Assembly: GCF_000189635.1 (NCBI RefSeq)
Contig: NW_002476418.1
Coordinates: forward strand, 1-64,000
Direction of reading: 5' to 3'
DNA from: Tetrahymena thermophila SB210
Lineage: Eukaryota > Ciliophora > Oligohymenophorea > Hymenostomatida > Tetrahymenidae
Length of the DNA stretch: 64,000 nt
The notes under the pieces were generated by a model that was not told where the DNA came from, did not search any database, and worked only from the letters and a program-made list of their open reading frames with translations. This document shows, piece after piece, positions 1 through 64,000 of this stretch (positions within the stretch are counted from its first letter, which is position 1; each line of letters begins with the position of its first letter). Made by a program: the position numbers and the translations under genes.

Positions 1-180
1 TATGAAAAGAGAATAAATCAATAAATAAGTAGGAAGACTGATTTATTTATTTATTTTTTTACAATGTTAGAAATTAAATAAGAATATTTAAAAAAGAAAA
101 TCATTAATATTTTGTAATTCATCAAAATTATTAATTTCTGATAATAATTAATTAATTAATTAATAATCAAAAAAATATAA

Positions 181-3100
181 ATGGGAAATAAAAAAAAAAA
201 AATGGAGTAATAGAATAACTCTTCAAATATTCTATAAGATGTAACCATCATTATTAATTTTATTTATTATTATAAAACCTTTTTTTTAAATAAATAGTTA
301 ATGAAATCTAACTTAGAAACTCTAACTCATATTGACTTACAGTTATAGTAAGAAATATATAATTATATTTACTAATTAAATTTTTAATCATACATTTTTC
401 AATATAATATTTTTTTTAACAAAAATAAATATTTTAAAGCTTTTTCTCATTTTAGTAATTTACAAAATTAAGAATATATAAAATCTCATATATTTCATTC
501 AATCATTTATTCATAAATTAAATTTTTTTGTTATTATTTATAAAATAAATAGAAATTGTACTCTTAGTTATTAATAAATTGTATAACTTAACAATACTTT
601 AGTAAAATGTTAAAAATTAGAATCTTTAGTACTAAATTAAAAGTAATAATTTAATTTTATTATCTTAAATATCATAATTTCTTTTTGCTACCAATCTAAC
701 ATGTAGTAAGGAAACTATTTCAGATGATTAGATAAATTAATTATTTGCTTAATATTCTTGCATAAATGATTATGTTGAAACTGATAAAAATATGAGGTAA
801 ATACATTTTTTGTTAATAAATCTTAACATAGCCAACAAATTGAATAATAAATTATAACATGATCTTATATCCTAGTTATTTTTACAGTTTATAAAAGGCT
901 AAAAGTTTGAATCTTGCCTTTAAAATTATGATAAATAAAATATTAATTATTATCTTTTTATTAATTTAATAATTTAAATTAATTAAAATAGTTTTAATTT
1001 TATTTTATATTTATAGCAATGATTAAATATATGTCCAAATTTAGTTTTTCAAAAGTATTTTTTACTTTGGATATGGAGATATTCAAGAACCTAGGTAAAA
1101 TAGAAATAATGCTATTTATTTAATTGATTTATTTTTAAAGATTAAATGAAATTGAAGGTTAAGGAAATATTCTATTAGAAGAAACTATGAGCAATCTAAT
1201 TAATCTCAACAGTTTATAGCTAAATTTAGAGTACACTTTTTTTAATTTATTTTTTTTTTTAATTAAGTTCATCTTTCAATACTCATTACATTTTTCATTA
1301 TATAAACTAAATCACCCAAATTTCTCGTTTAAAATATTTGAACGAAAATCGAGAAATTAAAAAGATTTTGATAGAATGAAGGAAAAACTTGAATTTCTAG
1401 TCAAAATACCCCTAATATTGTCTGAATTTTCAAGAAATACCCTAAATTCTGCATATTTATTTCTTAATTTTTGATAATTTGTAACTTTTTAAGAAATTTT
1501 CTAATCCTCACTTCGGAGTTAGTCTTTACCTTAATTCGATGAAGAGGATTCGCGTGTGAAGCTACGGTATATTAAATAATATTTTACAATAAAAGTGGGA
1601 ATTTAATTGGAGATGAAGGTGCAGCTTCGATTTGCACATTATTACGTAAATGCAAAACACTTACTAACTTAAATATGTAGCTTTGGTAATTTTATTTTAA
1701 TAAAATTATACATATTCAGCTATATTTATTGTATTGCTTTAAAATCAAATAAATTATTTATTAAAAATATCTATTTTAAAAGGAAAAATAAAATGGGTGA
1801 CAGAGGGATATCGAGTATTGCAGAAGGAATTAGTTGTTGCGCTAAACTCACAACTTTAACTTTATATGCAGTGTACATTTTATTGATTATTGTTTAAAAA
1901 TTAAAAAAATATTTTTTAATATAATTTTATACCTAATTGCAAATAAAAACATAAAAAAGTGCAAATTTATTTGGAAAAGAAGGTGCATTTTCTATAAGTA
2001 GAACATTAAGTAGCTGCAAAATGTTGACTCATCTAGATATTGACCTCTCGTAACTAATAAATTTTTTTTTTAAGGATAAATTTAAATTAATTGTAGACAA
2101 TTTAATAATTTTTTTAATCTATTAAATCCTTAAATATTTTTTAAGTTGTCAATAATTAGAATTTATATTTCGTTTTATGTTTTATTAGTAATAATTAAAT
2201 TGGAGAAGAAGGAACATCAGCTATTTGTATGGCATTAGGTAGCTGTAAATTACTTAAGAATTTAAAATTGGTGTTACGGTAATTTTGATTTTACATTTTT
2301 TAAAAATTGAAAATATTTTTATTTTTTATATTTTTAGTAGTTTTTAAAATGTTTTAAATTATCAATTAAAGAAAATATTATAAATTTATTTATTTTATAG
2401 CATATCATTTTTTATTATAAAAGTAAAAATTAAATTGGGGATGAAGGAGGATATTCTTTAGGAATAGCATTAAGTAACTTACACTTACTTATTAATTTAA
2501 AATTATGTCTAAGGTAATTTTAATTTTACAATTTTGATAATCAAAAACAACTTAATTCAATTATTATTTTTGAGATTAGTTTAAAATTTGTAAGTAATTT
2601 GATTTACTTTATTTGAAAAGGGAAAATTAAATATGTGATGAAGGAGCATTAAACGTTGGTTTAGGTTTAAGTAAATGTAATCAACTTTAGAATTTACATA
2701 TTGAAATGGAGTAAATATCTCTTTTTATTATTTAAAAAGATGAAATAATTTATTTTTATTCAAATTAAATTTAAAAAATTTTAATTTTATTAGTTTTTAT
2801 TGGTTTATGTATTTATTATTTTTGTTAATAATAGATTTAATTAAATTGGAAATGATGGAGCTTCTGCTATTGCTAGTGCTATTGGTAAATGCAAATCCCT
2901 TACTAATCTCTAATTTTTGATTTAGTAACATAAAATTTATTTTTTAATTAAATTCTAAAATAAATTTAAATAATTAATTAAACTATTTATTTATTTGAAA
3001 AGTGGAAATTAAATTGGAGATTATGGAGCATTAAATATAGGATTAGGTTTGAGTAAATGCACTCAACTTACAAATTTACAACTTGGGATATGGTAAATTT

Positions 3101-6100
3101 ATTTCATTTATAACTTTAAAAAAAAATTATGTAAAATTTTTTCATTTAAACTGAATTAATAAACTTAAAATCTATAAAATATCTTACATTTTTAATTAAA
3201 CATGATTTGAATTAATAAAAGGTAAAATTAAATTGGGGATGATGGAGCTTCTGCCATTGGTAAAGCACTTGGTAACTGCAAATTCCTTACTAATCTCAAC
3301 TTTTAAATTTGGTAAAATTATTTTTTATTTATTTATTGATAACTTAAAATAGTTTAAATTATTTTTTTATTTTGATTTCAATTTCAAATCAAATTTAAAT
3401 AATCAGTAAATTGATTTATTTTGTTTGAAAAGGAAAAATAAAATCGGTGATAAAGGAGCATAAGATATTGGAATAGGTTTGAGTAACTGCACTCAACTTA
3501 CAAATTTACAATTTGGGATATCGTAAATTTATTTCATTTATAATTAAAAAAAATTATATCAAAGTTTTTAATTTTCAATTAAAAATAACTTAAAATTTAT
3601 AAAATGTCTTATATTTTTAATTAAACATGATTTTCATTTATAAAAGCTAAAATTAAATTGGGGATGATGGAGCTTCTGCTATTGGTAAAGCACTTGGTAA
3701 CTGCAAATTCCTTACTAATCTCAACTTTTAAATTTGGTAAAATTATTTTATATTTATTTATTGATAACTTAAAAAGTTTAAATTATTTTTTATTTTGATT
3801 TAAATTTCAAAACAAATTTAAATAGTTAATAAATTGATTTATTTTATATGAATAGGGAAAATAAAATCGGTGATAAAGGAGCATAAGATATTGGAATAGG
3901 TTTGAGTAACTGCACTCAACTTACAAATTTACAATTTGGGATAGGGTAAATTTATTTTATTTATAACTTTTAAAAAAAATTATGCAAAGTTTTTAATTTA
4001 AGCTGAATTAAAAAAACTTAAAATTTATAAAATCTTAAATTTTTAATTAAACGCGATTTGCATTTGTAAAAGCTAAAATTAAATTGGGTATGATGGAGCT
4101 TCTACTATCGGTAAAGCACTTGGTAACTGCAAATTCCTTACTAATCTCCACATTTCAATTTGGTAAAATTATTTTATATTTATTTATTGATAATTTAAAA
4201 AAGTTTAAATTATTTTCTTATTTTATTTGAAAAGGGGAAATAAAATCATTGATAAAGGAGCATAAAATATTGGATTAGGCTTGAGTAACTGCACTTAACT
4301 TATAAATTTAGAATTTGGGATATGGTAAATTTATTTTATTTATAACTTTTTAAAAAAATTATGTTGAAAATTTTAAATTTAAACTGAATTAAAAAAACTT
4401 AAAATTTATAAATTTTAAATTAAAATGATTTGCATTTATAAAAGCTAAAATTAAATTGGGGATGATGGAGCTTCTGCCATTGGTAAAGCACTTGGTAACT
4501 GCAAATTCCTTACTAATCTCAACTTTTCAATTTGGTAAAATTATTTTATATTTATTTATTGATAACTTAAAAAGTTTAAATTATTTTTTATTTTGATTTA
4601 AATTTCAAAACAAATTTAAATAGTTAATAAATTGATTTATTTTATATGAATAGGGAAAATAAAATCGGTGATAAAGGAGCATAAGATATTGGAATAGGTT
4701 TGAGTAACTGCACTCAACTTACAAATTTACAATTTGGGATATCGTAAATTTATTTCATTTATAATTAAAAAAAAATTATATCAAAGTTTTTAATTTTCAA
4801 TTAAAAATAACTTAAAATTTATAAAATCTTAAATTTTTAATTAAACGCGATTTGCATTTGTAAAAGCTAAAATTAAATTGGGGATGATGGAGCTTCTGCT
4901 ATTGGTAATGCACTTGGTAACTGCAAGTTCCTTACTAATCTCTACTTTTCAATTTGGTAAAATTATTTTATATTTATTTATTGATAACTTAAAAAGTTTA
5001 AATTATTTTTTATTTTGATTTAAATTTCAAAACAAATTTAAATAGTTAATAAATTGATTTATTTTATATGAATAGGGAAAATAAAATCGGTGATAAAGGA
5101 GCATAAGATATTGGAATAGGTTTGAGTAACTGCACTCAACTTACAAATTTACAATTTGGGATATCGTAAATTTATTTCATTTATAATTAAAAAAAAATTA
5201 TATCAAAGTTTTTAATTTTCAATTAAAAATAACTTAAAATTTATAAAATGTCTTATATTTTTAATTAAACATGATTTGCATTTATAAAAGCTAAAATTAA
5301 ATTGGGGATGATGGAGCTTCTGCTATTGGTAAAGCACTTGGTAACTGCAAGTTCCTTACTAATCTCTACTTTTCAATTTGGTAAAATTATTTTATATTTA
5401 TTTATTGATAACTTAAAAAGTTTAAATTATTTTTTATTTTGATTTAAATTTCAAAACAAATTTAAATAGTTAATAAATTGATTTATTTTATATGAATAGG
5501 GAAAATAAAATCGGTGATAAAGGAGCATAAGATATTGGAATAGGTTTGAGTAACTGCACTCAACTTACAAATTTACAATTTGGGATAGAGTAAATTTATT
5601 TTATTTATAACTTTTAAAAAAAATTATGCAAAGTTTTTAATTTAAGCTGAATTAAAAAAACTTAAAATTTATAAAATCTTAAATTTTTAATTAAACGCGA
5701 TTTGCATTTGTAAAAGCTAAAATTAAATTGGGGATGATGGAGCTTCTGCTATTGGTAATGCACTTGGTAACTGCAAGTTCCTTACTAATCTCCACTTTTC
5801 AATTTGGTAAAATTATTTTATATTTATTTATTGATAACTTAAAAAGTTTAAATTATTTTTTATTTTGATTTAAATTTCAAAACAAATTTAAATAGTTAAT
5901 AAATTGATTTATTTTATATGAATAGGGAAAATAAAATCGGTGATAAAGGAGCATAAGATATTGGAATAGGTTTGAGTAACTGCACTCAACTTACAAATTT
6001 ACAATTTGGGATAGGGTAAATTTATTTTATTTATAACTTTTAAAAAAAATTATGCAAAGTTTTTAATTTAAGCTGAATTAAAAAAACTTAAAATTTATAA

Positions 6101-8005
6101 AATCTTAAATTTTTAATTAAACGCGATTTGCATTTGTAAAAGCTAAAATTAAATTGGGGATGATGGAGCTTCTACTATCGGTAAAGCACTTGGTAACTGC
6201 AAATTCCTTACTAATCTCCACATTTCAATTTGGTAAAATTATTTTATATTTATTTATTGATAATTTAAAAAAGTTTAAATTATTTTCTTATTTTATTTGA
6301 AAAGGGGAAATAAAATCATTGATAAAGGAGCATAAAATATTGGATTAGGCTTGAGTAACTGCACTTAAATTATAAATTTAGAATTTGGTTTAAGGTAAAT
6401 TTATCTAATTTATAACTTTTTAAAAAAATTATGTTGAAAATTTTAAATTTAAACTGATTTAAAAAAACTTAAAATTTATAAATTTTAAATTAACATGATT
6501 TGCATTTATAAAAGCTAAAATTAAATTGGGGATGATGGAGCTTCTGCTATTGGTAAAGCACTTGGTAACTGCAAATTCCTTACTAATCTCAACTTTTAAA
6601 TTTGGTAAAATTATTTAATATTTATTTCTTGATAAATAACTTAAAAAGTTTAAATTATTTTTTATTTTGATTTAAATTTCAAAACAAATTTAAATAGTTA
6701 ATAAATTGATTTATTTTATATGAATAGGGAAAATAAAATCGGTGATAAAGGAGCATAAGATATTGGAATAGGTTTGAGTAACTGCACTCAGCTTACAAAT
6801 TTACAATTTGGGATATGGTAAATTTATTTCATTTATAACTTTTAAAAAAAATTATGTAAAAGTTTTTAAATAAACTGAATTAAAAATATTTTTAATTTAT
6901 AAAATGTCTTAAATTTCTAATTAAAATTCATTTGCATTTACAAAAGCAAAAATTAAATTGGGGATGATGGAGCTTCTGCTATTGGTAAAGCACTTGGTAA
7001 CTGCAAATTCCTTACTAATCTCCAATTTTCAATTTGGTAAAATTATTTTTATATATTTATTGATAAATAACTTAAAAAAGTTTATATTATTTTTTTTTTT
7101 ATTTAAATTTAAAATTAATAAATTTAAATAGTTAATAAATTGATTTATTTTGTTTGAAAAGGGGAAATAAAATCGGTGATAAAGGAGCATAAGATATTGG
7201 AATAGGTTTGAGTAACTGCACTCAACTTACAAATTTAGAATTTGGGATATGGTAAATTTATTTTATTTATAACTTTTAAAAAAAATTATTTAAAAGTATT
7301 TAATTTAAACTGATTTTAAAAAAGCTTAAAATTTATAAAATGTCTTAAACTTTTAATTAAACACGATTTTCATTTATAAAAGCTAAAATTAAATTGGAGA
7401 TGATGGAGCTTCTACTATTATTAAAGCACTCGATAACTTCAAATTCCTTACTAATCTCCACTTTTCAATAGAGTAAAATTATTTTATATTTATTTATTGA
7501 TAACTAAAAAAGTTGAAATTATTTTTTTTATTTTGATTTAAATTTCAAAACAAATTTAAATAATCAGTAAAATGATTTATTTTATTTAAAAAGGAACAAT
7601 AAAATCAGTAATAAAGAATCATAAAATATTGGATTATGTTTGAGTAAAATCACTTAACTTACAAATTTAGTTTTTAGCTCAGAGTAAATTTCATTTATTA
7701 TTTTAAAAATAAAATCATTTTAAGGTTTTTAAGATGTTATTTAAAATATCTTTATTTTATAAGTAATAATGAAGCATTTCTAAAATCCAAAGAAATTATC
7801 AACTGTAAAAATATAAAGTTGTTGAATCTATCTATAAAGTAAATACATTTTTTTGTTTAAAAATAGATAATTTTAAGTAAAATTATTTATTTATCTAAAC
7901 AATAAATTTATATTTATTAAAAGAGAATTGTCTGAAGAAAAAAAAAGAAAAATCAAAAGATTAGCTTAAAATATAAAAAGATTAGTCAAATTAAATATAG
8001 ATTGA
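181..8005 (+). CDS. Leucine-rich-repeat (RNI-like) protein, 37 exons, 1074 aa
   Basis: The gene encodes an LRR solenoid of the ribonuclease-inhibitor type, probably a binding scaffold; the partner is unknown. Exons: 181-240, 298-347, 707-796, 1017-1094, 1141-1230, then thirty exons of exactly 90 nt starting at 1596 and ending at 7683, then 7764-7838 and 7924-8005 with stop TGA at 8003. All internal introns are phase 2, and the total of 3225 nt divides by three. A typical exon reads as N-Q-I-G-D-D-G-A-S followed by L-G-N-C and L-T-N-L, one 30-residue repeat per exon. From 3003 on, two exon types alternate. No signal peptide or membrane segment is seen. The start at 181 is in frame with the ATG at 202 and is conserved in the truncated sister at 10541. 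Exons 2 to 4 are the least certain. Confidence 0.85.
1231..1595 (+). other. Long intron in the LRR gene with probable inserted sequence
   Basis: At 365 bp this intron is about three times the length of its neighbours. It contains a hairpin around 1318-1358 (arms of 9 bp, aatttctcg and cgagaaatt) and an unusually GC-rich patch around 1505-1567. No coding exon with the gene's phase was found in it. It may hold a decayed insertion. Confidence 0.4.
1596..7683 (+). repeat. Array of thirty 90-nt LRR exons, each with its intron
   Basis: Exon starts are 1596, 1783, 1960, 2189, 2424, 2621, 2835, 3003, 3222, 3433, 3647, 3856, 4073, 4235, 4445, 4654, 4867, 5076, 5291, 5500, 5717, 5926, 6143, 6305, 6515, 6728, 6947, 7162, 7383 and 7594. 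Each is 90 nt long. From about 3220 the unit is an exon pair with intron, about 425 bp. Intron sequences in the pairs are nearly as conserved as exons, a sign of recent unequal exchange. Repeats nearer the 5' end (before 3000) are older and more diverged. Confidence 0.9.
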
Positions 8006-9060
8006 ATTTATATTTATTTATTAATAGTAAATAAAAATTATTGAATATAAAAATTGTAAAATGAGTATATTTTTTATTTAATTCCATTTTTTGGAAAAAA
8101 CAACTGAAAAATATAATAATTTAATAAAAATTAAAACAAATAAATAAAATGTTTTATATATTATGGTTTATTTAATGTTGGAAACTACATAAATTCAAAC
8201 CGATTTCTATTTGTGTTATTAACTCTATATTATCATAAAATACTAGCAAGCTAAAAATTTTTAGTAAAAGATAAGATTATAATAAATAAATTATACTTTC
8301 TTTTTTTCTATTTTATTTATCAATAAATAAATTTAAATTAATTAGTTTTATATTATGAGTTTTTTTCTGAACAGATTTTTAAAGTTAGAAGTAACCTTCT
8401 ATATTTATTTTTTTGATCATCAAATAGTATAATTTCTCTCCTGCTTAAAAAAAATAAATAAATAATAGTATTTACTAAGGTAATAATTAAAAATCATGAC
8501 TGTTAGATAGTTTTAGATATTTGATTAACTATTTTGTTTTGGATTTTTAATTTAAATAACAAATTTAATTATTTTCTGCTCGTTAATAATAGGGATACCG
8601 AATTTGAAATTTGTTAATTATTAATAATTAAAAATGTAAGAATAGACAGATATACAATAAGCTATAGAAATATTTCAATTAAAAAAAGCAAATAAGAATG
8701 ATTAAATATTTTAAATTTATCTTTCATTTTCTTTTTATCATTCATTTACTTACTACTGTAAAACCAAAATAAAACATATCATATTTTAATACTATCAAGC
8801 TAAAATAAGTGTGTAAAGATAATAATGTAATCTTTCTTTTTTCTATTTTATTTATTAATAAATAAATTTAAATTGTTAAATTTAACAAAGTGATAACTTT
8901 TTTTCTGAACAAATTTAATTAGCTAGCAGTAAATTTTTTAATTTATTTCTCTGATCAGCAAATTTAACAATTTATTTTTGTAACATTTAAATAAAAAACA
9001 GTATTATACTAAAATAGTAATTAAATAAATTAATTCTACCCCCTAAAAGAACACATTAAA
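8006..9060. other. Intergenic spacer with an internal direct repeat
   Basis: No gene is seen. Two stretches, about 8222-8445 and 8775-8985, are diverged direct repeats sharing the order: a ...atactatcaagctaaaa-like block, a T-rich block with ctattttattta, a ttctgaacaaattt-like block and a gatcagcaaat-like block. The same arrangement recurs at about 12070-12750 in the right segmental copy. Confidence 0.5.
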
Positions 9061-9990
9061 ATGAAAATTTTAATATTGATTCTTCTTATTAGCTTCTGCT
9101 ATGCTTAAGTTAACCTTAGAAGTGGTTAATAAATGAATACTTTAAGTTAATGTTAAAAACCTTGTCTTTTATAGAAAGATAAGCTTTTGAAAGGTGCTGC
9201 TATTGGATATCCTGCAAACGTTAACAATGATGATAAATATATAGACATTTCAGGCATTTACGAAAATGATAAGCTTTATTTGTGCTGCGACTAATAGAGA
9301 ACCTTTGATTTCTTGGATGGCTTGATAGTCCCTGATTTTGTAAATGTAAAAAGCTTAAATTTAGATGATTTAAATCAGATTGAAGTCAATATTAGAAAAG
9401 AAGAAAACCCTAATTAATTTAAAATTTAAATTAATCATCGTTTGTTTTTAGAGAGTAGCTCTTTAAGTTTCATCAAACAGATAGCCATAGGCAAATATGA
9501 CTACTGTCTTATAAAAAATTGACCCTAATTCATGCCAAAAATCTTTACAAGTTGGGATGGTATTTTCTTGAATCTCGGTAAAACAGTTGTAACATCAATG
9601 TATCTTGGATGTGAATCTTCCTTAAATATCTATCTCTCAACAAGCAAAAATTATACTAAAGAAGAAATTACCAATATTTACTGGTAGCATATTTAGAATA
9701 ATACACTTTTAACTCTTTGCAAAAACTTTGAGGGCTGTGAATATGCAGGAAAGAGTGGTTGGACAAGAGGAGTTTAACTTTTAGGAGATGATTAAAGCTT
9801 TTAAATGTTCTTAAGAAGCATAGGCTTATAAAATTACACATATTTAACCCCATTAAAAGAATTTAACATCTAAAATGATATAACAGTCATAAATTCTTAT
9901 AATCTCTTTAATCAAGAATCTTCAAGTACTTAGGAATGTAGTTTAAAGCAGTGGAATTACAAATATAATCAATCTTAACTTACATCCTGA
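9061..9990 (+). pseudogene. Frameshifted copy of a secreted-protein gene
   Basis: This is the sister of the intact gene at 12831-13760. It begins with the same signal peptide (MKILILILLISFCYA) and stays in frame to about 9435. There it has four extra bases relative to the sister, giving an in-frame TGA at 9520 after 153 codons. At least one further length difference near 9535-9570 accompanies the change. From about 9600 to the TGA at 9988 the reading frame again matches the sister closely. A short secreted product from the 5' half is possible, but loss of function is the simpler reading. Sequencing error is not excluded. Confidence 0.75.
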
Positions 9991-10540
9991 GGAAAAAGTA
10001 TCATAATAATAGGAATAAATAATTTTATATAAATAAAATTAAAAATAATTTTTTTTAAAATGCTATAAAATAAAATATATATAAATATATAATTACATAT
10101 AAAATATTGAATATGATTTTTTTTAATACCTTCAAATTATTTGGCAGATAACATTTATTTATGATAGAATACTTCTGCAAATAGAAGCTTCTCAATTTAA
10201 GCATAAAAAATTAAAAAAGTTTTTAAAATGTTTGTTATTTTATTGATTTAATATAATATATTACATAAAAAAATATTTTTTGTAATAATGGTGTCAAAGT
10301 TAAAATTCTAAAGAATTATACCTCAAAAAACATAAAAAATTGTAATTTTATACAGGTTTAAATTCCAGTATTTACAATATATATCTTTTTATAAAAAGAG
10401 AAAATAAGGAGACTGATTTATTAATATATTTTTTAGAATGGTACAAATTAAATAAGAATATTTAAAAAGAAAGTCAATAATATTTCGTAATTAATCAAAA
10501 TTATTAATTTCTGGTAATAATTAATAATCAAAGAAAATTA
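9991..10540. other. Intergenic spacer at the segmental junction
   Basis: AT-rich sequence without a convincing gene. The homologous unit ends near 10320 and the next begins near 10394. The short junction sequence of about 70 bp shows no terminal repeats that I could identify. Confidence 0.5.
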
Positions 10541-11148
10541 ATGGTAAATAAATAAAAAAAAATGGAGTAATAGAATAACTCTTTAAATATTCTATAAGAT
10601 GTATCCATCATTATTAATTTTATTTATTATTATAAAACCTTTTTTTAAATAAATAGTTAATGAAATCTAACTTAGAAACTCAAACTCATATTGACTTACA
10701 GTTAAAGTAAGGAGAAAAAAATTTATTAATAAAATTTTTGTCATATATTTTTCAATCTTATACTTTTTTTTATAAAAAAAATATTTTAAAGCTTTTTCTC
10801 ATTTTAGTAATTTACAAAATTAAGAAAATATAAAATCTCATATATTTCATTCAATCATTTATTCATAAATTAAATTTTTTTGTTATTATTTATAAAATAA
10901 ATAGAAATTGTACTCTTAGTTAAAAACAAATTGATTAACTTAACAATACTTTAGTAAAATGTTAAAAGTTAGAATCTTTAGTATTAAATCTAAAGTAATA
11001 ATTTAACTTTATTATCTTAAATATCATAATTTCTTTTTGCTACAAATTTAACATGTAGTAAGGAAAATATTTCAGATGAGAAGATAAATTAATTATTTGC
11101 TTAATATTCTTACCTAAAGGATTATGTTGAAACTGATAATAATATGAG
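10541..11148 (+). pseudogene. Truncated LRR gene: first three exons only
   Basis: Exons 10541-10600, 10657-10706 and 11059-11148 have the same lengths (60, 50 and 90 nt) and phases as exons 1 to 3 of the gene at 181. The introns align too, differing by small indels such as the T run after aaaacc. Beyond about 11330 homology stops and none of the 90-nt IGD-type exons follow. The remnant could encode only about 66 residues of the family's N-terminus unless it is spliced to new exons downstream. Confidence 0.7.
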
Positions 11149-11329
11149 GTAAATACAATTTTTTTGTTAATAAATCTTAAAATAACCAACAAATTGTTTA
11201 ATAAATTATAACATTATCTTATATATAACTTTTTACAATTAATAAAAAGCTGAAAGTTTGAATTTTGCTTTTAAAATTATGATAAATAAAATATTAAATT
11301 TATCTTTTTCTTAATTTAATAATTTAATT

Positions 11330-12060
11330 TATGACAATAAATTTCCCATAATTTCGGTTCTGTTAAATGTCGATTGAGATGCTGTTCGGTTCTGTTAATT
11401 TAAATTTTCTGAAATTTAAAATAATAATTTTATGTAAAGATATTTTTAAAAAATGAATACATTAAATATAAATTCTCTTTATTTAATTAAACATTTTTAT
11501 AATTAATCTTTTATTAGAGTAATTAATTCACAAATTAAGATTTAAGACGAAATCTTTTTTCATTTATTAGATATCATGCTTTAGAAAAAATATATTCACT
11601 TGGAAAATTTGAAGCTTTTAAACTCAAATAGTTACACAAGCAACATATTTTCTCAATATTAGTCATTGGTAAAATAAACCCAAACTAATTACATATTCAA
11701 TTTTTCCTCTTTTTAGATATTATTGTTCTTTATTAATTTAATCAAATAAATAGATTAGGAACAAAAAAATAAGCAAATATTTCTCAAAAAGACTTCAGCT
11801 AAATTTAATTAAGTAATATAAATATATAACATATTATATAGCAAAATACCGTACAAAAATATAGTGGTTGGCATGCCACTTTTATGAAATAGATTTTTTA
11901 GTTATTTATAAATTTTAAATTTATTTTTTATTTTTATTTAAATAAAATTGGTAGAGACAAATTTTTTACAGTATTTTGGATTTAATATAATTTTATTTTT
12001 TTTAAATATATATCAAGAGTCTTATTGAAATAATTCAATTTTTTCTAATTACTAATGTAA
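11330..12060. other. Unique sequence replacing the LRR array
   Basis: This stretch has no counterpart in the left segmental copy. It opens with a GC-richer patch in which cggttctgtta occurs twice (about 11355 and 11389). A short open exon-like stretch at 11571-11668 is bounded by ...ttattag and gtaaaat, and a second follows the acceptor near 11716. They might be new 3' exons for the truncated LRR gene, but phase cannot be settled. Confidence 0.35.
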
Positions 12061-12830
12061 AAAGCAAAATAAAATATATCATAAAATACTAGCAAGCTAA
12101 AACATTTTAGTAAAGATAAGATTTTTATATGATGAGTTTTTTTCTGAATAGATTTTTATAGTTAGAAGTAACCTTCTTTATTTATTTTTTTTGATTAGTA
12201 AATAAAATAATTTGTCGATTGCTGATAAGAAAAAGAAAAAAAAAATAGTATTTACTAAGATAATAATTAAATATCCTGACTTTTAGACAGTTGATTAGTA
12301 ATTTTGCTTTGGATTTTTAATTTAAATAACAAATTTAATTATTTTCTGCTCGTTAATAATAGGGATATGAAATTGAAATTTGTTAATTATTAATAATTAA
12401 AAATGTAAGAATAGACAGAAACACAATAAGCTATAGAAATATTTCAATTAAAAAAAGCAAATAAGAATGATTAAATATTCTAAATTTACTTTTCTTTTTC
12501 TTTTTATCATTCATTTACTTACTACTGTAAAACCAAAATAAAACATATAATATTTTAATACTATCAAGCTAAAATAATTGTGTAAAGATAATAATGTAAA
12601 ATTTCTTTTTTTCTATTTTATTTATTAATAAATAAATTTAAATTGTTAAATGTAACAAATGATAACTTTTTTTTCTGAACAAATTTAATTAGTCAGCAGA
12701 ATATTTTTTAATTTATTTCTCTGATCAGCAAATTTAACAATTTATTTTTCTAACATTTAAATAAAAAACAGTATTATACTAAAATAGTAATTAAATAAAT
12801 TAATACTACTCCCTATAAGAACAAATTAAA

Positions 12831-13760
12831 ATGAAAACTTTAATATTGACTCTTCTTATTAGCTTCTGCTATGCTTAAGTTAACCTTAGAAGTGGTTACT
12901 AAATGAATACTTTAAGTTAATGTTAAAAACCTTGTTTTTTATAGAAAGATAAGCTTTTTAAAGGTGCTGCTATTGGATTTCCCGCATATAGTAACAAAGG
13001 ATATTATTATACATAATCAACCATTTACGAAAATGACATGCTTTATTTGTGCTGTGACTAATAGAGAACCTTTGATTTCTTGGATGGCCTGATAGTCCCT
13101 GATTTTGTAGATGTAAAAAAATTAAATCTAGATGATTTAAATCAGATAGAAGTCAGCATTAGAAAAGAAGACAACCCTAATTAATTTAAAATTTAAATTA
13201 GTCATCATTTTTAGAGAGTAGCCTTTTAAGTTTCATCAAACAGATAACCATATGCAAATATGACTACTGTTTTATAAAAAATTGACCCTAATTCATGCCC
13301 TTAACCAAAATTCAGTGCAAATTGGAATAATATTTACTTGAATCTTGGTGTAAATGTTATAACATCGATGTATATTGGAGGTGAATTTGACATAAATTTC
13401 TATCTCTCAACAAGCAAAGATTATACTAAAGAAGAAATTACCAATATTTACTGGTAGCATATTTAGAATAATACAATTTAAAGTCTTTGTAAATACTTTG
13501 AGGGCTGTGAATATGTATCTAGCGATGGTTGGACAAGAGGAATTGAGTTTTTACGAGTTGATTAAAGCTTTTAAATGTTCTTAAAAAGCATAGACATATA
13601 AAATTACGAATATTAAAAACCATCAAAAGAATTTAACATCTAAAATGATATAACAGTCTTGAATTCTTATTATCTCTTTAATGAAGAATCTTCGAGTTTT
13701 TAGGAATGTAGTTTAAAGCAATGGAAATAATATAAGGATAGGTTTTACTCTACATACTGA
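12831..13760 (+). CDS. Small secreted protein, 309 aa, function unknown
   Basis: A single-exon ORF reads without interruption from ATG 12831 to TGA 13758. Residues 1-16 form a typical signal peptide (MKTLILTLLISFCYAQ), so the product is likely secreted or vacuolar. The mature part contains scattered cysteines (for example around CQKPC and LCCDQQ near the N-terminus and CKYFEGCEY toward the C-terminus), suggesting disulphides. No membrane segment follows the signal peptide. I do not recognise the family. It is one of a tandem pair, and the other (9061-9990) is frameshifted. The start is fixed by the signal peptide and by conservation in the sister. Confidence 0.85.
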
Positions 13761-14492
13761 AGAAAAAATAAATATCACAATGATAGAAATAAATAATTTT
13801 ATATAAATAAAATGAAAAATAATTTTTTTAAATGCTTTTAAATAAAATATATATAAATATATAATTACATATAATATGAAATATGATTATTTTTAATACC
13901 TTCAAATTAATTAGAGATAAAATTTATTTATGATAGAGCACTTCTGCAAATAGAAGTTTCTCAATTTAAGCATAAAAAACTAAAGAATTAGTTAAATGTT
14001 TGTTATTTTATTGATTGAATATAATATATTACATAAAAAAATATTTTTTGTAATAATGGTGTCAAAGTTAAAATTCTAAAGAATTATTTTTTAATGTGCT
14101 AAAATATTTTAGTACCTAATTCAGTAAAAAGTAGTAATATAAATACATAAATAAATATATATATTGGTTTGAACATAAATGAGAAAGATATTTGTTCTTT
14201 TAGGTTTTTGATGAATTTGAATTTTTTTGATGAGAAAAAAGTTTTTATTTATTTTATTTAGCTGGTCAATAAATGAGAAAGATATTCTTTTATTTATACT
14301 TTTAATGAATTTATTTGGATTTTTTGATGTGAAAAACGTATCTTTATTATTTTATTTGATTTTTAAATATTAACTATTCACACTTTTCAATAAAAAATTC
14401 ATTAAATTAGATAAAAAAGAAGTAAAATTCATAAGTAAAGCTCAAAATAAATGATTAGATTTCTATAAAAATAAAAATCTTTTTATAGATTA
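13761..14492. other. Intergenic spacer upstream of the first TPR-like gene
   Basis: No gene is seen. The part up to about 14087 belongs to the segmental duplication. From about 14093 the sequence matches that upstream of the second TPR-like gene (from about 17876). It contains a two-unit tandem repeat at 14174-14362. Confidence 0.5.
14174..14362. repeat. Two tandem units of about 97 bp
   Basis: Each unit starts with ataaatgagaaagatatt, carries a gatgaatttgaattttttga-like centre and ends with a T-rich stretch. The equivalent region before the next gene has three units, so unit number changes between the gene copies. Confidence 0.7.
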
Positions 14493-16727
14493 ATGCAACA
14501 ACAACCAAGCATTTTAATTGCGAAACCATGGTCTAATAATATTTTCAAAATAAATTAGCAGTTACCATATCAATTAAATTTTAAAATTAACTAATTTTAA
14601 TATTCTACTTAATCCGACAATTTTTATGAGCTTGAATACTTATAAAAGTATGAAATTCATCCATCCGATTAAATAGACTCTTAAATGCTAATGGATAAAT
14701 TTCAAAATAAGATAAAAAAAGTTAAAGATTTAACATAGGTAGTGACTATTTGCTAATATTACGCTGCATTGTTTAGAGCTAGAATGGAATTAGATATGGC
14801 ACTTTAAGTAAAATCTTACCAAATGCAGTAAATTCAACTAATGCAGATAAATATTCTATACCTTACATATAAATTATAGCAGATGGAATTTTATTTTATC
14901 TCAGGAGATTTGATAGAAGTAAAAAGAATAGCTGATTAAATGTATGAAGATTATAAAGAATCTCTAAATCATTAGCTTGATCTTTAAAATATTAGACTTC
15001 TGATTAACGCAGCAGAGAAAATGTGTTTTACTAATTAGTTTGAAAGAGGGGTAGATTTGATATTAATAACTATTAAACATCTTGAAAAGATGTAAGATAA
15101 ATCAGAAGCTATAAAAGATTTATCTAAAGCATAATTGCTGTGCGCTGCTGGCTATTTCGCACTAAAAGAATACAAAATTGCTGCAAAATACTCAGAAATG
15201 TCTTATCAAGCTAATAAATCAACTGATTAACCACTTTTTATAGCCTGTGTTAGCTATAAGAAGCTTGGAGATTATGATAAAGTAGAAGAAATTTCCTAAA
15301 TATTAAAGGGCAAAATTTCAGAAGATACGTTAAAAAATATTGAAAAAAGTTTCAAAGCATTTAAATATATGTTTATCTATACAAATGTCTATTAAAAATA
15401 GGTTGATTAAATTCTAAAATCAGAAGCACAATTAGATTAAGAGGATAAAAATAGTGGAAGGAAAATTATTAATTTGAAGAATGAAGTAGATAGAATTTCA
15501 AATTATATGAAAAATAGAAATTATGAAGAAGGAATTAAGTTTTATACTAAAATTTTGTAATAACTGGATCCTAAATTTGACTTTTTTAAGAAGTTATAAG
15601 TAATGGATTTAATCTCAAAATTTTATTTTAAACAAAAATAATTCAGCAAAGCTTTAGAAATACTTTTAGATATACATTAATAGCTCCTTGAAAAAAGAAA
15701 CTATTTAATAATTAATGATTTTATCACTTATGATAATTTTACTTTTATATTTGCAAACTATTTAGAAAATAAAGATTATGATAAAGCTGCTTAGTGGTTT
15801 AAAAAATGTCATTCATTTTTGTTGTTAAATGGTTACTTCACAGAATTTGATAATCAAAGATGTCTATTTATCCTCCATTATATTCAGTGTTTGTTCAATA
15901 TAGAGAATTTTGATGAAGCTCTTGAATACACTAAGCTTTTTGAAAGATATTTAGATTAATTTTAATAAGAAAAATAATACATTGAATTGTATAATTAATT
16001 GATAAATGCAAGGATCTCAATTTTAGATAAATGCTAAAATCAAGAAATGATTTAAAAAGAGTTAGAAAAATACTACTAATTTTTATTGCCAATAAAGAAC
16101 TAAGAAATTTAATAATTCTATTTGTGCATAACCAATTTAATAAGAACTTTTTAAAAAACAAACAATAATGAGGGTTTAGTAAAATATGGTTTGGAATACC
16201 TTAAAGTAAGACCTTAGTTTGAAAAAGAAGAGGACTTTCTTCACTAGAGATGCATAGTCTATTATTAATTGATATTAAATTGTATGAATACTGGATAATT
16301 CGAGTTAGCTAATAAGTTGATTGTTGAATCCTAATCATGCTTTTTAAAATAAAAAGATTATTTATATCTTTACCATATTCTCCTCTTTTAGATAGTCTTG
16401 GATATAAATTTTAATAAGTATGAGTGTGTTGATAATAGTATCAGGAATGCAGAAAATTTTCTTTCTTAATACTTTGTAGGGCATTAAAATGAAAAAGAAA
16501 TGAGAGCTTTAGGATATTAAGCTATATCATCTGCTTACTTTAAATTAAGAGACTACCAAAAGAGCTTTGAATATATTGAAAAGTATGTTTCTTTAGGCTG
16601 CTCTTCTTAATAAGATAAGGAGAAATAAAAGGTATTAATTGATAATCTTTTAAAAATCGAAGAATTTAAGGAAAAAACAGAAAATATGATATCATAATAT
16701 GGCCTTAACAAGGAATCAAAATAATGA
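14493..16727 (+). CDS. TPR-like helical repeat protein, 744 aa (copy 1)
   Basis: An uninterrupted single-exon ORF of 745 codons, including TGA at 16725, under the ciliate code. The protein is largely helical, with recurring pairs of helices of the pattern A-x-x-Y-x-x-L and Y-x-x-A, e.g. YKIAAKYSEMSYQAN, YDKAAQWFKKCHS and FDEALEYTKLFERY. This points to tetratricopeptide-like repeats that bind a partner protein; the partner is unknown. There is no signal peptide or membrane segment, so it is probably cytosolic. The start MQQQPS lies just after a T-rich leader and is conserved in the tandem paralogue at 18378. TPR is inferred from pattern, and repeat boundaries would need a profile search. Confidence 0.85.
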
Positions 16728-18377
16728 ATGACTTGTCAAATCAGTTATTTAAAAAATTAGTTCAAGACAAATTTTATAATAATTAAAAATAGAACTACCA
16801 AATAAAAATTAATTTTTAATGATATTAGGATTTTTAACTTGCTTTTATTGAGAAAAAAATTTCTATAAATTTAATTATTTTTAAAAATAAATAGATAAAA
16901 TAATCAAAACATAGTTAAGATTTTGTCTTTCTTTTTAAATATTTTGTGGAATTTATTTTTATGTTTCTTATTTTGATTTGGCATTAGCCATATCCTAATC
17001 TTAAATTTGTTGGCTAGCCGGCTTAGAGCAATTTTAACTTTTGTTTATATTATTTTTCACATTATAAGAATGATAATATAGCACTTCCAGTTATGAAATT
17101 CTAGTGATAAAGTAAGAATTGAAAACCTGTATTTGTTATACTTTTGATTAATAATTTAATTAAATAATTTTATTTTACTTTTTATAAAAAAATCTTTATT
17201 TTCTGATTTTTATTAAAAATATATAATTACAGATATTATATTTTTAATTTATAATATGCTTCATTATTTTAAAAGAAAATATTGATTATTTAATTATCAA
17301 ATATGAATGAAAATGTAAAAAACTCTAATTAAAAAATTTTTTAACAATTTTTTTAAAAATTCAATCAAAAATTAATACAAAATTTATTTTTTTTCAATAA
17401 TATATATAAAGATAAAATTTTGAGAATTATTTGTAAAAAATTTCCTTTAACTCCTATTTTAAGTTGCTGAGTTTTGAAATTTATTCTCAAAGATATGTTT
17501 CTTGAGAGTTTTGTAAGTAAATTTTAAACATCTAAAATTAAATAAAATCCTGAAAAAACTAAATCCTTAATTTATTTAATTTTTAGAAGTCATTTTTGGC
17601 TTTTAAATAATAATAGGTTTTTATGAATAGATTATTAAGAAGTAGCCTTTACTTTATATAGTAGTTTATTTGGATATAAAAATCGTTTTTTATTGCTTAA
17701 TTATGTAAAAATAATTTAAACTAAAAAAACTGATGATCTCATTAGATAAATATGGGCGGAGTCATAAAGAATATAATTTTATTTTATAATTAGATGCTAT
17801 TTAATTATTTTATTTAAAATTTTATTAATTTGTTTAAAAATTAATATTTTTTGTTTTCAAATTTTTAAACTGAAAAAAGTGTTTTATATTATTTTAAACC
17901 TAATTCAGTAAAAATTAGTAATAAAAATACATAAATACATTTAGTTTTTACATAAATGAGAAAGATATTTGCTCTTTTAAGTTTTGAATGAATTTGAATT
18001 TTTTTGATGAGAAAAAAGTTTTTATTTATTTAGCTGAAACCTAAATTAAAAGATGTTTGTCCTTTTAAGTAATGAATGAATTTGAATTTTTTGATGAGAA
18101 AAATGCTTCTTATTTATTTTATTTAGCTGGTCAATAAATGAGAAAGATATTCTTTTATTTATGTTTTAATGAATTTATTTAGATTTTTTGATAAGAAAAA
18201 CATATCTTTATTATTTTATTGGCTTTTTAAATATTCACTATTAAAATTTTGGTTTAAATAATTCATTAAATTAGATTAAAAAAAAAAGAGAGTAGATAAA
18301 AAAGAAGTAAAATTCATAAGTAAAGCTCAAAATAAATGATTAAATTTCTATAAAAATAAAAATCTTTTTATAGATTT
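16728..18377. other. Intergenic spacer between the two TPR-like genes
   Basis: No gene was found on either strand. The first ~340 bp match the sequence after the second TPR-like gene, and from about 17876 it matches the upstream region of the first. The middle (about 17070-17870) is unique AT-rich DNA. Confidence 0.5.
17952..18230. repeat. Three tandem units of about 90-97 bp
   Basis: The units begin at about 17952, 18035 and 18134 and are homologous to the two-unit repeat at 14174-14362. The middle unit is the most diverged. Confidence 0.65.
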
Positions 18378-20612
18378 ATGCAACAACCAAGCATTTTAAT
18401 TGCGAAACCATGGTCTAATAATATTTTCAAAATAAATTAGAAGTTACCATATCAATTAAATTTTAAAATTAACTAATTTTAATATTCTACTTAATCCGAC
18501 AACTTTTATGAGCTTGAATACTTATAAAAGTATGAAATTCATCCATCAGATTAAATAGACTCTTAAATGCTAATAGATAAATTTCAAAATAAGATAAAAA
18601 AAGCTAAAGATTTATAATAGGTATTGACTATTTGCTAATATTACGCTGCAGTATTTAGAGCTAGAATGGAATTAGATAAGACACTACAAGTATTATCTTA
18701 CCAAATGGAGCAAATTCAACTTATGTAGAGATATGATATATATGGTGAATATAAATAATAGCAGATGAAATATTGTTTTATCGCAGGAGATTTTATAGAG
18801 GTAAAAATAATAGCTGATAAAATGTATGAAGATTTCAAATAATCTCTAAATGATTAACTTAATCTTTAACAGATTAAAGGTATCATTGATTTAGCAGATC
18901 AGTTATATCTTTCTAATTAGTATGAAAGAGGGGTAGACATGATATTAATAGCTATTAAACATCTTGAAAAGATATAAGATAAATCAGTAGCTGCAAAAGA
19001 TTTATCTTAAGCGTATTTACTCTGCGCTGTTGGCTATTTAACACTAAAAGAATACGAAATTGCTGCAAAATACTCAGAAATGTCTTACCAGGCTAATAAA
19101 TCAACTTATTAATCACTTAAAACAGCCTATGTAAGCTATAAGAAGCTTGGATTATAAGATAAAGCAGAAGAAATTTACTAAATATTAAAAGGCAAAATTT
19201 CAGAAGATTAGTTAAAAGAAATTGAAAAAAATTACGCAGTATTTAAATAAATGTTTAATTTTACAGATATTTATTAATAATAGGCTGATTAAATCCTAAA
19301 AGCAGAAGCACAATTAGATTAAGAGGATAAAAATAGTGGAAGGAAAATTATTTTTAATTTGGATGGTGAAGCAGATAGAATTTCTAACTATTTCAAAAAT
19401 AGAAATTATGAAGAAGGAATTAAGTTTTATACAAACATTTTGGGATAATTGGATCCTAAATTTGACTTTTTTAGGAAGTTATAAGTAATGAGTTTAATCT
19501 CATAATTTCATGTATAACAAAAATAATTCAGCAAAGCTTTAGAAATATTTTTAGATATTCACTAATAACTTCTTGAAAAAAGAAACTATTTAATAATTAA
19601 TGATTTTATCACTTCAAATAATCTTAATTCTATATGTGCTCTCTACTCATTTAATAAAGATTATTACATTGCTGCTTAGTGGTATAAAATATATCATTCT
19701 TTTATGTTAATAAATCGTTACTATACAAAATTTGATTATCAAAGATGTCTATCAATGTTCTATTATATTAACTGTTTATTCAATACAAAGGATTTTGATC
19801 AAGCTCTTGAATACTCTAAGTTTGTTGAAAGATATTTAGATTAATTTTAGCAAGAAGAATAATATGTTGAAATGTATTAATAGTTGATAAATTTAAGGAT
19901 GAATATTTTATCATAACTTTAAGATCATGAAATGATTTAGAAAGAATTAGAAAAATTCTACTAGTTTTTATTGCCAATAAAGAACTAAGAAAGTCACTAA
20001 TTCTACGTTTGCCTAATGAATTTGATAAATTTATTTTTAAAAACAAATAATAATTAAGGCTTAGTAAAATATGGTTAGGAATACCTTAAAGTAAGACTTT
20101 AATTTGAAAAAGAAGATGATTTTCTTCACAACACATGCAATGTCTATTTTAGATTGATATTTAATTATATGAATTCTAAATAATTCGAGTTAGCTAATAA
20201 GTTGATTGTTGAATCCTAATCATATTTTTTAAAATAAAAAGATTATTCATCTCTTTACAAAATTCACCTCTTTTAGATATCTTTGGATATACATTTTAAT
20301 AAGTATGAGTGTGTTGATAATAGTATCAAGAATGCAGAAAATATTCTTTCTTAATATTTTGTAGGGCATTAAGATGAAAAGGAAATGAGATCTTTAGGAT
20401 ATTTTGCTATATCATCTTCTTATTTATAAATAAGAGACTATCAGAGAAGCTTTGAATATTTTGAAAAGTTAGTGTCTTTACGCTACTCTTCTTAAAAATG
20501 TAAGGAAAATTAAAAGTATTTAATTGATAATCTTTTAAAAATCGAAGGATTTAAGGAAAAAACAGAAAATATGATATAATAATATGGCCTTAATAACGAA
20601 TCAAAATAATGA
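18378..20612 (+). CDS. TPR-like helical repeat protein, 744 aa (copy 2)
   Basis: A tandem paralogue of the gene at 14493, also intact and also 745 codons with TGA at 20610. Small in-frame indels cancel out: one fewer CAA near the start, and one extra codon near 19350. Helical repeat motifs recur at the same places, e.g. YEIAAKYSEMSYQAN and FDQALEYSKFVERY. Divergence from copy 1 is scattered across the protein and the reading frame is kept throughout, which argues that both are under selection. As in copy 1, no targeting signal is seen. Function is unknown, probably protein binding. Confidence 0.85.
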
Positions 20613-23027
20613 CTTGTCAGATGAGTTTATTTTAAAAATAAGTTAAAGAAAAAATTTGAAATATTTAAAAATAGAATCACCAATTAAAATTTTATTAATA
20701 CTTTATTTAATAATATTAGGGTTTCTACATTACTTTTAATCAGAAAAAAATTCGTACAAATTTAATTATTTACCAAAACAAATTAATAAATAGTAAGATT
20801 TTTCTTGTTATAATAATTTGTGGATTTTATTTTTATGTTACTTATTGTGTCTTGGGATAAGCTAAATCTCAATTTTGTTATCTTAGAACTATTTTAGCTA
20901 TTGCTTATATTCATTTATCGCATTATAACGAAATGATATATTAATGTAATTCTTTTTTATTATTATTTTTATATAAAAGCTCACTACTTAAATTAATAAA
21001 TCACTACTAAAAAATAGTTTTATTTAATATTTTTAATTTATTTAATTTAAATAAATTTATCATTTTTTCTGTTTTAATTTTTTATTTAATATAAATCTAA
21101 TATTTGAAACTTTTTCAGAGAAATATTTTTATTTTTTGTTCAATTGTTAATTTGAAAGTAACAGTATTTTTCACTTATATACATACATGAGACTTTAACT
21201 GATATCATAAAAATTACAGAAAAAAATATATTTTATAAAGAATTATTACTTTATTGTATAATATTAAATTAATTACATCATATAGATAATAATTGAAATT
21301 TTTTAGCTTTTTAAATTTAATTCAATTATTAATTTTCCAGTAGCATAATCTTAACTATATACATAAGACTTTAAAAGATAGGATAAAATTTACTGATAAA
21401 ATATATTTTATTTAGACTTATTACTTTAAAATATGATATTTAATTTAATCAAATAATATACAATTACATCATAATAGATAACAATTTTTCAACTTTATTA
21501 AAACTTTTCTTTGAAGCTGCTTTAATACTTTTTGAATATGAATACTGAGAAAGTAAGTATTTTCATATGGGTATGAAAGATATGTAGATCAGTATACTTC
21601 AAAGACAACACTTTTAAAAAGTAAATATAATTGTCTTTTTAGTAATTACTGTTACTGATAAGTTTAATTACTTTGGTAGATTTAAATTACTTGGAGGGAT
21701 TATCTTTGAATAGAAATATCCTTAAATCATACAGATGATAAGCTATACTCAACATATTTATTCAATTTACCAGAAAAATATTAATTACTTATATGAGCTA
21801 ATTTAAGGAACCTAACATTTTTTGCAAGGTAAAAATCTTTAGGAAATCATGATTTTTTAGCATCTATTGATAAATTATCATTTTTTTTTCTTTTAAATCT
21901 AAATAATAAATTTTTAAATAATTTTTTTTTTCTTCTTTTAATGATAGAAATGGTAAGATATTTTATTAAAATAATTATTATTTTGAAAGGTATGATTAAT
22001 TTATTCATTTTTACATTAATAACTCATTTTTAGGAAAAATAGATATTTTAAAGATATTAAGTCTATACAGTTTTTATAAATTAGCAAATTTTTTTAGTCT
22101 ATTATTAAAATAAAAATAAATTAGATCACATTAAATATAGTTATTATTAAAGAATATTAATGACGCATGTAATTATTATTTGGAAAATGATAGTATGAAC
22201 AAAAAAAACATTGGAATTAAATATTTAAAATTTTAAATAAATTTAGTGATAATGCACTTTAAATTTATATAAAATTTATAAATTTAGAAATGATGATTTT
22301 TACTTTTCATTTAATTCAAGAAGATATCAAATTTTTATTAAAGCTATTTATTAATTATTTTAATTAATGTTTAAATAAAAAATATTTTTAATTCATAGTT
22401 TTTTGATTTATTTAATTTTACTTAATTTTTACTTAAAATTATTTATTTGACTTTATTTCAAAATCTTTAATTTTTATTAATTGAATTTAAATATATAATT
22501 AAAGAATGATAATTTGTTAGACAATATTCTTTTATTTTTACTGAGTTATTTATTAATCAATATATATACAATATATTTGAGAAATTCATTTATATATATA
22601 GAGCTATTAAAGATATTATTTATATAAATTGATGGTTTATAATTGTTATGTGATCTTTAATATATATTATTGCGCTTAAGCTGTACTCTTTATAAATTCA
22701 TTCTTTATTTAAATGAGGAATGGGAGAAATTATTTATTTATTTATTTATTTTTTGATATTCGCTGATAAGAGGACTTATAAAGAATTCGATTTGCAAACT
22801 TAGAAAAGCTATAAATTTAAGAAGAATAATATTTCTTACTTATAATTAATTAATTTTAAATAAAAAAGAAAAAATATAGTTTAGAAAAAAAGATAAGATT
22901 TTAGTTGTTTCTCTTCTCTAAAAGATATTTAATAAATTAATTAAAGAGATCGATCAATAGTTTAATTAAGATCAAACAAAAGCATAAAATAAATAGTAAA
23001 TAAAGCGTTTAGAAAAATATTTTTGGA
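20613..23027. other. Long AT-rich intergenic region
   Basis: About 2.4 kb with no confident gene. The first ~330 bp are the duplicated 3' flank of the TPR-like genes. A possible gene remnant lies at about 21560-21830 (listed separately). 22735-22755 is a short attt microsatellite. The last ~250 bp are the leader of the ankyrin/bromodomain gene. Confidence 0.5.
21558..21830 (+). pseudogene. Possible two-exon gene remnant
   Basis: Two open stretches join in phase across a 22-nt GT...AG gap at about 21621-21642. The first reads SYGYERYVDQYTSK. The second reads TDKFNYFGRFKLLGG and runs to a possible donor at 21831. The composition (aromatics, glycines, a normal mix of residues) is more protein-like than the surrounding spacer. 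No start codon is found in frame, no continuation was identified, and 22 nt would be shorter than the other introns here. It is probably a fragment or a chance ORF. Confidence 0.25.
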
Positions 23028-26000
23028 ATGAGTGATTAATAAGTGTAGGAATAGGACTATTAATATAACGAAGAAAATCAAGAGGTGAATCATGATTAAG
23101 GTACTTATTTTTATAAGATTTAATCTATTTATCACATTTGTCTTTTTTTGTTTTTGAATCTATCTTGCTTTATCTAAATAATATTTTTAAAATTTAGAAT
23201 AAGAGCATAGGGGTGATGGATCTAATTTAAATTTTGATGAGGAAAACAATTAGTAGGATTAAGTAGCAGAAGAAGGTGGTGAGATGGAGTTGGAATAGCA
23301 TCAAGATTTGAACGAAGAGCATTAGCAAAATGAATAAATTGAACACAATCAAGATCATTAATAATATGATGAAGGCAATTATGAACATTAAGAACAAGGA
23401 GAAGGATAAGAAATGCATCATCAAGAAAACTAAGAAGACTAAATGCAAGAAGGCGGAGAATAGCTAATGGAATAATAAAATGAAAATTACCATTAATAGG
23501 AAGGTTAAGAAGAGGAATAAGAATAGTAGTACTAATAAGAGTAGGAGGATTAGATTCAAGATGAAAATGAAGAGTAGAATTATGATGGTAATGAAGAGCT
23601 TTAGTAAGAACAAGTAGAATAGCAAGAAGAGTAAAATCAAGGTATATATATTACGTTAACTTGCTGAATTAGTTTATTTATTAAAGCAATTTTTGTAAAT
23701 TTAAGGTGATGAAAATTAAGAGCAATAATAACATGAGGAGGATGAGCAAAAATTGGAATATCAAAACGAAGATCAACAACATTAAGAGTAATAAGAAGGA
23801 GAACAAGAAAATTAGGATGATGTCTAATTCTAAAATGATCAAAACGAAGGATACGAATAAATAGAAGTTAAGGAAGATGAAAACAAAATTGAAGAAGAAT
23901 AAGAATAAGAATACAACCAAGAAATGAAGAATGAAGAAGAAGATGAATAATAATAGGATCAAAACTAAGAATAAGTTAGCTAATCTTAGTAAAATCATAT
24001 GGAGCATTTAGAATAATAGCAAGAGCATTAATAACAAAAGGAAGAGGAGGAATAATATTAGCAGTAGCAAGAAGCCAACGAAAACTAGTAGTTATAACAC
24101 CAATAATAATTTGAATAATAAAAGCAAGAAGCTAAGTATGAAGAGCCATCTGAACCTGTCAAAATGCTCTCTCCAGAGGAATTAAACAACATTTTTAATG
24201 AATTTAAAGCTTCTATTCGCAATTACTTAGTTGATAAAGTTGTTGACATATTGAGTATAGATTGATTTTTACTATTTACTAGAATTCTTAAAAGATTAAA
24301 TTTTATTTTAAAACAGAAAAGTACTAGAAAATTTATAACATTGCTAATAAGGTAGACACTTAAACTAGATAAATCAGTACCTACATAGCTGCTAACTTAG
24401 CAACCGACGAATAGACTTATAACATGCTCAAAACCTTAATTGATTATGGTACTTTATTCACTTTTAGCCTTATTTTTCTATTTAAATCTTCTTCAATATT
24501 TTTAAAGTGTTTAAAAGAAAAAATAAAAAAATAGACAATGAAATTAAAATAGATTTTTCTTTTTTTTAAAAAAATTAAACAAAATAAAGTTTCTTAAACA
24601 ATGAATTTAAAATGCTTTTTTTTCATAAAAAATTTCTAGATTTTAAATAATAGCAATTTATTATGACCAATAAACTGAAAAATTAATATTTTTTAACTTA
24701 GCTTTTTTTTTGAATGCAACTCAAGCAAATTTAATTTATTCATTTTATTGAATCTCTTGTTAATAAATTTTAAATTAAAAACATAGGCGCTAATCCTTTG
24801 TTTAGAGATTAATTAAAGGAATCAGTTTTGTTCTATATAGCTAAAGATGGTAAAATGAAATCCTTCTAGCTCCTTATGGAACATGGCGCTCAACCCAACG
24901 AAGAGGATTCCAACGGATAAACCCCTCTTTTCTTTGCTTCTAGAGATAATAGAATTGAAATGGTTAAAGAATTAATTAGATGTGGAGCTGATGCTTTCCA
25001 TACTGATAAAATTTGCAGCTAAACTGCTCTTTTCTACGCTGCCAGAGAAGGAAATAACGAAATTTGTAACATTTTGATAACTAATGGATGCAAAGTTAAC
25101 CACTAAGATTCCACTAAGAAGAATGCTGTTTTCTTCGCTAGGAGAAACAACAAAAAAGATACTGTAGAACTTTTGTAAGAATACATGAATAAAATAAAAA
25201 ATGAAGAATAAAAAGCTAAAGAAATTCCCCCTAAGAAAGTTACAAAAGGCGCAGTCAAAGAAATAGCACCTCCTAACCCAGTTGCTGAGCCTACTTCTCA
25301 ATCGGCTGAGTAATTGATGTCTTTTGATTAAAAATCTATAGGTAATTTAATTATAATTTGAATAAGTAGCTTTTTGAACTTACAAAATATTTAAATTTAT
25401 AAGATAAAAAGAATGATTCAAAGCAAAGAAACAGAAAGTCAAACAAGGATTAAGCCAAAATGTCTTATAAGTTAGTTTATACAGATGAAAATGGGTAATA
25501 AAGAGAATTATCAAGAGCAGAATATTTAGAGTTCAAAGCAAAATATCCTCAAATTACAAAGATTATTGAGCACGCAGACGAAATGATTAATGAAGACGTT
25601 TATGGAAAGGAAAAAGATAGTTGGGAAAAAGTTGCTAAGAAAGTTTTATAAGCAATTTCTAAAGTTAAAGGTTGCTATTTATTCCAACAACCTGTAGATG
25701 TTGTTCGTTATAAAATTGATGATTATTATGACATAGTTAAAAAGCCAATGGATTTCGGTACAATTAAGGTATGAATTTTAATAATTTAATATTATTTTTT
25801 AAATCACATATTTAAATAATTTAATAGAATAAATTAAACACAAATGTGTATGAAAATTGCAAGTAGTACTTAGAAGATATGGAATTGTAATTTAGTTTTT
25901 ATTGATGTGAATAAATATATATTATTAAAACGCATATAATAGGGTCTTCTATAACTGTATTTTATATAATGGATCTGACTCAGAAGTTGGCAGAGTTTGT

Positions 26001-26605
26001 CTCAACGTTAAATAAGAATTTAAGAAATAGTGCCTATTATTTGACATTTACCAATATCTCTCTCCAGACCAATGTAAGCACTTAAATTATTTTTGTTTTT
26101 TGAAAAATGTAATACAAAATACTTATCTCAGTAGAATTGCTTTATTTTATTAAAACATTTTTTCATTTTTAATTTCTAAAAATGATTTTAATGCTTTTTA
26201 TTATTTATTTTATAAACAAAATAACTAAATTACATTTTCAATTTAGTTAAAAACAAACTACTTTTTTATTTATTTTTCAATGATAAAAATTCAATAACAT
26301 AAATTTAACATAAAAAAATGTATTTAATTTGATGGTAAAATTTATTTTGAATAACAGAAGAAGGATATGGAAATGAGATGAATGACAGAGATTAATTACA
26401 ATTAGCTCAATAAGGATAAGGATAACAAATTTCTCATTATAATGATCAACAATAAATGTAAAGCTAATAAAATGTTGAAGAATAAGAAGGAAATAATAAC
26501 CAATAGCACATTAGTTAATCCTATAATTAAGAATCTTAAAATGATATGGGATATAATTAAGGTGAACAATCTAACAGTAATTAGTAAATGAGCTCACAAT
26601 ATTGA
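23028..26605 (+). CDS. Ankyrin-repeat and bromodomain protein, 9 exons, 851 aa
   Basis: A likely nuclear reader of acetyl-lysine. Exons: 23028-23100, 23198-23641, 23706-24254, 24317-24448, 24787-25341, 25404-25768, 25828-25886, 25943-26073 and 26358-26605, totalling 2556 nt (852 codons with TGA). Residues 1-330 are low-complexity Gln/Glu. About 375-540 carry ankyrin repeats ([35 protein letters not shown]). About 655-768 form a bromodomain, with a ZA-loop region around [26 protein letters not shown], and the acetyl-lysine-binding asparagine expected in [11 protein letters not shown] (N735). The C-terminus is Gln/Asn-rich. The domain calls rest on conserved motifs; the partner complex and target are not shown. 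It could be a subunit of a chromatin-modifying complex. Confidence 0.92.
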
Positions 26606-27169
26606 AAAAGATTTCATTAATTTTGAAATAAATGCTAAGAATACAATAAAACAAATAAATATCTAATTCTATTTATCTATTTTAAATAAATTTACCCTTA
26701 ATAATTTATATACAATTTTTCTCTCATATATAAAATATATTTAGAGTTGACGTTTATTCGTTCTTTCGTTATTTAGTTGGTTGGTTGAAAATTAAACATA
26801 TTATGTGTTTGTTTACACAACCAAATCAAATTTATTATTATTATTATTACTAATTTTTTTTTATGTTTTGCAATTTATATTATTTTATCTACTACTTTCA
26901 ATTCTTCCACATCTTATTAGTGTCGTACATAAATTTTAATTTCAAAGTTTAATCGATCAGTCCTGTTTATTTTGCGCTATTTTTTTCAAAATTTTTCTGT
27001 TTAAAATCGCTTCGCTCGTTAAATAATTAAGTTATTACTAAATCCTTATTCCTTTCAAGGATCTAAATAATCAAAATTAAAATAAGGGATAAATTATTTA
27101 TTGAATTTTAATTTAGTGATTAATATATAAAAAGAACTCTTTAGTTTTATTAAATAATTTAATCTTGAT
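26606..27169. other. Intergenic spacer
   Basis: No gene is seen. It contains gttggttggttg near 26777 and a partly complementary acacaaccaaatc near 26815, a weak stem, and a GC-richer patch near 27005-27020 (atcgcttcgctcgtt). Probably the promoter and leader of the next gene. Confidence 0.4.
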
Positions 27170-27613
27170 ATGGGAAAGAATACTAAGGATAAAGAAACTG
27201 CAGATTCCAAAACTGGATAAGCAAAAAAGGCAAAAGTTTCTTCAAAAGAAAAGAAATTAACTAGTAAATCTCCAAAGAAAGTTAAAAATGGAGGAAATGT
27301 TAAAAATAGTAAAATAAACGGAGCATTGAAGCCAACAAAAAATTCTGCAAAAGCTAAAGTAGGAAATAAGGAAAAAAGCACTTAAAAAACCGAAAAAGCC
27401 AAAAAAATTTAATATTAGCCAACTCCTAACACTCGTTCTAATGCACTTAAAAATAAACTAACTAGATAAAACACTTTTGGTAAACTAGATTTTCTAGCTG
27501 ATTCTTAGCAAAAAGAAAACAAGCAAAATATGAAGTAAAAAATTTAGATACAATAGACACCATCTATTCATGATGAAGAAGAAATAAGCCATACACCTAC
27601 TTTTGGTTGCTGA
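27170..27613 (+). CDS. Small lysine-rich basic protein, 147 aa
   Basis: A single exon runs from ATG 27170 to TGA 27611. The first ~80 residues are very rich in Lys, Ala and Ser with K-K and S-P-K-K patches (MGKNTKDKE, KKLTSKSPKKVKNGG), like the tail of a linker histone or another DNA/RNA-binding chromatin protein. The C-terminal half is Gln/Asn-rich and contains TPNTRSNALKNKL, two T-P sites and an acidic DEEE patch before the end TPTFGC. No globular domain is evident. Ciliate macronuclear H1 proteins also lack the globular domain, so an H1-like role is possible, but that is inference from composition alone. The gene has no introns. Confidence 0.7.
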
Positions 27614-29630
27614 TTAAAATTATTTAGAAAATATAATATTAAATTAAATAAAATGTATGCAATTATCTAAGCAATATGTGTATTATCCATAATTTTGTAG
27701 AGTTTTAATAAATTTTTTTAAAGTATCTCTATTAGTTTAAATAAATAATATTTCATATTTTTTAGATTATAATAGGAAATTAATTTAAGATTTGAATTTA
27801 CTACTATAAATAAAACAAATTAGTCTGGCTATAAAGTTTAGAACTTTTATAGATCTTCTAAAATATAGTAAGAAAGTTACATTTTTTAATAATATTTTCA
27901 TTTTATTTATTTAATTTATTCTAAACAGTAACTTGATCATAATTTTTTGAGTAAATTTCTACTTTGATTTAACCCTTATAATTTTTTTTTTTCAATCTTT
28001 GTTAATTTTTGCAAAAATATATTGGAAATTTTTGAAGATTATTTACTTTTTTGTTTTGTCTGAGAAATACTTTTTTGATGAACTAAATAAAATCTGATCA
28101 CATTTTTTAAAGCTGAATATATCAATCAAGTTACCAAATTAAGATAGATAAAATAGAAATAATCCATTTTTATAATGGTTAAACTAAATTTTTTTTCTAT
28201 AACAAATTTCTTTTTTATAGATTTTATAGTAAAAGAAAATATTAAAAATAATAAAAACTAATTCTAATCTCGATTAGAAATCAATCTGTAGCCAAATATT
28301 TTATGAATAATAAAATTTATAAAAGGGATAATTTTATTTTAAAATTATAAGAGATTATAAAATAAAACTAATAAAAATTCATGATTACTTTAAATTTAAA
28401 ATAAGGCTCCTTTTATTCTTAACTTATAAAATTTGCTAAAATATATCAATAAAAGCTTGCAATTACACTAATATAACTACAAAGAATAATAAACTTTAGA
28501 TAAAGTTTGATAGAAAATTAATAGCAACAAAAATAAAATATATTTAAGATCTAAACTATTTATAATATTAAATTTTATATTTATTTATTTTTATAATTTT
28601 TTAATTTTTAGGATTAGATTGAACTTATTTGTTTATCTTAACTAAGATATTAAGAAAATATTTTAATTAAGTTTCTTTTAAAAATAGAAATGTTCATAAG
28701 CTATTTATATTATCTTAAATTATTTAGAAAATTAGAAATTTCTGAAGAGAAAATCAATTTTAATATAATGCTTTAAAAAGCTTATTTTTCTTTTTATAAT
28801 AATTCCAAATAGATATTTCAATATAAAACCACGTGTCTAAAATAGTTGAAGAAATAAAGAGTTTATTTATTAAATAAAAACCTTTTATATAATTTTTAAT
28901 ATATTTGTTTGATTTTTGTTTTTTGTATCTTAAATCATCAAATTTAATTTTAATTTTAAAAACTACTCAGAAGCTCTTTTACATAAATGATTCTCAAATT
29001 TATTAAAAATTAACATAAAAAATCATAAATGATTTAACATTCTTTTCAGAAATAGTTTATTTTAATTGTGAAAGATTCTAAATAGGAATTTTCTCAAAAT
29101 AGGAAAAATCTTTTAGAAAGGAATATTAAATGATAATATCCTTAATAATTTTTGTTATAATAGATTTAAATTATTATTTGAAAGCTTATAATCAATCACC
29201 AACGTGTTTGTTTGGATTTCTAAAAAAGTAGAACTTGACTTTTCTCTGTTATTTAATTACTTTTGGCTGATACTTTTTCTACACGTATGAATTAATAAAT
29301 TAATTTAATATTTTTCTGAATTTGCAAGTAAGCTTTTCCAACAAAAATCTTGTAGGAAATAATTAATCTTATCAAAAAAGAATTAAATTATTAGTTTTTA
29401 CTCAATTGAAAAGTAAATTGATTTAATTAAAATATAATATAAAAAATATCTCAAAAGTTGACTAATTATTAGTTTAAGTAAAAAATCTTTTCAAGCCTAT
29501 CAATACGCATCCAAAGAAGAAATACCTTAAAATATTTCATTTAATAAATACACTTAAAGCTAGAAGTTTTAAAATTAAGGAATCTTAAGCTTATTAAGGA
29601 AATTCTTAATATTGTTTTTAGTTATAATCA
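27614..29630. other. Long AT-rich region, no confident gene
   Basis: An open frame of 250 codons (ATG 28381 to TGA 29131) is present. Its composition, nearly all Lys, Asn, Ile, Phe, Leu and Gln with one Gly, looks like translated spacer, so I do not call it a gene. From about 29290 the frame of the downstream membrane protein is open without an ATG, leaving room for an upstream exon of that gene. Confidence 0.45.
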
Positions 29631-30251
29631 ATGATATTATGCCCAGAGGGATAAGTAAGCAATGAGCTTACACCAAATAGAGATAAAATTGACATGATAA
29701 GAAGAGTTTTATTGATGATTTGGTCTCTTTAATTATTTTTAGCGCTATCCAAGATTGTTGTTTCCTTTTGGCTTTGTTTAAGCGAATTAATTGCATGCTT
29801 GATTTTATATTTGTCTATCACTCAATTAAACTTTTGTAATTGTGTTGGATATATTGTTCTTTCAATTTTTAATCTAGTGGCAGTAATAGCATTTATTGGT
29901 AATCAACTTTGCCACAATATTGATATAATCTAAGTAAATATGTTTAAAACTGTTGTCTGTTATGCTACTATGGGATTTTATTCCTTCTCACTACCAATTG
30001 CTTTTTAGGGTTATAAAAATTTTAAAGGGATTGTTTATGATATGCTTTTAAGTCAGACAAATTGTGAGTAGGAATTTGTAACCAGAGAAAGTAATATATC
30101 TATAAATGGTTTTTAGTAGCCATTAAAAATATCTGATTTAGAACCATAATCTCCTAATGAGGATACTACAAAAGTAGAATCATTTTCAATTTCGATTGAT
30201 GATATTAATTAAAGTTTAAATACAGAGATAGATTTGCAAGATGCTATTTGA
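29631..30251 (+). CDS. Four-pass membrane protein, 206 aa, unknown function
   Basis: The ORF runs from ATG 29631 to TGA 30249. After about 25 residues come four hydrophobic segments at roughly 26-47 (VLLMIWSLQLFLALSKIVV), 49-68 (LCLSELIACLILYLSI), 75-95 (GYIVLSIFNLVAVIAFIG) and 107-125 (VVCYATMGFYSFSLPIAF). A soluble acidic tail with Ser/Asp/Glu follows. The topology resembles small four-helix membrane proteins of the endomembrane system, but I do not recognise the family. The same frame stays open about 110 codons upstream without ATG, and ...attgtttttag just before the start could be a splice acceptor, so the true N-terminus may be longer. Confidence 0.6.
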
Positions 30252-31042
30252 AATTTAAATATTAAATGAATACAAAGCTAAATTATATTAAAAAAACAAC
30301 TAAATGTGATTACTGTAATTATATTAATTGACAATTTATTCTTTACTTCCTATATATTTAACAAATTATATGTACATATCTTACTAATTAGCTCTGTTCT
30401 TAAATTTAAACTATACTTTATTTTATTTGCTAGAGTAGAGTTAAATAACTAATATATATTTATCAAATAAAACGCACTTAAAACCATATTGGTTCAAAAA
30501 ATTTCTTAAATAAACACATATTATTTGAATAATGAATTTGTAAAAAAATTAAACAAAAAAGGCTTTTTTAACATAAAATTTAAAACTTTAAAATTAATTG
30601 TTTCCTAATAATTTAATTGGATTTATTTGCTGCTTGTTATTTTTTTATAATTATGATTCAATGTATAAAATAAATATTTAGACAAATAAGTTCATTCTTA
30701 AATATTTTAAAATAATTAATTTAAAAAGTCTTTTATTTCAAATATAAAAATTAAATTTGAAACTATTGAAAAATTTATTTAGAAAAAATAAAAAAAAGAA
30801 ATTTTATTGTGAAGAAATAATTAAAACTATTTTGAAATAAACAAAGATATTTTTTAGGAATAAAACATAGCATATAATATTTCTTTAAAAATAAAATTAT
30901 TAACATTTAAGTAAGTACTGAGGTTTATTAAAAACAATCAAACATATATTTTATTTATAAGAATAGAGAAAAATAAATAAGCCCATTTGCTTGCTAATTT
31001 TAATACTTATTTTAGTCAGAAATTATTTTTTACTCTGATTCC
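30252..31042. other. Intergenic spacer between convergent genes
   Basis: About 790 bp of A/T-rich sequence separating the 3' ends of the membrane-protein gene (plus) and the Sec24 gene (minus). I see no gene, RNA or repeat in it. Confidence 0.5.
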
Positions 31043-33835
31043 TCAAGAAGTGTATTTGCTTTAAATTCTTTTATGCATATCGCATAAGAAGGCATTATAA
31101 GACATTATTCCACGACTTTCGTCTTCTACAAAAAAGGGTTTCAAGTTATTTTCAAATGGATCTTTGTAAAGGACAGTGCGAATATTGTGGTAAGCACCGT
31201 TTCTGTTTCTTCTAATTTAATCAATAATAGCATTAACACGTGTTGCAAAATCGTTATCACTAATTGAAGGATATTGTTGAATTTCTCTAAGTTATTCATA
31301 GTCGGAAGTACCGTAGAGCTATTCAAAAAGTTAAGGATTAGCATCCTTCATGACGTAAATATAGATAGTCTCACCGTTATCAATTAGATATATACCAAAG
31401 CTTGATAAACGATCAATAGAACTAGGAATATTTGTAGGCATGATGACTTTGTCTTCAGCTATATAAGAGCCTGGAGCTAATTCAAGGCTTTGTTGATTTT
31501 CAAGGATTGAATGGAGGGCGTATATTTTGGGGTATAAGAAGTTACTTAATTAGTTAGGAGGGAAAGAAAACAAACGATAAATGTCGTAGTAACGATGGTC
31601 AGGTCTTGCTCCATTAGTTTTAAATACTTCGGATTTCAATACAGAGAGAATATATATTATTAAATATTTAGTAGATTCTGGTAAAATAAGCTAACTTGGA
31701 GAGCTGCTAGCTGCTACATTATTACGGTAAGAATAGAAAATATTGACTATTTGAGATATTAAAGAGTCGTGAAGTTGCTTGAGAGTTTGGCTGCTAATGT
31801 TAGAAAGGGTTCTACGAACAATTAATGAGAAAGTTGCATCTAAATCACCTTATTTAAACATGTTCTAAATGCTTGAATTTACAGGGACAGCCAAATTGAT
31901 TACTCTGATCATGTTTTGACCATATATGTTTGTGTAAAGACATGCATATTAAATGTAGGCTTCGGCTGTACTGATTTTATCTTCTTGCTTGTACATAACT
32001 CCTAAAACTGAGTCAGGATTCATTGAACTCATTTGCAAATCCTTTACAGAAACTTTACCTTTAGTAGTGTAGTAATCTTCTAAAATAATACCTAAGCTAG
32101 TACGAACAGTCATAATGCAATCAATAAAGTATGGTCTTGTTAGATTTCTGAATAATTCATAGTGGACCTTTTCTGCATCGCTAACAGTATAATGAGGGTA
32201 GTAGTATAACTAACCACCAGTTTCAGTGCAAAGAAGACTAGTAGTTACCAAATCACAGTAATCAGGACTAAATATGAAAAGATCAACAGTAATTGAGTTT
32301 CTGAGGAGATTTACTGCTAATTCTTGGTATGATTTATCTTGTGGGGCATACAGAGTCTTTTCTTAATCAGTATTCATTACTTTTACATCATCCCTACGCT
32401 TTAATTTTCCATAACCTAAAGTGGGAAGCTAAGATGAAAAAACAATAATACGAGCAGGGTGGTCTTCTAACATTGAAGCAATGCTCTGAACTACAGAACC
32501 TACTGATGCTGTTTTAACATGAAAAACTTTGCTTGCTTCAGCTTCTTAAAGAACTAATTCGCTATTTTTTTAAAGCTTTTCGACAAGATAGTCAATCTTT
32601 TCACGATCTTCTATAATGTTTAAGAAGAGAGCATTACGAGGGAATGGACAATAAGGATCATCAAGATCTGAAACTACAATTAATTGAGGATCGTTGCTGA
32701 GATCCTTTGGAATGCTATAAAAGTTTATCTAAGATCCATAAGTGCAAATAGAAACGGCTGTACGCTCTGGAGCAGGAATGCTACCCAAAGCCATGCTTAA
32801 GGAATAGAGAGCTTAAGCGAATATGCCTGACTGAATAGTAGCAGGAGTCATCTCTAAACAAAGCATAATATAGTTATTGCTAACTTTCTTCTTGGCGTAG
32901 TTGCTAGGAGCAACCATATCATAAACAGCCTTTGATAATTCAGGACGAGCTTATTTATCGCTACGCTCGTTATAGCCATTTAGAGGGCTGTAATACTCAT
33001 TTGGTACTTTGTTAGGTTTTTAACATATATTACAAATAGCTACATTTCCTCCATCCTAAAACTTAAAATAAGGGTTGGCATATGCGTGGCAACGCATACA
33101 TCTAAATAAAGATTACATTTGCACAACCTTTCCATTTTCTGATTCTTCTTTTGTGAAATAGTCTGAAACAGGAACAGGTTCTTCCTAACCGACAGGATCG
33201 CTAAAAGGCTATACTATGCAACCTTAGGGGAATTAAGTTTAGGCCATCACGTTAGGCTCAGTTGCGAATGAATAGATACTTGGACGTATGAAGCGAGGTC
33301 CAGCATTTCCATCATCGCGTTAAATAAAATATTGATAAGAGTGAGGAGGAATTGCTTGGGTGCTTGTTGACAAAGAACTGCAAATTACTTCTCTATATTT
33401 TTGAGTTTCTTCTTAGAAAACCAAAGGACGAGGATAATCCATGCTAGATTTGCTACTTTTCCTAGCAGGAGACTGAGTACCTCCCATGACATCCTATCCA
33501 GATGATTATCTTCTAACTAAATCGTTGGCGCTTTAATCTGGTAAAGTACTTTGGGTTGAGCCCATTCCATAATTAGGATTGTAATTTGGATTTAGGTTTT
33601 GCTTATGCATTTCATGCTATTTCTCATAGTAAGCCTAGTTTGGGTTTTAATTGGAGATGTTAGGGTCTTAATAACCTTAATTTTAATTTTGATATTAATA
33701 TTAGCTTTATCCCTAATATTAATTATATTAATTCTATCCATATTATGCTCCCTAATCAGGCTATTCCTATGTTTACTGTACTTGATGGTGGCCAGCAGCT
33801 CCACCTTTTCTTAAGTGTGGTAATCTATTTGACAT
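31043..33835 (-). CDS. Sec24-family COPII cargo adaptor, 930 aa
   Basis: One uninterrupted exon of 931 codons, with ATG at 33835-33833 and TGA at 31045-31043. Sec24 pairs with Sec23 in the inner COPII coat and selects cargo leaving the ER. Features in order: a Gln/Asn/Tyr-rich disordered N-terminus (to ~115); a zinc finger C246-x2-C249...C268-x2-C271 (CMRCHAYANPYF...CNICQKPN), typical of Sec23/Sec24; a vWA-like trunk (NNYIMLCLEMTPATIQSG); a beta-sandwich and helical region (CLYTNIYGQNMIRVINLAVP); and a C-terminal gelsolin-like part (YLIDNGETIYIYVMKDA). The length fits Sec24 rather than the shorter Sec23. Codon use is richer in GC than the neighbours, as expected for a well-expressed gene. No introns. 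Confidence 0.93.
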
Positions 33836-34363
33836 TTATCTATCTATCGCTCTTCTTTAAAATCTTATTTTACTCTTAAAAAAAATTAAATATCTTTTTT
33901 CTTAACAAAAAACCTTTATTTTGTTTGATATATTTGATAAAACATACAAAAGCAAATTTTTTGAATGAAAGAAAGAAAGACCCTTCATTCAGTTTTTGTA
34001 TATGTAATTTATTTATTTTTCTATTCATAAAACTTAAAATTTGTCAAGTTAACATGATTAAAAAACAAGCAAAAAATAAAAAGAAAGGCGTATCTATTCA
34101 ATTTTTGACAATAATTTGCTCACAAATGGTCATCCGTAAAGACATAAATCAAATAAACTAAATCTTCTTAGTGCTTTTATTTACACGTAATTTTTTATTT
34201 TCAATTATTTTTTAATAAGCAATCTTAATTAATAATTTATTCAACTTCATAGTACCTACATATATTCAATATATTAAATCACATTTATAATTTTACTAAA
34301 TGATAATTAATTTCTTCATGTGATAAAAATTTATTTATTTTAATTAATTGAAAAATAAAAAAA
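33836..34363. other. Intergenic spacer upstream of the Sec24 gene
   Basis: The 5' flank of the Sec24 gene (minus strand) and the 3' flank of the tRNA. A 78-codon ATG frame at 33925-34161 has no supporting feature and is not called. The T run (minus strand) just beyond the tRNA 3' end at about 34355-34363 would serve as the Pol III terminator. Confidence 0.5.
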
Positions 34364-34447
34364 TCCGAACTCCCGGGTTCGAACCGGGGACCACCGGATG
34401 ACTACAAACTTTACAGTCCGATGCTCTTCCAACTGAGCTAAGTTCGG
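34364..34447 (-). tRNA. tRNA-Tyr (GTA) with an 11-nt intron
   Basis: On the minus strand the 84-nt gene folds as a full cloverleaf: acceptor CCGAACT/AGTTCGG, D stem GCTC/GAGC, anticodon stem TCGGA/TCCGG and T arm CCCGG-TTCGAAC-CCGGG, with discriminator A. The loop segment between the anticodon-stem strands is 18 nt, i.e. a 7-nt loop CTGTAA-A plus an 11-nt intron at the canonical position after base 37. The anticodon is GTA, so Tyr. Intron-bearing tRNA-Tyr is common in eukaryotes. A run of T follows on the minus strand. Confidence 0.95.
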
Positions 34448-35467
34448 TTCGTTAACAAAATTATCAACCATTTGACTTTCTTATTTATCTCTTTATTAAA
34501 TAGAATAAGATTATAAATTTAACTCGAAATAAACATTTATTTCAATTAACCTTAAAACATTATCAAAGTATTAAAAACATTATTAAAAAATATTATTGTT
34601 TACAATAAAATTTGTAATACCGTTATCCATCAATTAATATCTATTCGAATGATACAAAAATTTCTAAAAAGAGAGTACATAGATTAAATAAGAATTTTAG
34701 TTAAAAATATTATCTAAAAATTAATTAATGAGGATTTATAGTATCTTTATCTTTTAATATAAAATTATTTTTTTAGAAAATCTTGATATAAACTTAAATT
34801 TTAATTTTATTGGTTTGACTATTAGCAAATAAAAAAATCTATTTATACTATCATTATTACTATGCTTTTATTTAAATAGTATTATTTGATTAATTTTAAA
34901 AATCGAGTCTTAATCTAAATAAAATACCCTTTGAATTAAAATTGAAACAAATAATAATAATTTTTTATTAATATTTATAAAATTGATCTCAAAAAATACT
35001 TATTTTATTTCAAATTAAAAATTATTTATTCTTAAAAATTTTATATTTCAATTAAAGTAAAGAATTCATTTTAATTATTTAATGAATCAAAATTTGATAT
35101 TTTATTAAATAGGATTATAATTGTTGCTTTTTGTCTCCTACTTGCTTAAATGAAATTCTTGCTTTAAAAAAATAATAAAAATTTATTAATTTATTAAATT
35201 TGATCATATCTAATCAACTTAAGTTTTAATTTACATAAAATTGGTAAATAAATTGTTTTAAAATATTATTTTGCTAAATTTACCTAGAATTATAGAGATT
35301 TTAATTTGTTTGGAAGCTGCACTAAAGTATAATAAAATTTAAATCAACAGAAAGAATAATATATTTATTTTATACTTAAATAAATTTTATGATTACCTTA
35401 AAACAACTTTATTAATATTATAGAATATTAAATTAAAAAAATATTAAAGTTATTTTAGATTAAAAAA
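34448..35467. other. Intergenic spacer before the giant surface-protein cluster
   Basis: About 1 kb of very AT-rich DNA without a gene that I can support. The last ~40 bp (attaaaaaaatattaaagtt and following) resemble the leader of the second giant gene at about 46525-46557, so it probably contains the promoter. Confidence 0.5.
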
Positions 35468-38400
35468 ATGGTAAAAAAAAATAAACTAATCATCAGTTAT
35501 AGAAATATTATATTAATATTCAATATAACTCTTTTAATTGCTTAATCAGCAAGTAACCAATGCATAAGTAATTGTTTAGTGTGTTAGGGATAAAAATGTT
35601 TATAATGCAATTAAGACTATATTTTGAATAGCTCATTAAACATTTGTGTTTATCAAAATTGCCAAAAAGGTATGGCTTTGTAGCAAGCAATTGATTCTAC
35701 TGGATAAATTTAAAATAAGTGTGTTGCTATTTGTTAGTAATAACAATATTTGAATGGATTGACTAATACTTGTTAGTCATTAAGTTAATGCTCTTCATCT
35801 TATTTTACTTCTACTAGCAGTACTACTAACTCTAATAACATTATTGATTTAAAAATGTTAAATGATAGCAGCCTTTTAGCATTTTACTCAAATTTTATGT
35901 CACAGATTAGAGTTGATACAGGACAACTCGAATTAAGTCTTAGCTATGGAGCATAAGCAATAAAGTCTTAATATTTTAATGGTTTGTATTACATATTTAA
36001 GACAGATAACTCTATTATTCTGTGGGAAGTAGAGTTTGATAAAAAATTGTTAGTCTCTTAAATTTAATTTGGAGTCAGTATAAGTGATAGCCAGATAATT
36101 AATATTAGTGAATTAATTGGTGCTTATTTAACGTTTGATGTCTTAAATTCAATAATATATATCAACCCACTAATAGAATTAGTTAATAATCAAATTTTAT
36201 AAAATAAAATTCCTTTAAAAATATCATATGCAAACAATAGTTATTTTATCTAATAGAATTTGATTTTTGTTTTTTCCTCTCAAAGTCTTAAGGTATAAGT
36301 AATTGAAACTGATTAATCTTTTAAATTAACATCTACAGTTTTGCTTTAAGTAAACAACTTTGCAAATTCATTTTAAAATGTTATTAATGCAATTTACCAA
36401 AATGCGCAAAATGTTTTTTTTATAATTACATAAAATGCTTCTTTTGTATATAGATGCAAAATATCATCTTGCAGTACTGTAAGTTTACCTTCATAACCAA
36501 AAAAAATGATATAATCAGAATCAAGTTAATAAAAATTAAATATAATAATTTAATGCTATTTAAGTTTATTAATATTTGATGACAACTTAACTATTGTTCA
36601 ACAATTTAACTTTGATAATCAAATTTTAGATTTCACAATTTCTTATTTCTCCTAAAACAGAATGAGAGAAATTTATTTGCTTTCTAACAACTAATAACTT
36701 ATAATCTATTAAGAAACATAGTAAATAAATTAAATTTTGTTTGTTAAAACAGATTAAATAAAAGTCTATTCTTAATAACTGCAAAATTTGATTACCGTTA
36801 ATTAAGATAATGGAATAATTAATTATTTGGCTATAATTGGTAACGGACTCTAAATTATAAGTAAATCTAATAATCAACAACAATAATAATAGAAATAAAT
36901 TATCTCATCTTAATTTTAGCCAAATTATATTACTAACTAAGGAATTGTTACAGATATTCTTATCTTTGATGATTTAAACGCTTTAGCTACTTGCTCAAAA
37001 GAGGGAAGATTGTTTGTGTGGGATATAACCAAAGTGTATGATGCTTAATTTAGCTATCTTTATTATAATAACCAAGATAGCTGCTTAAAGTTATATAGGT
37101 TATCAATTTATTAGATAATTGCTCTTTTCTAAAATACTATTGTCATCTTAGATATAAGATAGTCAACACCTTTAAAAGTAATTTAGAAAAATAATCCAAA
37201 TCCAACAAAAGAATTCATTACCTCTAATAAAAATTTAGGAATTCTAATTTATGATGGAATCCTAAACTGTATTAAAAATGATGGTAGCTTACTATTTTCA
37301 ACAAATGATCCAAGCTTTACATAAAATATATATAATATATATATAAGCTACAATAATCTCCTATTCTTTTAATATTAAAACTAAATGAAGGTATATAAGG
37401 TAGATCCTACTTAAAATACAATCTAAAATCAAATGACACTTTTTTCAACTTACAATAGTCCAAGTAAAGTAAATATTTAGCTCTCAAAAATTAAACCTTT
37501 TCCAGAGTCACTTTATTCCTCAGTAGGATATACTTTTGAAGTAGTTATTTTTGATACAAGTTCTTCCTTTTATATTTTCGATGAATAATTTCACGTTTTA
37601 TAGCAAGTTAATCAAGTTCCATTAATTTCAGCTGTTGATTTTAATTTCCTTATTTCTAACCCCTTAGATCCAAATTATTTTGTGATGGGATATACGACCT
37701 AGCAGACAGCGGCATTTAAATTTTAGGTTTATAATATTTAAAAAGGAGTAAATGCTGCTAATTTAGCTGCATTTATAGTTTCAGGATCTTATCTGATGGA
37801 GCCACGAAAAGTACCAAATAAACCGAGTTAGTATGATCTTGAAATTGTAATTCCTTTGAGCTATTTTACTTCGAATAATGTCTTCAGATATGATACGAAT
37901 GTGGCAGCAAATGTATTCTAAATGGGGAAACAAATATAGAATGAAATTCAGTCAATCTATAAAACCTTTCCAGATTTATCATATAATTTTTTTGGAGGAT
38001 AATCAGGATTTGTCGGAATATCACCTTTAAATACAAATTATGTTAAGCAGGTTTTTTCTCTTTCTTCCAATGACATTATAAATGTTTAATAATGTTACAG
38101 TTTAGGAGTTTATTTTGTAATTTCTAAAAAAATTTAAATAGTAAATATCCACACAAATAGCTTGATAGAGGAAATCATATTTAAAGACACTACACAATAA
38201 TCAGTTCAGGGATTTTAAATTTTTGCTGATTTATAAATAGCAATTGCCTTTAAATCTTCATAGCTAATATTAAAAAATTTTAAGGATGGACAAACTTATT
38301 CCTATACAAACATAAATAACTTATCTTTTTACAATTTAGAAAAAGAAAATCAATTGATTACTATCTTTGGGTCAAAAGTAGTAAAGTTACAATTAAATTT

Positions 38401-41400
38401 AAATGAATATTAGTAAATCGGAGCTCTCATTTTGTAAAATAACTACATTGTTGGATGTGTATTATCTTCAGTAAATTACTATTGTAAATTATAGGATGGA
38501 TCTATCAATATCATAACCCAAAATAAATTAAGCATATTGAATTCAATTTAAAACAAATTTTTAGGAAATAATTATAATTTTTAGTTAGATGAAACAAACA
38601 ATTAACTCTTTTTATTTAATACATCTATTTTTGTTTATGATTTGACAGGAATTTTTTAGATTTAATTAACACAGTCGAATGGCCTGATAAGTATATTTAG
38701 CTTATGTACTAACGACATATCATATGTAACAGCCTCAAGTAATTTTTATTAATTTTTTATTTATTAAATTAGTCATTTAGTGTTTATTTTATTAATCAAT
38801 TTCAATATTCTAATTAAAAAAAATAAATTTAGGTGTCACTGTTATGCAAAGAGGTAGTTTAGTAGTAAGAACAGTTATCAGTAGTCCAGGTGGAGGTAAT
38901 ATCGTATAATTAATGTACTTACCGAATTAGAATCACATATTGTTCTTCACAACTCAAATGAGATTTGGATAAATATTTGTATACAGTTTGAGTACACTTT
39001 TGTAAGTAACTTCTATAAAAAATACATACACCTAAAATCCAATTTCTCTAACATGTGCTATGATTTATGACATTTTTCAAAATTATCTTGTATACATAGA
39101 TCTTACTGGGAATATTCTCATTATTTCTTACACTGGGGCATATTCTATGGTTAATTTTTTAAAAATGAACTAATTTGATGATGGTTTTAGTGCTCCTATT
39201 GGGTTTTCTTTAGACTTTGATATGAATAACATTCTTGTTTACAGCAGTTCAAATGTCTTTTAAATTCCTTATTCTTCTATCAATTTATGGTACAACAGGA
39301 TAATTAATTATCCTAAAAATTAATACTTTGCTTTAAACAGTGGATAAAATTCTGAGCAGTATTTCATTGTTGGTACATAGAACATTCTTTATACTTATTA
39401 GAATAATCAATTTTAAAGTTTCAACTACTTTAATGAAGATGATCGTTTAAGTTCAGTCAGCTATATTCCTGATTAGCAACTCTTAATAGTCGGTTTTACT
39501 CAGTAAATTAATATCTATTAACAATTTTCTTCAAATAACTTATCTCTTAGCAATAAAGTAATTATCACAGGTTATAAGTTGAAAGAATTTATTACTCCAA
39601 ATATTTTTTTGACTTTTGAAAATTCTATAGTAGATTATAATTTTTAGTAAAATTCTGAGAATTATAAAATAACATGGAATTTAGGTGTTTCTATAACAAG
39701 CTATTTATGGCTTAATTCTTCTTCACTTATTATTGTAGGATTTAATACTGGAGATCTCTTATTTTACAATTATTAATTATAAAAATAAACCAATATAAAT
39801 GTAGATTCTACTCCTATTATTTTTATTTAAGAAGGACTGAACTCAATTTGGGCTTGTTCAGTTATAGGGATTATATAGTAAATCAGCACATCTTCTCAAT
39901 AAACTACCTAAACTTTTAACTTGGCTTCTATTGTAACTCTCTAATAAGCAGATAAAATAAACGTCTTTTCAATAGATGAATAAAATTAGAGAATTTTTGT
40001 TAGTCTTTTAGAATAATATTTATTATATATATTTTCTTACTCAACTTAAGCTTTGCAAATACAGTAATATTTGAGCTTCCCACACCACGAAAAGAATAAT
40101 ATTTATTTTTCTAAAAATTATCTTATCATGTATTCAACATCTTAAATAAATATTCACAATAGGTCAAGTTTACAGTTTTTAAAAAGTTTAAAAAGAGAAA
40201 ATGTTTATGATCAAATAATGTCTATTTACTTTGTAAATGAGACCTATTTAATAATACCATTCTAGAGGAAACTTGAGTTATACTCATATGATGTTATTTC
40301 TAACACTATGCAATTTTTAGATCAAATAATAACAATATTACCTTAAGTCATAAAAACTCAAATCATATCTAATGGTTAATAACTATAGCTAATAGGATTT
40401 TCTAACAATATGGTATTTGAAAATAGATACTCTGTTCAATTGATAAGTAGCCAATCTACTTAATGCAGCCTAAATATTGATGTTTAAGATTATACCAGTA
40501 CTTAGCAACAGCTTTCATTAATACCTCCTACTACAGTTCCTTATTTTACATGGTAGAATAGGATAACTGTTACTTCTTCTAATAGTAATAATTATTTTTA
40601 TATGAACATGTTTTCAGATAATTTAGATTTAGTGAGTACTTCATCAACTTAAAATACTCTCCTTGTAATATAATCTCCTATTAATAGTAACAATAATTTA
40701 ATAAATGGCATGCAGACAATAAGTTTAAGCAATTAAATTTTCGCTTAGTTTTCTAAATAGTAAGTATTATTAAACAGCTTATAATTTTAATTAATTGATA
40801 CAAGTAATTATCAGTCAAGTATAGTTATTGCTTTCAATTCTTTTGTATAACAGGTGAGCTTCTAAAATATTGTACTTCCTAACTAAAAAACTCTTTCTTA
40901 AGCACAATTTTAGTTTAAAAATATGAAAACTATTGTTTTCAATAATATTGTCATAGATAAATGGAATTTACTTTAAAATCTAAGAAATCTATAGCAATAA
41001 TAACAAACAGCTTCTCAACTTTCAAGTTAAAATTCAGGCTTTTTTAATTTCTAAAATTGTAGTAGTGTTTATTTATATGGAATTTCAATTAAAAATTCTA
41101 TCATAAATATTAGTAATTTTTCTACACTATTCTTATTCAACACAATTAACGAAGTTATTTTGGAAGACTTTTATGTAGAAAACTTGTAAACAATTGTATA
41201 ATTAGCCACATTTTAAAATGTCTAAAAAATAACAATAAAAAACTTAACAATAAGTGATTCTTAATTCCTTTTATCTAAATAAAGCAGTACTAGCTTAAAT
41301 TAATTTATAATCTAAATTTCAGGCTGTCAAAATACTATTATATAAAACTCTTTATTTACTTCAAATTAAAATATGCTCTTTTTAAATACAAAAAATTACA

Positions 41401-44400
41401 TCGTAATTAATTAACAATTAGTGTATCTAGAAAGCGATTAGCTTACTCTATTGAATATTAGGCTTGAAAATAATTAAAATATACAATAAAACACAGGTTT
41501 AGCAATAATGAGCATAAGTTCTTCAATAAATAATTTGGATACCTTAAATATAACGCAAAATCAATTTAACATTTAATTTGAATCAACAGTTTCTATTTTT
41601 ATTCAGAATTCTGTATTTTAGTATAATATTGGTATTAATGGGGGAGCTTTATCTATTATCAATAACATTGGCTCTGTTATTATATAAAGAAGTTAGTTTT
41701 TATTTAACAAAGCCTAAGGAAGTGGAGGAGCTATTTATCTAAATTTGGCTTAAGGTTCTGTAAATTTAGACTAATCTAATCAAATAAGCAATAACAAAGC
41801 AATTATAGGTGGTGGAATTAGGTTGTATAGTTATGCAAACTCAATTTAAGTATCTATACATAAAGGTATTATTGAAAATAATAATGCTGACATTTATGGA
41901 AACAATTTTGCTACTTTTTTAGAATCAATCTTTGCTTCTTGCTCAAATATGAATTGTTTTTTCAATAAGTCTAATAATTAGTTAAGTATAGAGAGGTTTA
42001 ATAGTGGAGATACAGCTCACTTATCTATCATTTTTTTAGACTAAGATGGTAGATCCATGAGTTTTGATCCCTCAAAAGTAGATTCAAACAGTTACCCAAG
42101 TGAAATAATTGACGAAATTAAAAGTTATTAATTATAAGTAACAACATCATTAAATGGTAATGAAAAAATAAATATTAATGGTGAAAACTTCATTAGTTAC
42201 AACAGATTCTCATAAAATACCTCTGCTTTCGAGCTAAACAATTTCCAAATTTTATCAATTCCATAAACAACCTAGCAAATTAATATAAACTACTAAATAC
42301 TTCCTACAAAAATACAACAATTGAGTAATTCTAGCAAAAATTCAATTTTAACAAGTATATAATTTAGAGAATGTATTGTAGGAGAAATAATGAAAGCTTA
42401 CTCTTAAACTATATTTTCTTGCTAAAAGTGTTTGGCAGGAACTTATTCTTTTGCAGAAACTGACCTTATCATGGAAAACAAGTAAGGTTAAATATAGTGC
42501 AAAAAATGTCCTTACTCTGCTATCAGCTGTGAAGGAAATTAAATTTAACTTAAAAATAGTTATTGGAAAATGAATGACACAACTGACGAAATAATTTATT
42601 GTGTCAATAATCCAAATTCTTGCCAATCTGAAAATAGCGAAAGTAGAAAAGGGTGTATAAAAGGATATATAGGACCTTTATGTGAAACATGTGATTTAAT
42701 CGGTGATGTTTGGGATGGTTAAAGGTACACTAAATCTTTATCTTCTAGTTATGAATGCTCACAGTGTAGCTCTCTTTATTACCAAATAATTTTTATTGTC
42801 CTTTCTATTTTATTTTTATCAATATATTTTTTGATGAGCTTGGAAATCTTTATGAATAATTTTTATCATAGTCAGCTATGTCACTATTTGAGGTTTTTGC
42901 AGATTATACCAATATCCTAAAGCTAGATCAAAGATAGATCTTCTTTATACATAAAAATTTTAACAAATTACATTTAAAACTCTTCAGTTTTAATTAACTA
43001 TTCTTACTACTTCATCCCAAGCTTAATCTCTGTAATTCCTAACTCTTTTGGATAGCCAAGTAACAAACTAGTAATTGGATTATAGTGTTTACTAAGTATA
43101 TAGTACCTAAAAAAAAATGGAATTTTACAGACAGTTTCTATATTTCAGTCCTTAATTCCTCTAATTTTTATATTTTTATTAACTCTCATTTTGTTTATAG
43201 CATTTTTAATAAAGAGAGGAAAGTTCTAAAAAGCTAAATTCTATACCCTCTATAATATATTGTTTGTGTTCTTCTAGCCTGATCAAGTAAATTAACAAAT
43301 TTCAAAAACTTTTTCTTTGAATAAATAATATTTTATGCAATATTACTAATAAAAAATACATTACTATTAGTAAATTTATTTTAAACTTCTTATTTTTAGT
43401 TTTTAAATAAATTTATTTTTTCATTTTTAACAAATTTTTGGTTTCATTTTTACTATTATTAATTAGGTAACATTTTTGACTAAATTGTTAAGTTGTAGAT
43501 AAATTGGATCTTATAGTTACGCAAGTGAAAATTTACTACTACTCTGTGATGATGATAATTACTAATCATTTCAAAGAAAATTCGCAATTCCACTTCTGGT
43601 TTTTTGGATAGGAGTACCTGTGATATCTCTGATAGCAATATATAAAAAAAGAAATAAATTAAACACTTGCTATACTTAATACAGATTAGGATATTTTACA
43701 ACTGGATTTAAATAGAAATTCTTCTATTGGGAGTTTGTTAGAATGTATTTGAAAATTTTAATTATTTTGATTTTTACTATTTACAATTCTAATTTATATA
43801 TAACTTATTTGATAATAATACTAATTTTCTTTGGTTACATAAAAATGACAAAAAGCTATTAGCCATTTTAAAGTATTAGTCTTTCTAACATGGAAATAAC
43901 ATCTTATGCTATATTAATAACAAATGTGACTTTATAAATATTTTAGTTAGAGTACGACACAATAGTTTTATAAATATTTTCAGCTACAATTCATAGTTGG
44001 ATGATTTTATATTTGATTTTGGTCATCATATTTATAAAAATTAATGATTAGTAAAATTTATTTGGGAAAATATTTAGATGTTTCCTTAGATTTATTCTAC
44101 CTTAAAAGTATTATATTAAACTTACTTCAAGCAACAAGATAAAATTTTCAACGTTTTTAATGTGGAAAAAAGTCAGAAAAAATATATAATTGATTATATT
44201 AAAGAAAGCTTTTGAAAAAGTAGAAACATCAGAAGTTTTAAATCTGAATGTTAATAATACAACTATAAAAGACAGTATCAGTAAATTAAATTATTATTTT
44301 AATTAATTGTTCTATTTGTAAAATTTTACTTTATACTTTAAAATAGTGAAGAATATCAGTAAATCTATCCATAATTCAATGAGATTAATATCTAATTTAA

Positions 44401-44726
44401 CAAGTCAATAAAATGATGTACAACTGAATTAAACAAATAGTAATAGCAGAATAAAAATCTTGGACCATGACAAATAAAAATAAAAAAGCAATTTTATTTA
44501 AAGATTAAAAATTAGCGATTCATCATAGTAGCAGGAAAATTATATGTAATAAGATTATGTAATTTAAAGTATGATAGATTTAGAAGATATTAATGAATTA
44601 AATGAAAATAAAATTTAAGATTAAAATGAGCTTTAATTTTCTTAATTTTAGACTTTATCTATGAAGAATTCAATGTAAAAAGGAAATAAATAAATATAAA
44701 AGTAAACAAAATTAGAATGCAAATGA
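35468..44726 (+). CDS. Giant multi-domain membrane protein, copy 1, 2972 aa
   Basis: Probably a cell-surface or vesicular receptor-like protein. Exons: 35468-38738, 38833-43286, 43467-44280 and 44347-44726 (8919 nt with TGA). A signal peptide (residues ~1-30) precedes a Cys-rich, furin/growth-factor-receptor-like segment (CISNCLVCQ, CLQCNQDYIL, ~32-110). A long beta-rich body has a WD-like strand near residue 505 (ATCSKEGRLFVWDI) and Asn/Ser-rich parallel-beta-helix-like repeats, with GGALSI and GSGGAIYL near residue 2030 as in polymorphic-membrane-protein repeats. A second Cys-rich segment (CQKC, CKKCPYSAISC, GPLCETCD; ~2280-2400) leads to multiple membrane helices from ~2405 and a Gln/Asn/Ser-rich cytoplasmic tail. 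This architecture is an expanded ciliate family; ligand and role are unknown. Confidence 0.9.
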
Positions 44727-45479
44727 TACTTTTACCTAATTACATAAAAATTTGTTTTTATTTACTTATTTATTATTTTGTGATTTACTTAATCTATTAC
44801 TTGTATTTTTAAATAAGCAGGAATATCAACCACTGTATTCTTTTAATGTTCAGAAAGAAATCTAAGAATATCTTTATGATAAAATTCTTTTAAATTAATT
44901 TTTTCTTAATAAATTTTTAATTTAGCTTTTTCAAAATGTTTTTTATTACATTGACTATAACATTAACCTCTAGTTTTTGTTTATTTCAATGGATTGTATT
45001 TTCTAATATGAATTTAGAGTTAATTTTATTTAAATTAGAACTAATAAAAAAAATTTTAGATATTAATCAAAATTTGATAATATACCCAAATCCTAACTTT
45101 ATTTGATATTTCTACAAAAGTCTTTAAAGATATTAATTTATAAGTAAATCTAATAAACACAAAAAATATATATATATAAATGTGAATATTCAAGTAATTA
45201 AATAATTTATTTGAATTATTTTTATAAGGCCATCTTAAATTTAATGGTATTCAAATTATATTCATACATTCATATATAACAAATACATATAAACTTAATA
45301 ATTTCTAAATTTTACTCATGAATATTAAGTGATAAATTTTTATTTATTTTTTTTCTTTTTTGCTCTTTATAAAATATTTATTTTTAAATTTCATGTAGCG
45401 TAGGCAAGAAATTTAGTAAGTTAAATCAAATTGTTTGTAGATATTATGTTGGTCTCCTTTTTTATATTCTATTTTGATT

Positions 45480-46021
45480 TTTTCAGATAATAATCCTTCC
45501 TTCACTTAGGAAATATCTTAAATGAATAATTCAGTAAATAAGAGCTATAACCTTTAATTTTGGTCTTTAACTAGTTCTTTGAATTTCTTCCTTCAGAGCT
45601 ATTTTCGTCGTAAACTCTTCTAGGAATCTAAATACTTGGTCTGTGATTTCTTCTAAAGCTTCAATGACCATCAATCATATCTAGGTTCTTTACTAATACC
45701 GAATTAAAACTCTTTGTAATGGTTCGGAGATGAAGTTCTAAGATCGAAAGGAATCTTTTAATTATTTTATTTTGTTTAAAATTAAAATTTTAACATCATA
45801 TTTCATCCTTCCACTATTTTCAAATTTATCTATTATATATTCAAAGATATTATCTTCGTTCTAATTTAATAAATCATCAAAATTATCATAATTTTTATCA
45901 ATATAAATAGTTGGAATAGAAGTATCAAAGAAATATTTATTTTTTATTAAACTTATATTGTTAATATTATTAAACAGATAGAGTATGTTACCATACAAAT
46001 TTACAGAAAAAGGTTTCATAT
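45480..46021 (-). pseudogene. Probable degraded protein gene
   Basis: On the minus strand an ATG at 46021-46019 opens a protein-like frame (MKPFSVNLYGNILYLFNN...; IDKNYDNFDDLLNQNEDN). Later, protein-like segments lie in other frames: RTSSPNHYKEFQFGISKEPR and then NHRPSIQIPRRVYDENSS, ending at TGA near 45500. The segments are closely spaced and no acceptable introns separate them, so frameshifts in a decayed gene are the best reading. The family is not recognised. Confidence 0.4.
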
Positions 46022-46161
46022 ATCTTGTTTTTATATTTTATAAAATTAATTAATTAATTTCAAAAATAGTAAATCCCCGCGGGTTACTTCAGGCGAAACA
46101 TCTGTATTAATTAAATTATAAAATTATATATTTTTATATAAATCATATTCAAACGCATCAA

Positions 46162-46206
46162 CCATTCAAAAAAATAGTGATCTCAATTCACTAAATTTTT
46201 GAATGG
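46162..46206. repeat. Hairpin with 19-bp arms
   Basis: The arms begin ccattcaaaaaaatagtga and end tcactaaatttttgaatgg and pair at 17 of 19 positions around a 7-nt loop. The hairpin lies in the spacer between giant genes 1 and 2. No target duplication flanks it that I could see. It may be a small foldback element or a structured RNA. Confidence 0.55.
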
Positions 46207-46557
46207 CATTTTGCTATATCTTATTTCAGTAATTCAATACAATTGAATAAAGACAATTTTAAAAATTATTTTTTTATAATAAATGAGATGAGTAAGCTAT
46301 GATAAAATAATGATTAATTATTTTTGTTTTGATTTAGTATGCAGTTTTTTTGAAATAATGAATTACAGATATTAATAGATCTACATGTAATATTGAAAAA
46401 TTAAGGAAAAAGCTTAATGACTTTGCATTTTCACTTATATATAAATTTAATTTAATCCAAAAAAGAACTTAAAAAATTCTAGACTTGAATTTAAAATAAC
46501 TTTTATCATTATAAAAAGTGTAATTAAAAAATATTAAAGATATTTAATATTAAAAAT

Positions 46558-49500
46558 ATGGAAAAAAAGAACAAACTAATCATCAGTAATAGAAATATCA
46601 TATTATTATTGAGTATAACTTTTTTAGTTGCATAACCAGGTAATGGCGAATGCATCAGTAATTGTTTAGTGTGTTAGGATCAAAAATGTTTAGAATGCTT
46701 TTAAGACTATACTTTAAATACTTCATTAAACATTTGTGTTTACAAAAATTGCCAAAAAGGTATGGCTTTGTAGCAAGTAGTTGATTCATCTGGAGTAATT
46801 GAAAAAAAATGCGTTGCTATTTGTTAGTAATAACAATATTTGAATGCATTAACTAATACTTGTTAGTCATTAAGTTAATGCTCTTCATCTTACTTTACTT
46901 CTTCTAGTAGTACTACTAACTCTAATAACATTATTGATTTAAAAATATTAAATGCTAGAAGCCTTCTAGCGTTTTACTCAAATGTTGTGTCGCAGATAAG
47001 AGTTGATACAGGTTAACTGGAATTAAGTCTTAGTTATGGAGCTTAAGCTATAAAGTCTTAATATTTTAACGGTTTGTATTACATATTTAGGACAGATAAC
47101 TCTATTATACTGTGGGAAGTAGAGTTTGATAAAAAATTGTTGATCTCTTAAATTTAATTTGGAGTCAGCATAAATGATAGTCGGATAATTAATATTAGTG
47201 AATTAATTGGTGCTTATTTAACTTTTGATGTCTTAAATTCAATAATATATATCAACCCATTAATAGAATTAGTTAATAATCAAATTTTATAAAAGTAAAT
47301 TCCTTTAAAAATATCATATGCAAATAATAGTTATTTTATTTCTTAGAATTTGATTTTTATTTTTTCCTCTTAAAGTCTTACAGTTTACGCCATTGATACT
47401 GACTAATCTTTTAAACTAAAATATACAGCTTTACTTTAAATAAACAACTTTGTAAATTCATTTTCAAATGTCATAGATGCAATTTATCAAAATGCGCAGA
47501 ATGTTTTTTTTATAATTACATAAAATGCTGCTTTTATATATAAATGCAAAGTATCATCTTGCAGTACAGTAAGTTTACCTTCATAACCAAAAAAAATGAT
47601 GTAATCAGTATCAAATTAATAAAAATTAAATGTATTAATTTAGTTTTAGTTAAATTTATCATTATATGATGATAACTTAGTTATTATTCAATAATTTAAT
47701 CTTGAAAATCAAATTTTAGATTTCACAATTTCTTATTTCACTTTAAATAGAATGAGAGAAATTTATGTGCTTTCTAACAACTAATAACTTAAAATCTATT
47801 AAGAAACATAGTAAATGAATAAAATTTTATTTATTCAAACAGATCAAATAAAAGTCTATTCTTAATAACTGCAAAATTTGATTACTCTTAATTAAGATAA
47901 TGGAATAATTAATTATTTGGCAATAATTGGTAACGGACTCTAAATCATAATTAAAGCTAATAATCAGCAATAATAATAGAAATAAATTATCTCATCTTAA
48001 TTTTAGCCAAATTATATTACTAACTAAGGAATTGTTACAGATATTCTTATCTTCAATGATTTAAATGTTTTAGCTACTTGCTCAAAAGAGGGAAGATTGT
48101 TTGTGTGGGATATAACCAAAGTGTATGATGCTTAATATAGATATCTATATTACAATAACCAAGATAGCTGTTTAAAGTTATAAAGGCTTTCAATTTATTA
48201 GATAATTGCTCTTTTCTAAAATACTATTGTCATCTTAGATATAAGATAGTCAACACCTTTAAAAGTAATTTAGAAAAATAATCCAAATCCAACAAAAGAA
48301 TTCATTACTGCTAATAAATATTTAGGAATTCTAATTTATGATGGAATCCTAAACTGCATTAAAAATGATGGTAGCTTACTATTTTCAACAAATGATCCAA
48401 GCTTTATTTAAAATATATATAATATATATATAAGCTATAACAATCTCCTATTCTTTTAATATTAAAGTTAAATGAAGGTATATAAGGTAGATCCTACTTA
48501 AAATACAATCTAAAGTCAAATGACACTTTTTTCAACTTACAATAGTCCAAGTAAAGTAAATATTTAGCTATCAAAAATTAAACCATTTCCAGAGTCACTT
48601 TATTCCTCAGTAGGATATACTTTTGAAGTAGTTATTTTTGATACAAGTTCTTCCTTTTATATTTTCGATGAATAATTTCACGTTTTATAGCAAGTTAATC
48701 AAGTTCCATTAGTATCAGCTGTTGATTTTAATTTCCTTATTTCTAACCCCTTAGATCCAAACTATTTTGTGATGGGATATACGACCTAGCAGACAGCAGC
48801 ATTTAAATTTTAGGTTTATAATATTTAAAAAGGAGTAAATGTTGCTAATTTAGCTGCGTTTATAGTTTCAGGATCTTATCTGATGGAGCCAAGAAAAGTA
48901 CCAAATAAACCGAGTTAGTATGATCTTGAAATTGTAATTCCTTTGAGCTATTTTACTGCAAATAATGTCTTTAGATATGATACTAATGTTGCAGCAAATG
49001 TATTCTAAATGGGGAAACAAATATAAAACGAAATTCAGTCAATTTATAAAACCTTTCCAGATTTATCATATAATTTTTTTGGAGGATAATCAGGATTTGT
49101 TGGAGTATCACCTTTAAATACAAATTATGTTAAGCAAGTTTTTTCTCTTTCTTCGAATGACATTATAAATGTTTAATAATGTTACAGTTTAGGTGTTTAT
49201 TTTGTAATTTCTAAAAAAATTTAAATAGTAAATATCCACACAAATAGCTTGATAGAGGAAATCATATTTAAAGATACTACACAATAATCAGTTCAGGGAT
49301 TTTAAATTTTTGCTGATTTTTAAATAGCAATTGCTTTTAAATCATCATAATTAATATTGAAAAATTTTAAGGATGGACAAACTTATTCCTATACAAACAT
49401 AAATAATTTATCTTTTTACAATTTAGAATAAGAAAATCAATTGATTACTATCTTTGGTTCAAAAGTAGTAAAGTTACAATTAAATTTAAATGAATATTAG

Positions 49501-52500
49501 TAAATCGGAGCTCTTATTATGTAAAGTAGTTATATTATTGGATGTATATTATCTTCTGTAAATTACTATTGTAAATTACAGGATGGATAAATCAATATCA
49601 TCACCAAAAATAATTTAAGCATTTTGGCTTCCATTCAGAACAAATTTTTAGGAAATAATTATAATTTTTAGCTTGATGAATCAAATAATTAACTCTTTTT
49701 ATTTAATACATTGATTTATGTTTATGATTTGACAGGAATTTTTTAGATTTAATTAACACAGTCGAATGGCCTAATAAGTATATTTAACTTATGTACTGAC
49801 GATATATCATATGTAACAGCCTCAAGTAATTTATTAATTTTCAATAAAAAATAATGGATATTTAGTTTTTACTTATTAATTTCAATATTCTAATTTTAAA
49901 AAAATAAATTTAGGTGTCACTGTTATGCAAAGAGGTAGCTTAGTAATAAGAACAGTTATCAGTAGTCCAGGTGGAGGTAATATCCTATAATTGATGTACT
50001 TACAAAATTAGAATCACATATTATTCTTCACAACTCAAATGAGATATGGATAAATATTTGTATACAGTTTGAGTACTCTTTTGTAAGTAACTTCTATAAA
50101 AAATACATACACCTAAAATCCGATTTCTCTAACATGTGCTATGATTTATGACATTTTTCAAAATTATCTTGTATACATAGATCTTACTGGGAATATTCTC
50201 ATTATTTCTTACACTGGAGCATATTCTATGATTAATTTTTTAAAAATGAACTAATTTGATGATGGTTTGAGTGCACCTATTGGGTTTTCTTTAGACTTTG
50301 ATATGAATAACATTCTTGTTTACAGCAGTTCAAATGTCTTTTAAATTCCTTATTCTTCTATCAATTTATGGTACAACAGGATAATTAATTATCCTAAAAA
50401 TTAATACTTTGCTTTAAACAGTGGATTAAATTCTGAGTAGTTCTTTATAGTAGGTACTTAGAACATTCTTTATACTTATTAGAATAATCATTTTTAAAGT
50501 TTCAATTACTTTAATGAAGATGATCGTTTAAGTTCAGTCAGCTATATTCCTGATTAGCAACTCTTAATAGTCGGTTTTACTCAGTAAATTAATATCTATT
50601 AACAATTTTCTTCAAATAACTTATCTCTTAGCAATAAAGTAATTATCACAGGTTATAAGTTGAAAGAATTTATTACTCCAAATATTTTTTTGACTTTTGA
50701 AAATTCAATAGTAGATTATAATTTTTAGTAAAATTCTGAGAATTATAAAATAATATGGAATTTAGGTATTTCTATAACAAGCTATTTATGGCTTAATTCT
50801 TCTTCACTTATTATTGTAGGATTTAATACTGGAGATCTCTTATTTTACAATTATTAATTATAAAAATAAAACAATATAAATGTAGATTCTACTCCTATTA
50901 TTTTTATTTAAGAAGGACTGAACTCAATTTGGGCTTGTTCAGTTATAGGGGTTATATAGTAAATCAGCACATCTTCTCAATAAACTACCTAAACTTTTAA
51001 CTTGGCTTCTATTGTAACTCTCTAATAAGCAGATAAAATAAACGTCTTTTCAATAGATGAATAAAATTAGAGAATTTTCGTTAGTCTTTTAGAATAATAT
51101 TTATTATATATATTTTCATATTCAACTCAAGCTCTGAAAATATAATAATATTTGAGCTTCCCACACCACGAAAAGAATAATATTTATTTTTCTAAAAATT
51201 ACCTTATCATGTATTCAACATCTTAAATAAATATTCACAATAGGTCAAGTTTACAATTTCTAAAAAGTTTAAAAAGAGAAAATAATTTCGATCAAATAGT
51301 GCAAATTTACTTTGTAAATGGGATTTATTTAGTAATACAATTCTAGAGGAAACTTGAGTTATATTCATATGATGCTATTTTTAACTCTTTACAATTTTTA
51401 GATCAAATAGTTACAGTGTTACCATAAGTGATTAAATTTCAAATCATATCTAATGGTTAATAACTATAGCTATTAGGATTTTCTAACAATATGGTATTTG
51501 AAAACAAGTACACAATTCAATTAGTGAGTCATCAATCTACTCAATGTAGCATGAGTATTGATGTTTAAGATTATACCAGTACTTAGCAACAGCTTGCATT
51601 AATACCTCAAATTACAGTTCCTTATTTTACATGGTAGAATAGGATAACTGTTATTTCTACTAGTAGTAATAATTATTTTTACATGAACATGCTTTCTGGT
51701 AACTTAGATTTATTGAGTGCCTCTTCAACTTAAAATACCCTCCTTGTAGTATAATCTCCTATCAATAGTAACAATAATTTAATCAATGGTTTACAGACAA
51801 TAAGTTTAAACAATTAAACTTTTGCTTAGTTTTCTTAATAGTAGCTATTATTAAACAGCTTATAACTTTAATTAATTGATACGAGTAATTATCTATCAAG
51901 TATAGTTATTTCTTTTAATTCATTTGTAAAGTAGGTGAGTTTTTAAAATATTGTATTTCCTAACTAAAAAACTCTTTCTTAAGCACAATTTTAATTTAAA
52001 AATATGAGCAATATTGTTTTCAATAATATTGTCATAGATAAATGGAATTTAATTTAAAATCTAAGAAATCTTTAGTAATAATAACAATAAATTTAGCAGC
52101 AATCAAGTCAAAATTTAGGCTTTTTTAATTTCTAAAATTGTAGTAGCGTTTATTTATATGGAGTTTCAATTAAAAATTCTATTATAAATATTACCAATTT
52201 TTCTACAATATTCTTATTCAACACAATTAATGAAGTTGTTTTGGAGGACTTTTATGTAGAAAACTTGTAAACAATTGTATAATTAGCGACATTTTAAAAT
52301 GTCTAAAAAATAACAATAAAAAACTTAACAATAAGTGATTCTAAATTTATTTTATCTGAATAAAGCAGTACTAGCTTAAATTAATTTATAATCTAAATTA
52401 TAGGTTGCCTAAATACAAAGATATTAAACTCTTTATTTATATCTAATAAAGATATGCTCTTTTTAAATACAAAAAATTATTTCACAATTAACTAATAATT

Positions 52501-55500
52501 AGTGTATCTAGAAAGCGATTAGCTTACTCTATTGAATGTTAGGCTTGAAAATAATTAAAATCTTCAATAAAACGCAGGTTTAGCTATAATGAGCATAAGC
52601 TCTTCAATAAATAATTTGGATACCTTAAATATAGCTCAAAATCAATTTAACATTTAATTTGAATCAACAGTTTCTATTTTTATTCAGAATTCTGCGTTTT
52701 AGTATAATGCTGGTATTAATGGGGGAGCTTTATCTATTATCAATAATATTGGTTCTGTTATTATATAAAGCAGTTAGTTTTTATTTAACAAAGCCTAAGG
52801 AAGTGGAGGAGCTATTTATCTAAATTTGGATTAAGGTTCTATAAATTTAGACTAATCTAATCAAATTAGCTATAACAAAGCAATTATAGGAGGTGGAATT
52901 AGATTGTATAGCTAAGCAAACTTAGTTTAAGTATCTATAAATAAAAATATTATATAAAAGAACAAAGCTGATATTTATGGAAATAATTTTGCTACTTTTT
53001 TAGAATCAGTATTTGTTTCTTGCCCAAATACGAAATGTATATTCAATAATTCCAATAATTAGTTAAGTATAGAGAGGTTTAATAGTGGAGATACTGCTTA
53101 ACTGTCCATTATATTTTTAGACTAAGATGGTAGATCCTTGAGCTTTGATCCGTCAAAAGTAGATTCTAATAATTATCCTAGTGAAATAATTGACGAAATT
53201 AAAAGTTATCATTTATAAGTAACAACATCATTAGATGGTAATGAAAAAATAAATATTAATGGAGAAAACTTCATTAGCTATAGCAGATTCTCATAAAATA
53301 CTTCTGCTTTTGTGCTAAACAACTTCCAAATTTTATCAATTCCATAAACAACCTAGCAAATTAATATAAACTATTAAATACTTCCTTCAAAAATACAACA
53401 ATTGAGTAATTCTAGCAAAAATTCAATTTTAACAAGTATATAATTTAGAGAATGTATTGTAGGAGAGATAATGAAAGCTTACTCTTAAACTATATTTTCT
53501 TGCTAAAAGTGCCAGGTTGGAACTTATTCTCTTGTAGATTCTTACCATATTATGGAAAGCAAGCAAGGTTAAATATAATGTAAAAAATGTCCTTACTCTG
53601 CTATCAGCTGTGAAGGAAATTAAATATAACTTAAAAATAGTTATTGGAAAATGAATGACACAACTGACGAAATAATTTATTGTGTCAATAATCCAAATTC
53701 TTGCCAATCAGAAAATAGCGAAAGTAGAAAAGGGTGTATAAAAGGATATATAGGACCTTTATGTGAAACGTGTGATTTAATTGGCGATATTTGGGAAAGC
53801 TAAAGGTACACAAAATCTTTATCATCTAGTTATGAATGCTCACAATGCAGCTCTCTTTATTACCAAATAGTTTTTATTGTCCTTTCTATTTTGATTTTAT
53901 CAATATATTTTTTGATGAGTTTGGAAATCTTTATGAATAATTTTTATCATAGTCAACTATGTCACTATTTGAGGTTTTTGCATATTCTACCAATATCATA
54001 AAGCTAAATCAAAGATAGATCTTCTTTATATATAAAAATTTTAACAAATTACATTTAAATATCCTCAGTTTTAATTAACTATTCTTACTACTTCATCCCA
54101 AGCTTTGTCTCTATAGTTCCTAATTCTTTTGGATAGCCAAGTAACAAACTAATAATTGGATTATAGTGTTTACTCAGTATATAGTTCCTAAAAAAAAATG
54201 GAATTTTACAGACATTTTCTATACTTCAATCCTTAATTCCTTTAATTTTTATATCTTTATTAACTCTCATTTTGATGATAGAATTTTTATTAAAGAGAAG
54301 AAAGTTCTAAAAAGCTAAATTCTATACCCTCTTTAATATATTGTTTGTATTCTTCTAGCCTGATCAAGTAAATTAAAAAATTTTTAATAAATTTAAAAAA
54401 GTTATCAATGAGTAAATAATATTTTTAAAAATATTATTAGTACAAAAGTAATTATTCTTAATAAATTATTAGTTTAAAAGTTCTCATTTTTAATTTTTAA
54501 ATAAATAAATTAATTTTTAATATTTTTTTGATTTCATTTAAACTATTATGAATTAGGTAACATTTTTGACTAATTTATTAAGTTGTAGATAAATTGGCTC
54601 ATTTAGTTATGCAAGTAAAAATTTACTACTACTCTGTGATGATAATGATTACTAATCATTTCAAAGGAAATTTGCTATTCCACTTCTAATTTTTTGGATA
54701 GGAGTACCTGTAATATCTCTAATAGCAATATATAAAAAAAGAAATAAATTAAACACTTGCTATACTTAATACAGATTAGGTTATTTTACAACAGGATTTA
54801 AATAGAAATTCTTCTATTGGGAGTTTGTTAGAATGTATTTGAAAATTTTAATTGTTTTACTTTTTACTATTTACAATTCAAATTTATATAACACTTATTT
54901 GATAATTATTCTCATTTTCTTTGGTTACATAAAGATAACACAAGGCTATTAACCATTTTAAAGCATTGGCCTTTCTAATATGGAAGTAGCATCTTACACT
55001 ATATTAATAATAAATGTGACTTTATAAGTATTTTAATTGGAGTATAACACAATAGGTTTATAAATATTTTCAGCTTTAATTCATAGTTGGATGATTCTAC
55101 ATATGATTTTGGTCATCATATTTATAAAAATTAAGGATTATTAAAATTAATTTGGAAAATTACTTAGATTTCTCCTTAGATTTATACTACCTAAAAAATA
55201 TTACAATAAACTTATTTCAAACAATAAGATAAAATTTTCAACGTTTTTAATGTGGAAAAAAGTGAGAAAAAATATAAAATTGATTATATTAAAGAAAGCT
55301 TTTGAAAAAGTAGAAACATAAGATGTTTTAAATCTCAATGCTAATAATTCACCTATAAAAGACAATATAAGTAAATTATATTATTAAGTAATAACTTTTT
55401 TATTTATTAAATTTTATTTTATATTAAAATAGCAAGAAATATCAGTAAATCCATCCATAATTCAATGAGACTAATATCTAATTTTACGAGTCAATAAAAT

Positions 55501-55812
55501 GATGTATTACTGTCTCCAGTAAGTAGTAATAGCAGAATCAAAATCTTTGACAATGAAAAATCACAATAAAAGGGCAATTTTATTCAAAGATTAAAAATAA
55601 ATGATTAAAAATAGTAACAAGATGGTTAGATTTAATAAGATTGTATGATATAAAGTATGATAGATCTGGAAGATGTTAATTAATTACATGAAAAAAATAT
55701 TTAAGATTAAAATGAGCTTTAATTTTCTTAATTTTAGACTTTATCAATGAAGAATTCAATGTAAAATGCAAACAAGCAAATATAAAAATAAACAAAATTA
55801 GATAGTAAATGA
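46558..55812 (+). CDS. Giant multi-domain membrane protein, copy 2, 2971 aa
   Basis: A tandem paralogue of the gene at 35468. Exons: 46558-49825, 49914-54367, 54557-55370 and 55433-55812. Exons 2 to 4 have exactly the same lengths as in copy 1 (4454, 814 and 380 nt), and exon 1 is three bases shorter. The reading frame is intact to TGA at 55810. The same signal peptide, Cys-rich modules (CISNCLVCQDQKC, CKKCPYSAISC, GPLCETCD), beta-rich body, membrane segments and tail are present. Long stretches are nearly identical to copy 1, while others (for example the ends of the introns and parts of the tail) differ more. That fits recent duplication with patchy gene conversion. A role at the cell surface is inferred from architecture. 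Confidence 0.9.
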
Positions 55813-56718
55813 CACTTTAATCTAATTACTTAAAAATATGTTATCTTTTTTTATTAAATTTATTGTTTTTATAGTTTACTCAATCTATTACTTAACATCT
55901 TGCTTGGTAAATATGAATGCCTAAGCTTAAAATCAATTTTTTTTTGTTCAAAAACCTAAAGGTCTTAAATAATAAAATTATTTTTTTCTAATTTTTTCTT
56001 AATAAGTTTTTAATTTAAATTTTTTACTTTTAAAAATAATAATTAGGATACAAAATTAACTTGTTTTTTAATGGATAGAATTTTCTAATTATTAATTTAG
56101 AGATTGTTTTTATTTAGAATATAATATTTTTTTACTAAAATTTATGAAATAATTAATCAAAATTAAATTATTTATCCAAAACCCAATTTTTTGATATTTC
56201 TACTGCAAAGCTTTTAAAAATATTAATTTTTAATTTAACATGAAAATCATAAAAAATAAAGAAATATCAATATAAAAGTTATTATAAAATTTTTTAAATT
56301 ATTTTTAAAAATACCATCAATAATGTAATGGAATTCATACCCTTAATATTTATTTTGATATTTAAGTAAATTTTAAAGTGTTCTTGGTTAAAAAATACTG
56401 AGTCAAAGCTTAAAATAAAATATTTTCATTTAAATCTAAATAAATAAAAATCAATTTAAATATGTATTCTTTAAAAAAAAAATATGTAATCTTTTATCAA
56501 AAGAAGTATTTAAAAAATATATTAATTTTATTATTTGTATTAAAATAAATTATGCAATGACACACGTTAATTAATCAAAATTAAAAAAATTTTTTTTACT
56601 GAGAAATAACTTTTCATTATTAAAATTAGTTTTGATTAATTAATTATTTAGCTAACAACAAGCTTTTTTCTTAGAAATAATAAAGAAACAATTTATTTGA
56701 AAAGTTTTTGTTTTCAAT
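55813..56718. other. Spacer between giant genes 2 and 3
   Basis: About 900 bp of AT-rich DNA. I see no gene or RNA. The last ~100 bp probably carry the promoter and leader of giant gene 3. Confidence 0.5.
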
Positions 56719-59700
56719 ATGAAACTTTTGAAAGTTATTATAGGATTAAATATTATATTTTCAATAAACCAAATACTAGTAACTGGATAATGCTTATAAA
56801 ATTGTTTGATTTGCAATAACCCGCTTTCTTGCGCTTAATGTGAGGAAGGATTTGTTTATGATTACTAGAAAAATATTTGCTCTTTTGCATCATGTAGGGA
56901 TTAGCTAGCTATTTCAGAATTTTAAGACTCTTAAGGAAATAATTATTCATAATGTGTTTCTATCTGCTAAAACTCATTTTTCAGAAATATCCAAGATCAT
57001 GTCTGTTAGTAGCTTTAACAGTGTTCATCATAGTATTTCGTATCAACATCTTTTATCTCCAGATAAGGAGGCGCTTAGTAGATTATTTTGTATCAATCTA
57101 ACTACTTCCTAGTATTATACAATTAAATGGCTGATTATATTAAAAAGTCAAACGGATAATTAGAGTATTCGATTAAGTATGTAGATAATATAATAAAATG
57201 GTAATATTTTAATGATCAAATTTACTTTTTTAGTAATAACAACTAAATAATATTTTGGGATGTTAATTTAAATGTGTAAACTCCAATACTATAAGTTTTA
57301 TAAGGTCAAATCATACTTGATAGTGTTATAATTTAATCAAACTCTCAAATTGGCTGTTTACTAGCATTTAACTTAGAGAAATCATTAATCTATATTTATC
57401 CTTTTCTTGATATATTATCATCGAATTTTATTTCTTCACCTCAACCATTAGAATTATCATTTAACAATAAGGTATTTTTTGTAATTAAAAATTAAATATT
57501 TTTAACAACATAATAATCGATAGAGATATTTGCATTAGAAAATGATTCAAGTGGTAAAACTTAAGTAAAAAATATCTAGATATGTTAACTTGATAAAGCT
57601 AGTAGTACAAATATTAGCATCATAGATTAAGTTTACATTTAATAAATGAACACATTTTACTTAATATTAAATGGTATTTAAGGAATAGTAGTATGTGATT
57701 AAATAAATACAAATATTATCTTAACTAGCTAACAACCTTCTAAACTACAAATTTTCAACAGTTATCTAGCACAGCCGCTTATTTTAGTGCTTTATACTGA
57801 CTCTATAATAATTTATCACAAACTTGAGTCCATTTAAACTATATAAGCGGTTTAAAACCAGAAAATTATTGATTTTTCGTTTATCTAAATAAATAATTTT
57901 ATAAATGAATTATATTTACTACTTAGCTCACAATAAATTTAAATTTTTATTGATAATTAATAAAACTATATATGGGAATCGGAAGAAAATTTCTTAAGAC
58001 TGATAAATTTTACGATTATCCCTATTTATTAAATATAGCGATTCGATGTTTCAATATAAACTTTATGATAACGATTTGATCGATAAGTACCGACTTCATT
58101 TTCAATTTTAAAATCGGATCGCAAAAAATCATAAATCGGTAAGATTATGATACGATTCCCACATATAAATAAAACTACACTTCTCAGCTTGTAAATTTCT
58201 TGTTAACAGAAAGCATTTCCATTAATTCTGCTTAATTTAATAGTTTAAATACAGTATTTACTAGTGATTTTTCAGAAATATATTTAGCTGTTTTAGGATT
58301 AAATAGTTTTTAAGTTATTAATAGAAATAAAATTCAACTAAATTCAAATAAACATGAATAGTTTGTATTTTCTCCTTTTTAAGTAATGCCAATAACTAAC
58401 ATAGCTACTATTAACGATATTTTAATTTTAGAAGATCTAAATTTGGTATTAAGTTGCTCTTCTGATGGATTTATTTTTATTTTAGATAACACCCATAGAT
58501 ATAAGACGATACTTAATTTTTAACTTTAAGTTGCTGAAGATCAATGTCTCAAATTATACAGATTTACTACTACAAATATAATCGCTCTATTTTAAAATAA
58601 AATTATAATTTTTGATGTATCGTAAGGTTTAATTAGATCCACCATTTAGAAAAAAAATCCTGACCCTTCTAATGAATTTATTAGTTGTAGTAACAATTAA
58701 GCTGTAATGATCTATGATTAGAGTTTAAATTTAATCGACTCAGATTTTAATGTATTGCTTCAAATTTAATCAAATAGCGAATTTATAAATATTTAAATGA
58801 TATATTTCTATATAGATTCTACAATTTTCATTTAACAAACCTCAAACATTAGTATTTATCAGATTGATTTGACTTAGACTTAGCAATAATATAAAATAGC
58901 TTTAAAATATTAGTATCAATTTAGATAAAGTGAGATATAAATTGCTAAGATAAAATAATATCCTCTACCAATTTAACAAAGTATAAATTACTAGTTTGAA
59001 ATAGTTGTTTTTGATTCTTAATAAAATTTTTACATTTTTGATAATAAATTAAATCTTCTGTTTTAAATAAGAAACATTCCTATTCAGGAAGCATTAGATA
59101 TTAATTTTTCATTAAAATATCCTTTAGATCCTACTTATTTTGTTTTTGGAATTACCTCTTAATTGGGAATTTCCTTTCCTTATTAAGTTTATACTTTAAC
59201 TAAAGGCTCTTAAATTTCAAATTTTGCTGCAAGTCTTGCTTATGGTACAGGTATGATGGAGCCTGTTTTAAATTATGATGACTAAGGGAATGTTAAATCC
59301 TATTAGATTACCTTAATTATGCCTCTAAATTACTTTACCTTGAACAATGTATTTAGATACTTCCCATTAAGTCAATCCAATAATTTTTATACAACTTTAT
59401 AAATTATTTACGAAAATTAGACATCTAACTAGGTTTATCAAGATTTATCATACAACTATATTGGCTATCAAAGCGGGTATTTAGCAGTTGTACCTATTGT
59501 AAATTCTTTTTCTCAATTAGTACTAAAAGACACATAAAATGATATAATTAATGTTATTTAGAATTTTTCAGTGCAAAAATATTTTGTAATTTCGAAAAAA
59601 ATTCAAATTTATAATATCCATAATAACCAATTAATAGAAGAAATAATTTTTAATGACTCAAATACATATTATGTCAGATAATTTTAGCTATTCCCTGAGT

Positions 59701-62700
59701 AATAACTTTTTATTGCTTTTAAATCAAATTAACTTTTAATGAAAAACTTACAAACAAACCAAACATTTTCATATGAAAATATAACATCAATAAATATATA
59801 TTTTTTAGAAAATAATTTTATAACTGTTTTTGGTAGCAAGATTGTTTAACTTAACCTAGATCTAACAGAAAAATCTTCGGTTAATTAAATAAATATTTAA
59901 AATAATTTACCATAAAATGCAATAAGTTCATCTCTCTATTATTATTGTAAATAATAAGATGGAAATTTATTGATTTTAAATAAGCAGAACCTTTAAATCA
60001 TAGTTTCAGTAAAAAATAAATAAATTGGACTAAATTATTAAATCTTTCTAGATGAGTAAATGAATAATCTTTTTCTTTATAATTCTATTCTTTATATTTA
60101 TGACTTGAAAGGAGTGAATCAAAATAAACAAATAGACGTAAGTTATTAAATTAATTAGATACAAATATTGAGACAGTACTTATGCGTTATCAATTCAGCA
60201 AGTAAATCATTATTAATTAATTGTTATTTGCTTATTTTTTTTAAATAATTATTTTTGAATTAAGCGCAGTATATTTAGGTGGGAAATTTTTTGAATAAAT
60301 ATATTTATGAATTTAAAAATACTAATAGAATATAATTTTTTTTTTTTGAAAAAAGAGTGAAATTATGACTTTTTATGCTTTTACCTTTATATCATGCAAT
60401 ATTATGCTGATTAACTCTTGAAAAATATTTAAATTAGAATTATTTCAGTAATTTAAATTTTACCTAAAGTCAAATAAAAAAATATATTTTTATTAAACAA
60501 AACTTTAGCAAAGCTTATTATAAAATAATAAATTATGTTTGTCTTTCAAAGTCATAAATAATTAATTTAAATCATATTAAATAGATGTAAATATCTTATA
60601 GAGATAGACACTTATACAGTAAGCAAAATATCTAAACTCAAAAGGTGGATAGATAATTAACGTAAAATATATAGATGAAGTTTAATATCTATTTATATGG
60701 ACTAGCTTGACGAGATATTCTTAGATTACAGTTTACAGTATTTAAACATTTACAATAGTTTAAGAGATAAAAAATACATTTATTCAGAATAACCCATCAG
60801 TTGTAGTTGATTTATCTTTTGATTTGGCTTCGTTTTAAATTATTTATTTAGATAACACTGGAAATATAAATTGTTTTGGAATGGATACTTTTGATTAAAA
60901 TTGTGTTTTTAAAATGAGCGAATTTAGTGATTAAAATATCCTTCCTATTGGTATGACGATAGACTATGAAACGAATAATATATTTGTCTACAGCTCTAGT
61001 AATATTTATTAAATAAGTTATGCTGCACTTTATATGAGATTTAGCAGGATCATACATTATAAATAAAATCAATTCATAAAGATTAATGGTTTGACACCGA
61101 TTTAAAATTACTTTTATGTGATTAATTCTAATAATATCATTTATTAGTATCAAAATTAAAACTTTTCTTTTTTAAATTACTTTGATGAATAAGACACTTT
61201 ATAATAAGTTGTTTATATTCAAAGAATTACTACTCTTATTGCTAGTTTTCAAAATATTATTAATGTTTATCCTCAATTTACTCCATATAGCCCTGATTTT
61301 AATAAAAAAATAACAATTTCTGGTTATAAATTTAAATAATTTTTATCAGATAATATTTTTATCACAACAGATGGCTCTTTAGTTGATTATGATTTCTAGA
61401 ACATCAAAGAAAATTTTAGATTAACTTGGGGATCAACAACAAGAACAACAGTTTATCTAAGCATTAGTTCTATTAATTTAATTATAATAGGTTTGTATTA
61501 AGGCAATTGTATAATTTACAACTAAGAATCTAAAGTTTATAATTAAATAAAAATAGATAGCAAGCCTATCTAATATATTAGCTCTACTGAAAATTATTTT
61601 TGGATTTGCTCTTCAGGTGGAATTGTTAATTAATTAATAAATAAAACAAAGTAAGTAGCATAAACTTATGATATAGGTTAGATTATATAGCAACAAGTGA
61701 GTGGTATGATAGGTGTTTTTGAAATTGATGAAGTGAATACCAGGTTATTTACACATATTATTGAACAGAAGCTTATTTATGTAATAAATTACTCTCAATC
61801 TTAATATCAGATTTCATATCTAAGCTTTCCTTTTAATAGCAATTGCTAGATTTAAATTAGTCTAAATTTTGTTTTGTTTTACAGCAGTTTCTAAATAAAT
61901 ATTCATAATAGATCAACTTTGTAAATCTTAAGAAGCTTAAGAAGAGATATAAATTCTGATGAAATTAAATTTCTTAATTTTCTATAAGAATAATTTTTTG
62001 TTATCTGTTTTTTATAAAAATTTGAAATATTTTACTACAATTATACATAAAATAATATTACCATGATAGATTAAGTAATTACTGCAGCACCTTAAATTAT
62101 GGATATAGATATTATATAGGATATAAACGATCAACTCTAGGTCATAGTCTTTTCTTAGGATCTCTTTTTTGTAAAAAGGTATACAATTAGTCAAATTGTA
62201 TAAAATTAAATATAGTGTAGTGCGATTATTTAGGTTAGTGATTACATTAATACTTAACTGTAGCTTTCTTTAATTCAAAAACCTCTCTAACCATCTATTA
62301 ATTGGAGAAATATGATATAATAATAATAAATTAATTCAGATGCTTAGCAATATTTTTTAATACTTCAAAATGGAAATTTAAATTATATAAATTCTCTTCT
62401 TATTTAAAGTGGTGAATTAGTAATTTCTTCTGATCCTAGTATTAATAAATATGTTTAGCTCTTGATTTAATAGCAATCTTTTACATCATTCTAAAAGACA
62501 GGCTTAAATCTCAAAAATTTTGAGTTTATTTTTGATATTAATGAAATGCAATCAACATAAATAAATCTCTCACAAAATATTTTAAATGTTAGGTTTTAGA
62601 ATATTAATATACAGAATTCAAATAATATGAATTAAGTGTAGCTTAATTTTTTTAACCTCAATAAAGTGGTATTCTAAAACTTAATAATAGATGGGTAGAA

Positions 62701-64000
62701 TTAAGTTTAAAAGAATATATTATTGTAAAACTACCAAAATAATTAGCTTGAAGGACTTGTTTACTTTTATAATTGTTCGGAAGTCTATATTTACAACATC
62801 ACAATTTAAAATTTTGAGTTCACAAATTAATTTTAAAAGAGCATGTTTAAATTTTACAAAATTTAAAAACTAGTTATTGATGGCTTACAAATTGATTAGA
62901 TAGTCACAATTAAATAGTTTTTTCAAATACAAAGTGTTGATTAAGTAATACTAAACAATATCAAAATTCAAAATTCTTCAATTTAAAAAGCAACTCTAAC
63001 TTAAATTAACTATTCTTATATAATCTACATATCAGGGTGCTAATAGACAAATATAACTTAGGTAATTTACTAAAATAATTAAAATCTATCATTTCTTTCA
63101 ATATCAAATGAAATTTAAATAGAAAATGGCTTGTATTACCTCTAAACAGATTAAGTTTTTATATCAAACTCTTAATTCATCAATAATACTTATTCAATTA
63201 TATCTGAAAACTAAGCAACTTTGTTAATTTCATCAAGCTATGTTTAATTTTCTTATATCTCTTCTAAAAACAACTCTGCAAATATATAGATAATAAAGTC
63301 TTAGTATGTTAATATTGATAATGGTAATTTTTTTAACAATACAAGTGTAAATGGAGGTGCAATATATTTCTATCTAATTAGCCAAGCAGTTATTATCAAA
63401 TTGAGCTATTTTATAAAAAACTAAGCTGAAGCTAGTGGTGGTGGATTGTATTTTCTTCAAGAATAAGGAAATATTACAATAGATAGTTCTAATTTAATTA
63501 GCCAAAACGTTGCTTGCATAGGAGGTGGAATAAGACTTTATTCTTCAAATGTAAGCAATATCTAATAAATGATAGATAAAGTAATATTTTTAAAAAACAA
63601 TGCTTATATCTATGGAAATAACTTTGCCACTTTTGCTTAAGGGATTACAGTTTCTAGCCCAGCTTTGAAAAGTGAATACTAAAGATTTTAAGATTTGAGT
63701 AATTAACTATAAAATTCTTATTCAGGTTAATTAAATGTTGACAATTTTAAAAGTGGCGATACAGGAGTATTTGAAGTTGCTTTTTATGATTAAGATGATA
63801 GATAAATTACTTTTGATGCATAAAAAGTAAATTAAAAAATATATCATTAAAGTATAGTAGAGGAGATTAAAAGCTTTTCCATTTAATTTGTAAGCAATAA
63901 TCTAACTTACATCACAATTAACGGAGAAAATTTTGTAAATTATAATAAATTCAACTCAACAACGAATACATTTTATTTAGATAACTTTAACATTCTCTCT
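56719..64000 (+). CDS. Giant multi-domain membrane protein, copy 3 (diverged, runs off the window)
   Basis: A more distant paralogue of the two preceding genes. Exon 1 runs 56719-60201 and is interrupted by a 201-bp inverted-repeat element (57967-58167). Exon 2 starts at 60585 and is still open at 64000. The intron is at the same place and phase as intron 1 of the paralogues but is 383 bp instead of about 90. The start has a signal peptide (MKLLKVIIGLNIIFSINQ) and Cys-rich modules (CLQNCLICNNPLSCAQCEEG). The WD-like strand (LSCSSDGFIFIL) and, near the window end, GGAIYF and GGGLYF beta-helix-like repeats are conserved. With the element and one target copy removed, exon 1 is 3274 nt (phase 1), matching the paralogues' phase. 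As it stands the element brings an in-frame TGA. Confidence 0.85.
57967..58167. mobile_element. 201-bp inverted-repeat element (MITE-like or excisable) in a coding exon
   Basis: The terminal inverted repeats are 15 bp (tatatatgggaatcg at the left; cgattcccacatata at the right) and match at 14 of 15 positions. They are flanked by an 8-bp direct repeat aataaaac at 57959-57966 and 58168-58175, a target-site duplication. Inside, the short motif CGATT/AATCG recurs several times, as in subterminal repeats of DNA transposons. There is no ORF, so it is non-autonomous. An 8-bp target duplication is typical of hAT elements, though the terminal bases are not decisive. The element is more GC-rich than the surrounding gene. 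Confidence 0.85.

What the first reader, a model, noticed from the sequence alone, without database searches (positions are those of the whole stretch)
57959..58175. Precise inverted-repeat insertion in an exon whose removal restores the frame
A 201-bp element with 15-bp inverted ends sits between two copies of aataaaac inside exon 1 of giant gene 3 and brings an in-frame TGA. Removing the element plus one target copy (209 bp) rejoins the codons for D-N-Q-Q-N-Y-T-S and leaves exon 1 at 3274 nt, phase 1, the same phase as both paralogues. Either a MITE inserted very recently, or this is germline DNA and the element is deleted precisely during macronuclear development. Exact excision inside an exon would be unusual, because most known Tetrahymena deletions are imprecise and intergenic.
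Basis: partly seen in the sequence, partly recalled or inferred. Interest (0 to 1): 0.85.

Follow-up and report, generated by a model that had tools for sequence, protein, structure and literature searches.

The report
Small transposon breaking a somatic gene
A short, recently inserted mobile DNA element interrupts a protein-coding exon in what looks like the working (somatic) genome of Tetrahymena thermophila; a near-identical sister copy breaks a second gene, so this looks like an ordinary jumping-element insertion in an unusual place rather than a programmed, precisely removed sequence.

Summary
Window 57967-58167 is a 201-bp element with 15-bp inverted ends (14/15) between two perfect 8-bp copies of AATAAAAC. 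It puts an in-frame TGA into exon 1; without 209 bp the frame aligns with two paralogues. A genome search found one other near-identical copy (198 bp, another contig). It has its own 8-bp duplication, TACAATAC, and splits a UBR-box exon. A neighbouring paralogue, 91% identical, shows the empty site with one target copy. That demonstrates insertion by cut-and-paste transposition: it is a MITE (short non-autonomous transposon). A 459-bp element with related ends splits a third long ORF. The assembly looks macronuclear: telomere arrays on three contigs looked at, including this contig's far end, and almost no chromosome-breakage sites. So the element appears retained in the soma. It also lacks the TTAA/CACTTT ends of known precisely excised Tetrahymena exon IESs. 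Programmed precise excision is therefore not supported; recent insertion is. Related elements are hAT-like, but this one fails the recalled hAT end consensus. Open: how intact MITEs came to sit in somatic exons.

The parts
57959..57966 (+). left copy of the 8-bp target-site duplication AATAAAAC
   Evidence: perfect 8/8
57967..57981 (+). left terminal inverted repeat TATATATGGGAATCG
57967..58167 (+). 201-bp MITE; 97% identical to a 198-bp copy at G000:C116:234897-235094 (identical outside one block, 7 bp here for 4 bp there, at about 58096-58102)
58066..58068 (+). in-frame TGA inside the element; ends the gene 3 reading frame after 449 codons
58153..58167 (-). right terminal inverted repeat TATATGTGGGAATCG (14/15 to the left end)
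58168..58175 (+). right copy of the target-site duplication AATAAAAC
56719..60201 (+). exon 1 of the interrupted gene 3 (3274 nt without the element and one target copy; candidate donor GTAAATCA at 60202, phase 1)
35468..38738 (+). exon 1 of paralogue 1, uninterrupted (3271 nt, candidate phase 1 donor at 38739)
46558..49825 (+). exon 1 of paralogue 2, uninterrupted (3268 nt, candidate phase 1 donor at 49826)

Best explanation
It is a miniature inverted-repeat (non-autonomous, cut-and-paste) transposon that was inserted recently, with an 8-bp staggered cut, into exon 1 of one of three tandem paralogues of Tetrahymena thermophila (or an extremely close relative). Shown: inverted ends, 8-bp duplications, two independent insertions, a paralogous empty site for the second copy, and presence in an assembly with macronuclear features. 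Inferred: it was moved in trans by a transposase encoded by a full-length relative, probably micronucleus-limited. It was then not recognised by RNA-guided DNA elimination, perhaps because it is short, low-copy in this assembly and inside a gene, and so was carried into the macronucleus, where it truncates the protein. Once in the macronucleus, a copy would be expected to protect its germline counterpart, because scnRNAs matching the parental macronucleus are removed. The superfamily is most likely hAT-like, but this is not proven.
For: The genome search returned two places, 97% identical, each with a different perfect 8-bp duplication. The neighbouring paralogue C116:238684, 90.8% identical over 1822 aligned bases, carries GTATTGTA once and no element. 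Both genes are otherwise open at the site: 1152 and 1046 codons stop-to-stop without the element. The UBR-box domain split by copy 2 scores 32 bits on the upstream piece and 47.8 bits when rejoined. dN/dS between that gene and its nearest paralogue is 0.39 over 554 codons, as for a gene under constraint until recently; see also against. Macronuclear features: telomere arrays at the start of C4 and again from 465614 on (C4's length was not seen), at both ends of C156 and at the right end of C129; the recalled breakage-site core occurs once exactly and 60 times with one mismatch, against 92 for the reversed control. Species: TERT exon residues equal those of PDB chain 6d6v, recalled as T. thermophila, apart from exon edges and intron-derived stretches. 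A third element, ends TAGACATGGGAATCG and duplication GGAATTAT (8/8), splits an ORF of at least 1199 codons. Seven places over Pfam's cut-off for the hAT dimerisation domain show that hATs have been in this genome.
Against: No transposase with matching ends was found, so the mover is unknown. The end (TATAT) does not fit the recalled hAT consensus. dN/dS against the other paralogue in L039 is 0.58 over 804 codons, less clearly constrained; the two paralogues give 0.36 between them. No reads were available, so retention could be partial among the many macronuclear copies. The contig's left end (window base 1) has no telomere array, and C116 has none at either end.
Confidence: 0.86

Rival explanations
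1. A precisely excised exon IES: the element is germline DNA cut out exactly during macronuclear development, and the assembly shows an unexcised (micronuclear or partially retained) form.
For: Both near-identical copies and the 459-bp relative lie in long ORFs, and exact removal of element plus one target copy restores each frame. T. thermophila has about 12 precisely excised exon IESs that produce few if any scnRNAs (PMC5666084 passage). Neither end of C116 and not the left end of C129 carries a telomere array.
Against: The assembly has macronuclear features and still holds the element; one search found no empty-site contig. The known coding-region IESs have TTAA repeats and CACTTT ends (PMC5182062 passage); this one has AATAAAAC and TATATATGGG.
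Confidence: 0.07
2. Somatic transposition: the MITE jumped within the macronucleus during vegetative growth and was fixed there by random assortment of macronuclear copies, so the micronucleus lacks it.
For: Near-identical copies in tandemly duplicated genes of a macronuclear assembly. Loss of one member would be tolerated in redundant families (inference).
Against: No transposase-length frame was seen at the seven hAT domain places, three of which carry a TGA inside the match; introns were not modelled. Germline insertion followed by retention needs fewer steps.
Confidence: 0.07
3. A new intron (introner-like): the element is removed from RNA, not DNA.
For: Between 57900 and 58260 one GT-AG pair (58048-58187) would skip the TGA and keep the downstream frame; 124 such pairs exist with donors from 57500 and acceptors to 58500.
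Against: The near pair does not follow the element's ends: it would leave 81 bp of the element in the exon and take 12 bp of host sequence beyond the second target copy. The donor context GATGTTTCAATA is poor. The first GT inside the element is at 58048, 81 bp from its left end.
Confidence: 0.03
4. Assembly artefact.
For: No reads could be inspected.
Against: Perfect target duplications at three sites, a paralogous empty site and intact flanking frames are not what mis-joins produce.
Confidence: 0.02

Closest known systems
MITEs of class II cut-and-paste transposons (e.g. hAT MITEs)
   Same: Short, no room for a transposase, imperfect inverted ends, 8-bp target duplication, near-identical copies at unrelated sites.
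   Different: Only two near-identical places found in this assembly. Ends begin TATAT rather than the recalled hAT form; no cognate transposase found.
Precisely excised exon IESs of T. thermophila (Tpb1/Tpb6-dependent)
   Same: Short element with inverted ends and a direct repeat, inside an exon; exact removal would restore the frame.
   Different: The six described in PMC5182062 have TTAA repeats and CACTTT ends (passage). This one has an 8-bp duplication of varying sequence and is present in an assembly with macronuclear features.
Transposon-derived sequence retained in the T. thermophila macronucleus (about 1 Mb; PMC5182062, section 15 read)
   Same: Transposon sequence not eliminated from the soma.
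   Different: That section suggests that incomplete IES excision sometimes leaves terminal sequences in the macronucleus. Here whole elements with perfect target duplications sit inside coding exons.
Blepharisma MITE-derived IESs (BogoMITE, 'MITIES'; PMC9942856 passages)
   Same: Ciliate MITEs inserted across a genome.
   Different: Those derive from a Pogo/Tigger transposon with a TAA duplication and are IESs, that is germline-limited; this one is in an assembly with macronuclear features.

Membership tests
MITE (non-autonomous DNA transposon) | terminal inverted repeats | tested here: met
   14/15, the same in both copies
MITE (non-autonomous DNA transposon) | target-site duplication that differs from site to site | tested here: met
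   AATAAAAC and TACAATAC; empty site in a paralogue of the second gene
MITE (non-autonomous DNA transposon) | short, no coding capacity for a transposase | tested here: met
   201 and 198 bp, too short for a transposase
MITE (non-autonomous DNA transposon) | mobilised by a related autonomous element | tested here: inconclusive
   seven hAT domain places in the assembly; a scan of the ~10 kb around each showed no convincing matching ends, and a target duplication was looked for, by eye, only at C184; the micronuclear genome was not available
hAT superfamily | 8-bp target-site duplication | tested here: met
   three elements with 8/8
hAT superfamily | ends starting YARNG (recalled consensus) | tested here: not met
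   this element starts TATAT at both ends. Among relatives: both C9 ends (TAGTG, TAGAG) and one C156 end (TAGAG) fit; the other C156 end (TAGAT) and both C348 ends (TAGAC) miss the fifth letter
hAT superfamily | target consensus nTnnnnAn (recalled) | tested here: not met
   AATAAAAC and TACAATAC have A, not T, at position 2, and A at position 7; GGAATTAT has G at position 2
Tpb1/Tpb6-type exon IES | TTAA direct repeat and CACTTT ends | tested here: not met
   AATAAAAC and TATATATGGG; definition from PMC5182062 passage
Tpb1/Tpb6-type exon IES | absent from macronuclear DNA | tested here: inconclusive
   present in an assembly with macronuclear features and no empty-site contig found, but reads were not available, so partial excision cannot be excluded
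spliceosomal intron / introner | GT...AG at or near the element's ends | tested here: not met
   first GT inside the element is 81 bp from its left end

The most novel reading that the evidence does not exclude
A small family of 8-bp-duplicating, hAT-like MITEs is active in T. thermophila and lands in exons that reach the macronucleus: all three elements found with perfect duplications split long open reading frames. They either escape RNA-guided elimination as a class, or are cut out exactly from only part of the macronuclear copies by an enzyme other than Tpb1/Tpb6, which would make them a second kind of exon IES.
Probability: 0.12. Interest if true: 0.75.

Novelty: new member of a known kind. 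Interest (0 to 1): 0.42.

Why it matters
In Tetrahymena 95% of putative transposon sequence is removed from the somatic genome and IESs are rarely in coding sequence (PMC5182062). Young, complete MITEs inside somatic exons of the model species give defined sites, with a sister copy, an empty site and exact junctions, at which escape from scnRNA-guided elimination, or somatic transposition, can be tested by PCR. They also warn that such genes may be strain-specific null alleles.

Tried and rejected
Precise developmental excision: set aside as the main reading because the assembly looks macronuclear and the ends differ from known exon IESs. Intron: within 57900-58260 one frame-keeping GT-AG pair, poorly placed; 124 in the wider stretch tested, not examined one by one. 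Empty-site contig in the same assembly: one search with the joined flanks matched only the window site itself, in two halves. Autonomous partner: no obvious matching ends around the seven hAT domain places; a candidate pair around the C184 place showed no target duplication by eye; inverted-repeat lists were made for four of the seven and showed only A+T-rich pairs among the five longest of each.

Further copies: a search with the 201 bp gave two places (the tool calls such counts lower bounds). All 34 RTGGGAATCG places plus 3 near-matches were examined (37 of 37). Three elements have perfect 8-bp duplications. C156 and C9 have 7/8 with 1 and 3 end mismatches; an 86-bp candidate at C114 has 7/8 with 4 end mismatches. 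Older-looking pairs without a good duplication are L019 and L020 on C110 (4 and 5 end mismatches, 4/8 and 6/8), L028 on C134 (3 mismatches, 4/8) and L016 on C67 (3 mismatches, 2/8). The rest have no convincing partner. Removal gives no ORF gain at C156 (250 to 229 codons) or C114 (530 to 347) and a small one at C9 (167 to 261). The 87 places at up to 2 mismatches to TAGAGATGGGAATCG are fewer than the reversed control's 103, so most are chance; only those that fall in the 37 were examined. The 459-bp C348 element has no other full copy; a 72-bp stretch at C396 is 79% identical.

ATCG/CGAT enrichment: weak for this element (96 of 2000 simulations reach it), strong for C348 (1 of 2000), absent for C156 (608 of 2000). 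Three of three perfect-duplication elements in long ORFs is suggestive but not significant: 68% of this window lies in ORFs of at least 300 codons and the genome-wide coding fraction was not measured. A PDB search with the downstream piece of the UBR-box gene found nothing.

Literature (open-licence papers only). Tetrahymena + hAT + micronuclear + DNA transposons + transposase: 0 papers. Tetrahymena + MITE + macronucle + transposable element + inverted repeat: 7 papers, of which I opened one, for passages. hAT-term search: 121 papers hold 2 of 6 terms; none of the 20 listed holds 'Tetrahymena'. PMC5182062: 'hAT', 'MITE', 'mariner', 'Merlin', 'Mutator' have 0 occurrences in the main text; its supplementary repeat library was not seen. 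PMC10868616 and PMC6564038: passages only. Searches: listings only, apart from the papers named here. No claim is made that the family is absent from print.

Full report
Observation. Element 57967-58167 (201 bp) lies between AATAAAAC at 57959-57966 and 58168-58175; its 15-bp ends match at 14 positions. The upstream frame from 56719 runs into a TGA at 58066-58068, inside the element. Without the element and one target copy, the frame reads ...FIDNQQNYTSQLVNFLL... and aligns through with the two upstream paralogues. Exon 1 becomes 3274 nt at a candidate GTAAATCA donor at 60202, phase 1; the corresponding candidate donors of the paralogues give 3271 and 3268 nt, phase 1. A scan for perfect 8-bp direct repeats around 80-600 bp with matching 15-bp ends (at most 2 mismatches) finds this one place in the window; 20 simulated windows gave five, none with 5 or more G/C in the end.

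Where the window comes from. The genome G000 has 101,022,631 bases in 445 contigs; the window is C129:1-64000. A telomere-repeat search gave 4052 + 4512 overlapping matches, of which the capped list shows contig C4: an array from its first bases and another from 465614 on (C4's length was not seen). C156 has arrays at both ends and C129 at its right end; C116 has none at either end, and the window's own start has none. TERT residues from 404 of chain 6d6v onwards are matched without change until an unspliced intron, and again beyond it until the exon's end; that 6d6v is T. thermophila is recalled. The 14-base core of the chromosome breakage site (recalled) occurs once exactly and 60 times with one mismatch, against 92 for the reversed control; breakage at such sites makes about 225 macronuclear chromosomes (PMC10868616 passage), so a micronuclear genome should hold on the order of 200. 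I conclude that this is a macronuclear assembly of T. thermophila or an extremely close relative.

It is a transposon. A genome search with the 201 bp gives two places: itself and C116:234897-235094, 97% identical. That copy is 198 bp, flanked by TACAATAC twice; the two copies are identical except for one block, 7 bp here for 4 bp there. On the gene's strand it splits an ORF into pieces that make 1046 codons when element and one target copy are left out. The split falls in a UBR-box zinc finger: 32 bits on the upstream piece, 47.8 bits rejoined, nothing on the downstream piece. UBR-box paralogues lie in tandem on C116. The one at 238684-239097, 90.8% identical in DNA over 1822 aligned bases, carries the target GTATTGTA once and no element. 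This is a paralogous empty site, and it shows insertion with duplication of 8 bp. dN/dS between the interrupted gene and that paralogue is 0.39 (554 codons), against a second paralogue 0.58 (804 codons), and between the two paralogues 0.36 (360 codons). The first figure fits a gene under constraint until recently; the second is less clear.

Relatives. I examined all 34 places with RTGGGAATCG in the genome and 3 near-matches (37 of 37). A third perfect case is C348:28251-28709, 459 bp, ends TAGACATGGGAATCG/TAGACATGGGAGTCG, duplication GGAATTAT 8/8; it splits an ORF of at least 1199 codons. It has no other full copy in the assembly. Shorter elements of 132 and 127 bp at C156 and C9, with similar ends, have 7/8 duplications. 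The C156 element does not interrupt a long ORF; at C9 removal gives a small gain, 167 to 261 codons. A search for a junction-spanning paralogue of the C348 gene found only the gene itself.

Which superfamily. The 8-bp duplication and the TAGNNATGGGAATCG-type ends of the relatives resemble hAT elements, and seven places in the assembly exceed Pfam's cut-off for the hAT dimerisation domain, three of them with a TGA inside the match. But this element itself begins TATAT, against the recalled hAT consensus YARNG, its targets do not fit the recalled nTnnnnAn, and no transposase with the same ends was found. I therefore file it as a MITE with hAT-like relatives, superfamily unproven.

Programmed excision? 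The six coding-region IESs described in PMC5182062 have TTAA repeats and CACTTT ends (passage); the exon IESs depend on Tpb1/Tpb6 (PMC5666084 passage). This element has neither sequence. It is present in the assembly, and one search found no empty allele among its contigs. Splicing is also unlikely: the only frame-keeping GT-AG pair within 57900-58260, at 58048-58187, does not follow the element's ends. About 1 Mb of putative transposon sequence is already known to be retained in the T. thermophila macronucleus (PMC5182062 section 15), so retention as such is not new; whole elements with perfect duplications inside exons are the unusual part.

Mechanism proposed. A transposase acting in trans moved the MITE in the germline with an 8-bp staggered cut (duplication and empty site shown; enzyme and nucleus inferred). 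The insertions hit members of tandem gene families, whose loss may be tolerated (families shown for copies 1 and 2; tolerance inferred). The elements were not eliminated when the macronucleus formed (shown for the assembly; fraction of copies unknown). Because scnRNAs matching the parental macronucleus are degraded (PMC5666084 passage), a retained copy should go on being retained (inferred).

Limits. No reads, no micronuclear sequence and no other strain were available. All three perfect-duplication elements lie in long ORFs, but with three cases and a high coding fraction this is not significant.

Noticed in passing
L064:2252-2710 (G000:C348:28251-28709): 459-bp element, ends TAGACATGGGAATCG, perfect 8-bp duplication GGAATTAT, rich in ATCG/CGAT, interrupting an ORF of at least 1199 codons; single full copy found in the assembly.
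   Followed up: yes
L039 / G000:C116:215723-239097: Tandem array of UBR-box genes, one interrupted by the sister MITE and one stretch (219271-219627) with TGA inside the match.
   Followed up: partly
L043-L049 (C46, C112, C184, C131, C445, C8, C31): Seven places over the Pfam cut-off for the hAT dimerisation domain in the assembly; three (C46, C184, C8) have a TGA inside the match.
   Followed up: partly
window 58096-58102: The only difference between the two MITE copies is one block, 7 bp here for 4 bp in the C116 copy; one event rather than scattered point mutations, cause unknown.
   Followed up: no
G000:C336:157004-157017: One exact copy of the (recalled) chromosome breakage core in an otherwise macronuclear-looking assembly.
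   Followed up: no
L040 (C156:24439-24570) and L009 (C9:665198-665324): Short 132- and 127-bp elements with TAG-N-N-ATGGGAATCG-like ends and 7/8 duplications, both mismatched at the last base.
   Followed up: partly
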